From the NCBI GenBank assembly GCA_021776135.1, contig JAJFGL010000007.1, positions 1 to 58,898 on the forward strand: DNA of 58,898 bases, written 5' to 3'. This DNA is from Kiloniellaceae bacterium. GTDB taxonomy: Bacteria > Pseudomonadota > Alphaproteobacteria > Kiloniellales > J153. Under the pieces are notes generated by a model that searched no databases, was not told the origin of the DNA, and saw only the letters and a list, made by a program, of their open reading frames with translations. Both the position numbers and the translations under genes were made by a program. The stretch's first letter is position 1. Every line of letters starts with the position of its first letter. Below are positions 1-58,898 of this stretch, one piece after another.

Positions 1-2
1 AA

Positions 3-119
3 CTCAAACATTTCCGCGCCGTGGCCACGCGCTACGACAAACCAGACGACAACTATCTCGCTTCCCTTAAACTCGCTTCACTGAGAATATGGCTGCGATT
101 TAATGAGTCGCTGACCTAG
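3..119 (+). CDS. IS5-family transposase, C-terminal end (partial)
   Basis: An open frame enters from the left edge and stops at a TAG codon, giving 38 residues. They contain RYDKPDDNYLASLKLASLRI, followed by a WLRF tail, which resembles the C-terminus of IS5-family DDE transposases, where a conserved RYDK motif precedes a helical end. Only the last part is inside the window, so whether the gene is intact or a remnant cannot be decided. It runs toward recA, with a strong hairpin between them. No terminal inverted repeat of an insertion sequence could be assigned. Confidence 0.7.
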   Translation, partial: LKHFRAVATRYDKPDDNYLASLKLASLRIWLRFNESLT

Positions 120-129
120 AGTCTTTTCA

Positions 130-164
130 GGCCATACAGACCCATCGAATGGGCCTGTATGGCC
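130..164 (-). terminator. recA 3' hairpin
   Basis: A 35-base near-palindrome lies 26 bases beyond the recA stop. Read as leftward (recA) RNA it forms a 16-bp stem with a UCG loop and one G-U wobble. Read in the other direction the same position is an A-C mismatch, so the structure fits the recA transcript better. No U-tract follows (TGAAAAGACTC), so it may be an RNA-stabilising or factor-dependent end rather than a classic intrinsic terminator. Confidence 0.5.
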
Positions 165-189
165 GGCAAGGGTTCTAGAAAATTATGCG

Positions 190-1302
190 TTACTCGCCGG
201 CGGCCTCGGCGCCGTCTTCGGCCTCGCCGCCGGACGTATCCGGGACATTCGGCTGGTCCTGGCCCTCAAGCATGGCGGTGGAAACGAGGCCGGCGTTTTC
301 GCGCACCTTTTTCTCGATGGCCATGGCCATTTCCGGGTTGTCCTTGAGAAATTTCTTGGCGTTTTCGCGGCCCTGGCCGATGCGCTGACCCTGGCAGGAG
401 AACCAGGCGCCCGACTTCTCGACGATACCGGCCTGGACCCCCAGATCGAGCAGTTCGCCCCGCTTGGAGATTCCTTCGCCGTACATGATATCGAACTCGA
501 CCACCCGGAACGGCGGCGCCAGCTTGTTCTTGACCACCTTCACCTTGGTCAGGTTGCCGACGATCTGATCGCGGTCCTTGATCGCGCCGATCCGGCGAAT
601 GTCGAGGCGGACCGAGGAATAGAACTTGAGCGCGTTGCCGCCGGAGGTGGTTTCGGGATTGCCGAACATGACCCCGATCTTCATGCGCAACTGATTGATG
701 AAAAAGACCATGGTGCGCGAGCGCGAGATCGAGCTGGTCAGCTTACGCAGCGCCTGGCTCATGAGACGCGCCTGCAAGCCGGGCAACTGGTCGCCCATTT
801 CGCCCTCGAGCTCGGCGCGCGGCACCAGGGCGGCCACGGAATCGATCACCAGAACGTCGATGGCGCCGGAACGCACCAGGGTGTCGGCGATCTCCAGGCC
901 CTGCTCGCCGGTATCGGGCTGCGAGATCAAAAGCTCGCCCACATCCACCCCCAACTTGGCGGCATAGGCCGGATCGAGGGCGTGTTCGGCATCGATAAAG
1001 GCGCAGACGCCGCCGGTTTTCTGGGCCTCGGCAATCACATGCAGGGCCAGGGTCGTCTTGCCGGAGCTTTCCGGCCCATAAACCTCAACCACCCGGCCGC
1101 GCGGCAAACCGCCGATACCCAGGGCGATGTCCAGGCCCAGGGAGCCGGTGGAGACGACCTCGACCTGAACCGCCTGATCGGCGCCCAGGCGCATGACCGA
1201 CCCCTTGCCGAAGGCCCGTTCGATCTGCCCCAGGGCTGCTTCCAAAGCCTTCTGTTTGTCCACCGATTCCCTCTCGACCAAGCGCAACGCGGATTTCGAC
1301 AT
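190..1302 (-). CDS. recA: RecA recombinase
   Basis: RecA coats single-stranded DNA, drives homologous strand exchange and stimulates LexA self-cleavage in the SOS response. The 370-residue protein shows the Walker A motif GPESSGKT at about residues 76–83. It also has the Walker B region [19 protein letters not shown] and the L2 segment around [19 protein letters not shown]. The C-terminal tail is acidic (rich in E, D, G and A), as is usual for RecA. The start [10 protein letters not shown] matches family N-termini. The gene stands alone, with a promoter, an upstream SOS box and a 3' hairpin. Confidence 0.98.
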
Positions 1303-1351
1303 GTTGTATCTTCCTTATCCCATAGGGTGCGGGTGTCTGCAACGAAGCGCC

Positions 1352-1381
1352 AATGTACGCACTTTGTTCCCGTCAATTCAA
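1352..1381 (-). promoter_or_regulatory. Putative recA sigma-70 promoter
   Basis: On the minus strand TTGAAT (1376–1381) and TACATT (1352–1357) are separated by 18 bases, about 50 bases upstream of the recA start. The SOS box lies about 10 bases upstream of the -35 hexamer. Assigned by eye only. Confidence 0.5.
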
Positions 1382-1390
1382 GTAAAAAAA

Positions 1391-1405
1391 GAACGTAAAG
1401 AGAAC
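1391..1405 (-). promoter_or_regulatory. LexA/SOS box upstream of recA
   Basis: GAACGTAAAGAGAAC is a perfect GAAC-N7-GAAC direct repeat (GTTC-N7-GTTC on the recA strand). This is the known LexA operator type of alphaproteobacteria. Its place just upstream of the recA promoter supports DNA-damage control of recA. Confidence 0.88.
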
Positions 1406-1485
1406 TTCTGTCTGGGTCTGTCTGGGGCGACGTAAATTCGATCGAGGCGGAGCCATCCGCCCGCTACCTGATATCCGATACCTGA

Positions 1486-1506
1486 CCTCTGGCCTCTGGC
1501 CTCTGA
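1486..1506. repeat. Three 7-bp tandem repeats
   Basis: CCTCTGG, CCTCTGG and CCTCTGA lie head to tail just beyond the cckA stop, in the 200-bp spacer between cckA and the recA control region. They follow a CTGATATCCGATACCTGA stretch. They look like a small intergenic repeat; no function is evident. Confidence 0.5.
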
Positions 1507-1509
1507 CTT

Positions 1510-4062
1510 CTAGGCGCCCGCTTCTTGGCGCGCGTCAGGTTCCGGCTCCTGGGCCGCCGCCGCGCAGGTTCCCTTGCCCGGCGCTTCCGCGATCACTTCC
1601 TTCACCTTGGCGGCGAGTTGCTTGAGGCTGAAGGGCTTGGGCAGGAAGTGGATGCCCTCCTCCTCGCCCAGCTTCTTGCGGAAGGCGTCCTCGGTATAGC
1701 CGGAAATGAAGATGACCTTGAGGTCGGGGTGGGTCTTGCGCACTTCGCGCACCAGCGCCGGCCCGTCGACCTTGGGCATGACCACGTCGGTCACCAGAAT
1801 ATCGAGGGTATCGCCCTTTTCCTTGACGATATCCAGGGCGGATTCGCCGGATGGCGCCTCAAGTACTTTATAGCCCTTATTGCGCAGGGCCCGGGCCGCG
1901 AAGGCGCGCACGGCGTCCTCGTCCTCGACCAGAAGAACGGTGCTCATGCCGGAAAGATCGCGGACGGTCTTGGCGCTCGGTTCCTCGGCAACGGCGGCGC
2001 CGGCGGGGGCCTGGGAATGGGGCAGGTAGATCGAAAAGGCGGTGCCCTTGCCCAGCACGCTATCGACGAAGACGTAGCCGCCGCTCTGCTTGACGATGCC
2101 ATAGACGGTGGACAGGCCCAAGCCGGTTCCGGCGCCGACCTCCTTGGTGGTGAAAAAAGGATCGAAGATGCGATCCAGGATCTCCGGCTCTATCCCGCCG
2201 CCGCTGTCCTCGACCTCGATCAGCACATAGTCGCCGGCCGGCACGGTTTCGGTGCCGCGTTGCAGATCCTGGCTCAGGATGGCGTTGGAGGTGCGAAGCT
2301 CGACCTTGCCGCCGTCCGGCATGGCATCGCGGGCATTGACCGCCAAGTTGATGATGACCTGTTCGAGTTGACCTTGATCCGCCCGCACCATGCCCAGGTC
2401 GCGGCCATGGATCATCTTGAGTTCCATGGTGTCGCCCAAGAGGCGGCGCAGGAGATGCGACAGTTCGGCCAGGATGTCGGTTGGGTTCAAGCGCTTGGGC
2501 TGCAAGGTCTGCTGGCGTGAGAAGGCCAGGAGCTGACGCACCAGATTGGCCGCGCGATTGGCGTTCTGCTTGATCTGCATGATGTCGGCGAAGGCCGGAT
2601 CGGTCGCCTTGAAGCGCAGCAGCAGCAAATCGGAAAACCCGATCATGGCGGTCAGAAGGTTGTTGAAATCGTGCGCGATTCCGCCCGCCAATTGGCCGAC
2701 GGCCTGCATCTTCTGGGACTGGGCGAATTTATCTTCCAGTTTCTTTTGTTCGGTCGCGTCGATGAAGTGGGCGATGAAGCCGTTGGGCTTGCCGGCCGCG
2801 TCCGTGACCGCGTTCAGGTAGATCGCGCACACGGTTTCCCGCTCGCCGGTCAGGTGCGCCTCGATCGGTCCCTGCACGGCGGGCGCGGCCTGGCCGGGGA
2901 CCGGCGTCAAGGCGCCGCGGACCCGTTCCTGGTGCTCTGGTATAACCAGATCGTAGAGAGACTGCCCCGCCAAGCCTGGCGCGCGTTGCCCAACCAGCCC
3001 GGCAAAGACGCTGTTGCATTCGGTCAGTTGTCCGCCCGAATCCAAGAGCGCGATGCCGACCGGGGCGTCGAGGAAGAAGCGTTCGAATCGTTGAACCGAA
3101 GATTCCAGGGCCTCGGCGGCGGCACGCTCGCGCGACAAGTTGCGCACCACGGATCGGGTGCGCACGACATGCCCCTCGGGGCCGGTGACCACTTCCTGCC
3201 TGATCGCGGCCAGGAAACGCTCCTCGCCGCTAGCGGTCATCTCGATCTCGCCGTTTGTTGTCCCAGCCTTTGGGAAGGGGTGATGGAGCGGCGTGCCGGC
3301 CGGCAAGGCATCCGCGATCACGTCGTGCAGACAGATCATGCTGTTTTCCATGTCCTCGTGGGACAGGTCCAGCCAATCGCATAACCTGCGGTTGGCGAAA
3401 ATAAATCGGCCCTGCTCGTCAACCGAATAGAACCCGACCGGGGCGTTCTCCAGCAGATCGACGAAGCTTTCCTGCTCCTCCTTGACAACCTGCTCCATCT
3501 GCCGGCGCAAGGTGATGTCGTTGACGATCCAAAGAACGGTGCCCGGCCGCTCGGCCACCGGATAGGCGACGACATAGCGCCATTCGGGCGGGCCGCCGTC
3601 GGCGCCGCGCGGGCGCACGCGCAGTTCGAGAGAGCCGGCGACGCCATTCATGGCCTCTCCGGCCAGGCGATCGAGCTGGCCGCGCGCGTCCTCCTCTCCG
3701 GCCAGCTCCTCGGCCAGGAGTTCGGGCGCCGGGCGATCCGCTTGGCCGAAGAATTCGATAAAGGACTCGTTGACCAGCAAGGTCCGGCCATGCTCGTCCA
3801 CGAGCTGATGGGGTTGCGGAACCGCGCTGAAAATATCGTGCTGTAGGGCATAGGCCCGGCGTAGCCGGACCATGGACACCAGCGCCGCGGCGATCGCCAA
3901 GGCGGTGATCGCCAAGCCGCCCAGCACCGCGATCCTGATATCGGGTGGCCAGAATGCCTCAAGGGCAGTCAAATCGAATTCCGCCGCCCTGGCCGGCGCC
4001 GCATAGAAAAACGCCGCCAGAAGGCATGAGACTCCGCGTTTCACGCCGCTCATCCTCTCCAT
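1510..4062 (-). CDS. cckA: Hybrid sensor histidine kinase CckA
   Basis: CckA is the membrane hybrid kinase/phosphatase that feeds phosphate through ChpT to CtrA, controlling the alphaproteobacterial cell cycle and, in many relatives, motility. The order is a signal-like hydrophobic segment, one transmembrane helix (near [16 protein letters not shown]), three PAS-like regions, HisKA, HATPase and a receiver domain. HisKA has GGIAHDFNN with the phospho-His near residue 464; HATPase has [19 protein letters not shown] and [11 protein letters not shown]. The receiver's phospho-Asp lies in LVTDVVMP. The ATG at 4062 is used; an ATG at 4053 and a TTG at 4110 are also possible, and none has a convincing ribosome site. 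It is last in the flagellar operon, just after flhB. Confidence 0.93.
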
Positions 4063-4118
4063 GCGCAGGAAACCAAGATATGTTAAGCACACAGGTCTCG
4101 CGCCGGGCAAGACATGGG

Positions 4119-5216
4119 TCAGGGTGCAGGGCGGTGCGCGGCGCCCGGAATTCGCCCCTTGAGGCGCATGACGAAACCGATAACCTCTGCCACCGCCTTG
4201 AAGTGCTCGGCCGGTATTTCCTTATCGAGCTCGACCGATCCGTAGAGCGCGCGTGTGAGAGGCGGATTCTCGACAATGGGCACGTCGTGGGCCTCGGCCA
4301 GTTCGCGAATTCTCATGGCCATGGAATCGATGCCCTTGGCGACCAGGCGCGGCGCATCCATGGATTCCATGTCGTACTTGAGGGCAACCGCGAAATGCGT
4401 CGGGTTGGTGATCACCACGTCGGCCTCGGGCACCGCGGCCATCATGCGCTTGCGCGCCCGCTCCATGCGGATCTGGCGCAGACGCCCCTTGACCATGGGG
4501 TCGCCCTCGGCCTGCTTGAATTCCTCTTTCATCTCCTGTTTCGACATGCGCAGCTGTTTCAAGTGTTGTTGCTTTTGAAACACGAAGTCGAGCGCCGCGA
4601 TCAGTGTCACCACCGACAGCACGCCGATCAAGACCCGCGTCGCCAAGCCTTGCAGTAAATCTGTAAACTGCGTCAAGCTCATGCCGACAATGTTGGGGAT
4701 CACACTGAACTGAGGCCACAACAGGATGATGACGACGGCCGCGACAATCGATATCTTGGCGATGCCCTTGAGGAACTCGGCCAAAGACTTGACCGAAAAC
4801 ATGCGCTTCAGGCCCTTGATTGGGGAAATCTTTTCCGGCTTAGGCTGTAGAGATTCGGCGGAGATGATCAGACCGTTCTGAATCAAACCGGAGGCCAAGG
4901 CCGCCAGTATGAAAAGGCCGAAGGGTATCATCAACACCAGGCCAAGCCCCGCCGCCGTATCCATCAAAACCTCTTGGAGCTGATAGATTTCGACGCGTAT
5001 CGCATGTGGCTCCGCGATGAAGCGGCGCAAAACATTCACCATGCCGCGCATCATGGGCGCGGCGAAAATGGCGGCCAGAAGCGTCGCCGACAGGATGACA
5101 AACCAATGATTGATCTCCTGGGATCGAGCGACTTGTCCCTTTTCGCGCGCCTGATCGATCCGCCGTTGCGTCGGTTCTTCGGTTTTTTGCGATTCGTCGG
5201 TTTGTTCCTCGGACAT
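4119..5216 (-). CDS. flhB: Flagellar export switch protein FlhB
   Basis: FlhB is an inner-membrane part of the flagellar type III export apparatus. Its cytoplasmic domain self-cleaves to switch substrates from rod/hook to filament proteins. The 365-residue protein has an N-terminus typical of the family (SQKTEEPTQRRIDQAREKGQ), about four membrane helices, and the autocleavage site NPTH at about 271–274 followed by FAVALKYDM. The chosen ATG skips an arginine-rich upstream extension unlike FlhB. It lies 11 bp after fliR. A second gene at 8118 repeats only the part after the cleavage site. Confidence 0.97.
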   Translation of the reverse strand: MSEEQTDESQKTEEPTQRRIDQAREKGQVARSQEINHWFVILSATLLAAIFAAPMMRGMVNVLRRFIAEPHAIRVEIYQLQEVLMDTAAGLGLVLMIPFGLFILAALASGLIQNGLIISAESLQPKPEKISPIKGLKRMFSVKSLAEFLKGIAKISIVAAVVIILLWPQFSVIPNIVGMSLTQFTDLLQGLATRVLIGVLSVVTLIAALDFVFQKQQHLKQLRMSKQEMKEEFKQAEGDPMVKGRLRQIRMERARKRMMAAVPEADVVITNPTHFAVALKYDMESMDAPRLVAKGIDSMAMRIRELAEAHDVPIVENPPLTRALYGSVELDKEIPAEHFKAVAEVIGFVMRLKGRIPGAAHRPAP

Positions 5217-5227
5217 GCCCGCAGACC

Positions 5228-5989
5228 CTAGAGCGCGACAAAGGGAAGGAAAGCGCCTTCGAAGGCGCCGGCGAACCATCGCAACAACACCGGCAGGGTC
5301 ACCGCCAGAACGGTGATACCTATGCCGATCTGCAACGGCATGGCGACGAAGAAAACCTGCATCTGCGGCATCAGGCGGCCTAGCAGACCGAGCCCCAGAC
5401 TGAAGATCATGGCGACCAGGATGAACGGCGACGCAATTTGGAACGATAGCAGGAAGGTCTTGGCCACGACCTTCGCGATCATGTCGGCGAAATCGGCGGC
5501 CGGCGGCACCTGACCGGGTACGAAAAGCTGGTAGCTGTCGACCACCGCCATCAACATCAGGTGATGCAGGTTGAGGGAGAAAATGAACAACAACGCGGCC
5601 GCGGTCAGAAACGACCCGGCGATCGAACCTTGCTGGGCGGCGCTGGGATCGTTGGTTAGCGCATTGGCCATGGAGCTGGCATAGGCGACGAACATGCCGG
5701 CGGTGGTCAGGGATGCCAGGTACAGCCGGCCAATGGTCCCAAAGAACAAGCCGATCACGGTTTCGCCGAGGACGATAACTACCAGGGCGGCCGCGCTATC
5801 CGGCATAGCGGGCAGGCTTGGGGCTACCACCGGGGTCACGATCAAGGCGATCGTGAGGCCAAGCAAAAGACGCAGGCGCGGCGGCACGTAGGGCGAGGAA
5901 TAGCCTGGAAAAAGCAACAAGGCGGCGCCGATTCGCACGAAAACCAGCAGAGCGGCGAAAATGCCGGCCGGTATGAGTTCCTGCAACAT
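5228..5989 (-). CDS. fliR: Flagellar export protein FliR
   Basis: FliR is a polytopic core protein of the flagellar type III export gate, where it assembles with FliP and FliQ. The 253-residue sequence is almost wholly hydrophobic with about six membrane segments. It carries FliR-like stretches such as RIGAALLLFPGYSSPYVPPR near the N-terminus and SPFILVAMIFSLGLGLLGRL with MPQMQVFFVAMPLQIGIG toward the end. It sits between fliQ and flhB, the usual order. The ATG start gives full family length. Confidence 0.96.
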   Translation of the reverse strand: MLQELIPAGIFAALLVFVRIGAALLLFPGYSSPYVPPRLRLLLGLTIALIVTPVVAPSLPAMPDSAAALVVIVLGETVIGLFFGTIGRLYLASLTTAGMFVAYASSMANALTNDPSAAQQGSIAGSFLTAAALLFIFSLNLHHLMLMAVVDSYQLFVPGQVPPAADFADMIAKVVAKTFLLSFQIASPFILVAMIFSLGLGLLGRLMPQMQVFFVAMPLQIGIGITVLAVTLPVLLRWFAGAFEGAFLPFVAL

Positions 5990-6007
5990 TGTCCGGCCCG
6001 CCCCCGG

Positions 6008-6274
6008 TCAGCCCATCGAAACGACGCGGTCCATCAAGCTTTCGGTGAAGGTAATCAGAACCCCCAGCATGAACGGCATGAAGACCAGCAGGGACAGGAA
6101 AATAACCATCGCCTTGGGCACGAAAGTCAAAGTCATCTCCTGTATCTGTGTCAGGGCTTGAAACAGGGAGATGATAAGGCCAACGAAAAGCGCGAGCAGG
6201 AGTATCGGCGAGGCGACCTTGAGCATCACGATCACCGCCTCGCGCCCAACCTCCATGACATCGGCGGCGTTCAT
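6008..6274 (-). CDS. fliQ: Flagellar export protein FliQ
   Basis: FliQ is a small two-helix membrane protein of the export gate. From the ATG at 6274 the product has 88 residues, the normal size. It begins MNAADVMEVGREAVIVMLKV and contains GLIISLFQALTQIQEMTLTF and VPKAMVIFLSLLVFMPFMLG, strongly FliQ-like. The frame stays open further upstream, but that extension is polar and not conserved. It lies 18 bp upstream of fliR in the same operon. Confidence 0.96.
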   Translation of the reverse strand: MNAADVMEVGREAVIVMLKVASPILLLALFVGLIISLFQALTQIQEMTLTFVPKAMVIFLSLLVFMPFMLGVLITFTESLMDRVVSMG

Positions 6275-6362
6275 GCGCCGCTCCCGTGGCGAAGCAAATC
6301 CGCTTTCGTGCCCATTTTCATGATTTTGGCCCCCCAAAGAATCGACTAGTCACGCCACCCAC

Positions 6363-6674
6363 TCAGATCGGCATCCGCAGGACTTCCTGATAAGCCTGTA
6401 TGATCCGGTCGCGCAGGGTTACGACCGTCTGCAGCGTGAGTTCGGCTTTGCCGACGGCGGCGACGACATCGTTCAGGTCCGCGTTACCGGCGGCCGCCCT
6501 AAGGCTTTGCGCCTCTCCTTCATGCAAGGCCGCGGCCGCGTTCTGGGTCGCGTCCTTCAATATGTTGGCGAAGTCGCTAGATTTCGATTCGGTGGGACCG
6601 GCGAATCCGGGTAGCGTGTCCTGGCGCGCGATCTTTTGATAAGCGGAAACGGCTTCGGTGAAATTTACAGGCAT
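6363..6674 (-). CDS. fliE: Flagellar hook-basal body protein FliE
   Basis: FliE forms the junction between the MS ring and the proximal rod and is the first exported flagellar protein. From the ATG at 6674 the product has 103 residues. The C-terminal half fits FliE: SLRAAAGNADLNDVVAAVGK, then AELTLQTVVTLRDRIIQAYQ and EVLRMPI. The track-length frame upstream of this start is arginine-rich and unlike the family. It lies between flgC and fliQ, with an 88-bp spacer before fliQ. Confidence 0.95.
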   Translation of the reverse strand: MPVNFTEAVSAYQKIARQDTLPGFAGPTESKSSDFANILKDATQNAAAALHEGEAQSLRAAAGNADLNDVVAAVGKAELTLQTVVTLRDRIIQAYQEVLRMPI

Positions 6675-6771
6675 GGCATGGCTCCTGGGCCGTATGGCCC
6701 CGTGGCTGCTGCCTTCTTGGCGAATCTCCGGCGGCCTTTCTGGCCGCCGCATAAGGTTTGACGCCCGATAA

Positions 6772-7182
6772 CTAGCGCAATAACTCGATAGTCTGCTGCA
6801 GCATCCGGCGCGTAGCCTGCAAGACTTTCAGGTTCGCCTCATAACTGCGTTGCGCCTCGCGCATGTCGGCCATCTCGATGACGGAGTTGACGTTGGATGT
6901 ACGCACATAACCGCTGGCATCGGCGGCCGGATGATTGGGCTCGTAACGGTTTCCAAACTCGCTCGTGTCCCGCGAAATACGTTTCACGTCGACCAGTTCC
7001 ACGCCCAGTTCCCGGTTCAACTCGCTGCCGAAAGTGACGAGCTTGCGCCGGTAGGGATCTTCCCCCGGTACTTGCGCGGTCGAGCCCGCGTTGGCCACGT
7101 TTTCGGAGATGACCCGCAGGCGCGTGCCCTGGGCCCTCATCCCCGAGGCCGAGACATCCAAGGATTTCAGAAGCTCCGACAT
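6772..7182 (-). CDS. flgC: Flagellar proximal rod protein FlgC
   Basis: FlgC is a subunit of the proximal rod. The 136-residue protein starts MSELLKSLDVSASGMRAQGT and has the rod/hook N-terminal signature with NVANAGST. Its C-terminal signature is VIEMADMREAQRSYEANLKV, with a helical end that packs in the rod coiled coil. It sits 19 bp downstream of flgB. A 97-bp spacer with a short GC-rich inverted repeat (6730–6748) separates it from fliE. Confidence 0.96.
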   Translation of the reverse strand: MSELLKSLDVSASGMRAQGTRLRVISENVANAGSTAQVPGEDPYRRKLVTFGSELNRELGVELVDVKRISRDTSEFGNRYEPNHPAADASGYVRTSNVNSVIEMADMREAQRSYEANLKVLQATRRMLQQTIELLR

Positions 7183-7201
7183 TAATAAATAACCTTTCTA
7201 A

Positions 7202-7606
7202 TCAACCGCCACCGCGCAAGACGATACGGAACATCTCCATGTGCTTGCGATAGAGATTGGTCATGGTCTGATGTTCGCCCTGGGTCTTGGCCACCTTCAT
7301 CAACTGTTGTTCGAGGATGACCGCGTTGCCCGAAGGCGAGGTTTCATACGTGTCCTTCTGATCGCCGGCCTTGCCTGGGCCGCTACGCGGGGCGGTGCCG
7401 GACAGGTGCGCGGCGTGGGTCCGCTGGGGGGCGATGGGGCCTATGCGGCGGCGCAGAACATTAAGGAATTGCTCTTCATCGAGGTCCTGAGGCACATATT
7501 TCGGGGTATCGGAGTTGGCCATATTCCTGGCCAGAACGTTCTGGCGCTGTCCAAGCCAGTCCATGCGCTTGGCGATTACGGCGAAAAGGTTGAGTTTTTC
7601 GTCCAT
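7202..7606 (-). CDS. flgB: Flagellar proximal rod protein FlgB
   Basis: FlgB is a proximal rod subunit. From the ATG at 7606, preceded by GGGAGCGGA, the product has 134 residues. It begins MDEKLNLFAVIAKRMDWLGQ and carries the rod motif NVLARNMANSDTPKYVP; the C-terminus KTQGEHQTMTNLYRKHMEMF is also typical. The frame continues upstream over the csrA region, but that part is antisense to csrA and is not counted. It is the first gene of the leftward flagellar operon and diverges from csrA. Confidence 0.95.
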   Translation of the reverse strand: MDEKLNLFAVIAKRMDWLGQRQNVLARNMANSDTPKYVPQDLDEEQFLNVLRRRIGPIAPQRTHAAHLSGTAPRSGPGKAGDQKDTYETSPSGNAVILEQQLMKVAKTQGEHQTMTNLYRKHMEMFRIVLRGGG

Positions 7607-7670
7607 TCCGCTCCCAATGGCCAGTCCGGCCGTTGTGCCGTTCCCCCGTGGCGGCAGTATCAAGTATGGC

Positions 7671-7698
7671 TTGTTAAAATTCAGTGAAATCATATAAA
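7671..7698 (+). promoter_or_regulatory. Putative csrA promoter
   Basis: TTGTTA (7671–7676) and TATAAA (7693–7698) are spaced by 16 bases, about 83 bases upstream of csrA. They lie in the only AT-rich stretch of the flgB–csrA intergenic region. Assigned by eye; the flgB promoter must lie in the same 174-bp region but was not identified. Confidence 0.35.
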
Positions 7699-7780
7699 AT
7701 GCAGCGCTAATGCGCCCCATTAGGAAGGTTCGATCGAAACAAGAACCTGGGGGAGGGGGGCCGGCACAGGAGGAGCCGGA

Positions 7781-8020
7781 ATGCTCTATTTGACACGAAA
7801 GATCGGTGAATCGATCATTATCAACGATGAGATCGAGGTCACGGTCGTTGAAGTTAGGGGCAAGTCGATTAAGCTTGGGTTTACCTTTCCCGAGCACGCG
7901 ACCGTATTGCGCCGCGAGATATTCGACCGGATCCAAGAAGAAAAACGCATCGCCGGCACCGAGGCGCTGGCCCAGGTCGAGGTGCGCGGTGAACGTAAGG
8001 TTGGCTCCGGCGGATCTTAG
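7781..8020 (+). CDS. csrA: CsrA-family translational regulator
   Basis: CsrA homodimers bind GGA motifs in mRNA leaders and change translation or stability, often controlling motility and carbon storage. The 79-residue product starts MLYLTRKIGESIIINDEIEV and continues with TVVEVRGKSIKLGF and LRREIFDRIQEEK, a clear match to the whole CsrA fold. A tail of about 17 residues follows. Its own leader has several GGA triplets (including GGAGGAGCCGGA before the start), compatible with autoregulation. It is divergent from flgB, a common position next to flagellar genes. Confidence 0.93.
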   Translation: MLYLTRKIGESIIINDEIEVTVVEVRGKSIKLGFTFPEHATVLRREIFDRIQEEKRIAGTEALAQVEVRGERKVGSGGS

Positions 8021-8117
8021 GGCTCTATACCATTCATTAAGCATGTATCGTCACCATTGAAGGCTGAGCGGCGCGCTTGCGCCGGCTTCTGGTTAACCGC
8101 CATTAGGACAGCCCGCC

Positions 8118-8444
8118 TTGGCCGACGACTTAACTTTCGGTAGCTCCCAGGAGACCCCGCCAAGCCCCGCCGCTTCGGTCGCGGTGGCCCTGGAAGGCGG
8201 CGGCGGTTCGCGCCGCGCGCCCCGGGTGACCGCGTCGGGACGGGGCGCGGTGGCCGAGCAAATTCTGGAAATCGCGTTCGAGCGGGGCATCAAGGTGCGC
8301 AGCGACGCGGACTTGGCCGAAATCCTGGGCGCGGTCGAGCTGGATAGCGAAATTCCCCTGGAGGCCCTGGCCGCCGTCGCCGAAATCCTATCCTACGTGT
8401 ACCGGACTCAAGACGCACCGGTGGGGGAAGCTTCTCAATCGTGA
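8118..8444 (+). CDS. Orphan FlhB C-terminal-domain-like protein
   Basis: The 108-residue product is soluble. From about residue 45 it matches the end of the FlhB cytoplasmic domain: AVAEQILEIAFERGIKVRSD and ELDSEIPLEALAAVAEILSY parallel the post-cleavage part of the flhB product here (SVELDKEIPAEHFKAVAEVI). It has no membrane helices and no NPTH site. Stand-alone FlhB-like proteins are known in other flagellated bacteria and may substitute for the cleaved domain in export control; that role here is inferred. The start is uncertain: TTG at 8118 (AGGA upstream) or GTG at 8181. It overlaps the next gene by 4 bp. Confidence 0.8.
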   Translation: MADDLTFGSSQETPPSPAASVAVALEGGGGSRRAPRVTASGRGAVAEQILEIAFERGIKVRSDADLAEILGAVELDSEIPLEALAAVAEILSYVYRTQDAPVGEASQS

Positions 8445-8710
8445 CCTCAACGCGCGAAATTTCAGCCGAGGTGGACGCCATTAGCGCCGCGATCCAGCGC
8501 GCCCTCGATTCCGGTGGGACAATCGATGTGTGCGCGGTCGAGGAACGGGTCGGCAAGCTTTGCGGCCAACTGGGTACTTTGGATGGTGGCGAAGGCGCCG
8601 CACTCCGGCCGCGTCTTGAGGCCTTGATCGAGGAATTCGCCCGCTTGGGCACCTTAATCGAAACCCGGCTGGAGAATATGCGCGGCGACTTAGGGCCTGT
8701 GGACACTTAG
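8441..8710 (+). CDS. Small flagellar-locus protein of unknown function
   Basis: An 89-residue, acidic, mostly helical protein starting at a GTG that overlaps the stop of the FlhB-like gene. It has no recognised domain. The helix LRPRLEALIEEFARLGTLIE, followed by TRLENM, suggests a coiled-coil or FliT-like export-chaperone fold, but this is a guess from composition and context. The last eight residues (GDLGPVDT) and the stop codon are encoded by the left arm of the inverted-repeat element at 8690–8961, so the natural C-terminus may have been replaced. Confidence 0.6.
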   Translation: MTSTREISAEVDAISAAIQRALDSGGTIDVCAVEERVGKLCGQLGTLDGGEGAALRPRLEALIEEFARLGTLIETRLENMRGDLGPVDT

Positions 8711-8961
8711 GATGCCGTCGCGGTTGGGCCAAGATGACGCGAGGTTAGGAGCGAGGACGCAGGACATGCTGAGCATATTCAAGGACGAGCGACGCGGCCT
8801 CGCGTCATCTTGGCCCAATCCCGCTGGGACGGGTCGTATTATCCCACCCGCCGCGTCGCGAACGGCTTGTGGGGGGCCTGCCACACGGCGCCGTCCGGCT
8901 CCTAACGGGTGGGATAATCCGATCCCGCCACGACGGCATCCTAAGTGTCCACAGGCCCTAA
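8690..8961. repeat. 272-bp three-stem inverted-repeat element (MITE-like)
   Basis: Two perfect 31-bp arms (8690–8720 and 8931–8961) face each other. Inside are a perfect 21-bp inverted repeat (8724–8744 with 8798–8818) and a perfect 13-bp one (8838–8850 with 8906–8918). The whole could fold as a cloverleaf: an outer stem holding two hairpins with loops of 53 and 55 bases. The ends read TTAGGG and CCCTAA, so TA target duplication is possible. Open frames cross it on both strands but have no protein-like features. It ends 21 bp before fliO. Confidence 0.9.
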
Positions 8962-8982
8962 ACCGGATTGGGGGTTAGCTCC

Positions 8983-9315
8983 ATGGAGCTGGAGACTTAC
9001 CTGCGCTTCGTGGCCATGCTCGCCCTGGTTTTGGCTCTGATCGCCATCTGCGCCTGGGCCATCCGCCGATTCGGTCTGGGCGGCGCCCTGGCGGCCACCA
9101 AGGGCGGAACGAAACGCCTGGCCATCGTCGAGGTCAAGGTCATCGACCCCAGGCGCAAACTGGTTCTCCTGCGCCAGGACGGGAAGGAACATCTGGTCTT
9201 GCTGGGGCCCACGCAAGATCTCTTGCTCGACAGCGGCATCGCGCCGCGCACATCCGATGCCGGGGCCCGCAAGGAGCCCGGCGGCGCGCCCCGGCCCGAT
9301 CTTTCCGCGACATGA
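8983..9315 (+). CDS. fliO: Flagellar biosynthesis protein FliO
   Basis: FliO is a small bitopic membrane protein that helps FliP assemble into the export gate. From the ATG at 8983 (GGGGG upstream) the 110-residue product has one helix near the N-terminus (FVAMLALVLALIAICAWAIR). A basic cytoplasmic domain follows, with the FliO-like stretch KLVLLRQDGKEHLVLLGPTQ and LLLDSGI. The stop overlaps the fliP start (ATGA), which supports the identity. An in-frame TTG at 8968 is a less likely start. Its upstream region is taken up by the repeat element. Confidence 0.85.
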   Translation: MELETYLRFVAMLALVLALIAICAWAIRRFGLGGALAATKGGTKRLAIVEVKVIDPRRKLVLLRQDGKEHLVLLGPTQDLLLDSGIAPRTSDAGARKEPGGAPRPDLSAT

Positions 9316-10070
9316 CCAGACTCTGGTTTACACGCGCGCTGCTGTTCAGCATTTTTATGGCCGCGGCCTTGGTGCTGTTGCTGGCCGGACCGGCGGCGGC
9401 CCAGAGCTTCCAATTGGACCTGGGGCCCGAGGGTCAAGGATCGACCGCCAGCCGTTTGATTCAGCTTGTCGTGCTGATCACGATACTCAGCCTCGCGCCG
9501 TCGATCCTGGTCATGGTGACATCTTTCACGCGTATAGTCATCGTGCTGTCGTTCCTGCGCAGCGCCCTTGGAATTCAGCAGACGCCGCCCAATTCGGTCC
9601 TCGTAAGCTTGGCGCTCTTCCTCACCCTTTTCATCATGATGCCGACATTGGAGATCATCTACGACGAAGCGATCCAGCCCTTGATCGCCGAAGATCTAAC
9701 CGAAATAGAAGCCGTTGAAAAAGCTTCCGCGCCGATACGCGTTTTCATGCTCAGCCATGTCCGCGAACAGGATTTGAAATTGTTCATGGACCTGGCGCGA
9801 ACCGGGCCCGTGGCGGGCCCTGAAGAAACCCCCATGCGCTCGCTCATTCCGGCGTTTATGATCAGCGAGCTGCGCCGGGCTTTCGAAATCGGCTTTCTGC
9901 TGTTCCTGCCCTTCGTGGTGATCGACATGGTCGTCGCCTCGACGCTCATGTCCATGGGCATGATGATGTTGCCGCCAATTATGATTTCGCTGCCGTTTAA
10001 GCTGATTTTTTTCGTGCTTGTGGACGGCTGGTACCTGGTCGCCGGCAGCCTGGTTCAAAGCTACGGGTAG
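9312..10070 (+). CDS. fliP: Flagellar export protein FliP
   Basis: FliP forms the pentameric core of the export gate with FliR and FliQ. The 252-residue protein has a cleavable N-terminal signal (MTRLWFTRALLFSIFMAAAL to AAAQS). It carries FliP hallmarks: MVTSFTRIVIVLSFLRSALG, then QQTPPNSVLVSLALFLTLFI, FMISELRRAFEIGFLLFLPF and the end FKLIFFVLVDGWYLVAGSLV. It overlaps fliO by 4 bp and is the last gene of the rightward flagellar group. Confidence 0.97.
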   Translation: MTRLWFTRALLFSIFMAAALVLLLAGPAAAQSFQLDLGPEGQGSTASRLIQLVVLITILSLAPSILVMVTSFTRIVIVLSFLRSALGIQQTPPNSVLVSLALFLTLFIMMPTLEIIYDEAIQPLIAEDLTEIEAVEKASAPIRVFMLSHVREQDLKLFMDLARTGPVAGPEETPMRSLIPAFMISELRRAFEIGFLLFLPFVVIDMVVASTLMSMGMMMLPPIMISLPFKLIFFVLVDGWYLVAGSLVQSYG

Positions 10071-10076
10071 ATAATA

Positions 10077-11123
<1,047 letters not shown>

Positions 11124-11330
11124 GGCGCTTCCTCGTAACCCATGAGGGACTGTCCGGCAGACCTGTCATGAATATGGGAACACGGTAAACGCAACGCAAT
11201 AACAATAGCTTAAGGGGGCGCAAAACGACATGAAATTAGCAATCCGCAGGCCCTTGCCAAGGCCGGGATCGTGGCGGCGTAATCTTTCGGTAATAATATT
11301 ACGCCATGGCCCCGCGCTGGGCCGGGCAGG

Positions 11331-11358
11331 CCGGGCGCCCGGCGGAGCGGGCGCCCGG
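11331..11358 (-). other. GC-rich hairpin after DUF1127 gene
   Basis: CCGGGCGCCC and GGGCGCCCGG form a 10-bp stem with an 8-base loop just beyond the DUF1127 stop. There is no T-tract on either strand, so termination is possible but not shown. Confidence 0.4.
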
Positions 11359-11364
11359 AGATGT

Positions 11365-11646
11365 TCAGCAGCAAGCGGTTTCGAAGGGTCCGGCCGGCGC
11401 GCCGGCGGTGTCCGTTCCGGCGGCGGCTTGGGCATCTCTCCCGCCCATCAGGGCGGTCACCGTGGCGTTGATATCGCCGCGATTCATACCGATGTCGCGC
11501 AAGAGCCGGTCCGGCAAGGCCTCGATCTCAGTGATCGCGGCGCGCCGGGCCCGCCAGTTCCGCAGGGCGTCCAGGGCCCGGGCCGGCATTTTTGATTTTT
11601 CGATAACCTGATGCGCTTTATAGTTTATATATCCTAAAACGTACAT
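11365..11646 (-). CDS. DUF1127 small protein
   Basis: A 93-residue basic protein. The core ALDALRNWRARRAAITEIEA, then LPDRLLRDIGMNRGDI, matches the DUF1127 (YjiS-like) domain common in alphaproteobacteria. Small members of that family have been linked to RNA turnover and to phosphate or carbon metabolism; the longer flanks here are alanine- and glycine-rich. It is divergent from the LysR gene at 11762, sharing an AT-rich 115-bp intergenic region. Function here is not known. Confidence 0.82.
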   Translation of the reverse strand: MYVLGYINYKAHQVIEKSKMPARALDALRNWRARRAAITEIEALPDRLLRDIGMNRGDINATVTALMGGRDAQAAAGTDTAGAPAGPFETACC

Positions 11647-11761
11647 TGTCCGGCCTCCATCTCAAGGTTGTTTCCTGAAGCTAATGTGAGGTATAAACAA
11701 GTATTCGACAAACGAGAAAATATCCTGTTATAGATGAGAAAAAATAACATATAGAAGTGCC

Positions 11762-12682
11762 ATGTTTCGCAAGTTACCGCCGCTGAATGCCCTGCGTGCC
11801 TTTGAGGCCGCGGCCCGCCATTTGAGTTTCAGCAAGGCGGCCGAGGAGCTGGGCGTGACCCCGGCGGCGGTCAGTCATCAGATCAAGGGCTTGGAGGACT
11901 TTCTGGGCGTGGTCCTGTTCCAGCGCCTGACCCGGGCCTTGCGCCTTAGCGATGCCGCCCAGGCGGCCCTGCCGGCGCTGCGCGACGGTTTCGCCAAGCT
12001 GGCCGAGGCGAGCGAAAGCCTGAAATCACAGGCCGACAGCGCGGTCCTGATGGTCAGCGCCGGGCCCTCGCTGGCGGCCAAGTGGCTGGTGCCCCGCTTG
12101 GATAACTTTCGCCAGTGTTGTCCGGATATGGATTTACGGCTCGACGCCACCGACGATCTCGTCGATTTCCGGCGCGATGGCGTGGATATCGCCCTGCGTT
12201 ACGGCCGCGGACATTATCCCGGACACCGTGTCGATCCTTTGTTCGGCGAAAAGTATTCTCCGGTGTGCAGTCCGCGCCTCATGGCGGGGCCGCATCCCTT
12301 GCGCGTGCCCGGCGATTTGCGCCATCACACCCTGCTGCACCTGAATTGGCGGCAGGAGGATGTGAGCGCGCCGAATTGGCGCATGTGGCTGCTGGCGGCG
12401 GGGATCGAGGATATCGATGCGAGCCGGGGCGCGCGTTTCAATATGGAGGTTCTGGTGGTCCAGGCGGCGCTGGAAGGCCAGGGCGTGGCCTTGACCAGCG
12501 AGACCTTAATCGAGGCGGACCTGAAACAAGGCCGTTTGTTTAGGCCCTTCGATTTAACGGTAGCCGACCTAAGCGGTTTTGCCTATTACCTGGTTTGCCC
12601 GGAGGCGCGCGCCGAGGAACCGAAAATCGTGGCTTTCCGCGACTGGATCCTAGCCGAGGTCGCCGCAGGCGAGCAGACCTAG
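11762..12682 (+). CDS. LysR-family regulator, GcvA-like
   Basis: LysR regulators bind promoter DNA as tetramers and respond to a small effector. The 306-residue protein begins with the GcvA-type helix-turn-helix (LPPLNALRAFEAAARHLSFS, KAAEELGVTPAAVSHQIKGL) and continues with FQRLTRALRLSDAAQAALPA. The C-terminal effector domain has the DLVDFRRDGVDIALRYGRGH segment typical of GcvA-like members. It converges on the Fe-alcohol dehydrogenase gene 16 bp away, so it may control the adjacent catabolic locus; that is inference. Confidence 0.9.
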   Translation: MFRKLPPLNALRAFEAAARHLSFSKAAEELGVTPAAVSHQIKGLEDFLGVVLFQRLTRALRLSDAAQAALPALRDGFAKLAEASESLKSQADSAVLMVSAGPSLAAKWLVPRLDNFRQCCPDMDLRLDATDDLVDFRRDGVDIALRYGRGHYPGHRVDPLFGEKYSPVCSPRLMAGPHPLRVPGDLRHHTLLHLNWRQEDVSAPNWRMWLLAAGIEDIDASRGARFNMEVLVVQAALEGQGVALTSETLIEADLKQGRLFRPFDLTVADLSGFAYYLVCPEARAEEPKIVAFRDWILAEVAAGEQT

Positions 12683-12698
12683 ACGAAGGGTATTTTCT

Positions 12699-13877
12699 CT
12701 AACCGACCTCGCCCTTGAGCGCCGCGATATACATGGTTTTCAACTCCGCCGCGCCGACGGGGATGGGATTGCCGGAAGCCGTCGGATCTTCGGCGGCCAT
12801 GCGCGAGAGTTCGTCCAGCCTGTCTTCCGTGACCCCCAAGCCATCGATCGTATGGGGCATGTTGAATTCTTCGCGCAGGGCGAGAACCCAATTCATGATC
12901 GCCTGAAACGAGGGCTTGGGCAGTTCCAGCCAGGCCGCGAGGCGGGCCATCTTGTCTTCGATGGCCGGTTTGTTGAAGGCCAGGACATAGGGCATGAAAA
13001 CCGCATTGGTCAGGCCGTGGTGACTGTCGTAGAGCGCGCCGACCGGGTGGCTGAGTGCGTGTATGGCGCCCAGGCCCTTTTGGAACGCGGTCGCGCCCAT
13101 GCTCGCCGCCACCAGCATATGGGCCCGGGCCTCTAAGTTCTTGCCGTCGCTGACCGCCGTGGGCAGCCAATCCTTGACCAAACGCAAACCTTCTACCGCG
13201 ATGCCCTCGGCCATGGGGTGATAGCCGGGGGCACAATAGGCCTCCAGGCAATGGGCCAGGGCGTCCATGCCGGTCGCGGCGGTGATGTGCGCGGGCAGGC
13301 CCAGGGTCAGCTCCGGGTCGGAGATGACGATACCGGCCAGCATCTTGGGGTGGAAGATGACCTTCTTGGTGTGGTCCGATTCGTCCAAGATAACGCCCGC
13401 GCGCCCGACCTCGGAGCCGGTCCCGGCGGTGGTCGGCACGGCGACGATGGGCGGGATGCCTTCCGCGTTGGCGGCCTTCCAGTTGTCGCCGCGATCCTCG
13501 AAATCCCACATGGGCTTGGTCTGCCCGGCCATGAAGGCGATGGCCTTGGCCGCGTCCAGGCCGCTGCCGCCGCCCCAGGCGATCACCCCGTCGTGGCCGC
13601 CGTCGCGGTACACCTTCAGGCCGTCCTCGACATTCTGGCCGACCGGGTTGGGTTTGACGTCGCTGAACAGGCCGGTGGGCAGGCCGGCGGCCTCGTTGGC
13701 GGCCAGGGCCTCGGCGATCATGGGCAACTTGGCCAGGCCGGGGTCGGTGACCAGCAGAGGCCGGGTCATGCCCAGGCTCTTGCAGGCACGCGCCAGTTCC
13801 GCGATGCGGCCGGGACCGAAACGCATCTGGGTCGGAAAGCTCCAGTTGCCGCGCAAGGTTTTGGGATCGATGGTCAT
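12699..13877 (-). CDS. Iron-containing (type III) alcohol dehydrogenase
   Basis: Type III dehydrogenases oxidise an alcohol to an aldehyde (or the reverse) with NAD(P) and a divalent metal. The 392-residue protein has the dinucleotide loop GGGSGLDAAKAIA near 102–114 and PTTAGTGSEVGRA near 148. The metal ligands appear complete: D205 and H209 in GMDALAHCLEAY, H273 and H287 in HALSHPVGALYDSHHG. It is the last gene of a leftward group (ligase, aldehyde dehydrogenase, this gene; spacers about 20 bp). That context suggests it makes the aldehyde used by its neighbour, perhaps from a gamma-glutamyl alcohol. Confidence 0.92.
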   Translation of the reverse strand: MTIDPKTLRGNWSFPTQMRFGPGRIAELARACKSLGMTRPLLVTDPGLAKLPMIAEALAANEAAGLPTGLFSDVKPNPVGQNVEDGLKVYRDGGHDGVIAWGGGSGLDAAKAIAFMAGQTKPMWDFEDRGDNWKAANAEGIPPIVAVPTTAGTGSEVGRAGVILDESDHTKKVIFHPKMLAGIVISDPELTLGLPAHITAATGMDALAHCLEAYCAPGYHPMAEGIAVEGLRLVKDWLPTAVSDGKNLEARAHMLVAASMGATAFQKGLGAIHALSHPVGALYDSHHGLTNAVFMPYVLAFNKPAIEDKMARLAAWLELPKPSFQAIMNWVLALREEFNMPHTIDGLGVTEDRLDELSRMAAEDPTASGNPIPVGAAELKTMYIAALKGEVG

Positions 13878-13896
13878 GGGGGTGGTGTTCCTTAAC

Positions 13897-15288
13897 TTAG
13901 ATGGCGGTGCGCAGGTGGAAGGATTTGGGGCGGGTCAGTTGCTCGAAGCCGATACGGCTCAGGGAACATCCGCGCCCGGAATCCTTGACCCCGGTCCAGG
14001 CCAGGGCCGGGTCCAGATAGTCGCAGCGGTTCATGAACCAGGTGCCGGTTTCGACCCGGTCGCCGATCGAAAGGGCGGCCTCCTCGTCGGTGGTCCAGAT
14101 CGAGGCGGTTAGGCCGTAATCGCTGTCGTTCATCAGCGCAATCGCTTCTTCGTCGCTATCGACTTTCATGATCCCCAGGGCCGGGCCGAAGCTTTCCTCG
14201 GTCATGATCCGCATGCCGTGATCGACGCCGGACAAAACCTGCGGCGCCAGATAGGGCGAGCCGTCCGCGTCGGCGGCGAATAACTTGGGATCGACCAGCG
14301 CCTTGGCCCCGGCGGCGACGGCATCGCGGACCTGGCCGCGCACGAAATCGGCGGCCGAGGCGCGGACCATGGGGCCGAGGGTGGTGGAAGTCTCCAAGGG
14401 ATTGCCCAGGACGTAACCGCGCACCAGCTCCGCCGCGCCCGCGACGAAGGCGTCGTGAATCTTGGCATCCACATAAACCCGCTCGATCCCGCAACAGGAC
14501 TGCCCGGAATTGAAAAAGGCGCCGTCGACCACGTTCTCGATCGCGTGGTCCAGCTTGGCGTCGGCGCGCACATAGGCCGGGTCTTTGCCGCCCAGTTCCA
14601 GCCCGGCGCCGATAAAGCGCTGGGCGGCGGCTTCCTGAATCGCGTGACCGCCGGGGACCGAGCCGGTGAAGGACACGAAGTCGATGCCGTCGTGGGCGAT
14701 CAGCTTCGCCGAGGCATCGTGGCTCATGTGCAGGAATTGAAACACGCCCTCGGGCAGGCCGGCTTCCCGGAACGCTTCCGCGAAGCGCTCGGCGCACAAA
14801 GGCGTCTGGTGCGAGTGCTTGAGGATCACCGCGTTGCCGGCCACCAAGGCGGGCACGACCGCGTTGACGGCGGTCAAATAGGGATAGTTCCAAGGCGCCA
14901 CCACGAAGACGACGCCCAGGGGATCGCGGCGGATAAAGCGGGTGAAGCCGGCCTTGGGCTCGACCGCGATGTCGCCCAGGACCTCGGGCGCGATGGCGAT
15001 CATGTGCCGGGCGCGTTCCTCGAATCCGGCGACCTCGAAGGGGGCGAAGGCGAGGGGGCGGCCCATCTGCCGGGTGATCTCCCCGGCGATCTCGTCCTTC
15101 TTGGCGACGAAGGCATCGATCGCCTTGGTCAGCAGGGCTTGGCGCCGGTCCAGCGGCGTATGGCGCCAGGCTGCTTGCGCCTTGCGGGCACGCTCCAGGG
15201 CGGCCGCAATATCGCCGTCCCCGGCCAGAGGCCGTTCGGCGAAGACGCTGCCGTCGATGGGCGAGGTGCATGTCAGGGTGCCGGTCAT
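13897..15288 (-). CDS. NAD(P)-dependent aldehyde dehydrogenase
   Basis: Oxidises an aldehyde to a carboxylate. From the ATG at 15288 (AGGAAC upstream) the 463-residue product shows the family motifs: VVAPWNYPYLTAVNAVVPAL and SFTGSVPGGHAI. The general base is E231 in LELGGKDP and the nucleophile is C265 in NSGQSCCG. The longer upstream frame runs through the preceding gene and is not used. It lies 22 bp after the glutamine-synthetase-like gene and 19 bp before the Fe-alcohol dehydrogenase, so the three probably share a message. Confidence 0.93.
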   Translation of the reverse strand: MTGTLTCTSPIDGSVFAERPLAGDGDIAAALERARKAQAAWRHTPLDRRQALLTKAIDAFVAKKDEIAGEITRQMGRPLAFAPFEVAGFEERARHMIAIAPEVLGDIAVEPKAGFTRFIRRDPLGVVFVVAPWNYPYLTAVNAVVPALVAGNAVILKHSHQTPLCAERFAEAFREAGLPEGVFQFLHMSHDASAKLIAHDGIDFVSFTGSVPGGHAIQEAAAQRFIGAGLELGGKDPAYVRADAKLDHAIENVVDGAFFNSGQSCCGIERVYVDAKIHDAFVAGAAELVRGYVLGNPLETSTTLGPMVRASAADFVRGQVRDAVAAGAKALVDPKLFAADADGSPYLAPQVLSGVDHGMRIMTEESFGPALGIMKVDSDEEAIALMNDSDYGLTASIWTTDEEAALSIGDRVETGTWFMNRCDYLDPALAWTGVKDSGRGCSLSRIGFEQLTRPKSFHLRTAI

Positions 15289-15310
15289 GGTTCTGTTCCT
15301 TGGTTTCTCA

Positions 15311-16675
15311 TCAAGCCCGCTCGAAGCCGCGTTTGACTTCCCAATCGGTGACCCGGCGGTCGAATTCGCTTTGTTCCCACTTCGCCGCGTGGAGGTAGTG
15401 GTCGATGACCCCGTCGCCGAAGGCGGCGCGCAGCATGGCCGATTCGTCCAGGGCTTGGGTGGCCGCGCGAAGGGTGTTGGGGATTTGCCGCGTGCCGGTG
15501 CCGCTATAGGCATCGCCGACGAAGGCGGGTTCAAGTTTGCGCTTGTTCTCGATGCCGTCCAGGCCGGCGGCCAGAAGCGCGGCCATGGCCAGGTAGGGGT
15601 TGAGGTCGGCGCCCCCGACCCGGCATTCGACCCGCACCGCCTTGGTCTCCGCGCCGCAGACCCGGTAGCCGGCGGTGCGGTTATCCAGGCTCCATATGGC
15701 CGCCGTCGGGGCGAAGGTTCCGGCCACGAAGCGCTTGTAGGAGTTGATATTGGGGGCCAGGAAATAGGTCAGCGCCCCGGCGTGATGCAGCAGCCCGGCA
15801 AGGTAGTGGTGCATGAGGTCCGACATGCCGTGGCCGGCCTTGGAGTCGTGGAACAGGGCCTGGCCGTCCAGGCTCCACAGGGATTGGTGGATATGGGACG
15901 AGTTGCCGGCGGCGCTGTCGCTCCACTTGGCCATGAAGCTGATGGCGCGGCCCTTGGCCCAGGCGATTTCCTTGCAACCGTTTTTGATGATGGCATGACG
16001 GTCGGCCATGGTCAGGGCGTCGGTGTAGCGGACGTTGATTTCCGCCTGGCCCGCGTCGGCCTCGCCTTTGGTGTTTTCCACCGGCACATCGGCGCCCTGC
16101 AGGCCGGTGCGCATGGCGCGCATGAGGTTTTCTTCCTTGGTGGTCTGGAAGATGTTGTAGTCCTCGTTATAGGCGCTGAAGGGCGTCAGGTCTTGGTATC
16201 CTTGCAGGTGCGCGTCCTCGTAGCTTTCGCGAAACAAAAAGAATTCCAGTTCCGAGGCCATGAAGGCTTTCATGCCCATGGCTTCCAGGCGCGCGACCTG
16301 GCGTTTCAGGATCGCGCGCGGCGAATGGGGGATCGGCGCCTGGTGGTGGTCGAGCACATCGCAAAGCACCAGGGCCGTGCCCTCCAGCCAGGGAATCCGC
16401 CGCAGGGTCGAAAGATCGGGCTTCATGGCGTAATCGCCGTAACCGCTCTCCCAAGACGTCGCCTTGTAGCCCTCCACCGTTTCCATCTCGATGTCGGTGG
16501 CCAGGAGGTAGTTGCAGCTATGGGTTTCTTCCCAGGCGCTGTCGATAAAGAATTCGGCCTGAAAGCGCTTGCCCATGAGGCGGCCCTGCATGTCCACCAG
16601 GGCGGCGATGACCGTATCGATTTCGCCGCCGGCGGCGGCCTGTTTCAGTTCCGCCAGTGTCAATTTGCCTGCCAT
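15311..16675 (-). CDS. Glutamine-synthetase-like gamma-glutamyl-amine ligase
   Basis: A 454-residue type I glutamine-synthetase fold. Metal and ATP-site motifs are visible: MASELEFFLF, GEADAGQAEINVRY, AAGNSSHIHQSL, FAPTAAIWSLDNRT and VECRVGGADLNPYLAMAALL. It lacks the tyrosine adenylylation loop of true nitrogen-assimilation GlnA. Members beside alcohol and aldehyde dehydrogenases (PuuA, IpuC and GlnA4 types) gamma-glutamylate putrescine, isopropylamine or ethanolamine so the amine can be oxidised safely. The substrate here is unknown. It is first in the three-gene group; a terminator separates it from dctP. A second, more PuuA-like copy lies at 51136. Confidence 0.88.
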   Translation of the reverse strand: MAGKLTLAELKQAAAGGEIDTVIAALVDMQGRLMGKRFQAEFFIDSAWEETHSCNYLLATDIEMETVEGYKATSWESGYGDYAMKPDLSTLRRIPWLEGTALVLCDVLDHHQAPIPHSPRAILKRQVARLEAMGMKAFMASELEFFLFRESYEDAHLQGYQDLTPFSAYNEDYNIFQTTKEENLMRAMRTGLQGADVPVENTKGEADAGQAEINVRYTDALTMADRHAIIKNGCKEIAWAKGRAISFMAKWSDSAAGNSSHIHQSLWSLDGQALFHDSKAGHGMSDLMHHYLAGLLHHAGALTYFLAPNINSYKRFVAGTFAPTAAIWSLDNRTAGYRVCGAETKAVRVECRVGGADLNPYLAMAALLAAGLDGIENKRKLEPAFVGDAYSGTGTRQIPNTLRAATQALDESAMLRAAFGDGVIDHYLHAAKWEQSEFDRRVTDWEVKRGFERA

Positions 16676-16775
16676 GAAGTCCGCCGTGGTTGCCTGGGTT
16701 GCCGGCCGTCATGCTGGATCGGGCCCTGGATGAGGATGCTGTATTTCTTAAACGATCATGCCTCATGTGAACCGC

Positions 16776-16812
16776 AAAAAAAAGAACCGGGCGCCTGAAT
16801 TCCGGCACCCGG
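16776..16812 (-). terminator. Intrinsic terminator of the TRAP operon
   Basis: On the minus strand a GC-rich near-palindrome (16787–16812, CCGGGTGCC and its partner) is followed directly by TTCTTTTTTT. It lies about 50 bases past the dctP stop, ending the leftward SDR–dctQ–dctM–dctP transcript before the ligase gene. Confidence 0.85.
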
Positions 16813-16864
16813 CTCGATTATATAGCGGTTTAGCGCCTCACTATAAGGCTAGGAACTCAGATCC

Positions 16865-17929
16865 TCAGCCGCAGGTATAGAGGCCGCCGGCTTTCTGGCG
16901 GACTGCGTCGTAGTCTTTGAATATTTTGACCACCTTCTGGGCGACTTCACCGGTCTCGGCGATTTCATCCCAGAACTTGCTGGCCGCGGTTTCGACCACT
17001 TTCCACTGCTCGGCGGGGATCGTCCTGACTTTCAATTTAGTCCCCTCGGCGCGCAGCTTGGCCTCACCGCCGAAATACCATTGGTTGCGGAAGAAGTGGC
17101 CGCTTTCGATGCACGACATAACGATTTGCTTAAGGTGGTCGGATAGCCCGCTCCAGCTTTTCTCGTTGACGTAGAACGAACCGATCCATGCACCCGAGAT
17201 GTTGTTGGTGAGGAAGTAGTCGGTCACGTCCGCCCAGCCAACGGTGTAATCCTCCGTTATGCCAGACCAGGCCATGCCGTCGAGCTCACCCGTCTGAACC
17301 GCAACTTCCGCATCCTCGTAAGGGATTTGAACCGGCACAACGCCAAACTGCGACAGGAAACGTCCCGCCGTGGGGAAGGTGTAGAGCCGCAGGCCATTTA
17401 GGTCATCCAGGCTCTTGATCTCTTTCTTGGTGTTGAAATTGCAGGGGTCTTGCCCGGCCGCCGACAGCCATACCACGCCGCCCGCCTTTTTGTAGGCATC
17501 CGCCCAAATATCCGCGAGGCCGTACTGTTGAAACAGGACCGGAACGTCGAGCGCATGTCTTGTCGCCATCGGGAAATAGCCACCGAATACCGCCACGTCG
17601 ACCGGCGCCGCCATGGAATCGTCGTCCGAATGCACGGCATCGATGATGCCTTTTTGCAGCGAACGAAACAGCTCGCCCGTGGGCACGATCTGGTCGGCGT
17701 AAAATAGTTCTATTTCCAACTCGCCCTTTGCCGCCTTGTTGATCGCATCGATGATTGGCTTGCTGACAAACTGTCCCAGAGCCGATCCGGCGTAGGTTTG
17801 GAAACGCCACTTGATAGGCTCCGCCGCCTGTACCGCGGGCGCCGCTAGAGCCGCCGCGCCGGTGGCGGCGACCGCTACGCCGGCATTTTTTAGAAATCCG
17901 CGTCTGTTGCTTTTTGTATTTTTAGCCAT
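16865..17929 (-). CDS. dctP: TRAP transporter substrate-binding protein DctP
   Basis: This periplasmic receptor delivers a solute, usually an organic acid, to the DctQM permease. From the ATG at 17929, with GGAGG eight bases upstream, it has 354 residues. A twin-arginine signal (NRRGFLKNAGVAVAATGAAA, then LAAPAVQA) indicates Tat export. The mature part has the DctP fold, including LRLYTFPTAGRFLSQFGVVP, the segment with the arginine that normally pairs with a substrate carboxylate. It resembles receptors for 2-oxo acids or related anions; the true ligand is unknown. It is the last gene of the TRAP group, 102 bp after dctM. Confidence 0.92.
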   Translation of the reverse strand: MAKNTKSNRRGFLKNAGVAVAATGAAALAAPAVQAAEPIKWRFQTYAGSALGQFVSKPIIDAINKAAKGELEIELFYADQIVPTGELFRSLQKGIIDAVHSDDDSMAAPVDVAVFGGYFPMATRHALDVPVLFQQYGLADIWADAYKKAGGVVWLSAAGQDPCNFNTKKEIKSLDDLNGLRLYTFPTAGRFLSQFGVVPVQIPYEDAEVAVQTGELDGMAWSGITEDYTVGWADVTDYFLTNNISGAWIGSFYVNEKSWSGLSDHLKQIVMSCIESGHFFRNQWYFGGEAKLRAEGTKLKVRTIPAEQWKVVETAASKFWDEIAETGEVAQKVVKIFKDYDAVRQKAGGLYTCG

Positions 17930-18031
17930 TTCGACTTCCTCCATGTTAAAGTCGTTGAAAATAAACGATTTTTTTATAAGGCATGTATCGTCACCGCATT
18001 TTACAAACCCTTGTGTTTTTGTCCACCGGCT

Positions 18032-19354
18032 TCACCTCGCGTAGTGCCATTGCGGTAGCCACAGGGCCAACTGGGGGAAGACCATGGTGAGGGCTAGAGC
18101 AAGCGTCATCACAAGAACGAAAGGAATGATCGATCTATATATGTCGCCCAAGGAAATCTCTGGCGGCGCCATGGCGCGCATCAGGAAAAGATTGTACCCG
18201 AATGGCGGCGTCATGTAGGCGATCTGGCAGGTGATCGTGTAGAGAACGCCGTACCAGATAAGGTCGAACCCAAGGGATCCGACCAAGGGCACATAGAGCG
18301 GCGCGACAATGACCAGCATAGCCGTATCGTCCAAAAACATGCCCATGACTATGTAGGATAACTGCATCATGATGAGGACTTCCCACGGGCTCAGATGCAA
18401 CGAGCCGATAAAAAACTGTTCGATCGCCTTCACCGCGCCAAGCCCATCGAAGACAGCACCGAAACACAGCGCGGCCATGATGATCCACATGAACATGCAG
18501 GTAATCTCTAGCGTCTTGCGCAGAGTTGCCTCCATGACCGTCGCATTCAGCCGGCCCTTCACCAAGGCGGCGAGCGTGGCGGCGGTCGCCCCAACGGCAG
18601 AGCTTTCAACCAGGCTGGTTACGCCGGTAAGGAACAAACCCGTCATGGATACGAAAATGAAAAGCGGGAGAAGGCCCGCCCGCAATAAGGCGATCTTTTT
18701 GCCCCAAGAAATATCGCGGTCTTCTTTTGCCAGCGGCGGCCCTAATTTCGGTTGCAAACGGCAGCGCACGGCAATGTAAAGGATGAACAGGCCCGCCATC
18801 ATCAGACCGGGAAAAACCCCGGCTAACCAGAGCTGGCCGACCGGTTGCCGGGCGATCATGCCGTAGAGCACGAGAACCACGCTGGGCGGCACAAGAATAC
18901 CGAGCGAACTACCGGCCTGGATAACGCCCGTCACCATTATTTTGTCATAACCGCGGCGAAGCAATTCCGGCAGCGCTATGGTCGCGCCGATCGCCATGCC
19001 GGCAACCGAGAGGCCGTTCATCGCCGATATCACCACCATCAAGGCGATGGTTCCGATCGCCAAACCGCCGTGGACAGGCCCCATCCAAACATGGAACATT
19101 TCGTAAAGATCGTCGGCGATACGCGATTCCGACATGATGTAGCCCATGTAGATGAACAACGGCAATGTCATCAGGGGATACCATTTCATCAACTTCATGG
19201 CGGCACTGAAGGGCAGCTCCACCCCGCCGTCGCCCCAAAGCACCAGTGCGGAAACGGCGGCGACAAAACCAATGGCGGCGAAAACCCGTTGGCCGGTCAG
19301 AAGCAAGCCCATCATGCCGACAAACATGACCAGGGCGATCAGCTCATAGCTCAT
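18032..19354 (-). CDS. dctM: TRAP transporter large permease DctM
   Basis: DctM is the 12-helix, ion-coupled translocation subunit. The 440-residue hydrophobic protein has family segments ATIALPELLRRGYDKIMVTG, IQAGSSLGILVPPSVVLVLY and MGMFLDDTAMLVIVAPLYVP, with DLIWYGVLYTITCQIAYMTP near the end. It overlaps dctQ by 4 bp (ATGA), so the two are translationally coupled. Confidence 0.95.
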   Translation of the reverse strand: MSYELIALVMFVGMMGLLLTGQRVFAAIGFVAAVSALVLWGDGGVELPFSAAMKLMKWYPLMTLPLFIYMGYIMSESRIADDLYEMFHVWMGPVHGGLAIGTIALMVVISAMNGLSVAGMAIGATIALPELLRRGYDKIMVTGVIQAGSSLGILVPPSVVLVLYGMIARQPVGQLWLAGVFPGLMMAGLFILYIAVRCRLQPKLGPPLAKEDRDISWGKKIALLRAGLLPLFIFVSMTGLFLTGVTSLVESSAVGATAATLAALVKGRLNATVMEATLRKTLEITCMFMWIIMAALCFGAVFDGLGAVKAIEQFFIGSLHLSPWEVLIMMQLSYIVMGMFLDDTAMLVIVAPLYVPLVGSLGFDLIWYGVLYTITCQIAYMTPPFGYNLFLMRAMAPPEISLGDIYRSIIPFVLVMTLALALTMVFPQLALWLPQWHYAR

Positions 19355-19884
19355 GGCGATGGCTTCTCTTCAACCGCCGTTAGGGGCATTCCTCTAGCCG
19401 CCGCCACATCTTTGAAGAGTTGCGAGAATGTCTGTAGCAACATTAAAAAGATGCCCGTCGTCATAACGGTTTTCACGGGCCACATATAAGGCCGCCATGA
19501 CGAATAACTTCGTTCCCCGTACTCAAGCGCGTAGCCCAAGCTGGAGAGACTGCCGTAGAGCAGTATGATCATGTAGGTGATTAGGAAAATCGATGTGAAT
19601 ACATCCCATTTGTGCTGAGTTCGCTCGGACCAAGATCCGTAAAGCAGATCCATTCGAACATGGCCTCTTAATTGGATTGAATAGGCGCCGCCAAGCAGGA
19701 AGTAGGCGACCATCAGAAACTGGGCAAATTCAAGGGTCCAAAGAGCCGGAAAGAAAAATGTCTTGGTGATCGAGGAATAGAACAGCACGCCGATCATCAA
19801 AAAAACCAGGTACATCGTGGCCCGGCCCACGGCATGGTTCATCCTGTCGACAATTCGCACATATCGTTTTATGAAATTAGGCAT
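19351..19884 (-). CDS. dctQ: TRAP transporter small permease DctQ
   Basis: DctQ is the four-helix partner of DctM. The 177-residue protein has helices near RATMYLVFLMIGVLFYSSIT, LEFAQFLMVAYFLLGGAYSI, DVFTSIFLITYMIILLYGSL and WPVKTVMTTGIFLMLLQTFS. The RGHVRMDLLYG segment between the second and third helices is typical of the family. It follows the short-chain dehydrogenase gene by 78 bp and overlaps dctM. Confidence 0.93.
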   Translation of the reverse strand: MPNFIKRYVRIVDRMNHAVGRATMYLVFLMIGVLFYSSITKTFFFPALWTLEFAQFLMVAYFLLGGAYSIQLRGHVRMDLLYGSWSERTQHKWDVFTSIFLITYMIILLYGSLSSLGYALEYGERSYSSWRPYMWPVKTVMTTGIFLMLLQTFSQLFKDVAAARGMPLTAVEEKPSP

Positions 19885-19920
19885 CGGGTCTTTCTTTTTT
19901 TAATTAGAGCCTGCCGGGGT

Positions 19921-19962
19921 AAGGAACCTTGGTTTGAATCCGATATCGTTCGTAGGTTCCTT
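19921..19962. other. 9-bp inverted repeat between SDR and dctQ
   Basis: AAGGAACCT (19921–19929) and AGGTTCCTT (19954–19962) are perfect complements separated by 24 bases, ending exactly at the SDR stop codon. It has no T-tract and could be an operator, an mRNA processing site or an attenuating hairpin before dctQ. Confidence 0.45.
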
Positions 19963-20739
19963 TCAGGTGCTGACCAGCATCCCGTTATCGACGAACACGG
20001 TTTCGCCATTGACGAAGCTGGCCTCGCTGCTCGCCAGGAAGAGCGCCACATTGGCGACTTCTTCCGGTTCGCAGATACGGCCCTGCAAGCGGCAAAGATC
20101 CTCTTCAGTTACCTCTACGCCCAAAGCTTGCAATTCCTTGAGTTCGCGCAAACCATGAGCGGTTTTGATAAACCCGGGACAGACGGCGTTACAGCGGATG
20201 CCCTGGTCGCGGTATTCCGTGGCTATGGCCCGGGTGAACATGTGGCAGGCGCCCTTGCTGGTGCAGTACAGAACTTCCATGGGCGTTCCCGCCACGGCCG
20301 AGATCGACGATGTATTGACAATCGCCCCACCACCCTTGCCCAACATAGACGGCAAAACGGCGCGAGTCATGAGGAACATGGACTTGACGTTGACGTTCAT
20401 CATCCAGTCCCATTCCTGCTCGGTCGTCTCGAGAAACGATTTAACGATAACCGTACCGGCGTGATTAAAGAGGATATCGATGCGGTTGTTGAACCGCTTG
20501 TTCACCTCGGCCATGGCCGCCGCCACCTCGTCGCCCGACGAAACATCCGCCTTGACGAAGAAGGCCTGGCCGCCTTGGCCGCGAATTTCATCGGCAAGCG
20601 CGGCGCCGACCTCATCTTGGATATCGACGATGGCAACATGGGCGCCTTCACGGGCAAAGATTTTCGATGCCGCGCCGCCGACCCCGGCGGCGCCACCGGA
20701 AATCACCGCATTTTTACTCTCGAGCCGTCCGTCCGCCAT
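19963..20739 (-). CDS. Short-chain dehydrogenase/reductase (SDR)
   Basis: A 258-residue classical SDR that oxidises or reduces an alcohol/ketone with NAD(P). The Rossmann loop is SGGAAGVGGAASKIFARE. VDIQDE after strand two favours NAD(H). NHAG replaces the usual NNAG. The active site is NTSSIS with LYCTSKGAC (Ser-Tyr-Lys). The C-terminus ASFVNGETVFVDNGML is typical. It is the first gene of the leftward TRAP operon, with GGAGGAG before the start, so it probably acts on the imported compound or a product. The substrate is not known. Confidence 0.9.
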   Translation of the reverse strand: MADGRLESKNAVISGGAAGVGGAASKIFAREGAHVAIVDIQDEVGAALADEIRGQGGQAFFVKADVSSGDEVAAAMAEVNKRFNNRIDILFNHAGTVIVKSFLETTEQEWDWMMNVNVKSMFLMTRAVLPSMLGKGGGAIVNTSSISAVAGTPMEVLYCTSKGACHMFTRAIATEYRDQGIRCNAVCPGFIKTAHGLRELKELQALGVEVTEEDLCRLQGRICEPEEVANVALFLASSEASFVNGETVFVDNGMLVST

Positions 20740-20778
20740 GGGCTCCTCCCGCCGATCATAGGTTCACTTCGCAACGAT

Positions 20779-20800
20779 TTGATTCTTATAGCAGAATCAA
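20779..20800. promoter_or_regulatory. Operator-like palindrome before the SDR–TRAP operon
   Basis: TTGATTCT and AGAATCAA form a perfect 8-bp inverted repeat around TATAGC, 40 bases upstream of the SDR start. On the minus strand the centre reads CTATAAG, a possible -10 element, so a repressor bound here would block RNA polymerase. The cognate regulator is not known. Confidence 0.55.
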
Positions 20801-20878
20801 AAGGGTTCTACTGGGCGCTTAAGTTAGAGGCTCAAGCCCCGCTGGTCCAGGCCACGAATTTGCCAAGGCTTGCCGGCC

Positions 20879-21301
20879 TCAGTCCTCGCTGGGCTTGCTG
20901 CGGCGCAGTTTCTTGGTCTGGCCGCGCCGGGATTTTTCGTCGAGGCGGCGGCGCTTGGCGCCCAGGCCCGGCCGGGTTGGCCGGCGCGGGACCGGGGGCC
21001 GGGCCGCCGCGCGCAGCAGCGCGACCAGGCGCGCCAGGGCGTCCTCGCGGTTGCGCTCCTGGCTGCGGAAGTGTTCGGCGGTAATCACCAGCACCCCGTC
21101 CTTGGTCAGGCGCTGGCCGGCCAGGCGCTCGGCCCGGGCGCGGACCGCACCGGGCAGGGAGGGTGAGGCGCGCAGGTCGAAGCGCAACTGCACCGCGGTC
21201 GCGACCTTGTTGACGTTCTGGCCGCCGGGGCCGGAGGCGCGCACGAAGCTCTCGGTGATTTCGCGCGGGTCGAGGGCGATGCCTGGGACGATCTCGATCA
21301 A
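20879..21301 (-). CDS. arfB: Alternative ribosome-rescue factor ArfB (YaeJ)
   Basis: ArfB hydrolyses peptidyl-tRNA on ribosomes stalled at the end of truncated mRNA. The 140-residue protein has the catalytic GGQ at 26–28 in RASGPGGQNVNKVATAVQLR. A basic C-terminal tail (KRRRLDEKSRRGQTKKLRRS) would enter the empty mRNA channel. Length and layout are as expected for ArfB and too short for RF1/RF2. It overlaps the yajQ-like gene by 4 bp. Confidence 0.95.
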   Translation of the reverse strand: MIEIVPGIALDPREITESFVRASGPGGQNVNKVATAVQLRFDLRASPSLPGAVRARAERLAGQRLTKDGVLVITAEHFRSQERNREDALARLVALLRAAARPPVPRRPTRPGLGAKRRRLDEKSRRGQTKKLRRSKPSED

Positions 21302-21783
21302 TCGCGGAAATTCACGTATTGCAGCGGCTGGTCGAGATTGAGGCCCTTGATCAGCTCGATCGTTTTTTGCAAATCGTCGCGCTTCTTGCCGGATATGCGC
21401 AACTCGTCGCCCTGGATCGCCGCTTGAACCTTGGTCTTCGCGCCCTTTAGTTCCTTGACGATTTTCTGGGCCAGTTCCCGCTCGATCCCCTGCTTGACGG
21501 TCACCGTCTGGCGCAGGGAACCGGCCGAGGCCGTTTCGGGCTTGGCGAAGTCGAGGGCGCCGACCTCGAGCTTGCGCCGGACCATGTAACCGCGCAGCAG
21601 TTCCTGCATCTGCTGAAGTTTGTAGTCGTCGTCGGCCTTTAGGGTCAGAACCTCGTCCTTACGCTCATAGGAACATTTGGAGCCCTTGAAATCGTAACGC
21701 GTGGCGATCTCGCGCGCGGCCCCCTGCACGGCGTTATCGACCTCGGCCAGATCGGTGCGGGAAACGATATCGAAGGACGGCAT
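21298..21783 (-). CDS. YajQ-family nucleotide-binding protein
   Basis: YajQ proteins are small soluble proteins of two ferredoxin-like domains; some bind cyclic di-GMP and modulate transcription. From the ATG at 21783 the 161-residue product begins MPSFDIVSRTDLAEVDNAVQ. It also has TRYDFKGSKCSYERKDEVLT, DYKLQQMQELLRGYMVRRKL and ISGKKRDDLQKTIELIKGLN, all family hallmarks. The 14 residues before this start in the open frame are not conserved. Coupled to arfB. Confidence 0.94.
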   Translation of the reverse strand: MPSFDIVSRTDLAEVDNAVQGAAREIATRYDFKGSKCSYERKDEVLTLKADDDYKLQQMQELLRGYMVRRKLEVGALDFAKPETASAGSLRQTVTVKQGIERELAQKIVKELKGAKTKVQAAIQGDELRISGKKRDDLQKTIELIKGLNLDQPLQYVNFRD

Positions 21784-21904
21784 GGCGGCACCTCGCAATA
21801 GGGAGAATCGGGCTAAGGACGCCATGATTCCACAGCCCGGAGGCCATAACCAGGGGCACTTGATATTATGTGCGACTCGATGGGTTTGTTTATGGTCGCG
21901 CCCT

Positions 21905-23320
21905 ATGAATCGCCGCTTGGTTCCGGTCTTATTGGTGCTCCTGCCGTTATGGTGGGGGGCGCTCCATGCTCAGTCCGGAGAGCTGGAAAGCTATATGGAT
22001 CGGGGCCGGGCGCTCTCCAAGGCCGGGAAGCTCGACCAGGCCTTGCCCTATTTCCTGTTGTCGCTGGAACTCGCGGAAACCCGTTTCGGCGCGGACGACC
22101 CCGCCTTGATCCCCATGATCGACGATCTGGCCGGCGCCCAGGCGGCGATCGAGAACTACCGGGACGCAGAGCCGCTTTACGAGCGCGCCTTGAAGATTCA
22201 GGAGCGCGAGGCGGCGCGCCACCAGATCGGAATCGTGCGGACCCTGAATAAACTGGGCGGGATTTACGAGGCCACGGCGCGGGCGCCGCAAGCTCTGGAT
22301 TTGTACCGCCGGGTAATCACGACATGGGCCCCGGTGCTGGGCGGGGATCACCCCGATGTCCGCATCGCCGGCGGCCGCCTGGCGAAGCTGGCCTTGAAAG
22401 TGCCCGGAAAAGCCCCGGCAAAAACGGTGAAGAAAACCGCCAAGCCCAAAGCGAAACCGGCGCCCAAGCCCAAACCCAAACCGCAAGTGGCTAAGCAAAC
22501 GGCGGCGCCCGCTGGTCAGGAGCCGAGTCCGGGGTTTTCCGTGCATCTCACCTCGATTCGCAAGCGGCAAGACGCGGACGCCGAATGGGACCGGCTGCGC
22601 CGCGTCCATGGCGCCTTGCTTGGCGATCTGGAACTGCGGGTCGCCAAGGCCGATCTGGGTGCGAAGCGGGGGGTCTATTACCGGATCAAGGGCGGCACCA
22701 TGGCCCGTGAGGAGGCGCGCGCCCGTTGCGCGGCTTTCGCGGCGCGTGGGGTCTGGTGCGGCGTCACGGGACCGGAGGACGCGGGCGCGCCGCCACTGGC
22801 GGCCGCTCAAGGCAAGTTCGCGAGCGTCAAGCCCGTGCCCCCGGCGAAGGCCGCACAGGAAATGGCGAAGGCCGCACAGGAAATGCTCAAGGCCGGCCCG
22901 GAACCGGCGCTGGGCTATCTGATTCACTTGACATCGATCCGCGACCCGGACGCCGCCGCGGGCGAGTGGCGGCGTTTAAGGCGGCTGCACGGAAAACTAC
23001 TGGGCGATTTGACCCTCTCGGTCGCGCGGGCCGATCTCGGGTCTAAGGGTATTTACTACCGGGTCCGAGGCGGCGGCTTGTCGCGCCAGGATGCCCGCGC
23101 TCTCTGCGCCAAGTTCACGGCCCGGAAAATCTGGTGCCGGGTGGTGCGGCCCGGCGAGGCGGCGGCGGAAAGCACCCTGCGCCTGGCCTTGCAAAGAGGC
23201 CGGCGGCGGCCCTGGCGCCACGGCGGCACCCGGCGGCGCTTGTTGTATCGCCGCTGCGATCCAGGTTGCCGGCGTTCGCCCTTTACCGGGGTCTTGGTCC
23301 AGTTAAAATCGTTCCGATGA
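21905..23320 (+). CDS. TPR protein with two SPOR domains
   Basis: A 471-residue exported protein, probably acting in the envelope. It has a signal peptide (MNRRLVPVLLVLLPLWWGAL, ending HAQS), then TPR-like repeats in about residues 25–155. A Lys/Pro/Ala linker (AKPKAKPAPKPKPKPQ) follows, then two SPOR-like repeats (HLTSIRKRQDADAEWDRLRR and HLTSIRDPDAAAGEWRRLRR, each followed by HGxLLGDL). SPOR domains bind denuded peptidoglycan at division sites. The last 50 residues are arginine-rich and unlike the rest, and may reflect a lost stop or frameshift. The stop overlaps the next start (ATGA). Confidence 0.8.
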   Translation: MNRRLVPVLLVLLPLWWGALHAQSGELESYMDRGRALSKAGKLDQALPYFLLSLELAETRFGADDPALIPMIDDLAGAQAAIENYRDAEPLYERALKIQEREAARHQIGIVRTLNKLGGIYEATARAPQALDLYRRVITTWAPVLGGDHPDVRIAGGRLAKLALKVPGKAPAKTVKKTAKPKAKPAPKPKPKPQVAKQTAAPAGQEPSPGFSVHLTSIRKRQDADAEWDRLRRVHGALLGDLELRVAKADLGAKRGVYYRIKGGTMAREEARARCAAFAARGVWCGVTGPEDAGAPPLAAAQGKFASVKPVPPAKAAQEMAKAAQEMLKAGPEPALGYLIHLTSIRDPDAAAGEWRRLRRLHGKLLGDLTLSVARADLGSKGIYYRVRGGGLSRQDARALCAKFTARKIWCRVVRPGEAAAESTLRLALQRGRRRPWRHGGTRRRLLYRRCDPGCRRSPFTGVLVQLKSFR

Positions 23321-24288
23321 ACGACACCGCTAAGACACAAGTCACCCGCGAGGCCATCGCCGCCGCCGCGCGGCGGATCGCGGGCTGGGTGCGCCGGACC
23401 CCGGTCATGGAGATCGACGGCGAAGACTTCGGCCTGACAGCGCCCCTGACCCTCAAGCTCGAATTGCTCCAACACAGCGGCTCCTTCAAGGCGCGAGGGG
23501 CCTTTAATAACCTTCTGGCCGCCAAGGCGCCGGCTGCCGGGGTGGCCGCGGCCTCGGGGGGCAATCACGGCGCCGCCGTGGCCTATGCCGCCCAAAAGCT
23601 GGGCGTGCCGGCGCGCATATTCGTGCCCGAAATCTCGGCCCCGGCGAAGATCGCCCGCATCCGCGACTTCGGCGCCGAGGCGGTGGTCGGCGGGTCGCGT
23701 TATAGCGACGCCTTGCAAGCTTGCGAGGACTGGATCGCGGAGACCGGCGCCCTCTCCGTTCACGCCTATGACGCGATTCCCACCCTGGAAGGGCAAGGCA
23801 CGCTCGCGCGCGAGTTCGCCGAACAGGCGCCGGACTTGGATACGGTCCTGGTCGCCGTGGGCGGCGGCGGCCTGATCGGCGGCATGGCCGCCTGGTACCG
23901 GGGAGATGTGAAGCTGGTGGCGGTCGAGCCCGAGACCTCCCACGCCTTGCACGCGGCCCTAGCCGCCGGCATGCCGGTCGATGTGGAAGTATCGGGTATC
24001 GCTGCCGATTCCCTGGGCGCGCGTAGCGCCGGCGCGCTCATGTTTCCCCTGGCGCAAGCCTATGTCGATCGGGTCGTCCTGGTTCCCGACGAGGCGATCC
24101 GTGCCGCTCAGATGTGGCTGTGGCAAAACCTGCGCACCGCCGCCGAACCGGGAGGGGCAGCGGCCTTGGCGGCCTTGATGTCGGGTGCCTACAAACCCGC
24201 GCCCGGCGAGCGAGTCGGCGTGCTCGTCTGCGGCGGCAATGTCGATCCGGCCAGCCTAGTTAGCCGCGCACCGCGCAAACGAAGGTGA
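23317..24288 (+). CDS. PLP-dependent threonine/serine dehydratase-like enzyme
   Basis: A 323-residue fold-type II PLP enzyme that likely removes water and ammonia from serine or threonine, or acts on a related hydroxy-amino acid. The cofactor lysine lies in HSGSFKARGAFNNLL, the phosphate-side loop is ASGGNHGAAVAYAAQKLG, and the glycine loop is VAVGGGGLIGGMAAW. It lacks the C-terminal regulatory ACT-like domain of biosynthetic IlvA, so a catabolic or racemase-like role is possible. It overlaps the preceding gene by 4 bp and converges on the methyltransferase gene with a 29-bp overlap. Confidence 0.87.
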   Translation: MNDTAKTQVTREAIAAAARRIAGWVRRTPVMEIDGEDFGLTAPLTLKLELLQHSGSFKARGAFNNLLAAKAPAAGVAAASGGNHGAAVAYAAQKLGVPARIFVPEISAPAKIARIRDFGAEAVVGGSRYSDALQACEDWIAETGALSVHAYDAIPTLEGQGTLAREFAEQAPDLDTVLVAVGGGGLIGGMAAWYRGDVKLVAVEPETSHALHAALAAGMPVDVEVSGIAADSLGARSAGALMFPLAQAYVDRVVLVPDEAIRAAQMWLWQNLRTAAEPGGAAALAALMSGAYKPAPGERVGVLVCGGNVDPASLVSRAPRKRR

Positions 24289-25090
24289 TCTGGCCGATTG
24301 AGGGCCGGCGGGCGTCGTGTTCGGCGACGAAGGCGTCGAGTTCGCCCGCTTCATAGAGACTCCGGACCTTTTCCAGCGCCGCCGCGAGTTCTTGCTCTTC
24401 GACCAGGGCCCAGAAGGAATCGCCGTCGCGCCATTTTTTATCCAGGGGTCCGCGCCCGTCGAAATAAGCCGCGCCCTGGCAGATGGCATCGACAGGCACG
24501 AAGCTGCCGCGCGGGGCGAAGCCGGCATCCGCCAGAAATTCTTGCAGGCTCTCCAAAGGCGCGAAGTTGCGCCGCACCGCGTCGTGGGCGCGCGGGGTTA
24601 GCCGGTAGTACCAATAGGCGTCGCGCAACTGCTCCTGGGAACAGTGGTTCATGACCAGGACGCCGCCGGGCCGTAAAACCCGGGCGAATTCGCCGATGAC
24701 TTGGCGCAGGCGCACGAAGTCTTCCCCCGCGTCGCCCAGGTGATGGACCACCTGGTTGATGGAAACCGCATCGAAGGCGCCGTCCTCGAATGGCAACTCG
24801 GTTATCGAGCCTTGGTGAAAGCCGATCCGCCCGGCTTGCGCATGCCCGGCCAGCTTGGCGCGCGCCTGGGCGAGCATGCCTTGGCTGAGGTCGAGGGCAT
24901 CGATGTGGGCCACGCGCTCCACCAGAGCGGCCGAATAGGCGCCGGTGCCGCAGCCGGCGTCCAGCACCCTAAGTTCGTGCAGCGGTTTTTCGTGATCGGC
25001 CAGGCATCCTAGGATAATTTCGTGGCCGACCGCCAGGCGCGTGGCGTCGTAATGCCGGCTGGTTTCGTCGTATTTCTCGAAGCTGCTCAT
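24260..25090 (-). CDS. Class I SAM-dependent methyltransferase
   Basis: A 276-residue Rossmann-fold methyltransferase. Motif I is VLDAGCGTGAYSAALVE; the acidic residue after strand two is in IDALDLSQGML. Motif IV is FDAVSINQVVHHLGD and motif VI LRPGGVLVMNHCSQEQL. It resembles UbiE/MenG-like small-molecule methyltransferases, but the substrate cannot be told. Its start overlaps the stop of the antiporter gene upstream (4 bp). Confidence 0.87.
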   Translation of the reverse strand: MSSFEKYDETSRHYDATRLAVGHEIILGCLADHEKPLHELRVLDAGCGTGAYSAALVERVAHIDALDLSQGMLAQARAKLAGHAQAGRIGFHQGSITELPFEDGAFDAVSINQVVHHLGDAGEDFVRLRQVIGEFARVLRPGGVLVMNHCSQEQLRDAYWYYRLTPRAHDAVRRNFAPLESLQEFLADAGFAPRGSFVPVDAICQGAAYFDGRGPLDKKWRDGDSFWALVEEQELAAALEKVRSLYEAGELDAFVAEHDARRPSIGQITFVCAVRG

Positions 25091-26334
25091 GCGTTAGGTT
25101 CCTCCGGAACGAAGCGGCGCACAACATGTTTCATGGTCAAGCCCTGGACGATAATCGAAAAAATGACGACCACATAGGTCGCCGTCAGCAGCAAGGGTTT
25201 GTATTCGCCCGCCGGGAGCGAGAGGACCAGGGCGACGGATATGCCGCCGCGCAAGCCGCCCCAGGTCATGACCGGAATGGCCCCGCGCGTGAAGCTGCGC
25301 TTCAGGCCCAGGCAGGTGATGGGCAAGCCGACGGCCACGAAGCGCGCCGCGACCGCCAAGGGAATACTGGCCAGGCCGATCAGGAGGTAGCGCGTCTCAA
25401 GGCTTAGCGCCAAGACCTCCAAACCGATCAGCAAAAACAGTACCGCGTTCAGTATTTCGTCAATCAGCTTCCAGAAGGAATCGACGTAAGCCCGGGTCTC
25501 CTGGCTCATGCCTAGTTTGACCCCGGTGTGGCCGATCAGCAGGCCGGCGACCACCACCGCGATCGGCCCGCTGACATGAATCGCGGTCGCCAGAGAGTAG
25601 CCGCCCATGACCAGGGCCAGCGTCAGAAGCACCTCCAAGGCGTAGTCGTCGATGCGCCGCATGACTTGAAACACCAGCCAGCCGGAAACCCCGCCTAGAA
25701 CCGCGCCGCCCCCGGCCTCGACGATAAAAAGCTCGCCGGCTTCTAGGGCGCTCATGGGTTCCTGGTCCGCCGCGCGAAAAGCCATGGCGGCGGCGATCAG
25801 AAACACCACATAGGCGACCCCGTCGTTGAACAGGCTCTCGCCGGCGATCTTGGCTTCCAGAGACTTGGGCACCTTGACCTGCTTGAGCAGGCCCAGGACC
25901 GCGACCGGGTCCGTGGGCGAGATCAAGGCGCCGAACACCAGGGCAATGAGAAAGGGCACCCCGGCCAGATAGTAAAACCCCGCGGCCACGATGGCGGTGG
26001 AAATCAGTACGCCCATACTGGCCATGCTGGCCACGATCCACTTTTGATCGCGCAGGGCGTCGAAATCCACATGCAGCGCCCCCGCGAACAAAAGGAAACC
26101 GAGCATGCCCTTGAGCAAGGCGTCGGAAAAGTCGATCTCGAGGATTTGGCGCCGCACTATATCGTCGACCCCAAAACCCGGTATCGCCGCATCGAGGGCG
26201 ATCAGTGTCAAGGAACTGGCGAGCGCGATAACCACCAAACCGATGGCCGAAGGCAAGCGCAGATAAAAATGGTTCAGAACCCCAAAGGCGGCCGCCAGGG
26301 AAACCAGCGCCGCCGCGATATCGAGCGCGTTCAT
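25087..26334 (-). CDS. CPA1-type Na+/H+ antiporter
   Basis: A 415-residue polytopic protein of the monovalent cation:proton antiporter-1 family (NhaP/NhaK-like), with about 12 helices. Ion-site motifs are LVFGALISPTDPVAVLGLLK and GESLFNDGVAYVVFLIAAAM, where the Asp residues are normally needed for cation/proton exchange. MTWGGLRGGISVALVLSLPA near the end is also characteristic. It lacks a long cytoplasmic C-terminal regulatory tail. Likely role: pH and sodium homeostasis. Confidence 0.93.
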   Translation of the reverse strand: MNALDIAAALVSLAAAFGVLNHFYLRLPSAIGLVVIALASSLTLIALDAAIPGFGVDDIVRRQILEIDFSDALLKGMLGFLLFAGALHVDFDALRDQKWIVASMASMGVLISTAIVAAGFYYLAGVPFLIALVFGALISPTDPVAVLGLLKQVKVPKSLEAKIAGESLFNDGVAYVVFLIAAAMAFRAADQEPMSALEAGELFIVEAGGGAVLGGVSGWLVFQVMRRIDDYALEVLLTLALVMGGYSLATAIHVSGPIAVVVAGLLIGHTGVKLGMSQETRAYVDSFWKLIDEILNAVLFLLIGLEVLALSLETRYLLIGLASIPLAVAARFVAVGLPITCLGLKRSFTRGAIPVMTWGGLRGGISVALVLSLPAGEYKPLLLTATYVVVIFSIIVQGLTMKHVVRRFVPEEPNA

Positions 26335-26409
26335 GCTACAGATGCTCTGCCGTCATGGTATTCAAGGCCGGCCCGACTATATGTCCGGTATGCGTTCACG
26401 GAGGTCCGG

Positions 26410-26868
26410 ATGACTAAAAACCCCAAGCAAAAAATGGCCAAAGCGGTCGGTATCAATCATGTCGCGCTCGAGGTCGGCGACATCGACGAAGCGCTCGCGT
26501 TCTACGGCGGGTTTATAGATTTTAAGCTGGAAAGTCGAAGCCAAACCGCCGCCTTCATATATTTCGGCGATCAATTTATCAATTTCGCCCTGGGCCGCAC
26601 TCAGGCCCCCGACGGCGCCCGGCACTTCGGCATCGTCGTTGACGACAAAGACCTGGCCCGCGAAACCTTGGAAGGCATGGGGATAAAGTTCCTGGACGGC
26701 CGCTTCCTGGATTTTCTCGATCCCTGGGGCAACCGGGTCGAGATCGTCACCTATGCCAAGATTCAATACACCAAGGCCGATCACGTTCTGAAAGGCATGG
26801 GGCTAGGGAACCTGACCAAGACCGAGGCGGCCCTGGCTGAATTGCGCAAGAAAAACATGGTGCCGTAA
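26410..26868 (+). CDS. VOC-superfamily (glyoxalase-like) protein
   Basis: A 152-residue vicinal-oxygen-chelate protein. The start ATG at 26410 has GGAGG upstream. GINHVALEVGDIDEALAFYG opens the first beta-alpha-beta unit and HFGIVVDDKDLARETLEGMG the second, with DPWGNRVEIVTY supplying a likely metal ligand. It could be a dioxygenase, isomerase or resistance-type protein; the family does not predict a reaction. Divergent from the antiporter gene and convergent with the redoxin gene. Confidence 0.83.
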   Translation: MTKNPKQKMAKAVGINHVALEVGDIDEALAFYGGFIDFKLESRSQTAAFIYFGDQFINFALGRTQAPDGARHFGIVVDDKDLARETLEGMGIKFLDGRFLDFLDPWGNRVEIVTYAKIQYTKADHVLKGMGLGNLTKTEAALAELRKKNMVP

Positions 26869-26874
26869 GATTTT

Positions 26875-27387
26875 TCAAGCCGTACCGCGAACCGGGTAGT
26901 CTTTTTCCCGCGCCAAGGTCAATCCAAGCAGGATGGTTTCCAGGTCGGGCCGGGCAAAGGGCGCATTGGAAATATCGAGGATTTGGATATTTCCGTCTGG
27001 GCGTAGCAGGAACAAGCCGGGCTCGGAGAAAGGCCGGTCCGTTTCCTGATCCGATCTCGGTGAGGATACATACAATCCCCAGGCGCGCATCTGTTCCACG
27101 GACAAATCATAGGCGACCGGGAAACTGAGATTTAGTTCGGCCTTGTCACTCTCCGCCTTTTCTAGCGGATCGCCAGATATGGCAACGACGGTGGCGGCAG
27201 CGTCGCCGTATCGCGGTTTCAGTTCTTCCAGCCTGGTCAGGTATTTTTTGCATAGGGGACAATGCTTACCGCGATACACCACGAGCAATCGCCACCCGGC
27301 TTCGCCCCCGCATGTCATCTCACCCCCGCCGACCAGGGGCAGGGTGATTGCCGGAAGTGCCGAGCCGGACTCAAGAGGCTTGGTCAT
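26875..27387 (-). CDS. Peroxiredoxin-like (AhpC/TSA) protein
   Basis: A 170-residue thioredoxin-fold protein. LLVVYRGKHCPLCKKYLTRL contains a CxxC pair where peroxiredoxins have their peroxidatic cysteine, and LFLLRPDGNIQILDISNAPF is the matching C-terminal part. It may reduce peroxides or act as a thiol oxidoreductase. It is an isolated gene between the VOC and isomerase genes. Confidence 0.82.
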   Translation of the reverse strand: MTKPLESGSALPAITLPLVGGGEMTCGGEAGWRLLVVYRGKHCPLCKKYLTRLEELKPRYGDAAATVVAISGDPLEKAESDKAELNLSFPVAYDLSVEQMRAWGLYVSSPRSDQETDRPFSEPGLFLLRPDGNIQILDISNAPFARPDLETILLGLTLAREKDYPVRGTA

Positions 27388-27426
27388 AGATCGGTTCCTT
27401 TTTTATTGCGTGGCTATTCATTTCCA

Positions 27427-28023
27427 TCACCCCGCCAGGGCCCTGTCCAGAAATTCCAGCCGGTCCTGGCCCCAGAAAACTTCGCCGTTGAAAACGTAGC
27501 TGGGGGCGCCGAAGACGCCGCGTTCGAGGGCTTCAGCCGTGTAGCCCGCGTAGGTTTCGGCCGTGGCGGGCTCCTGGGCCTGGGCGAGCAGGGCTTGGGG
27601 GTCGTGGCCGCTGACCTTGGCGAGCTCGGCGAGGGTGGCTTCCTCGGCGATATTTTTTTCCTCGGCCCAGACCGCGCACAGGATGGCTTGGGTCAGACCC
27701 AGAGGGTCGCCGCCGCTTTGCCCCGCCGCGATGACGCATCCGGCGGCCAGGGCCTCGGGGGCCGGAAAGAAGGCCGGGTGCAGGGTCAAGGGCAGGTCGA
27801 GAAACGCGCTCCAGCGTTTCAGCTCCGCCAGGCGATAGGCTTGGCGCGCCGGCGCGCGCTTGGGCAGGGGCAGGCCGCCGGTGGTGGGAAATATCTCGCC
27901 CAGGTTAACCGGCTTGACCCGAACCTCGGCGCCGTGGCGTTGCGCCATGGCGGCCAGGCGGGGGCCGCCCATGTAGGCCCAGGGCGAGTTGAGGGAAAGG
28001 TAGTAATCGATAATCAGGGTCAT
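27427..28023 (-). CDS. 2-Hydroxychromene-2-carboxylate isomerase-like protein (DsbA/kappa-GST fold)
   Basis: A 198-residue DsbA-family protein without a CxxC motif. SLNSPWAYMGGPRLAAMAQR has the serine that replaces the redox cysteine and binds glutathione in HCCA isomerases. The later EALERGVFGAPSYVFNGEVF followed by WGQDRLEFLDRAL is the family C-terminal signature. Known members isomerise an intermediate of naphthalene breakdown, but many relatives are simply glutathione-dependent isomerases. No aromatic-degradation genes are next to it. Confidence 0.86.
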   Translation of the reverse strand: MTLIIDYYLSLNSPWAYMGGPRLAAMAQRHGAEVRVKPVNLGEIFPTTGGLPLPKRAPARQAYRLAELKRWSAFLDLPLTLHPAFFPAPEALAAGCVIAAGQSGGDPLGLTQAILCAVWAEEKNIAEEATLAELAKVSGHDPQALLAQAQEPATAETYAGYTAEALERGVFGAPSYVFNGEVFWGQDRLEFLDRALAG

Positions 28024-28120
28024 GAGGATATCTCTTTAAATTAGGGGATGCCGTTCCGATTTCTAACGTAATACTGTTGCCCATGCACGCTTGTGCGATT
28101 ATTCAGATAGGTAATCCGTC

Positions 28121-28690
28121 ATGTACAAGACCACAAAACTAGCGGCTTCGCTCATGGTTTTAAGCCTCGCTGCCGCTTGCGCCGGGGGGCCGACCGTACA
28201 GCCGGGTGATGTTTCCTCCGGTTACACGCCGGATATCTTGAATTATTCCGCCGCCAAGGGCGGCATGTTGACTGAGGTGGTCGGCAACCCCTTCGCCCGC
28301 CCCAAGGCCGAGCTCGACGCCGCCGTGGTCGAAACGGCGGCCAAGTCGCACTTCGGACAAAAAGTGCCCTTCTTCACCCAGGCGCCCGAGAAATACACCT
28401 CGCCCTATCGGGTGGTTTTCGCCATGAACCCGGCGCGCGGTATCGACGCCTACGGTCTGTGCGCCGGAAAGATCGAAACCCGCGCCCGCGCGCCCAAGGA
28501 ATCCGACCGGATCACGGCCGCCCTGTGCGCCCGCGAGGTTGTCATCACCTCGGTCAAGGGAAGCGTCGCCGGGCCGCTGGGGCCCAGGGACCCCGCTTTC
28601 CTGAACCTGATCGCGCAAATGTCCCAGGCCCTGTTCCCACCCAGCTCCCCTCAGAAGCGGGGCGGGCGGGACGGCCTAAATCTGTTTTAA
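28121..28690 (+). CDS. Putative lipoprotein of unknown function
   Basis: A 189-residue exported protein. The N-terminus MYKTTKLAASLMVLSLAAAC looks like a lipoprotein signal with Cys at 20. The mature part has NPFARPKAELDAAVVETAAK and a segment YRVVFAMNPARGIDAYGLCA with two further cysteines, compatible with a disulfide. No named domain is recognised. The C-terminus (SSPQKRGGRDGLNLF) is polar. It converges on the cold-shock gene, sharing a terminator region. Confidence 0.7.
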   Translation: MYKTTKLAASLMVLSLAAACAGGPTVQPGDVSSGYTPDILNYSAAKGGMLTEVVGNPFARPKAELDAAVVETAAKSHFGQKVPFFTQAPEKYTSPYRVVFAMNPARGIDAYGLCAGKIETRARAPKESDRITAALCAREVVITSVKGSVAGPLGPRDPAFLNLIAQMSQALFPPSSPQKRGGRDGLNLF

Positions 28691-28700
28691 GGTCCAGTAC

Positions 28701-28731
28701 AAAAAAAGAAGGGAGCCACAAAGGCTCCCTT
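28701..28731 (-). terminator. Intrinsic terminator of the cold-shock gene
   Basis: AAGGGAGCC and GGCTCCCTT form a perfect 9-bp stem with a 5-base loop (28709–28731), followed on the minus strand by CTTTTTTT. It lies 40 bases past the csp stop. It may also help end the convergent lipoprotein transcript, though the T-tract suits only the leftward one. Confidence 0.92.
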
Positions 28732-28771
28732 CCAATTTCTTCGGCCGTGTCGTTGGACGTGCCGGTCGAAC

Positions 28772-28981
28772 TTAATCGAGGGCTTGCAGGTTTTCCGCGG
28801 CGGTCTTGCCGTTACGGCCTGTGACCAGTTCGAACTCAACTTTTTGGCCTTCGCGCAGACCGTCCAGGCCGGCACGCTCAACTGCCGAGATGTGCACGAA
28901 TGCGTCCTTGGTGCCGTCGTCCGGCTGGATAAAACCGTAACCCTTAACGGCGTTAAACCACTTAACAGATCCGGTAGCCAT
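28772..28981 (-). CDS. Cold-shock domain protein (CspA family)
   Basis: A 69-residue single cold-shock domain that binds single-stranded RNA/DNA and melts mRNA structure. It begins MATGSVKWFNAVKGYGFIQP, containing RNP1 (KGYGFI); RNP2 is DAFVHIS. The start ATG at 28981 has GAAGGGAG upstream; an open frame 13 codons longer is not conserved. It has a predicted promoter, a leader of roughly 130 bases with a stable hairpin, and a clear terminator, so it is a monocistronic unit. Confidence 0.96.
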   Translation of the reverse strand: MATGSVKWFNAVKGYGFIQPDDGTKDAFVHISAVERAGLDGLREGQKVEFELVTGRNGKTAAENLQALD

Positions 28982-29007
28982 AGTATCTCCCTTCGAGGGG
29001 CTCATCC

Positions 29008-29028
29008 GGCGCCGCACCATGCGGCGCC
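29008..29028 (-). other. Hairpin in csp 5' leader
   Basis: GGCGCCGCA and TGCGGCGCC form a perfect 9-bp stem with a 3-base loop, 27 bases upstream of the csp start. Long structured leaders are known to give temperature-dependent control of cspA-type genes; that role is inferred here. Confidence 0.55.
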
Positions 29029-29121
29029 ACGTGTAGACTGGAGTGCCACTTGTCTTGGGAGTAACTCGGCAAGGCGTAAACCCGCGCGAACAGCCAAGGT
29101 CGTGTGTAACCAGTTAGAGTA

Positions 29122-29150
29122 GAATTAATCCAGGCCATGGGTATATGCAA
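29122..29150 (-). promoter_or_regulatory. Putative csp promoter
   Basis: On the minus strand TTGCAT (29145–29150) and TAATTC (29122–29127) are 17 bases apart, placing the start of transcription about 130 bases before the csp ATG. Assigned by eye. Confidence 0.4.
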
Positions 29151-29210
29151 GCGGCATTTCAAGACTCGGCGTAGGGTTTTGTTCTATCGAAACGCTTTAT
29201 TTAGCGAAAT

Positions 29211-30845
29211 CTAGTGCTTAGCGCCGCGTTCGCGCAGTGCGCGGCGGATAATTTTGCCGGTCGCGGTCATGGGCAGGGCGTCGATGAAGGCGATCTCGCG
29301 CGGGTATTCGTGGGCCGCCAGGCGCGTCTTGACGTGATTTTGCAGCTCGCCCGCCAGGGCATCGCTGGCCTCGTGGCCCGGGCGCAGGACGACGAAGGCC
29401 TTGACCCGCTCCGTGCGCAAGGCATCGGGCACTCCGACCGCGGCGGCCATGGCGACGCTGGGGTGCTTCAAGAGGCAGTCCTCGATCTCGCCGGGGCCGA
29501 TGCGGTAGCCGCCGCTGGTGATCACATCGTCCTGGCGTCCGGCGAAATGGAAGTACCCTTGCGCATCTTGGCTGCCGGTGTCGCCGGTAAGCAGCCAATC
29601 GCCGGCGAATTTTTCGACCGTGGCCTCGGGATTGTTCCAGTATTTCAGGAACATCACCGGGTCCGGGCGCGCGACCGCGATATTGCCGTGGTCGCCGGGG
29701 GGCAGGGGGGCGCCGGTCTCATCGACGATGGCGACCCGGTGGCCCGGCACCGCGCGGCCCATGCTGCCGGGTTTGACCGGCATGATCCCGGCGCAGTTGG
29801 CGATCACCAGATTGCATTCGGTCTGGCCGTAGAATTCGTTGATTGTAAGACCGAAGGTCTCTCGCCCCCAGGCCAGCAAACCCTCGCCCAGGGTCTCGCC
29901 GCCGCTGCCCATGGAGCGCAGATCGTAGGCGAAGCGCGAGCGCGGGTTTTCGACCCCGCGCATCATCTTGAGCGCGGTTGGCGGCATGAAGGCGTTGCGC
30001 ACGCCGAAATCGGCCATGAGGCGGAAGGCCTCCTCGGGGTCGAACTTGGCGAAGCGGTGCGCCAAAACCGGCACGCCGTGGTGCCAGGCCGGCAGCAGCA
30101 CGTCGATCAGGCCGCCGATCCAGGCCCAATCCGCCGGGGTCCAGAACAGATCCCCCGCTTGAGGAAAGAATTCCTGAGGGAACTCAACCCCCGGCAGGTG
30201 GCCGAGCAGTACTCTCTGGGCGTGGAGGGCGCCCTTGGGCGGCCCGGTGGTGCCGGAGGTATAGATGATCAAGGCCGGATCCTCGGCCAGGGTATCGGCG
30301 GGGGTGTAGCTGTCGCGGGCCCGCGCCAGTTCTTCGTGGAAGCCGAGGGCGCCCTCGCCGGGTCCATCGATGCACAGCACCAGTTTCAGGGCCGGCAGGC
30401 GGGCGCGGATTTCCGCGATCTTGGCCAGGCCGTTCCGATCGGCGATCAGGACCGCCGCGCCGCTGTCGCTGAGGCGGTATTCCAGGGCCTCGGCCCCGAA
30501 CAAGGTAAACAGAGGCACCGCGATAGCGCCCAGCTTATAGGCGGCGATATGGGAGATGGCCGTCTCCGGCGCCTGGGGCAGCAGGATAGCGATACGATCG
30601 CCCCGCGCTGCGCCGTGGGCGGTCAGGGCATTGGCCAGCTTGTTGGAGAGGCGGGAAAGATCGTGGAATGTGTAGTTTTCGACCGCCGGTCCCGCGATTC
30701 CGGACGCGCGCTTATAGATAAGCGCCAGGCGATCTGGCTCCCCGGCCCATTTGTCGCAGATATCGGCGCCGATGTTATAGCGTTCCGGCACCCGCCAACG
30801 GAATCCGGCACAGGTGCCGTCATAGGTATCGCCACGTTCGAGCAT
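29211..30845 (-). CDS. AMP-forming acyl-CoA synthetase
   Basis: Activates a carboxylic acid to acyl-AMP and then acyl-CoA. The 544-residue protein has the P-loop-like motif LIIYTSGTTGPPKGALHAQR, then INEFYGQTECNLVIANC, GDWLLTGDTGSQDAQGYFHF and GRQDDVITSGGYRIGPGEIE. The final catalytic lysine is in MTATGKIIRRALRER. It is closest in style to medium-chain or acetate/propionate-type synthetases (MACS); chain length cannot be told. Single gene, divergent from the molybdoenzyme gene with a 208-bp spacer in which nothing definite is seen. Confidence 0.92.
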   Translation of the reverse strand: MLERGDTYDGTCAGFRWRVPERYNIGADICDKWAGEPDRLALIYKRASGIAGPAVENYTFHDLSRLSNKLANALTAHGAARGDRIAILLPQAPETAISHIAAYKLGAIAVPLFTLFGAEALEYRLSDSGAAVLIADRNGLAKIAEIRARLPALKLVLCIDGPGEGALGFHEELARARDSYTPADTLAEDPALIIYTSGTTGPPKGALHAQRVLLGHLPGVEFPQEFFPQAGDLFWTPADWAWIGGLIDVLLPAWHHGVPVLAHRFAKFDPEEAFRLMADFGVRNAFMPPTALKMMRGVENPRSRFAYDLRSMGSGGETLGEGLLAWGRETFGLTINEFYGQTECNLVIANCAGIMPVKPGSMGRAVPGHRVAIVDETGAPLPPGDHGNIAVARPDPVMFLKYWNNPEATVEKFAGDWLLTGDTGSQDAQGYFHFAGRQDDVITSGGYRIGPGEIEDCLLKHPSVAMAAAVGVPDALRTERVKAFVVLRPGHEASDALAGELQNHVKTRLAAHEYPREIAFIDALPMTATGKIIRRALRERGAKH

Positions 30846-31053
30846 GGGGGCGAGCTTAGACGATGCGTGGTCTTTGCGGTACCGATTACCGGGGCCGGCT
30901 TTTAGTCTCTCCGTTTAGTAAGGAAATACCAGGAGGGGGCCGAAGCGGCGTTAACCAGGTTTTCGCGCCGGTCCTGGCAGAGTGTTTGATGCCTCTCCAC
31001 TGGGGCGATAGAGTCATGCCATTGCCGCGCAACCGCTGAGTCACGACACCGCC

Positions 31054-33132
31054 ATGCCGCTCAATACCCCGACTAGTCCAGCCTTCGTCCATTCCGTGTG
31101 CCCGCACGACTGTCCCTCGACCTGCGCCTTGGAGGTCGAGGTTCTTTCGGATACCCGCATCGGCAAGGTGCGGGGGGCCAAGGGCAACAGCTATACCGCC
31201 GGTGTGATCTGCGCCAAGGTCGCGCGCTATGGCGAGCGGGTTCACCATCCGGACCGCCTGAGCGTGCCGCTGAAACGAACCGGGGAGAAAGGCGTGGGGA
31301 TGTCCGCCTTCACGCCAGTTTCCTGGGACCAGGCCCTGGATGAAACCGCGCAAGGCATGCTCCAGGCCGAACAGCGCTATGGCGCCGAGGCGGTCTGGCC
31401 CTATTTCTTCGCCGGCACCATGGGCCTGGTGCAGCGCGATGGGATCGAACGCCTGCGCCACGCCAAGGGCTACGCGCGCCAGCATTCCACCATCTGCACC
31501 ACCTTGCCGGATTCGGGCTGGCAAGCGGGGGTCGGCGAGAAGCGGGGCATCGATTCGCGCGAAATCGCGAAATCCGACCTGATCGTGGTCTGGGGCGGCA
31601 ACCCGGTCTCGACCCAGGTCAACGTCATGACCCATATCGCCAGGGCCCGGAAGGACCGGGGCGCCAAGCTGGTGGTGGTCGATCCCTATCGCACCGGGAC
31701 CGCGGAACAGGCCGACGTGCACCTGATGGTCAAGCCGGGGACCGACGGGGCCCTGGCCGCCGCCATCGGTCATATTCTCTTGGCCGGGGGTTTCGCCGAC
31801 CGCGAATACCTGGCGCGCTACAGCGATTGGGACGATGAGATCGAGGCTCACTACGCCGCTTGCACACCGGAATGGGCGGCCGAAATCACCGGCCTGGATG
31901 CCCAGGAGATTATCGACTTCGCGCGGCTATACGGCGCCACCGAGCGTAGTTTCATCCGGGTCGGCTACGGTTTCGCGCGCTCGCGCAACGGGGCCTCAAA
32001 TCTGCACGCGGTAACCTGCTTGCCGACGATCACCGGGGCTTGGGCCCATGAGGGCGGCGGGGCCTTGTATGGCAACGCTACGATCTACCCCCTGGACCGA
32101 AGCTTGATCCAGGGCCTGGATGTTTTGGACCCCTCGGTGCGGATACTCGACCAATCGCGCATCGGGCCGGTCCTGACCGGCGACCGCCAAGACCTGGGCG
32201 ATGGCCCGCCGGTCACGGCGCTGTTCATCCAGAACACCAATCCCATGGTGGTATGCCCCGAATCGGCGCGGGTGCGCGACGGTTTCCGGCGTGGCGATCT
32301 CTTTGTCTGCGTCCACGAGCAGTTCATGACCGAAACCGCCGCCATGGCCGATATCGTACTGCCCGCGACCACCTTTCTGGAACACGACGACATCTATACC
32401 GCCAGCGGCCACACTCACCTTCAGGTCGCGCGTAAGGTCATCGAAGCCCATGCCGAAAGCCGAAGCAATCACACGGTGATTTGCGAGTTGGCCAAACGCT
32501 TGGGCGCCGAGCATCCCGGCTTTCACATGAGCGAGTGGGAAATCATCGACGCGACCTTGAAAGACTCGGGCTTACCGGACGCGCAAACCATGTACGACCG
32601 GCATTGGCTGGACTGCGCCCCGCCGTTCGAAACCATGCATTTCCTGGACGGTTTCGCCCACGCCGATAAGCGTTTCCACTTCAAGCCCGATTGGGCCGCG
32701 GTTGGCCCCGACGCGGCGCCCATGCCGCGCCTGCCCGGCCATGCCCCGATCATCGACGCCGCCGATGACGCGCACCCATTCCGCATGATCGCCCCGCCGG
32801 CGCGCACCTTCCTAAACACCTCCTTCACCGAAACCCCCGGCAGCCGAAAGCGGGAAGGCCGGCCCACGGTCCTGGTCCACCCTAAAACTTGCAAGCGCCT
32901 GGGTTTCGAGGACGGCGACCGGGTGCGGCTCGGCAACCGCTTGGGCTCCGTGGTCTTGCACCTGCGTCCTTTCGATGGGGTGCAAGCCGGAGTGGTCGCG
33001 GTCGAAGGTATTTGGCCCAACGCGGACTTCGAGGAAGGCCTGGGCATCAATACCCTGGTCAGCGCCGATGCCGGGCCGCCCAGGGGCGGCGCCGTGTTTC
33101 ACGATACCGCGGTTTGGATTCGCCCGGCATGA
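31054..33132 (+). CDS. Molybdopterin oxidoreductase with [4Fe-4S] cluster
   Basis: A 692-residue member of the DMSO-reductase family, which uses bis-MGD molybdenum to move oxygen or electrons. The N-terminal cluster motif is CPHDCPSTCAL with a distal cysteine in GVICAKV. Cofactor-binding segments include LIVVWGGNPVSTQVNVMTHI, KLVVVDPYRTGTAEQADVHL and DIVLPATTFLEHDDIYTASG; the C-terminal domain starts near FLNTSFTETPG. There is no Tat signal, so it should be cytoplasmic. The molybdenum ligand (perhaps in ARQHSTICTT) and substrate are unclear. Its stop overlaps the mipZ start (ATGA), an unexpected coupling. Confidence 0.9.
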   Translation: MPLNTPTSPAFVHSVCPHDCPSTCALEVEVLSDTRIGKVRGAKGNSYTAGVICAKVARYGERVHHPDRLSVPLKRTGEKGVGMSAFTPVSWDQALDETAQGMLQAEQRYGAEAVWPYFFAGTMGLVQRDGIERLRHAKGYARQHSTICTTLPDSGWQAGVGEKRGIDSREIAKSDLIVVWGGNPVSTQVNVMTHIARARKDRGAKLVVVDPYRTGTAEQADVHLMVKPGTDGALAAAIGHILLAGGFADREYLARYSDWDDEIEAHYAACTPEWAAEITGLDAQEIIDFARLYGATERSFIRVGYGFARSRNGASNLHAVTCLPTITGAWAHEGGGALYGNATIYPLDRSLIQGLDVLDPSVRILDQSRIGPVLTGDRQDLGDGPPVTALFIQNTNPMVVCPESARVRDGFRRGDLFVCVHEQFMTETAAMADIVLPATTFLEHDDIYTASGHTHLQVARKVIEAHAESRSNHTVICELAKRLGAEHPGFHMSEWEIIDATLKDSGLPDAQTMYDRHWLDCAPPFETMHFLDGFAHADKRFHFKPDWAAVGPDAAPMPRLPGHAPIIDAADDAHPFRMIAPPARTFLNTSFTETPGSRKREGRPTVLVHPKTCKRLGFEDGDRVRLGNRLGSVVLHLRPFDGVQAGVVAVEGIWPNADFEEGLGINTLVSADAGPPRGGAVFHDTAVWIRPA

Positions 33133-33950
33133 CCGCTGCCGGCCGGCCGCACATCCTGGTTCTCGGCAATGAGAAGGGGGGGTCCGGTAAATCGACCACC
33201 GCCATGCACTTGACGGTGGCGCTGCTAAAGCAGGGTCTGCGCGTCGGCTGCATCGATCTGGACGCGCGCCAAGGCACCTTGTCGCGCCAGATCGAGAACC
33301 GGCGCGCGACCGCCGAGACTGGCGGCGGCAACTTGGACATACCGGCCCTGCACCGGGTCCATGCCTCGCAAGCGGATACGCGGACCCAGGCCCAAGCCGA
33401 GGATCGCGCCGCCTTGGACGCCGCGCTGAGCGACTTGGCCGCTTGCGACTATGTGGTCATGGACACGCCGGGCAGCGACAGCTACCTCTCGCGCATCGGA
33501 CACGCCAGCGCCGACACCTTGATCACGCCGCTGAACGACAGCTTTCTGGACCTGGATGTCCTGGCGCGTGTCGATGTCGAGGGCCGCGCGGTGCTGGGGC
33601 CGAGCACCTACAGCCAGATGGTCTGGGAGCAGCGGCAAAGCCGCGCCCGATCTGGGCTCAAACCGATCGATTGGATCGTCATGCGTAACCGGCTGGGCCA
33701 TATCGACGCGCGCAACAAGCGCGAGGTCGCGGCCTTGCTTCGTCTCTTGGCGAAGCGGATACAATTCCGGATCGCACCGGGCTTTGGCGAAAGGGTGATC
33801 TTCCGCGAGCTGTTCCCCAAGGGCCTGACGCTTTTGGATCTGCGCGATAAAGCGCCCGGATTCCGCCTCAATCTCAGCCATGTCGCGGCCCGCCAGGAGG
33901 TGCGCGATTTGCTGCGCGCCCTGCGCCTGCCCGGCTCTGGAACTGACTAA
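33129..33950 (+). CDS. mipZ: Division-plane positioning ATPase MipZ
   Basis: MipZ forms bipolar gradients with ParB and keeps FtsZ rings at mid-cell in alphaproteobacteria. The 273-residue ParA-like protein starts near PHILVLGNEKGGSGKSTTAM, with the deviant Walker A lysines. The MipZ-type switch IDLDARQGTLSRQIENR and YVVMDTPGSDSYLSRIGHAS follow. KRIQFRIAPGFGERVIFREL and FPKGLTLLDL in the C-terminal part are also MipZ-like and absent from plasmid ParA. It overlaps the molybdoenzyme gene by 4 bp and precedes the VWA and J-domain genes. Confidence 0.94.
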   Translation: MTAAGRPHILVLGNEKGGSGKSTTAMHLTVALLKQGLRVGCIDLDARQGTLSRQIENRRATAETGGGNLDIPALHRVHASQADTRTQAQAEDRAALDAALSDLAACDYVVMDTPGSDSYLSRIGHASADTLITPLNDSFLDLDVLARVDVEGRAVLGPSTYSQMVWEQRQSRARSGLKPIDWIVMRNRLGHIDARNKREVAALLRLLAKRIQFRIAPGFGERVIFRELFPKGLTLLDLRDKAPGFRLNLSHVAARQEVRDLLRALRLPGSGTD

Positions 33951-33996
33951 CGAAAACGCCCATGTTAGCATGTAGGGTGAGGCGGTATGATGATTT

Positions 33997-34701
33997 ATGA
34001 CCAGTGACGAAAAACTGCCGGATAAGTCGAGCCAAAGCGCGGTCGACGACTTTCTGCGCAAGGTCGCGCTGGCGCCCGCCAAGCCCGTGGGCGAGGGCCG
34101 GGGACGCTTGGTTTTCGCCATGGACGCGACCGCCAGCCGTCAGCCGTCCTGGGACCGCGCCAGCCATATTCAGGCTGAGATGTTCACCGAAACCGCGGCC
34201 CTTGGGGGCCTGGACATACAGCTTGTCTATTACCGCGGATTCGGCGAGTGCAAGGCGAGTCCCTGGATCGACAATTCCAAGGATCTCCTGCGCCGCATGA
34301 CCCGGGTCTTTTGCCAGGCCGGGCAGACTCAGATCGCCAAGATCCTGAAACACACCATCCGCGAGAGCGAGCGCGAAAAGGTCGCGGCCTTGGTATTCGT
34401 CGGCGATTGCGTGGAGGAAGACATCGACAAACTGGGGCACCTGGCCGGGCGCCTGGGATTGCTGGGCGTGCCTTGCTTCATGTTTCACGAGGGCCAGGAA
34501 CCCTTGTCGCGCTCGGCCTTTCAGCAGATCGCGCGTCTTTCCGGCGGCGCCTACTGCCCCTTCGACGCCAACAGCGCGCAACACCTGCGCGATCTGCTGT
34601 CGGCGGTGGCGGTCTTCGCGGCCGGCGGTCGCAAGGCCTTGGAAAACTATGGCCGCCGAAAGGGCGGGATCGTCAGCTTGCTGACCCATCAAGTGAAGTA
34701 G
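33997..34701 (+). CDS. VWA-like protein of unknown function
   Basis: A 234-residue soluble protein with a von Willebrand A-like fold. [20 protein letters not shown] carries a DxTxS metal-site motif at the end of the first strand. [20 protein letters not shown] and [20 protein letters not shown] are the later strands, and [20 protein letters not shown] is typical of VWA C-termini. No signal peptide is seen. It lies 46 bp after mipZ and 22 bp before the J-domain gene, so the three are probably co-transcribed. Its partners are unknown. Confidence 0.75.
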
Positions 34702-34723
34702 GGAACGAAAAAGGCATGGTATC

Positions 34724-35443
34724 GTGATCGCCTATTCCATCCTGGGATTGAGCCTTCTGTTCGGTTTCCTGCTGATCGCGCGCTGGTTCATCGACGCCGA
34801 GCCGCGCCGGGTCATTGGGGTCTTGCGCTGGACGGCGGCAGGCGCCGGGCTGGTCCTGGGCGGCTATCTGATTTGGGGTGGGCGTCAGGCCCTGGCCGCT
34901 CTCTCCCTGCCCATGCTGATTCCGCTTTTATTGCGCGGGCGCGCGATCTGGAACCAGATCAAGGCGGCCCGGGGGCCAAGCCCCGGACAAAGCTCGTCAA
35001 TTCGCACTCGGATGCTGCACATGACCCTGGATCACGATACCGGGGACATGGAGGGGGTCGTGGCCGAGGGCCATTTTCAAGGCCGGAACCTGGGCGACAT
35101 GGCGATGGCGGACTTGCTGGCGTTGTGGGGTGAATGCCGGGCCGCGGACGCACAATCGACCGCGGTTCTCGAGGCCTATCTGGATCGCCGTCATGGCGCC
35201 GAGTGGCGCGCGGCGGCGGGCGCCGGGCCGGCGGCGGACCATGAGGGGGCGGCGGGTGCGCCGGGCGGCTTCATGACCCGGGAAGAAGCTTATGACGTTC
35301 TGGGCCTCAAGGCGGGCGCGGCGCCGGAGGAAATCCGTCAATCCCACCGGCGCTTGATGAAAAAGCTGCATCCCGATCACGGCGGGTCGAATTACCTGGC
35401 CGCCAAGATCAACGAGGCCAAGGATCTCCTGCTCGGGGCTTGA
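34724..35443 (+). CDS. Membrane-anchored J-domain protein
   Basis: A 239-residue protein with two N-terminal hydrophobic segments ([37 protein letters not shown]) and a cytoplasmic part ending in a C-terminal J domain. The J domain runs from about 178: [40 protein letters not shown], with the HPD tripeptide that stimulates DnaK ATPase. The layout resembles DjlA/Tim14-type co-chaperones. The GTG at 34724 is used; the nearby ATG at 34716 is out of frame. It follows the VWA gene and precedes galU by 101 bp. Confidence 0.85.
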
Positions 35444-35544
35444 GCGTAGATAGTTAATTTACGTTTGCTTGATATTCGAGTAAGGGCATGGCTAGGACGC
35501 CAAAATCGAACTCACAAGTATAACCCGGACGGACCAACAACAAG

Positions 35545-36447
35545 ATGCGACGCCCACCGCGCACCGCGATATTTCCCGTCGGCGGCCTTGGCACCCGGTT
35601 TTTGCCGGCCACCAAGGCCATGCCTAAGGAAATGCTTCCGGTTGTCGATAAGCCCTTGATTCAATACGCGGTCGAGGAGGCCCGCGCCTCCGGTATCGAG
35701 GAATTCATCTTCGTGACCGGACGCGGCAAGTCCTCGATCGAGGACCATTTCGATCATGGCGCCGAGCTGACCGAGGTATTGAGCGCGCGCGGCAAGGAGA
35801 CGGAACTGCGCGCCAGCCGCGACATGATGCTCGAGCCTGGACAAGTGGCTTACATTCGCCAACAAGACCCCCTCGGACTGGGCCATGCCGTTTGGTGCGC
35901 ACGCCGGCTGATCCGCGACGAAGCGGTGGCGGTCCTGCTAGCCGACGATCTGATCATGGCCAAGGAGCCTTGCCTTAAACAGATGATGGATGCCTATCGC
36001 GTGGCCGGTGGCAACATGGCGGCGGTCATGGATGTGCCACGGGCGGAGACCAACCGTTACGGTATCCTCGATGTGGTCGGCGAGGAGGGTAAGCTCGCGG
36101 CCGCCAAGGGCCTGGTTGAAAAACCGGCGCCCGAAGACGCCCCCTCGACCCTCTCGATCATCGGCCGCTATATTCTGGATCCTCTGGTCTTTACCGAACT
36201 GGACCGGCAGGAAGCGGGGGCCGGCGGCGAAATACAGTTAACCGACGCCATCGCCCGCACGATCGGTCGGGTACCTTTCCATGGTTTCCGTTTCGACGGC
36301 CGGCGTTTCGATTGCGGGAGCAAGGCCGGTTTTCTCGAAGCGAACATTGCCTTCGCCTTGGATCGCGACGATCTGGCTCAGGCCATGACGGATATCGTGC
36401 GGCGTTACGCCAAGGCACTACCGCCAGGCAAGGACGCGGCATCTTGA
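35545..36447 (+). CDS. galU: UTP–glucose-1-phosphate uridylyltransferase
   Basis: Makes UDP-glucose from glucose-1-phosphate and UTP. The 300-residue protein has the nucleotidyltransferase signature TAIFPVGGLGTRFLPATKAM followed by PKEMLPVVDKPLIQYAVEEA. DPLGLGHAVWCARRLI and VEKPAPEDAPS are also present, as in bacterial GalU. It is followed by ugd (26 bp) and a phosphohexomutase, giving a compact set for glucose-1-P to UDP-glucuronate. Confidence 0.96.
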   Translation: MRRPPRTAIFPVGGLGTRFLPATKAMPKEMLPVVDKPLIQYAVEEARASGIEEFIFVTGRGKSSIEDHFDHGAELTEVLSARGKETELRASRDMMLEPGQVAYIRQQDPLGLGHAVWCARRLIRDEAVAVLLADDLIMAKEPCLKQMMDAYRVAGGNMAAVMDVPRAETNRYGILDVVGEEGKLAAAKGLVEKPAPEDAPSTLSIIGRYILDPLVFTELDRQEAGAGGEIQLTDAIARTIGRVPFHGFRFDGRRFDCGSKAGFLEANIAFALDRDDLAQAMTDIVRRYAKALPPGKDAAS

Positions 36448-36473
36448 AAATAACTTTCGATGGAGTGAGTTGA

Positions 36474-37796
36474 ATGCAAATCGCGATGATCGGCGCCGGT
36501 TATGTCGGCCTGGTGTCCGGCGCCTGCTTTTCCGAGTTCGGGATCGACGTAAAATGCGTGGACACGGATTCGGGTAAGATTGCGCGACTGCTCAAAGGCG
36601 AGATCCCGATATTCGAACCCGGCCTGGACGAATTGATCGAACGCAATATCGCCGAGGGCCGCTTGGAATTCACCACCGATCTGAAGCAGGCCGTTAGTGC
36701 CGCCGATGCCGTGTTCATCGCGGTTGGGACGCCCAGCCGGCGCGGGGACGGCTTCGCCGATCTGAGCTATGTTCATGCCGCCGCGCGCGAAATCGCGGTG
36801 GCCATGACCGGCTATACCGTGGTGGTGACGAAATCGACGGTGCCGGTCGGGACCGGGGCCGAGATCGAGCGCATTATCCGCGACACGCGGCCGGACGCCG
36901 ATTTCGACGTCGTCTCGAATCCTGAATTTTTACGCGAAGGGGCGGCGATCGGCGATTTCATGCGCCCCGACCGGGTCGTCATCGGGACGGAGTCCGAGCG
37001 CGCGCGGAAAACCATGCAACGCATTTACCGGCCGCTTTATTTGATGGAAACGCCGATCGTTCACACCTCCGTGGAATCGGCCGAGTTGACCAAATACGCG
37101 GCCAACGCCTTCCTGGCCGCTAAGATCACCTTCATCAACGAGATCGCCGACTTGTGCGAGAAAGTCGGCGGCGACGTGCACGACGTGGCCCGCGGTATCG
37201 GCCTCGATGGACGGATCGGCCGTAAGTTCCTGCACGCCGGCCCCGGCTATGGCGGCTCTTGCTTTCCCAAGGATACCTTGGCCTTGGCGCGAACCGCGCA
37301 ACAGGCGGGGGCGCCCTTGCGGATCGTCGAATCGGTGATCGAGATCAATGCCGAGCGTAAACGGAACATGGCGCAAAGGGTGATCGCGCAATGCGGCGGC
37401 ACGGTCGAAGGCAAGACCATCGCGGTCCTGGGATTGACCTTCAAACCCAACACCGACGATATGCGCGACGCGCCCAGCCTCGACATCGTTTCGGCGCTTC
37501 AGGCCGCCGGCGCGCGGGTCCGGGTTTACGATCCGCAAGGCATGGAAGAGGCGAAGAAACTCATGGATGGCGCCGACTATTGCGAGGGCGCCTACGAAGC
37601 CATGGACGGCGCCGACGCCTTGGTGATCGTAACCGAATGGAACGCCTTCCGCGCCTTGGACCTGGCGCGCGTCAAGCAGACGATGAAGACCCCGATCATG
37701 GTCGATCTGCGCAACATCTACGACCCCGAGGAAGTGCGGGCCGCAGGATTCGACTACACCTGCATCGGCCGGCCAAACCTGGCGCTGGAGGCTTAG
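36474..37796 (+). CDS. ugd: UDP-glucose 6-dehydrogenase
   Basis: Oxidises UDP-glucose to UDP-glucuronate in two NAD+ steps. The 440-residue protein has the Rossmann start [20 protein letters not shown] and [20 protein letters not shown]. The catalytic cysteine lies in [20 protein letters not shown], and [20 protein letters not shown] marks the UDP-binding domain. It sits between galU and the phosphohexomutase. The product can feed the UDP-glucuronate-epimerase-like enzyme encoded at 54887. Confidence 0.97.
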
Positions 37797-37797
37797 C

Positions 37798-39213
37798 ATG
37801 ACGGGGGGCCTGGGCGCGGCGGCGGCGCACCGCTTCGATCCAAGCATACTGCGCGAGTACGATGTGCGCGGCGTTGTCGGTCAGACCCTGTCGGTGGCCG
37901 ACGCGCGGGCCCTGGGGCGCGCCTTCGGCACCCGGGTCCGCCGCGCCGGCGGCGCTTCGGTTTGCATCGGCTACGATGGCCGGCATTCATCGCCCGAAAT
38001 AGAGGCGGCGGTGGTCGAAGGGATCGCCGCTTGCGGTCTGGAGGCCATACGAATCGGCCTAGGCCCGACGCCGATGCTGTATTTCGCCGTCCTTACCCTG
38101 GAGGCGGATGGCGGCATCATGATCACCGGGTCGCATAACCCGCCCGACTACAACGGCTTCAAGATGATGCTGGGCAAGGCCTCGTTCTTTGGCGAGGATA
38201 TTCAAGATTTAGGCCGCATAGCGGCGGCGGGCGACTACGAGACCGGCGCCGGCGGCGCGCGCGAGCAGTCTGTGTTCGACGATTACGTTTCCCGCCTGGT
38301 CAAGGATTTCGAGGGTGGGCCGCGGAATCTGAAAGTTGCCTGGGATGCCGGTAACGGTGCGGCGGGCGACGTCATGGCGGCGATAGTCAAGCGTCTGCCG
38401 GGCGAACATATCCTGCTTAACGAAGTCATCGACGGCACCTTCCCGGCCCATCATCCAGACCCGACCGTGCCCGAGAACCTCGAACAGTTAAAAGCGGTGG
38501 TTCTGGAGCAGGCTTGCGATTTCGGGATCGCCTTCGACGGTGACGGCGACCGTATCGGCGCGATTGACGAGAAAGGCCGGATCCTCTGGGGCGATCAGCT
38601 TGTGATCCTCTATGGCCGCGATATTCTAACGCGCCAACCTGGCGCCACCATTATCGCCGACGTCAAGACCAGCCAGGTCTTGTTCGACGAGCTTACGCGC
38701 GCGGGCGGTGTGCCGGTCATGTGGAAGACCGGGCACTCCTTGATCAAGGCGAAGATGGCCGAAACCGGCGCGATCCTCGGGGGCGAGGTGTCAGGACACA
38801 TATTTTTCGCCGACCGTTATTTCGGTTTCGATGACGCCCCCTATGCGGCCATTCGATTGATCGAACTGATGAGCCGCGCATCCGAAAGCATGGCGGCGTT
38901 TCGCGATTCCCTGCCGCCGGTAGTCAATACCCCGGAAATCCGCTTTCCTTGCCCCGAAGAACGCAAGCGCCCGGCGATTGAAGAAGTGCGCGAACGCTTG
39001 CTGTCCGAAAACGCCGAGGTCAATGAGATCGACGGCGTGCGTGTGCGTACGCCAGACGGTTGGTGGCTGTTGCGCGCGTCCAACACACAAGATGTCCTGG
39101 TCGCACGTTGCGAATCTTCCAATGCCGAGGGCTTAAAGCGATTGATCTCCGAACTCAAGGGCCGCATTGCCGCGATCGGTTTGCCGCTTCCCGACGATCC
39201 GAGTTTTAGCTAG
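37798..39213 (+). CDS. Phosphomannomutase/phosphoglucomutase
   Basis: Interconverts hexose 6- and 1-phosphates (mannose and/or glucose). The 471-residue protein carries the phosphoserine loop [20 protein letters not shown], the Mg-binding loop [20 protein letters not shown], and the sugar-binding loop [14 protein letters not shown]. The C-terminal phosphate-binding segment is [20 protein letters not shown]. This is the AlgC/ManB type. It begins one base after ugd ends and overlaps the convergent TadG-like gene by 8 bp. Together with galU and ugd it supports envelope or exopolysaccharide synthesis. Confidence 0.94.
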
Positions 39214-40756
39214 AGATGTGAAGCTCGACCAGATCGTCCGCGATCTCCCGAAATACATCTTCTAGATCAGCCCCTGACGCGGGTGCGTTGTAAAACGGCG
39301 GGAATTCCGCCGTCGCGACGGCCTTCATGTCGGCTTGGCCGGTGGTGGTGGTGAATTGGATGACATAAACCCGCACACCGGTAGCTTTGATTCTGTCGCC
39401 CAGGGCAATGAGCCGGTTGGGCCCTTCCGGCCGCGCGGAGCTACCGCCGCCGAAGGCCCGCTTGTAGTCATCGTTATACCAACCCGTGTAGGCGCCGTCG
39501 GTCAGCAAGATAATAGCCTTGATGCGCTGATTGTTCGGATCGGCGGGGGCTTCGGTGAAGGGCGCCTCCGGAACCAGAACACGCCAAGCCCAAGCCAGGC
39601 CGCCAATCATCTCGGTCGAGCCAACAGGATTGTTCAAGTTATCGATCTCGGCATCTATCGCCGCTTGAGTGGATTGCAACGGCGTGATGCCTTGACTTAG
39701 GCAGGGGACGCAAGTGCTACTGTAATTGTTCGCCATGGAGCATCTGTTGTTGTCCGTATCCGGTTCGCCGTTCCCATCCACAGGCTCCCATGCCGGCCAG
39801 TCATTACCGCCCACGCCGAACAGCGGACCAACGTCCAGGTCCGCGTCGTTGGTGCTGGAGACATCGTCGTCATAGCGGGCGAAAACGCAGCCATGCCAAG
39901 CCTTATCGTAGACCCCGTTGCCATTGAGGTCGGAAAAGGTATCGTCATTTCTATCGTATTCACCGTCGCCATTGTCGTCGACGATAAGGGGCTCCAGCGC
40001 CGGCGGCGCCACTAGCAAGGGAACGGGAGAATTATTGGCGTAGAAAACGTTGCTTTGGCTTGCCCCGGTAATTGGATTCGTGAAGTTCGCCACCGGCAGG
40101 GTAATGGTCAAAGCAGGATCGAAGGCGATGCTGTCGTCGGTGACGTTGACCTTGCTGCTCCATGGAACCAAGCCGATATTAAGGTCGATAACATTAGGGT
40201 CGTTGAAAAGAATGTCCGTCATGGACTTGGATGCGACAATAGCATGTTCGAGCCGCGTATTGCCGCCAAGGTTCGAATCCATCGACCCGGACATGTCCAT
40301 GGCGATAACCACGTCCAACGACGGCGTTGACCGGGTAACGCCCGAGACAGCGGAAACTTGCATGGTATGGATACCAAAGACACTGGTAAGAGTCGTATCG
40401 ATTATCGCTGAGGCAGTGAGGCTCAGTGTCGTTTGACCCGGTGTTACGGGTGGGGGAACGGGCGGCGTGACGCTTGCGCCGAGATAATTGGGCGGGAAAT
40501 TGGCGTTGAAGTATTTTAAGATCTCCGCATCGCGATCTGGCGAAAACATCACCCGGGCGCCCGCCAGGCCGGCGGCGTCAAGGGCGCTCGCTAGGCGGGC
40601 CTGCACCAAGTATCCACGCGCGGCGTCCACGCTAAGGCCGGCGATTCCGACAAAAGCGATGGCCCCGAACGCCATGAAAATCGCCATGGAGCCCCTGTCG
40701 TTCTTGTGGAACGCAAGGCTTTTTTGGCGGAGATACCCGAACAGCGAAGTCTTCAC
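39206..40756 (-). CDS. TadG-like pilus-associated protein with VWA domain and calcium-loop-like inserts
   Basis: A 516-residue exported protein. The N-terminus ([20 protein letters not shown], then [10 protein letters not shown]) is the TadE/TadG pseudopilin-like membrane anchor. A VWA domain starts near 148 with the metal site DMSGS (154–158) and resumes at [20 protein letters not shown]. Between them is an acidic insert with [18 protein letters not shown] and DGNGEPDTD (about 260–335), resembling dockerin/EF-hand calcium loops. Several cysteines (HGCVF, NRCSM, TCVPC) could form disulfides. Divergent from two TadE-like genes. No tad export ATPase gene is in the window. Confidence 0.86.
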
Positions 40757-41065
40757 AATCGCACCTCATCGATAGCTGGGTATTTTTCTCAGCACCCATT
40801 GCACCCATTCTCTGACCAAAAGATAAACGGAATATAAATATTTTAAGCAATTAGAGGTTATATACTTAATATAATTTTATAAGTATTTTCAATATAGTCG
40901 CCAATATTTTGTGTTATTTCATCTGTATTGAAAGTTTATAAGACTTTATCAATTTATTAACTTGTAACCCTCAATCTCATCTAGAGGTTTTCCCATGGTC
41001 TCCGCATGACCTGGGCATTTCACGTCCGTTGAAGGCCAGGAAAAAAAATAAGGGCGAGGACAGAC
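40757..41065. promoter_or_regulatory. AT-rich divergent intergenic region of the tad-like genes
   Basis: This 309-bp stretch has no credible gene. It must hold promoters for the leftward TadG-like and rightward TadE-like genes. The middle (about 40815–40975) is strikingly AT-rich (TTATAAGTATTTTCAATATA and similar), in sharp contrast to the GC-rich surroundings. GCACCCATT is repeated twice near 40791–40810. Individual promoter boxes could not be chosen with confidence; such AT-rich islands often bind H-NS/MucR-type silencers. Confidence 0.6.
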
Positions 41066-41695
41066 ATGGCTTGTCACCGTTTTTTGCGCCGGTTTTGGAG
41101 AGCCAAGGAAGGTAGCTCGGCGATAGAGTTCGCTCTCGCCGCGCCGATCGTCATTTTGACCATGGCCGCTATCATCGATTTTATGATGGTGCTTTTCGTG
41201 TCCTCGCTGATGGAGGGTGGCCTCCAGAATGCGTCGCGCCTGGGCCGGACCGGTTTTCAAACGGTGGCCGTTACCGTTCCGCGTATTGACGCGATTCGTC
41301 AGGAGATCGCGGACGCGACGATCGGCATGGTCAACATGGACGATTTAACCGTCGCGACGAGAGTCTATCCCTGTTTCGATTCGATCGGCGAGCCCGAGCC
41401 CTACATCGATGCCGACGCAAGCGGCAGCTATGATATTGGCGAGGTCTTCACCGATGTGAACGGCAATGGGACTAGGGATCTGGACATGGCTGCCACGGGG
41501 TTCGGCGGGCCCGGCTCCGTTGTGCTCTATACGGTGGCCTACGATTGGGCCGCCTTGACGCCGCTCATTGGAAACTTCTTTGGGCCCGATGGGAAAATGC
41601 CCATTGGGGTCAGCGTCGCGGTCCGCAATGAACCCTTCGACTTCACGGCCCCTCTTGTGACGGGTCCGGCAGGTACGGGGACCACGGGATGTTGA
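41066..41695 (+). CDS. TadE-like pseudopilin with calcium-loop-like insert
   Basis: A 209-residue protein with a TadE-like N-terminus: EGSSAIEFALAAPIVILTMA, then AIIDFMMVLFVSSLMEGG, with the conserved Glu after the processing region. A short acidic insert, DADASGSYD and DVNGNGTRD (about 115–140), resembles the loops in the divergent TadG-like protein. The ATG at 41066 has GAGGAC upstream. It overlaps the next TadE-like gene by 7 bp. Probably a minor pilus or surface component. Confidence 0.85.
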   Translation: MACHRFLRRFWRAKEGSSAIEFALAAPIVILTMAAIIDFMMVLFVSSLMEGGLQNASRLGRTGFQTVAVTVPRIDAIRQEIADATIGMVNMDDLTVATRVYPCFDSIGEPEPYIDADASGSYDIGEVFTDVNGNGTRDLDMAATGFGGPGSVVLYTVAYDWAALTPLIGNFFGPDGKMPIGVSVAVRNEPFDFTAPLVTGPAGTGTTGC

Positions 41696-42312
41696 GCCGA
41701 ATTCGCAAGAGCGCCGGGCGTATCGTGGGTGGCGGGCGCCGTTTCCTGAAAGACCGCCGCGGCAGTATCTTTGTCGAGACCGCGATTCTGATGCCGGTTA
41801 TGCTGACAATCCTCTTGAGCGGATTGGAAATTGGCCGTTTTGCCTTGCTCCAGCAGAAGCTAAGCCGTACCGCGACTTCCATGTCCGATATGGTCGCGGT
41901 GACGAAAACGACGCTTAGTTTAACCCAGATCGATAATTTGTACGACGCTGCCAGCTACGTAATGTCACCCTTCGATATGAGTACGGAAGGGGTTCTTATC
42001 GTGACCGCCGTGACACGAAATGCGACCACGCCAATAGTCAGCTGGCAGTGTTCGGGCGCCGGCTCTCTCGCGGAAATCAGTGCGATCGGCACTGCCGGTG
42101 GAACCGCGACAATGCCCACGGGCTTTACCATGGTCGAGGGTGAAGTCGCGATCATCGCCGAGGTCATGTATCAATACCAACCCTTCGTGGCGCCGAACTT
42201 GTTCGGGACCACGATCCTGCGTCAAAGCGCCATGTTCAAGCCGCGCACCGGGTCCCTGGGCGCCTTGGTTCCAGGCGCGGTACAGGGTAGCGCGCCAACC
42301 TGCTTGCCATAG
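41689..42312 (+). CDS. Second TadE/TadF-like protein
   Basis: A 207-residue membrane-anchored protein. DRRGSIFVETAILMPVMLTI followed by LLSGLEIGRFALLQQKLSRT is the TadE/TadF N-terminal helix. The rest is a Ser/Thr/Gly-rich extracytoplasmic domain with two cysteines (QCSG near 120, TCLP at the end) that may pair. It lacks the acidic calcium-like insert of its neighbour. It is translationally coupled to the upstream TadE-like gene. Confidence 0.84.
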   Translation: MLSRIRKSAGRIVGGGRRFLKDRRGSIFVETAILMPVMLTILLSGLEIGRFALLQQKLSRTATSMSDMVAVTKTTLSLTQIDNLYDAASYVMSPFDMSTEGVLIVTAVTRNATTPIVSWQCSGAGSLAEISAIGTAGGTATMPTGFTMVEGEVAIIAEVMYQYQPFVAPNLFGTTILRQSAMFKPRTGSLGALVPGAVQGSAPTCLP

Positions 42313-42361
42313 CCCTAGGCGCCTGGAATGGGCTCTAGTTGGTGGCGATGGCGCTGTCTTG

Positions 42362-43624
42362 TTACTTGAGCGCCAGGGTCGGGTTGCTCTTCACTACCAG
42401 GCAATCGGTATTCAAGGCTTCAAGCTTGCGGCAGGCGCCGCGCGCGTTCGCCTGAGTCAACCCGAGAAGACGGGCCCGGTAAATGCGGCCCCGCCGGCCG
42501 GCTATGGAGGGGACGTGAATCCGGGTGTCGGCCAGTAAGGCCGGGAGGTTGGCGGCCGCTTTGATCGCCGCGTTCTCCGCCAGGCGGTAGCGGTAATAGG
42601 CGCCGACCTGAACCCCCCAGGCCAAGTCGCGCCCGTTCTTAGGCGGCGGCACGCGGCCCTTGGCGGGCGCCGGAATCTTTGGCGCCGCCTTGGCGGCGGG
42701 AGCCGGAACTTTTTGCGCCGCCTTGGCGGCGGGCGCGCTTTTGCCGTCGCGCCGCTTGATGCCTTCACCCCGTTTCACAATAGAGTCGGCGCTGGCGATC
42801 AGGGGCATGTCCGCCGTGGCCTTGAAACCCCGGTCGAGCAGCCGGGCGACCTGACGGTCGCGCGTAGTGGGGGAGCGGCCTCCGAAGACCACGGCGATCA
42901 GGCGCCGCCCATTACGCACTGCCGAGGCGGCGAGATTGAAGCCTGACGCCCGGATATAGCCGGTCTTCAGGCCGTCCGTGCCCTCGTAATGACGCAGCAA
43001 ACCGTTGTGGTTGCGGTATTTACGGCCGTTGTAAGTGAAATCGGTGGTGGAGAAGTAATCGTAATACTGCGGAAAATCGCGAATCAGGGCGCGCGCCAGA
43101 ATGGCCATGTCGCGCGCGGTGCTGAGTTGACGCCGGTTCGGCAGGCCCGAGGCGTTGCGAAAGCTGGTCCGCTTCATACCCAGGCTGCGGGCCTTCTTGG
43201 TCATCATTCGGGCAAAGCGGCTTTCCTTGGTGCCCAGGGCCTCGGCCATGACCACGGCGGCGTCGTTGGCCGATTTGGTCACCAAGGACAAGATAACTTC
43301 GCGGACCTTGATCGTGGTGCCCTTCTTGAGGCCTAGCTTGGAGGGCGGCATGCCGGTGGCCCGGCGCGAAACCGGAAGCTCTTGATCCAAGGTAAGGTTG
43401 CCGAGTTGCAGGGCTTCGAACGCCATGTACAAGGTCATCATCTTGACCAGGGACGCCGGGTAGTTGCGGGTATCCGCGTTGGTTTCCTCGATCACCTTGC
43501 CGGTTTCGAAATCCATGACAACCGCCGCATAACGCGCCTGGACATCGGCGGCGGCAAAGAGCATCGTGAAAGCAGCGGCAAGCGCGGTCGTGCCGGCGCG
43601 TAAGAAATGCTTCCGAAACCCCAT
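42362..43624 (-). CDS. D-alanyl-D-alanine carboxypeptidase with C-terminal SPOR domain
   Basis: A periplasmic PBP5/PBP6-type enzyme trimming the terminal D-Ala of peptidoglycan pentapeptides. From the ATG at 43624 it has 420 residues. A signal peptide leads to MDFETGKVIEETNADTRNYP. Catalytic motifs are SLVK (in YPASLVKMMT), SAN (in TKSANDAAVVMAEALG) and KTG (in DGLKTGYIRASGFNLA). After an Ala/Pro/Lys linker, WGVQVGAYYRYRLAENAAIK starts a SPOR domain that would target it to septal peptidoglycan. An ATG 10 codons upstream is an alternative start. Confidence 0.93.
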   Translation of the reverse strand: MGFRKHFLRAGTTALAAAFTMLFAAADVQARYAAVVMDFETGKVIEETNADTRNYPASLVKMMTLYMAFEALQLGNLTLDQELPVSRRATGMPPSKLGLKKGTTIKVREVILSLVTKSANDAAVVMAEALGTKESRFARMMTKKARSLGMKRTSFRNASGLPNRRQLSTARDMAILARALIRDFPQYYDYFSTTDFTYNGRKYRNHNGLLRHYEGTDGLKTGYIRASGFNLAASAVRNGRRLIAVVFGGRSPTTRDRQVARLLDRGFKATADMPLIASADSIVKRGEGIKRRDGKSAPAAKAAQKVPAPAAKAAPKIPAPAKGRVPPPKNGRDLAWGVQVGAYYRYRLAENAAIKAAANLPALLADTRIHVPSIAGRRGRIYRARLLGLTQANARGACRKLEALNTDCLVVKSNPTLALK

Positions 43625-43766
43625 TCTAAACCCGTAATCTGTAGTGTGAAACAAGCGCGGCCCTCAGTAAAAACCTGGAATCATAGTGTATTTTGCAAAG
43701 ATTCTAGGTATATGACTGAGATATGTCCAGCTTAATGGTCCCACCCTGAAATTTGGTTAAAAATCG

Positions 43767-44522
43767 ATGCGTCTAAGCCTTCCGTTTCGCTTTCGTGCTT
43801 TCCATGGCGTTAAGCATAGTTCGCAGCCGCGCCGGCTGCTCGGCGCCCTGTGCCTGGCCGGGCTTGGACTTCTCACGGCTTGTACCTACCGGGGCGGAAT
43901 CGACCAGCCTTTAACCCAAAAGGTCGCCTGGTTCAGCTATCTCAACGGCGATGACATGCGCGCTGTTTGCGTGCCGGGCGCCGCCAAGCAGTACCGCCTG
44001 GTCTATAATGGCGAATACGACCGCCAGGTCCGGACCTATGAAATACTGGCCGATAGCGGTGGCGGATCCTACACCGCCCGGGTCCAGCGTGGCGGCGGTC
44101 TTGGCTTATTGGGGCTCTCTTTCAATAATCTGGGAAGCCTGGGCGGCTGGACCACGGCCCGGGCCCGGCTAACAACCGCGGATATGGCCAAGCTGGAACA
44201 GGCTTTGAGCGATGACACAGCCTTCTCGCCGCCGCCGCCGGGCATGAATTTGGCGTCCGAGGAGTTTTTCTGGACCTTCGTCGGCTGCCGGAACGGTGAG
44301 ATCTTCTTCAACGCCTGGCGTTATGGCGGCGACCGCTTCGCGGCCTTGAGCTTTCCCGCCGTCCTGCTGGACCGCGACGCGACCGGGGTGGCCGTAAATC
44401 CGCCCCGGGATGTCGGCCCTATTGACCGCCGGCAGCATACAGGCGCGCGGGAGGACTCCACGCCCCGTTTCGATTTAGCCATAGGGGCCAATGGTTTATT
44501 ATGGCTGGCGCCCCGGATCTGA
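43767..44522 (+). CDS. Putative lipoprotein of unknown function
   Basis: A 251-residue protein with a lipoprotein signal ending LAGLGLLTACTYRGGIDQPL (lipobox LTAC). The mature part has WFSYLNGDDMRAVCVPGAAK and YRLVYNGEYDRQVRTYEIL, a glycine-rich stretch (QRGGGLGLLGLSFNNLGSLG) and FFWTFVGCRNGEIFFNAWRY. No named family is recognised; it looks like an outer-membrane-anchored beta protein. Its stop lies in the palindrome CCGGATCTGAGATCCGG. Divergent from the carboxypeptidase gene. Confidence 0.68.
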   Translation: MRLSLPFRFRAFHGVKHSSQPRRLLGALCLAGLGLLTACTYRGGIDQPLTQKVAWFSYLNGDDMRAVCVPGAAKQYRLVYNGEYDRQVRTYEILADSGGGSYTARVQRGGGLGLLGLSFNNLGSLGGWTTARARLTTADMAKLEQALSDDTAFSPPPPGMNLASEEFFWTFVGCRNGEIFFNAWRYGGDRFAALSFPAVLLDRDATGVAVNPPRDVGPIDRRQHTGAREDSTPRFDLAIGANGLLWLAPRI

Positions 44523-44595
44523 GATCCGGATGCGGCAGGTAGGGGGTATGCTGTGCCGCAACATCGAATTCTCCGGCCAAATTTCGTTAACCCTC

Positions 44596-44625
44596 TTGGG
44601 ATAAATTTTTAAGTCGCCATTTAAT
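44596..44625 (+). promoter_or_regulatory. Putative clpS promoter
   Basis: TTGGGA (44596–44601) and TTTAAT (44620–44625) are spaced by 18 bases in an AT-rich stretch about 80 bases before clpS. Assigned by eye. Confidence 0.3.
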
Positions 44626-44703
44626 ACCAAGGATCGAGGGTGTTTTTCCCGCGATAAGATTTTGGTATTATGGGCTATGAGTTTTGAGACAGGCGCGCCG
44701 GAT

Positions 44704-45030
44704 ATGACCAAGAAGGATGGACCGGGAAAAGGCGGCTCATCGACCGATGTCATCGTCAAGACCAAACCCAAGACGAAGACACCTTCGATGTATAAGGTGC
44801 TCATGCTGAACGATGACTACACGCCGATGGAGTTTGTCGTACATGTGCTGGAGCAAATCTTCGGAATGGGCCGCAGCGATGCCACACAGATTATGATGCA
44901 CGTTCACCAGCGCGGCGTGGGAATATGCGGCGTCTTCACCTATGAAATCGCCGAGACCAAGGTAACCCAGGTGGTGGAATACGCGCGGCGCCATCAACAC
45001 CCTCTTCAGTGCACCCTAGAAAAGGAATAG
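44704..45030 (+). CDS. clpS: ClpS adaptor of the ClpAP protease
   Basis: ClpS binds N-degron substrates and hands them to ClpA. The 108-residue product has [20 protein letters not shown], which holds the N-end-residue pocket, and then [20 protein letters not shown] and [20 protein letters not shown], all strongly conserved in ClpS. The ATG at 44704 is used; ATG at 44677 would add nine residues, and neither has a clear ribosome site. It is followed 7 bp later by clpA. Confidence 0.95.
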
Positions 45031-45037
45031 ACGCCGG

Positions 45038-47422
45038 ATGCTCTCGGCCAATCTGGAACAGACCCTTCACCGTGCCTTGGCTTACGCGAACGAGCGCCGG
45101 CACGAATACGCGACCTTGGAACACCTGCTGCTGTCCTTGACCGAGGACCCGGACGCGGTCGCGGTTCTGCGCGCCTGCGGCGTGGATATGGAGCGCCTGC
45201 GCGAAGACATTCACGACTACATCGACAACGAACTGGCCAATCTTATATCGGTCCAGCTAGGCGACGCCAAGCCGACCGCCGGCTTTCAGCGCGTGCTGCA
45301 ACGCGCCGCCATCCACGTTCAATCCTCGGGCCGCGAGGAGGTGACCGGCGCCAACGTCCTGGTCGCCATGTTCTCCGAACGCGAAAGCCACGCGGTATAT
45401 TTCCTGCAGGAACAGGAGATGAGCCGGCTCGACGCCCTCAACTACATCAGCCACGGCATCGCCAAGGTCGCCGGGCAATCCGAAGAGCGCACCGCCGAAG
45501 GCGCGGAAGAATCCGAGGACGGCGAAAAAGTCGTGCAAAAGGGCCGCGAGGCCCTGGATGCCTATTGCGTCGATCTCAACAAAAAGGCGGTCGAGGGCCG
45601 CATCGATCCCCTGATCGGCCGGGACCATGAGATCGAGCGCACGATTCAGGTGCTGTGCCGCCGGACCAAGAACAACCCGCTGTATGTCGGCGAGGCCGGT
45701 GTCGGCAAGACCGCGATCGCCGAGGGCCTGGCCCGGCGCATTGTCGAGAAGCAAGTGCCGGAGGTTTTGCACGACAACACGATCTTTGCCCTGGATTTGG
45801 GTGCGCTTCTGGCTGGAACCCGCTACCGCGGCGACTTCGAGGAACGCTTGAAGGCGGTTGTTACGGAGTTGGAGGCGCTCGACGGATCAATCCTGTTCAT
45901 CGACGAAATCCACACCGTGATCGGCGCCGGCGCGACATCGGGCGGCGCCATGGATGCCTCCAATCTGCTCAAGCCGGCCTTGCAGAAAGGCAGCCTGCGC
46001 TGCATGGGCTCGACCACCTACAAGGAATACCGCAACTACTTCGAAAAGGACCGCGCCTTGGTGCGGCGGTTTCAGAAGATCGATGTGAACGAGCCCTCGA
46101 TCGAGGATGCGGTGAAGATCCTGCGCGGTCTGAAACCCTATTACGAGGAACACCATAAGGTCCGCTACACCAACGAGGCGCTACGCACGGCGGTCGAGCT
46201 TTCGGCGCGCTACATCGGCGACCGGCGCTTGCCCGACAAGGCCATCGACGTGATCGACGAGGTTGGCGCCTCGCAAATGCTGCTACCCGAATCCCGGCGG
46301 CGTAAGGTCATGGGCGTGAAAGAGGTCGAAGCGGTGATCTCGAAAATCGCGCGCATTCCGCCCAAAACCGTGTCCAAGGACGACCGCACCGCGCTCCAGC
46401 ATCTTGGCCGCGACCTGCGGACCATGGTGTTCGGCCAGGACGATGCCATCGATGCCCTCTCGGCGGCCATCAAGCTCGCCCGCGCCGGTCTGCGCGAGCC
46501 GGAAAAGCCGATCGGTGCCTATCTTTTCTCCGGCCCCACGGGGGTTGGCAAAACCGAGGTCGCGCGCCAATTGGCGCTCTCCTTGGGGATTGAGCTAACC
46601 CGCTTCGACATGTCGGAGTATATGGAGCGGCACACGATTTCGCGCCTGATCGGCGCGCCGCCCGGCTATGTCGGCTTCGATCAGGGCGGGCTTCTGACCG
46701 ACGCCATCGACCAGCATCCTCATAGCGTTCTGCTGCTCGACGAGATCGAAAAGGCGCATCCCGATCTTTTCAACATCCTGCTGCAAGTCATGGATTACGG
46801 CAAATTGACCGACCACAACGGCAAGTCGGTCGATTTCCGCAATGTCATCCTGATCATGACCACTAACGCCGGCGCCGCCGATATGGCCAAGCCGGCCATG
46901 GGCTTCGAACGCGACGCGCGGATCGGCGACGATTCAGAAGCCATCACCCGTATGTTCACGCCGGAATTCCGCAACCGCTTGGATTCGATAATCAGCTTCA
47001 AGAATCTGGCGCCGGAGGTGATGTCGCGCATTGTCGATAAATTCGTCATGCAGCTCGAAACCCAGCTCGCCGACCGCAATGTGGCGATCGAGCTCAGCGA
47101 CGCGGCGCGCGAGTGGCTGGCGCGCAAGGGCTACGATCCGCTCAACGGCGCCCGGCCCTTGGCGCGGGTGATACAGGAACACCTCAAGCAGGCACTGGCC
47201 GACGAACTCCTGTTCGGCAAGCTCGCCAAGGGCGGTGTGGTCCGGGTCGAGATCAAGGACGATAAGCCCTGCTTCACCTTCACGGCCCCCACGCCGACGC
47301 GCAAGCGCCCACCCGGCAAGGGCTCCTCGGGCAAGGGATCGCCCAATAAGGACACGCCCGGAAAAGGCCCGTCGGGCAAGGGCGGTAACGCCAAGAAGGT
47401 CACGCCCGAACTGGTCGAGTAA
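45038..47422 (+). CDS. clpA: ClpA, ATPase subunit of the ClpAP protease
   Basis: ClpA unfolds substrates and feeds them to ClpP. The 794-residue protein has the N-terminal double Clp-repeat domain ([20 protein letters not shown]), AAA+ domain 1 ([32 protein letters not shown]) and domain 2 ([36 protein letters not shown]). [10 protein letters not shown] is where the ClpP-contact loop is expected. After about residue 750 there is an unusual low-complexity tail with repeated PGKG/SGKG units ([20 protein letters not shown] and onward). Operon with clpS. Confidence 0.97.
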
Positions 47423-47431
47423 GCGCGGCGC

Positions 47432-48562
47432 ATGACCGCGTTGCCGGCCGATTGTCTCAGCGGTATCCGCGTTCTCGATCTCTCGCAATACCTGCCCGGG
47501 CCTTACGCGGCTCAGATGCTGGCCGATTTGGGTGCCGAGGTGGTGAAGATCGAACCGCCGGCGGGCGATCCCATGCGTGCCATCGGCCCGCGCGACGGCG
47601 ACGGCGTTTCCCCCTTCTACAAGCTGGTCAACGCGGGCAAGAGCGTGGTGTGCCTCGATCTCAAGTCGGATGGGGGCAAGGCGGTCCTGGAAACCCTGGT
47701 GCTCGGCGCCGACGTTCTGTTGGAATCCTTCCGCCCCAGCGCGCTGGCCCGGCTCGGCTTCGGATACGACTCGCTCAAAGCAATCAACCCGCGCCTGATC
47801 CACTGCGCCTTGTCCGGGTTTGGGCAAAGCGGGCCCTATGCCGAACGGGCCGGACACGACATTACCTATATGGCCTTGAGCGGCGGTCTGGCGACGTCGG
47901 GCACGGCCGGGCGGCCGGTTTTCGCGCACCCGCCCACGGCGGACTTCGCCGGGGCCATGCAGGCGGCCATGACCGTCCTGGCGGTGCTGCTGCGCCGGGG
48001 CCGGGACGGGCGCGGCGCGCATATCGATGTCAGCTTGTCGGAAACCGTGCTTGGCTGGCAGGCCATGGTTCTGACCGGCGCGCGGCGCGCCGGCTTCGCG
48101 CCGGAGCGGGGCAAGGCGCTGCTCACCGGCGGGGCGGCCTGTTATGGGATTTACGAAACGGCGGACAAACGCTTCGTTGCCTTGGGCGCCTTGGAGGAAA
48201 AGTTCTGGGTCAGTTTCTGCACCGCCATGGGACAGCCCGAGTGGATCGCCCGCCAAAACGGTGCTCTGCCTCAAGAGGGCCTTATCGCCGAGGTCGCGGC
48301 CGAGTTCCGGCGCGCGCCCTTGAGCGCCTGGGTGGAGCGTTTATCGGCGGTGGATTGCTGCTTTCAGCCGGTGCTGGAGCCCGGTGAAGTACCGGACGAT
48401 CCCCACATCCGCGCGCGCGGACTGGTGCAAGAAACCGCAAGCCCGGACGCGCGCGTCGAGGTTCTGTTCCCGGCCTTCTTCGACGGCCAGGCCCCGGCAA
48501 GCCGCGCGCCGCTGCGGGAACTCAGCGCCGAGGAAATTATGGACGCCTGGAGCGCCTGTTAG
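47432..48562 (+). CDS. Class III (CaiB/BaiF) CoA-transferase
   Basis: Moves CoA between carboxylic acids, or acts as a racemase-type relative. The 376-residue protein starts GIRVLDLSQYLPGPYAAQML and has ADLGAEVVKIEPPAGDPMRA and ESFRPSALARLGFGYDSLKA. The active-site Asp region is GHDITYMALSGGLA, and GRGAHIDVSLSETVL is also conserved. It could be an alpha-methylacyl-CoA racemase (some features match); the substrate is not known. It lies 9 bp after clpA, probably by chance of gene order. Confidence 0.9.
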   Translation: MTALPADCLSGIRVLDLSQYLPGPYAAQMLADLGAEVVKIEPPAGDPMRAIGPRDGDGVSPFYKLVNAGKSVVCLDLKSDGGKAVLETLVLGADVLLESFRPSALARLGFGYDSLKAINPRLIHCALSGFGQSGPYAERAGHDITYMALSGGLATSGTAGRPVFAHPPTADFAGAMQAAMTVLAVLLRRGRDGRGAHIDVSLSETVLGWQAMVLTGARRAGFAPERGKALLTGGAACYGIYETADKRFVALGALEEKFWVSFCTAMGQPEWIARQNGALPQEGLIAEVAAEFRRAPLSAWVERLSAVDCCFQPVLEPGEVPDDPHIRARGLVQETASPDARVEVLFPAFFDGQAPASRAPLRELSAEEIMDAWSAC

Positions 48563-48640
48563 GCCCACTGGCATTTGGCGTTCGCGCAGGGACGCGCTAT
48601 TCTCACTTAGCAACACCAGATGAGCCTTTGGGGGCTGGCG

Positions 48641-49447
48641 ATGAGTGAGAATGCGAAGATCGATCGGTCCCCGGCCAGCGCTCAGGTGAAAGGGCCTGAG
48701 GTGCGGCCTCTGGCCGTGGGCGATGTCCTGTCGGTGCTGGCGGCCGGATTGCGCGATTTCCGCGCCGCGCCCTTGTACGGCCTCTTCATCGGCGGGGTTT
48801 ACGCCCTGGGCGGATGGTTTCTCATCCTGCTGCTGATGTATTTCGGCCTACCGTATCTGGTTTATCCCCTGGCCGCCGGTTTCGCTTTCATCGCCCCCTT
48901 CATCGCGACCGTCTTGTATGCCGTCAGCCGCTGTCTCGAGCAGGGCGAGGACCTGTCCTGGGGCAAGGTTCTCGGTTCGGTACGCAGCGCCGCCGGGCGC
49001 GATTTGGGCTGGATGGCCCTGGTCACGGGGTTCATGTTGTTCATCTGGATGGACATCGCGGCACTGCTGTTCTTCGGTTTCCTCGGCCTGAAATCCTACA
49101 GCGCCGCGGAACTCTTGAGCGAGATTTTCACCACCCCCCTGGGTTTGCTGTTTCTCATGATCGGCAATGGGGTCGGGGCGGTCCTGGCCATGACGGTTTT
49201 TTCCTTGTCGGTGACCTCGTTCCCCATGCTCTATGACCGCGATATCGATTTCGTGACCGCCATGATCACCAGCGTGAAGGTGGTTATGAAGAGCCCGGCC
49301 GCCATGATTGTCTGGTGCGCGATCATCGCCGCCTTGATCGGGCTTTCCCTGTTATCGGGTTTCGTTGGGCTTTTGGCCGTCCTGCCGATTCTTGGCCATG
49401 CCTCCTGGCACCTCTACCGCCGCGCCGTCGGGCCCGCGCCGGGTTAA
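48641..49447 (+). CDS. DUF2189 integral membrane protein
   Basis: A 268-residue polytopic protein with about six hydrophobic helices. DVLSVLAAGLRDFRAAPLYG, GLFIGGVYALGGWFLILLLM and VTSFPMLYDRDIDFVTAMIT match the DUF2189 family of alphaproteobacteria, sometimes linked to cytochrome c oxidase genes (not seen here). The ATG at 48641 with GGGGG upstream is preferred over ATG at 48620. It converges on the GNAT gene with a 4-bp overlap. Function unknown. Confidence 0.85.
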   Translation: MSENAKIDRSPASAQVKGPEVRPLAVGDVLSVLAAGLRDFRAAPLYGLFIGGVYALGGWFLILLLMYFGLPYLVYPLAAGFAFIAPFIATVLYAVSRCLEQGEDLSWGKVLGSVRSAAGRDLGWMALVTGFMLFIWMDIAALLFFGFLGLKSYSAAELLSEIFTTPLGLLFLMIGNGVGAVLAMTVFSLSVTSFPMLYDRDIDFVTAMITSVKVVMKSPAAMIVWCAIIAALIGLSLLSGFVGLLAVLPILGHASWHLYRRAVGPAPG

Positions 49448-50607
49448 GCCTCGCCTTGGCGGAACGGCCCGTAGCCGGCGAGCAAGGACATCTCGGCTTT
49501 GACCTGACGCCGTTCTTGTTCAAGGAAATTCGCGATGGCGTCGCGCAATCCGGGGTTGGCGATCCAGTGGGCGCTATAGGTTTCGACCGGCAGGTAGCCG
49601 CGCTGGATTTTATGCTCGCCCTGGGCGCCGGCCTCGACGTATGTCAGACCCCGGCGAATTGCGAAGTCGATGGCCCGGTAATAGCAAGCCTCGAAATGCA
49701 GGAAGCGGTAGTCGCCCAGGCAGCCCCAGTTGCGCCCGTACAGGGTATCGGCGCCGATCAGGTTTAGGGCCCCCGCGACCGGCACGCCGCGATCCTCGGC
49801 CATGACCAGAGCGATGCGATCCGCCATGGTCTCGCCCAGGCGGTGAAAGAAGTCGCGGGTTAGATAAGGATGGCCCCACTTGCGGTCGGCGGTGGTCATG
49901 TAGAATTGGAAAAAAGCATCCCAGTGCCGAGGTTCGATCTCGTCCCCGGTTAGAGTGCGGACCTGGATGCCGCTTTCGGCGACCTTGGCTCTTTCCTTGC
50001 GGATCGTTTTGCGCTTGCGCGAGGTCAGGGCCCCTAGAAAATCGTCGAAGCTGGCATAGCCGGGGTTTTCGAATCGGTATTGCCGGCCTTGGCGAATCAG
50101 AAAACCGGCCGCGCGCAAGGTCTCGCACTCGGTTTGCGTAGGGAAGGTGACGTGCAGGGAGGAAACCTCAGCGCGCCGCGCGACTTCGCAGAGACCGGCG
50201 GCGAGCGTCGCTGTTACCGCGCCCCTGTCCGCGCCGGGATGGACCAGCAGGCGGGGTCCGGTCACCGGAGTGAAGGGCACGCAGGCTTGAAGTTTAGGAT
50301 AATAGCGCCCGCCGGCCCGCTCATAGGCATCGGCCCAGGCCCAATCGAAGACATATTCGCCGTAGGAATGGGACTTGAGGTAAAGCGGCACCGCGCCCAG
50401 CAAGGCCCCGTCCGGACTATCGAGAGCCAAGTGCCGGGCTTGCCAGCCGGTCTCGGCACAGGCCGAGGCGCTGTCCTCCAAGGCGCTCAGGAAAGCATGG
50501 CCGGCGAAGGGGTTATCCGTCCCCGCGCAGGCATTCCAAGCCGCTTCGGAGACATCGCCGATGCCGCGTAGTATCCGCAGCGCTCTAGCTTCGCCGTTGT
50601 CGGGCAT
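49444..50607 (-). CDS. FemAB/GNAT-like N-acyltransferase (DUF482 type)
   Basis: A 387-residue protein with a duplicated acetyltransferase fold. ALTSRKRKTIRKERAKVAES and HWDAFFQFYMTTADRKWGHP followed by YLTRDFF are signatures of the DUF482 family, which is grouped with peptidoglycan FemAB-type aminoacyltransferases. EAGAQGEHKIQRGYLPVETY near the end is also conserved. The ATG at 50607 has GGAG seven bases upstream. The real substrate of this family is not established. Confidence 0.86.
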   Translation of the reverse strand: MPDNGEARALRILRGIGDVSEAAWNACAGTDNPFAGHAFLSALEDSASACAETGWQARHLALDSPDGALLGAVPLYLKSHSYGEYVFDWAWADAYERAGGRYYPKLQACVPFTPVTGPRLLVHPGADRGAVTATLAAGLCEVARRAEVSSLHVTFPTQTECETLRAAGFLIRQGRQYRFENPGYASFDDFLGALTSRKRKTIRKERAKVAESGIQVRTLTGDEIEPRHWDAFFQFYMTTADRKWGHPYLTRDFFHRLGETMADRIALVMAEDRGVPVAGALNLIGADTLYGRNWGCLGDYRFLHFEACYYRAIDFAIRRGLTYVEAGAQGEHKIQRGYLPVETYSAHWIANPGLRDAIANFLEQERRQVKAEMSLLAGYGPFRQGEA

Positions 50608-50792
50608 AGCTAAGCTCCACCGGGGTTCGCGCACGCCAACCCATGCCCAAAAGCCCGCCTAAGCCAAGCGTACACGTACACCTAGGCTGCCCCGCGCCAG
50701 GGCTTGGCGGGAGATTCTGTCCCATTGCTCAGGATAACCACGATGCCGGGGCCGCGTGGGGCGGCGGGCATGGCGGGGTAGCCTTCAGCGGG

Positions 50793-50960
50793 TCAGGCGG
50801 CGATGCCTTCGCGCCAGGCGCTGGAGCTCTTGCAGGTCCGGCAGATTCGCTCTCCGGGCCAGGTGCTCGTGAATTCATCGCGGCACCTCAGGCACTTACG
50901 CGCCTTGCTCTCGTACTGACGGTCGGGTTCGGGTTTTGAGTTTTTCTCTGAACTGCTCAT
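50793..50960 (-). CDS. Small zinc-ribbon-like protein
   Basis: A 55-residue basic protein with two CxxC pairs: ARKCLRCRDEFTSTWPGERI and CRTCKSSSAW. They are spaced so four cysteines can bind one zinc. The ATG at 50960 is chosen; the open frame runs 23 codons further upstream into AT-rich DNA. Similar short zinc-ribbon proteins are common and uncharacterised in alphaproteobacteria; nucleic-acid binding is plausible. It stands alone downstream of an AT-rich intergenic region. Confidence 0.8.
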   Translation of the reverse strand: MSSSEKNSKPEPDRQYESKARKCLRCRDEFTSTWPGERICRTCKSSSAWREGIAA

Positions 50961-51078
50961 GCGCGGCACTTTAGCAACAACCTTAGAAAAATGCGACATA
51001 ATTGTTGCAGCGCAATAGCAATATTTCACAATTTTTTAACAATTTTTGCCGCTTTAGGGCCGTATATTCAAGTGTCGG

Positions 51079-51092
51079 GGGAATATATTCCC
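51079..51092. promoter_or_regulatory. Perfect 14-bp palindrome
   Basis: GGGAATATATTCCC lies in the AT-rich 175-bp spacer between the PuuA-like stop and the zinc-ribbon start. In the same spacer, GCAACAA (50974–50980) is complemented by TTGTTGC (51002–51008). These may be operators for the zinc-ribbon gene; the binding protein is unknown. Confidence 0.4.
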
Positions 51093-51135
51093 ATCTTCGT
51101 ATCCGCACATATTATGTCAGCGCGCTAGGCGGCTT

Positions 51136-52512
51136 TTATTCCGCCTGCAGGTACCAGGCATACTCCTTGGGGCTGATCTCATTCTCGAATGTTTCAAGCT
51201 CGGCCAGCTTACAGGCGCCATAGGCTTCGATATAGCCGGACCCGAAATAGTCGGCCAAGACGCGCGATTGGGCCAGGCGCTCCAGTGACCGGCGGGTCCG
51301 GAAGGGCAGGGTCTCGTCGAAGGCGTAGCCGGCGTTGCCATCGCTTGGGGGTGGCGCTTCCAGCTTGTTGGTTATGCCATGGTGAATCCCGGCCAGGGCC
51401 GTGGCCAGGGCCAGATAAGGGTTGGCGTCGGCGCCGGCCATGCGGTGTTCGATCCGCCGCGCACGGCCGGGTCCAAGCGGCACCCGCAAGGCGACCGAGC
51501 GGTTCTCGAAACCCCAGCAACGCCGGATCGGCACGAAGGTATCGGGCAGATAGCGGCGGAAGGAATTCACGTTGGGCGCCAGCATCGCCATGGACTCGGG
51601 CAGGATATCCAGGATCCCGGCGATGGCGTGTTTGAGGACCGGGCTGGCCGCTTCCTTGCCGCCGTCGAAGACGTTACGTCCGCGCTTGTCGAGCAAGCTG
51701 ACATGCAGGTGCAAGCCGCTGCCGGCGGCGTCCAGGTAGGGCTTGGGCATGAAGGTCACCTGATAGCCGTGGCGCCGCGCCACGCCCTTGACCGCGCGCT
51801 TGAACATGATGCAGAGGTCGGCGGCGCGCAGGGGATCGTCAACATGCTGCAGGTTGATCTCGAATTGACCGGGGGCGTATTCCGCCGTTATGGCGCCGGT
51901 TTCGATTCCTTGCGCCGCGCAGGCGCGGGCGATCTCGTCGAGCAGGGCGGCATAGGCATCGACTTCGACCATGCCGTACACCTGGGTGCCGCTTTCGCGC
52001 TGCCCCGTGACCGGGGAGAGGGGCGGTTGCGGCGCGCCGGTCTCGTCGCGGGCCGGGTCGATCAAGTAGAACTCAAGTTCGAAGGCGACCACGGGCCGCA
52101 GATCGAGTTCGGCCAGGCGCGCGGCCTGGGCGGCCAAGACATTGCGCGGCTCGTACTCATGGGGCGTGCCGTCGCCGTGGCTTAGGGTGACCATGACCTG
52201 GCAGGAAGCCGGATCGGACCAGGGCGCCGGTTTGAGAGTGCCTGGAATGACCTTGGCCACCCGGTCCGGATCGCCGTCGCTGAAGCCGATCCCGGCCGGA
52301 TCGTGACTGTGGCCCATGGTGTCGAGCAAGAACACCGAGCCGGGAAAAGCCAGGCCCTCGGTCATGATCTTGTCTAGCTGCGCGATCGGATAGCGCTTGC
52401 CCCGGACGACGCCGGAAAGATCGGCGAAGATGGCGTCCAGGTGGACAAGATCCGGGTGCGCGGCCAGGAATCTGGCGGTCTCGCGCGACGGTTTGGAAAG
52501 AGGTTTTGTCAT
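51136..52512 (-). CDS. Gamma-glutamylputrescine synthetase-like (PuuA-type) ligase
   Basis: A 458-residue glutamine-synthetase-fold enzyme. AFELEFYLIDPARD, EYAPGQFEINLQHVDDPLRA and GSGLHLHVSLLDKRGRNVFD form the metal/ATP site, and ENRSVALRVPLGPG followed by HRMAGADANPYLALA the nucleotide/glutamate site. The C-terminus FENEISPKEYAWYLQAE is a hallmark of PuuA-type enzymes that conjugate polyamines to glutamate. No other puu genes are adjacent; the related ligase at 15311 has an alcohol and an aldehyde dehydrogenase that could serve both. A single gene upstream of the AT-rich spacer. Confidence 0.88.
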   Translation of the reverse strand: MTKPLSKPSRETARFLAAHPDLVHLDAIFADLSGVVRGKRYPIAQLDKIMTEGLAFPGSVFLLDTMGHSHDPAGIGFSDGDPDRVAKVIPGTLKPAPWSDPASCQVMVTLSHGDGTPHEYEPRNVLAAQAARLAELDLRPVVAFELEFYLIDPARDETGAPQPPLSPVTGQRESGTQVYGMVEVDAYAALLDEIARACAAQGIETGAITAEYAPGQFEINLQHVDDPLRAADLCIMFKRAVKGVARRHGYQVTFMPKPYLDAAGSGLHLHVSLLDKRGRNVFDGGKEAASPVLKHAIAGILDILPESMAMLAPNVNSFRRYLPDTFVPIRRCWGFENRSVALRVPLGPGRARRIEHRMAGADANPYLALATALAGIHHGITNKLEAPPPSDGNAGYAFDETLPFRTRRSLERLAQSRVLADYFGSGYIEAYGACKLAELETFENEISPKEYAWYLQAE

Positions 52513-52548
52513 GGGGTTATTGGGCTCACGGCCTGGTTAAGAAAGTTA

Positions 52549-53673
52549 TTATCGCCATTCCGCGCGCACCGCCGGATCGTCTTCGAGGGCGAGGCGGCGG
52601 GCGCGCTCGCGCTCGATACTCGCCCCATCGGCCAGGCACCTCAAGGCCCAGACGGCCATGGCCCTGACCAGGGGCGAGTCGTCATCGAGCAGGTCTTCGG
52701 CCACCGCCGCTTGGCGCGGATCGCCGCTATTGCCGAGGGCGATGAGAACGTTGCGCACAAAGCGGCCGCGTCCGCTGCGCTTAATGGGCGAGCCCGAAAA
52801 CAGGCTTCGGAAATCGCCGTCGTTCAGCTTGGCCAGATCGGCCAGGCGCGGCGCGGTCAGTTCCGCGCGCGGCAGGAACGCCGGCTCGTTGGTGGCCTTG
52901 GCGAACTTGTTCCAGGGGCAAACCGCCAGGCAATCGTCGCAACCGTAAATACGGTTCCCCATGGCGCGGCGGAACTCTGGCGCGATATGGCCCTTATGCT
53001 CGATGGTCAAATAGGAGATGCAGCGCCGCGCGTCGATACGGTAAGGCGCGGGAAAGGCGCGGGTCGGGCAAACGTCCAGGCAGTTCTGGCACGACCCGCA
53101 ACGGTCGGCTTCCGCCGCATCGGGCGCTAAGACCAGGTCGCAATAAATCTCGCCCAGGAACAGCCAGGAGCCGAAATCGCGCGAGACCAGGTTGGTATGC
53201 TTGCCTTGCCAGCCCAGACCGGCCGCCTGGGCCAGGGGCTTTTCCATGACCGGCGCGGTATCGACAAAGACCTTGACCTGGCAAGCCAGTTCGCCGTGCA
53301 TCCAGCGCGCCAGGGCCTTGAGGCGTTTTTTGAGTAAGTCATGGTAATCGCGGTTGCGGGCATAGACCGAAATCGCCCCGCGCTCGCGCCGCTCCAACAA
53401 AGTCATGGGGTCTTGCGCCGGTGCGTAGTTCAGGGCCAGCACGATCACGCTGCGCGCCTCGGGCCACAGCACCTGGGGATCGCTTCGCCGCGCCGCCGTG
53501 CCGGCCAGCCAACCCATGTCGCCGTGATGCCCCTGGGCGATGTAACCGGCGAGGTTTTCCTTCGCCCCCGCACTCAGATTGGCGGGCGCGAAGCCGATCG
53601 CATCGAAACCCAGGTCCAGCGCCCGATCCCGGATCGCCGGCTTTGGATCGGGCGGTGTGCTATCCCCGTCCAC
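52549..53673 (-). CDS. queG: Epoxyqueuosine reductase QueG
   Basis: QueG reduces epoxyqueuosine to queuosine in tRNA with cobalamin and two [4Fe-4S] clusters. From a GTG at 53673, overlapping queF by 14 bp, the product has 374 residues. The cluster motifs are [16 protein letters not shown] and [29 protein letters not shown] and [20 protein letters not shown] belong to the cobalamin-binding domain, and the HEAT-like C-terminus ends [13 protein letters not shown]. The start is uncertain because the frame is open upstream, but the earlier residues are antisense-like to queF. Confidence 0.94.
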
Positions 53674-54124
53674 GGTACGGCGGCACGCCTTGATCGGGCA
53701 GCCACAGATCTTCGGGCGGCACGCCGGACTGATAGAAGACGTCGATGGGGATACCGCCTCGCGGATACCAATAGCCGCCGATACGCAGCCATATGGGCTC
53801 CGCCGCATCGAGAATACGCTCCGCGATCTCGACCGTGCAGCCTTCGTGAAAGGCGCCGTGATTGCGGTACGAGGTCAAGAACAGCTTTAGGGACTTGCTC
53901 TCGATCAGGGCCTCGTCGGGCGCGTAATCGATGACCAGATGGGCGAAATCCGGCTGCCCCGTGACCGGGCACAGGGAGGTGAACTCCGGGCAGGTAAACC
54001 GCACCAGATAAAGCGAATCGGGGCGCGGATTAGGCACGGTCTCCAGTATCGCCTCCTGGGGCGAGGCCGGTGCTTTGCCATCGCCGCCCAGAAGGGTCAG
54101 GGACTCATAGGTGGTATCGGACAT
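53660..54124 (-). CDS. queF: NADPH-dependent 7-cyano-7-deazaguanine reductase QueF
   Basis: QueF reduces preQ0 to preQ1, the base inserted by Tgt. The 154-residue unimodular protein has the catalytic cysteine in [20 protein letters not shown] and the QueF motif [28 protein letters not shown]-like C-terminal residues ([19 protein letters not shown]) complete the T-fold. It lies just upstream of queG, with tgt and queA about 2–4 kb away, so most late queuosine steps are encoded in this window. Confidence 0.96.
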
Positions 54125-54251
54125 GGAGGCCTCGCCGCTGTTTCTGGCGCCAGTCTATAACATGTCCAGGGGAAATGCTTTAGGATCGTGCGGGAGGCGG
54201 GTTACACTACCGGATCTTCCAAGTGGGACCATGAGGGATGGAGGTAACGCC

Positions 54252-54680
54252 ATGTCGGCGGCCAGCGGAAAATGCCTTTGCGGCGCGGTGAGCTTCACGG
54301 CCGAGGCGGTCAAAACCCGCCATCATGCTTGCCATTGCGGCATGTGCCGGCGCTGGGCGGGTGGGGCCCTGCTCGCCACAGCGGTCGAAGGGGTGCGCTT
54401 TCAGGGTGAGGAAAACCTGGCCACCTACCGATCCTCGGACTGGGCCGAGCGGGGTTTCTGCAAGCGCTGCGGCACCAATCTCTTCTACCACCTGATTCCA
54501 GCCGGCCAATACATGATGTGCGTGGGCAGCTTCGACGACCCCACGGCCTTCAAGCTGGCAAGCGAAATTTTCGTTGACCACCGGCCCGAGGGTTACGGCT
54601 TCACCGGTGATCTGCCGCAATATACCGAAGCCGAGTTCATGGCGAAATACGTGACAGGCGGAGATGGAAAAACCAAGTAG
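54252..54680 (+). CDS. GFA-family zinc protein
   Basis: A 142-residue protein of the glutathione-dependent formaldehyde-activating (Gfa/CENP-V) family. It has two zinc sites: KCLCGAVSF with HHACHCGMCRRWAGGALLAT, and GFCKRCGTNLFYHLIPAGQ. The ATG at 54252 has GGAGG upstream. The founding member condenses formaldehyde with glutathione, but most relatives have no proven activity. It is divergent from queF. Confidence 0.88.
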   Translation: MSAASGKCLCGAVSFTAEAVKTRHHACHCGMCRRWAGGALLATAVEGVRFQGEENLATYRSSDWAERGFCKRCGTNLFYHLIPAGQYMMCVGSFDDPTAFKLASEIFVDHRPEGYGFTGDLPQYTEAEFMAKYVTGGDGKTK

Positions 54681-54886
54681 AGTCATGTAGGGCGAGCTGG
54701 CGAAGCGGAAATAGTAGTGGGTTTATTAATTCGGTTGTGAAACCCTTGCCGGAGAAGAGGGAATCGGCTTTCTAGCATTCAATTCTAGCGCCGCCGCGGC
54801 CCTCGCATGATGCGGGCGTATCTCAATCCATTGTCGCGCCAAGTTTTTTAAAACCGCCGTGCCGGTAAGCACAAAAGGTAGCTCGC

Positions 54887-55906
54887 ATGAAACAAAATGT
54901 ACTCATCACGGGCACCGCGGGGTTTATCGGCAATCACTTGGCCTTGCGCCTGCTACGCGAAGGCCATCGGGTGCATGGCATAGATAATTATAACCCCTAC
55001 TACGATGTCACCCTCAAGGAGAAACGCGGCGAGCGCCTGAAGGCCTTCGATGGTTATACGGAATCGCGCATCGACCTTGAGGATGCGGATGCGGTGATGG
55101 CGGCCTTCGAGGCTTTTAAGCCCAAGATCGCGGTCAATTTGGCGGCTCAGGCCGGGGTGCGCTACAGCCTGGAAAACCCCAGATCCTATGTGGACAGCAA
55201 TGTCACCGGTTTCCTGTCGATCCTGGAGGCCTGCCGCCATTGCGGCGGGATCGAGCATCTGGTTTACGCCTCCACATCCTCGGTTTACGGCGCCAACACC
55301 CACATGCCCTTCGATGTGTCAGAGAGCGCCGAACACCCGCTTACCTTGTACGCGGCGACCAAGAAAGCCAACGAGGTCATGGCTCACAGCTACAGCCATC
55401 TGTTCGGCTTCCCAAGCACGGGCTTGCGTTTTTTCACGGTCTACGGCCCCTGGGGGCGACCGGACATGGCGCTGTTCAAATTCACCAAGGGGATGCTCGA
55501 AGGCGAGGAGATTGAAATCTACAACAACGGCGATATGAGCCGGGATTTTACTTATATCGACGATATCATTGAAGGCATCGTGCGGGTCATGGCCAAGCCG
55601 CCGGCCGCCGATCCAGACTGGAATAGCGATGCGCCGGCCACCAACCGCAGTGGCGTCGCGCCGTACCGGATCTACAACATCGGCAACAGCCGGCCAACCA
55701 GTTTGATGAGTTATATCGAGGCGCTGGAAAAAAACCTGGGCTTTGAAGCCAAGAAAAAATTTCTGCCCATGCAGCCCGGCGATGTGAAGCGCACCTGGGC
55801 CAACGTCGACGACCTCATGGCCGAGACCGGATACAAACCCAGCGTCGATGTTGAGCACGGCGTCGCCAATTTCGTGGAATGGTTCAAGGATTACTACGGA
55901 TACTAG
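54887..55906 (+). CDS. UDP-glucuronate 4-epimerase-like NAD-dependent epimerase
   Basis: A 339-residue extended [23 protein letters not shown] binds NAD+, [18 protein letters not shown] is the family's signature loop, and Ser/Tyr/Lys are in [11 protein letters not shown] and [35 protein letters not shown] is shared with CapI/LspL-type UDP-glucuronate 4-epimerases, which make UDP-galacturonate. It can use the product of ugd at 36474. An unrecognised 206-bp spacer precedes it. It overlaps the tgt stop by 4 bp (convergent). Confidence 0.9.
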
Positions 55907-57018
55907 GGGGCCGGCGGCGCTTGTTCCGCCGCGAACTTCTCCGCGTAGTCGCCCAAACTCCCACCCTCGATCGCCGCGCGCAGCTCCGCCATCAAGATTT
56001 GATAGTAGTGCAAGTTGTGCCGGGTCAGCAGGATCGGGCCGAGCATCTCATTCGCCTTGAACAGGTGGTGGATGTAGGCGCGGGAGTGCTTGGCGCAGGT
56101 CGGGCAGGGGCACGCCGTATCCATGGGGGTCTTGTCTTCCCGATGCCTCGCGTTGCGCATATTCAGCGTGCCGTGGCGGGTGAAAGCCTGGCCGGTGCGG
56201 CCCGAGCGGGTCGGCAGGACGCAATCGAACATGTCGACACCGCGCCGGACCGCGCCCAGAATATCGGCCGGCTTGCCGACCCCCATGAGGTAGCGCGGGC
56301 GGTCCTGGGGCAGGGCGGGGAGGGTATCTTCCAAGACCTGGAACATGATGTCCTGGCCCTCGCCGACCGCCAGGCCGCCGACGGCATAACCCTCGAAGCC
56401 GATATCGATCAGACCTAGCGCGGACTCGCGGCGCAGGGCCGGATAAACCCCGCCTTGGACGATCCCGAAGAGACCGTAGCCGGGGCGGGGCTCGAAAGCC
56501 TTGCGGCAGCGCGCCGCCCAGCGCAGGGAGCGGCGCATGGACTCCGCCGCCACCTCTTCGCTGGCCGGGAAGGGCGTGCATTCATCCAGCACCATGGAAA
56601 TGTCGGCGTCGAGTAGATGTTGGATCTCCACCGCCCGCTCCGGGGTCAAGGTCAGGCGCGCGCCGTCCAGATGGGAGCGGAAGTTCACGCCGTCCTCGGC
56701 GATCTCCCGCAAGTCCGACAGGGACATGACCTGATAGCCGCCGGAATCGGTCAGGATCGGCAGGGGCCAAGCCATGAATTCGTGCAGGCCGCCCAGGCGC
56801 GCGATGCGCTCGGCCCCCGGGCGCAGCATGAGGTGATAGGTGTTGCCCAGGATGATTTGCGAGCCGGTGGCCTCGATCTCCTCGATCGTCATGCCCTTGA
56901 CCGTGGCGGCGGTGCCGACCGGCATGAAGGCGGGGGTATCGATAATCCCGTGGGCGGTGTTCAGGCGCCCGCGCCGCGCCGCGCCGTCGCGCGCCGTCAC
57001 CTGGTAGGCGAAACTCAT
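55903..57018 (-). CDS. tgt: tRNA-guanine transglycosylase
   Basis: Tgt swaps the wobble guanine of GUN tRNAs for preQ1. From the ATG at 57018 the product has 371 residues. It shows [40 protein letters not shown] (general-base Asp) and [13 protein letters not shown]. The nucleophile Asp is in [20 protein letters not shown]. The zinc site is [18 protein letters not shown]. It overlaps queA by 4 bp (ATGA). Confidence 0.98.
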
Positions 57019-58061
57019 GGGGCCTTCGCCCGGTGCAGCAGGCAAGCATCGCCGTAGGAATAGAAGCGGTAGCCTTCTTGAATCGCGTGGGCGTAGGCGC
57101 GTTTCATGGGCGCCGTGCCGGCGAAGGCACAGACCAGCATGAAGAGGGTTGAGCGCGGCAGGTGGAAATTTGTCAACATGATCTCGGCGGTGCGAAAGCG
57201 ATAGCCGGGGAGAATAAAGATATCGGTCGGGCCGGCGAAAGGATGAACCCGGCCGGCCGCGTCGGCCGCGCTTTCCAGCAGGCGCAGGGCGGTGGAGCCG
57301 ACCGCGACGATACGTCCGCCGGCCTCTTTGGCGCGGTTGATCGCCGCGGCCGCCGGTGCCGCGATTTCGCCCACCTCCGCGTGCATGCGATGGTCGCGCG
57401 GATCCTCGGCGGTGACCGGCAGGAAGGTGCCCATGCCCACATGCAGGGTAAGCGTCGCGCGCGCGATGCCGCGTTCCTCCAGGGCTTGCAGAAGGCCGGG
57501 GGTGAAATGCAGCCCGGCGGTCGGCGCCGCGACCGCGCCGTCGCGGGCGGCGAAGAGGGTTTGGTAGTCGGAATTATCGCGCGCCGCGCCGCCGCGTTCG
57601 CGCCGGATATAGGGCGGCAGGGGCATGGCCCCGTGATGGGCCAAGGCGTCGCGAAAGGCCCCGGCTTCAAGACCGAAATCCAAGGTCACCAAGCCGCCGT
57701 CTTCCTTGGCCGCGACCTTGGCCGCGAAACCGGGCGCGAAGACAACGCTCTCCCCCAGGCGCAGCTTGCGCGCCGGCCGGGCGAAGGCGCGCCAACACGC
57801 GGCTCCTTCGTGGGTCATGGGCTCGATCAAGGTCACCTCGACCTGGACCTCCCCGCGCCGCCCGAACAGGCGGGTTGGAATCACCCGGGTATCGTTGACC
57901 ACCAGGATATCGCCGGGGCGCAGCAGCGAAGGCAGATCGCCAATGCATAGGTCCGCCAAGTCCTCGCCCACCGCCAGCAGGCGCGCGGCATCGCGCGGCT
58001 CGGCTGGGCTTTGCGCGATCGACTCGCGGGGAAGGTCGAAATCGAAATCCTGGGTTCGCAT
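57015..58061 (-). CDS. queA: S-adenosylmethionine:tRNA ribosyltransferase-isomerase QueA
   Basis: QueA adds the epoxycyclopentane-diol part of queuosine to preQ1-tRNA using SAM. The 348-residue protein begins [20 protein letters not shown] and has [60 protein letters not shown] and [20 protein letters not shown] follow, all QueA hallmarks. It starts 9 bp after the oxygenase-like gene and runs into tgt, so the three form one operon. Confidence 0.98.
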
Positions 58062-58070
58062 GAAGGGATA

Positions 58071-58760
58071 TCAGGCCGGCCTCGGACCAGAACGCACATC
58101 GTGGCGCAGGCCGAAACTGAGTCGCTCCGCCGCGATCTCCTTCACATAGTGAAAGGGCCGCGCGCGGCTGCCGCCGAAGCCGGGGGCGCGCATGATGACG
58201 GCGCTGCCAAGGGGCGCCGGTATTTCGCGCGGGTTCCGGCCATCGCGGGCTTCGCACAAGAAAAAGCGGCCCTGGCCGCTTAAGGGCACGATGACCACCA
58301 GACCTTCGTAGCGCAGATGATCGCGGTGCGGCGAGATACCGGAGCAGCCGGCGGGGTAACGCTGGACGATGAGATCGTTGAGCCGGGGCGGGGCGGATAG
58401 GAGCGGCGGTTGGATCTTGCCAAGGGCCCGCGCCAAGAGTTTTTCCAAGGCCGCCGCCACGCCGTGGAAGGGACTGCCGGCCGGTATCCCATGACACAAG
58501 TCGAAATCCTGAAACACGGCCTTATCGCCTTGGCCGATAACCGGCGTGGCGCGGCGAAAGTTTAGGCTGTTCGCCGCCTCGGCCAGGTGGGCGCATTCAT
58601 CGAGTTCGAGCAGGGGCAGGGAAACCGCATCCTCCCGCGCCATGCGGGTCAGGGCCTCGGCCATGTCATCGGAACCTGTTTCAAAATGCGGGGCGATATC
58701 GGCAGCGGTCTTCATGGCCGCATCATGGTCTAATACCAAGGAGCGATGATAATGACTCAT
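58071..58760 (-). CDS. 2-Oxoglutarate/Fe(II) oxygenase-like protein
   Basis: A protein of up to 229 residues with the double-stranded beta-helix pattern of Fe(II)/2OG dioxygenases. SGISPHRDHLRYEGLVVIVP supplies HxD, HYVKEIAAERLSFGLRHDVR supplies the distal His and the 2OG-binding Arg, and SAVIMRAPGFGGSRARPFHY lies between. AlkB-like and small-molecule hydroxylases share this layout; no exact family is recognised. ATG at 58760 is used; ATG at 58715 is possible. It is the first gene of the queA-tgt operon, which raises a tRNA-related role as a hypothesis. Confidence 0.72.
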   Translation of the reverse strand: MSHYHRSLVLDHDAAMKTAADIAPHFETGSDDMAEALTRMAREDAVSLPLLELDECAHLAEAANSLNFRRATPVIGQGDKAVFQDFDLCHGIPAGSPFHGVAAALEKLLARALGKIQPPLLSAPPRLNDLIVQRYPAGCSGISPHRDHLRYEGLVVIVPLSGQGRFFLCEARDGRNPREIPAPLGSAVIMRAPGFGGSRARPFHYVKEIAAERLSFGLRHDVRSGPRPA

Positions 58761-58765
58761 AGAGA

Positions 58766-58859
58766 CGGCTTACCAAGGTTTTCGGCCAGGAGCGTGCGGC
58801 GTGGCGATGCGGGGCATCGCGAGGCGTGCGCGACGCCGTCCGAAAGCCTTGGTAAGCCG
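58766..58859. repeat. 94-bp inverted-repeat element
   Basis: CGGCTTACCAAGGTTTTCGG (58766–58785) and its complement (58840–58859, one mismatch) flank a core with a smaller hairpin, GCGATGC/GCATCGC (58804–58820). It lies just upstream of the oxygenase-like gene. It differs in sequence from the element at 8690–8961. The DNA beyond it to the window edge is GC-rich with no feature seen. Confidence 0.7.
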
Positions 58860-58898
58860 CCGTTCCGGTCGCCTGGGCGGTCCGCCGGAGGGCGTCGG

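Follow-up and report, generated by a model that had tools for sequence, protein, structure and literature searches.

A miniature inverted-repeat element with a covarying fold lies mostly in sense orientation between co-directional genes

A 266-bp repeat between flagellar genes of a Kiloniellaceae bacterium is a miniature inverted-repeat transposable element (MITE) by the defining features tested: it occurs in copies, has terminal inverted repeats (TIRs) with a TA duplication, is absent from an empty site and carries no transposase. We consider it probable that this is a non-autonomous MITE of the IS5 family, IS427 group, bearing a conserved structured RNA whose sense fold is favoured inside operons. 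Positions below refer to the window, the whole stretch of 58,898 nucleotides that was analysed.

Results

The element and its gene context

The initial annotation had described three perfect inverted repeats of 31, 21 and 13 bp with loops of 53 and 55 nucleotides, and all of these were found again in place. An outer repeat (8690-8723/8928-8961, perfect core 31 bp) encloses the other two, which lie at 8719-8744/8798-8823 (core 21 bp, 53 nt between the arms) and 8831-8850/8906-8925 (core 13 bp, 55 nt between the arms). The RNA folding energy of the repeat region was -188.4 kcal/mol, compared with -120.2 +/- 5.2 kcal/mol for 200 shuffled sequences (z = -13.1), none of which was equally stable. 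The repeats do span the 272 bp (8690-8961) originally assigned to the element, but alignment of copies placed its true boundaries at 8693 and 8958, giving 266 bp with TA on either side and the end pattern TA/GGGCCTGTKGACA...TGTCMACAGGCCC/TA. The outer TTA and TAA are target bases, of which TA is duplicated, and the outer stem proper has 28 bp (Table 1). No transposase gene and no sufficiently long open frame was found inside the 266 bp.

The gene starting at 8441 receives its TAG stop from the element, as had been noted, together with five terminal codons (8693-8707) rather than eight. The gap to the fliO-like gene is short, as also noted, and measures 24 nt from the true end of the element to the ATG at 8983 instead of 21 bp. 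In the genomes G001 and G003 the site lacks the element and the upstream gene is 24 codons longer, as seen in the same-genus relatives L243 and L244. By this comparison, insertion in the window was accompanied by loss of 24 C-terminal codons of this flagellar-region gene. The window copy sits outside any stop codon, and the neighbouring gene is shortened instead. Neither a sigma-70-type promoter nor an intrinsic terminator was found in 8600-9100, and the 8441-gene protein had no relatives in viral contigs. Near the contig end (58766-58859) the window holds another inverted repeat of 20 bp (95%) with 54 nt between its arms, which is not among the matches to the element.

Table 1. Parts of the element and neighbouring genes, in window coordinates
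Feature	Position	Strand	Basis or remark
Left TA of target duplication	8691..8692	.	aligned copies
Whole MITE, 266 bp	8693..8958	+	aligned copies; sense strand defined by conserved loops
Outer stem A, left arm (left terminal inverted repeat)	8693..8720	+	26/28 pairs changed on both sides
Stem B (hairpin 1), 5' arm	8724..8743	+	19/20 pairs changed on both sides
Loop segment C (partner C', 8898-8905)	8745..8752	+	8/8 pairs in window copy
Tandem G.A motif, 5' strand (GGAC)	8755..8758	+	flanking pairs broken in 0/67 and 1/67
Small hairpin D in loop 1, carries conserved ATG	8762..8780	+	helix 100% paired, 67 copies
Tandem G.A motif, 3' strand (GGAC)	8783..8786	+	aligned copies
Loop segment E (partner E', 8850-8859)	8789..8798	+	10/10 pairs in window copy
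Stem B, 3' arm	8799..8818	+	pairs with 5' arm
Small linker hairpin F	8819..8829	+	98.5% of cells paired; 3/4 pairs changed on both sides
Stem G (hairpin 2), 5' arm	8831..8849	+	15/19 pairs changed on both sides; one mismatch among 19 in window copy
Loop segment E'	8850..8859	+	pairs with E
Small hairpin H in loop 2, ends approximate	8869..8886	+	5/6 pairs changed on both sides
Loop segment C'	8898..8905	+	pairs with C
Stem G, 3' arm	8907..8925	+	pairs with 5' arm
Outer stem A, right arm (right terminal inverted repeat)	8931..8958	+	pairs with left arm
Right TA of target duplication	8959..8960	.	aligned copies
Upstream gene, truncated, 89 codons	8441..8710	+	no Pfam match; last five codons and stop from the element
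Downstream fliO-like gene	8983..9315	+	Pfam FliO E 0.0022, under its cut-off; followed by fliP (E 1.5e-80)

Copies and empty sites

DNA search located the element at no fewer than 29 places in the host genome (3.96 Mb, 70 contigs), at least 17 of these reaching 238 nt; both counts are lower bounds, as 40 of 51 candidates were scored, and the 30 loci listed include two pieces of one copy. Many host copies are located at contig ends, as expected because repeats break assembly. Among 57 related genomes (host excluded) 21 matched; G002, of the same genus, gave 32 matches, G003 one and G001 none. Of the 67 full-length copies, 51 have TA at both ends, 13 at one end and 3 at neither, with end-finding having given TA a small bonus. 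Copy L002 lies between metG and tatD (names read from translations), and its insertion point is a stop codon with the TA duplicated. Four of five relatives (G001, G002, G003 and G005) matched this site and all were continuous across the metG-tatD gap; G008 gave no match. The earlier suggestions that the element moved recently and that its ends fit TA-targeting transposition are supported.

Several derived forms were observed. At G000:C51:118699-118757 (L083, about 1498-1557) a short palindromic derivative consists of little beyond the two terminal repeats and carries the change GTGTACAC in both arms; similar short palindromic forms occur at C4:45734-45817 and about C20:54240-54286. Solo terminal repeats (TAGGGYCTGTKGACA...) run into unique sequence at L088, L089, L090, L091, L093, L094 and L095, where the pattern used detected no second end within ~4 kb. 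In L014, L017, L026, L027 and L109, 27-nt tandem expansions in hairpin 1 repeat segment E together with part of stem B, with two extra units in L027.

A fold shared by divergent copies

Copies were extracted by their arms and a loop motif and aligned by sequence only. From 135 raw hits on both strands, 79 oriented elements were obtained; 68 were 255-300 nt long, and alignment A1 contains 67 of these, L125 being excluded for mis-set ends. The reference structure was taken from the window copy and hairpin H from L036. In the 67 copies, 92.5% of the 6604 structure cells are paired, compared with 73.9% when partners are shuffled and 37.2-41.7% when the structure is slid, a comparison in which selection by matching arms and a structure from two copies favour stem A and the unslid version. 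Both sides have changed in 72 of 99 pairs across these divergent full-length copies, the covariation score is 0.481 compared with 0.153 after shuffling, and none of five fold measures was matched by any of 500 shuffles. The arms match within each copy yet vary between copies, and even strongly different outer arms (L041 and L056 compared with L001) still pair. By these measures the copies are shown to share a predicted fold maintained through compensatory change.

The linker between the two inner hairpins is itself a small hairpin, and the junction therefore has four arms; the cloverleaf originally drawn with three stems stands as to those stems and gains a fourth arm. A UUCG tetraloop in the linker hairpin was considered as an RNA hallmark and rejected, since other subfamilies show a triloop register. 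The view that the element is more ordered than a simple palindromic MITE is supported. Further copies and covariation, whose absence would have spoken against a mobile or RNA element according to the initial annotation, were both found: copies occur in the host and its relatives, and the stems covary.

Conserved loops predicted to pair with each other

The loops are the conserved part of the element. Loop 1 contains a nearly invariant G-A/G-A flanked by two pairs. The first is GC in 44 copies, CG in 20 and GU in 3, and is broken in none of 67; the second is CG in 33 and GC in 33, and is broken in one. Swaps of these flanking pairs recur across different subfamilies, and the G.A positions are kept in 33 and 30 of the 36 members of a wider set. 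This pattern identifies the loop-1 motif as a predicted tandem G.A internal loop. The ATG in hairpin D is present in 67/67 copies.

Loops 1 and 2 are also mutually complementary, with 8 C-C' pairs and 10 E-E' pairs in the window copy. Within the order, both sides change at 0/8 C-C' pairs and 4/10 E-E' pairs. The distant-member set (A3) combines 22 of the 67 copies with 14 distant hits out of 17 retrieved, L269, L276 and L282 being omitted. With these members, 3 of 8 C-C' pairs change on both sides, among them UA 17/AU 10 and AU 20/CG 10, as do 5 of 10 E-E' pairs, the best being GC 19/AU 11. E-E' is the weaker helix, with 78.1% of cells paired. In this test the percentage paired, the cells changed and the covariation score were unmatched by any of 500 shuffles, but 39 of 500 shuffles reached the number of pairs changed on both sides and 65 of 500 reached the number of pair types.

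Sense orientation and stop-codon sites

A codon model was used to score the flanking frames; it had been trained on long frames found in the window and in the longer loci. Merging orthologous insertions reduced the 67 copies to 63 sites, 54 of which have a scorable gene on both sides. Between co-directional genes the element lies in sense at 37 of these and in antisense at 4; another 8 sites are convergent and 5 divergent. The 37:4 bias corresponds to a binomial p of 1e-7, and because cells and copies are related by descent the p-values given here overstate the significance. Stricter score cut-offs gave 32:4 and 27:3, and sites with the palindromic target CTAG gave 12:1. One antisense call, L239, was kept although its reading on the downstream side is odd and of low complexity.

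None of the 37 sense sites represents a single gene split by the element. In 20 of them the upstream stop is TA/G, with its last base provided by the first base of the element, and in 3 further sense sites a stop codon ends immediately before the element. Where the upstream frame reaches the element (24 sense sites), 20 stop at TA/G versus 8 expected for one frame in three (p = 7e-7). In 29 of the 37, the earliest start codon available to the next gene lies no more than 25 nt away. Gene pairs around the copies, named from their translations, include metG-tatD, livG-livF type, kdsA-eno and mlaE-mlaF type.

Outside the main set the orientation data are small and mixed. Elements of f187 and G379 gave 4:0 in favour of sense (15 sites scored at the same cut-off, with a codon model not trained for them), and those of G775 and G673 gave 5:0, with a further antisense site that scored under the cut-off. 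In G703, where the script did not find the ends of the single-hairpin elements, the count was 1:2 sense to antisense, or 2:2 with one weaker call.

Mismatches in the long stems and in the loop helices

Selection acting on an RNA strand should leave G.U mismatches better tolerated than A.C mismatches. The G.U:A.C mismatch counts are 61:70 in stem A, 37:40 in stem B and 18:26 in stem G (without its fixed G.T column), and the base pairs of subfamily consensus sequences (85% identity) gave 15:19 for A and 7:7 for B. G.U is likewise not in excess in helices E (15:22) and H (3:8); an excess over A.C is present only in loop helices C (36:2) and D (9:0). Stem symmetry alone is therefore no proof of RNA-level selection. 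In the long stems it may be kept at the DNA level, through a transposase that needs two alike ends or through hairpin-templated correction, while the loops may be under sense-strand constraint. The stem signal would also be blurred if copies decay once inserted. Stronger signs of an RNA role than stem symmetry come from the loops, which are conserved and covary, and from the sense orientation. The suggestion of a structured RNA is plausible.

A likely transposase vehicle

In genomes of the same order, the tips of the element occur at TA beside transposase loci of the IS5 family, IS427 group, with 0-1 substitutions at L211, L214 and L197. L211 and L214 are PF13340 loci, the latter in G002, and at L197 a DDE_Tnp_1 frame adjoins the tip. 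At L214/L220, from the host's genus, both tips are present ~850 bp apart; L209 and L216 have tips beside transposases with a looser match. The sequence common to the element and the IS427-type loci is GGGYCTGTKGA. For comparison, the part of PMC3281130 that covers a Paracoccus set gives 11 rows of IS427-group elements, all 832-865 bp and 10 of 11 with 2-bp duplications. Since IS427-group loci in same-order genomes share the tips at TA, we infer that the element is likely mobilised in trans by an IS427-type transposase.

A parent insertion sequence (IS) inside the host genome was considered and rejected: the tips are absent from 9/9 host transposase loci inspected, and the host PF13340 loci have other ends. 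Four host IS427-type loci (L097-L100, G000) carry the different ends GGTCACATACCC and GGTTGAGAACC, which also follow CTA.

Distribution among bacteria

Among the named GTDB genomes, 73 stretches show the loop pattern; most carry the titles Kiloniellales, Kiloniellaceae, Pelagibius or Rhodospirillales, six come from Denitrobaculum tricleocarpae and one from Oleispirillum naphthae. Of 384 other genomes in the class, 2 contain the loop pattern, which had no match in viral contigs; the element had no match in plasmids. At L127 a Pelagibius-type copy appears in a metagenome-assembled genome titled Anaerolineae from the same sampling series, perhaps through a binning error.

With a hairpin-1 covariance model of 98 positions (E <= 0.001 per genome), hits were obtained in 9 of 199 and 17 of 397 other genomes of the phylum, in two overlapping samples with the host excluded. 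Two-hairpin elements with outer arms of at least 18/22 pairs account for 10 of 12 hits in family f187, outside the host's class, and 4 of 4 in G379, of the same class; the hit in G012 lacks outer arms of that kind. With outer arms of at least 21/24 pairs they account for 6 of 7 hits in G775 and 2 of 3 in G673, both of the same class. In G703, outside the host's class, ten shorter elements (L286-L295) have the loop-1 core with other ends, as read by eye, and no clear second hairpin. Several of the ten end like GAACCTATCTCAGTAGG, and together they perhaps form a sister family.

No Rfam family was found inside the elements of 17 loci scanned at a permissive E, the only matches being of microRNA type and far under their cut-offs. 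An Rfam rpsB sRNA (RF01815, 41.3 bits, cut-off 40) lies ~60 nt downstream of a G018 copy (L034, 1828-1935).

Discussion

A probable structured RNA favoured in sense, and rival readings

Under the reading we favour, an IS427-type transposase would act on the element's ends in trans and insert it into the TA of YTAR, often within a TAG or TAA stop codon. The element's first G would re-create TAG, so that the upstream protein stays whole, and the element would then be transcribed within the operon mRNA. The sense RNA would form a cloverleaf with the upstream stop and the following start brought near each other at its base, and its loop domains would pair with each other. Our guess is that the sense fold is favoured because it is low-cost inside operons, with less polarity or mRNA loss than the antisense; the purine-rich, folded and inter-paired sense loops may offer Rho and nucleases less than the antisense strand does. 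A bolder and less likely proposal, put forward tentatively, is a mobile pseudoknotted RNA (loop-paired hairpins, tandem G.A) that would have lasted in at least two classes of one phylum because it rides on the changing ends of different DDE insertion sequences, and would be selected as sense RNA in operon mRNAs, for example by blunting polarity or through other RNA activity. There is a real chance that the RNA of the element represents a new functional class.

The main functional rival, by analogy with ERIC and Correia/NEMIS, is an RNA processing signal: RNase III would cut the long stems, or an RNase E site would be exposed, uncoupling the cistrons, with orientation mattering as it does for ERIC. 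The near-perfect stems of 28 bp and 20 bp and the sense orientation are in line with this, as are precedents in excerpts of the published accounts, where Correia RNA is cut by RNase III at its TIRs and orientation is crucial for ERIC. Yet stem cleavage alone should be independent of orientation, and cleavage does not require conserved loops; we regard such a signal as possible but doubtful.

A plain MITE without an RNA role seems to us unlikely. In quasipalindrome correction, hairpin-templated replication errors copy one arm onto the other, and this process and a shared transposase would keep the arms alike, the orientation being a side effect. It would follow that G.U mismatches are about as common as A.C mismatches in all three stems (A, B and G), that arms agree inside a copy but differ among copies, that hairpin-only derivatives exist and that the G703 type lacks an orientation bias. 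What a plain MITE leaves unexplained is the conservation of the loops with isolated covarying pairs around a nearly invariant tandem G.A, the loop-loop covariation and the excess of sense sites.

It is improbable that the element acts as a mini-cistron, in which translation would start at the loop-1 ATG, stop at the re-created right-end TAG or TAA, usually 64 codons on, and feed the next gene. The invariant ATG, an SD-like AGGAG/GAGGA upstream of it (by eye) and a frame that, in 38 of 67 copies, runs to a stop at the right-hand TA(G/A) are what such a cistron would predict. The ATG frame stays open up to the element end in 46 of 67 copies, against 41 and 34 for two other frames; its openness is not special, and a small conserved protein was rejected as a candidate. 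Against a mini-cistron, too, the f187 members have a different sequence replacing the ATG hairpin, and the peptide varies between subfamilies. A recombinase substrate, the other suggestion of the initial annotation besides a structured RNA, whether integron attC-like or another site-specific recombination site, is extremely improbable, as it has only a symmetric single-strand fold to recommend it, whereas the exact TA duplications are scattered over many sites rather than at one specific integrase site and the tips are those of a DDE transposase group.

Comparison with known repeats

MITEs are often viewed as passive IS leftovers with a simple hairpin; here the ends change and an intricate loop structure persists across classes, which raises the question of whether a selfish DNA element can carry an RNA that protects or steers host mRNA. 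The element differs from the MITEs compared in its loop-loop-paired cloverleaf, in being conserved from one class to another and in facing one way where it lies between co-directional genes. For an RNA unmatched by Rfam in the 17 loci scanned, the analysis also yields an alignment with a covariance model. In the literature search no listing of this element was recognised, and the terms "stop codon" and "orientation" are absent from the review PMC10969869.

IS427-group insertion sequences and their derived MITEs resemble the element in the 2-bp TA duplication and, at the same-order loci, in their tips; unlike these insertion sequences, the element has no transposase, and it has a conserved structured core while its outer arms differ between subfamilies. 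The remaining likenesses are drawn from excerpts of the published descriptions. ERIC/RU-1 of enterobacteria is likewise intergenic, with TA termini and a co-transcribed hairpin RNA whose orientation matters in Yersinia; it is a 127-bp stem loop, whereas the element has 266 bp, a four-arm junction, loop-loop pairing and other hosts, a distinction made by length and fold rather than by sequence. The CIR repeats of Caulobacter and Brucella are also alphaproteobacterial and have two inverted-repeat arms, a linker and a conserved structure, but they carry GANTC in the loop and have neither a closing stem between the ends nor TIRs, and are set apart here by description and not by sequence. Correia/NEMIS of Neisseria shares the MITE form, TIRs and TA termini, and its RNA stems are cut by RNase III; it is a stem loop with promoter and IHF motifs, in contrast to a cloverleaf for which the search for a sigma-70-type promoter was negative. 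BOX and RUP of Streptococcus pneumoniae are alike in MITE TIRs that pair in the folded RNA and in a suspected effect on co-transcribed genes, and differ in sequence, modules and hosts, RUP being tied to IS630-Spn1.
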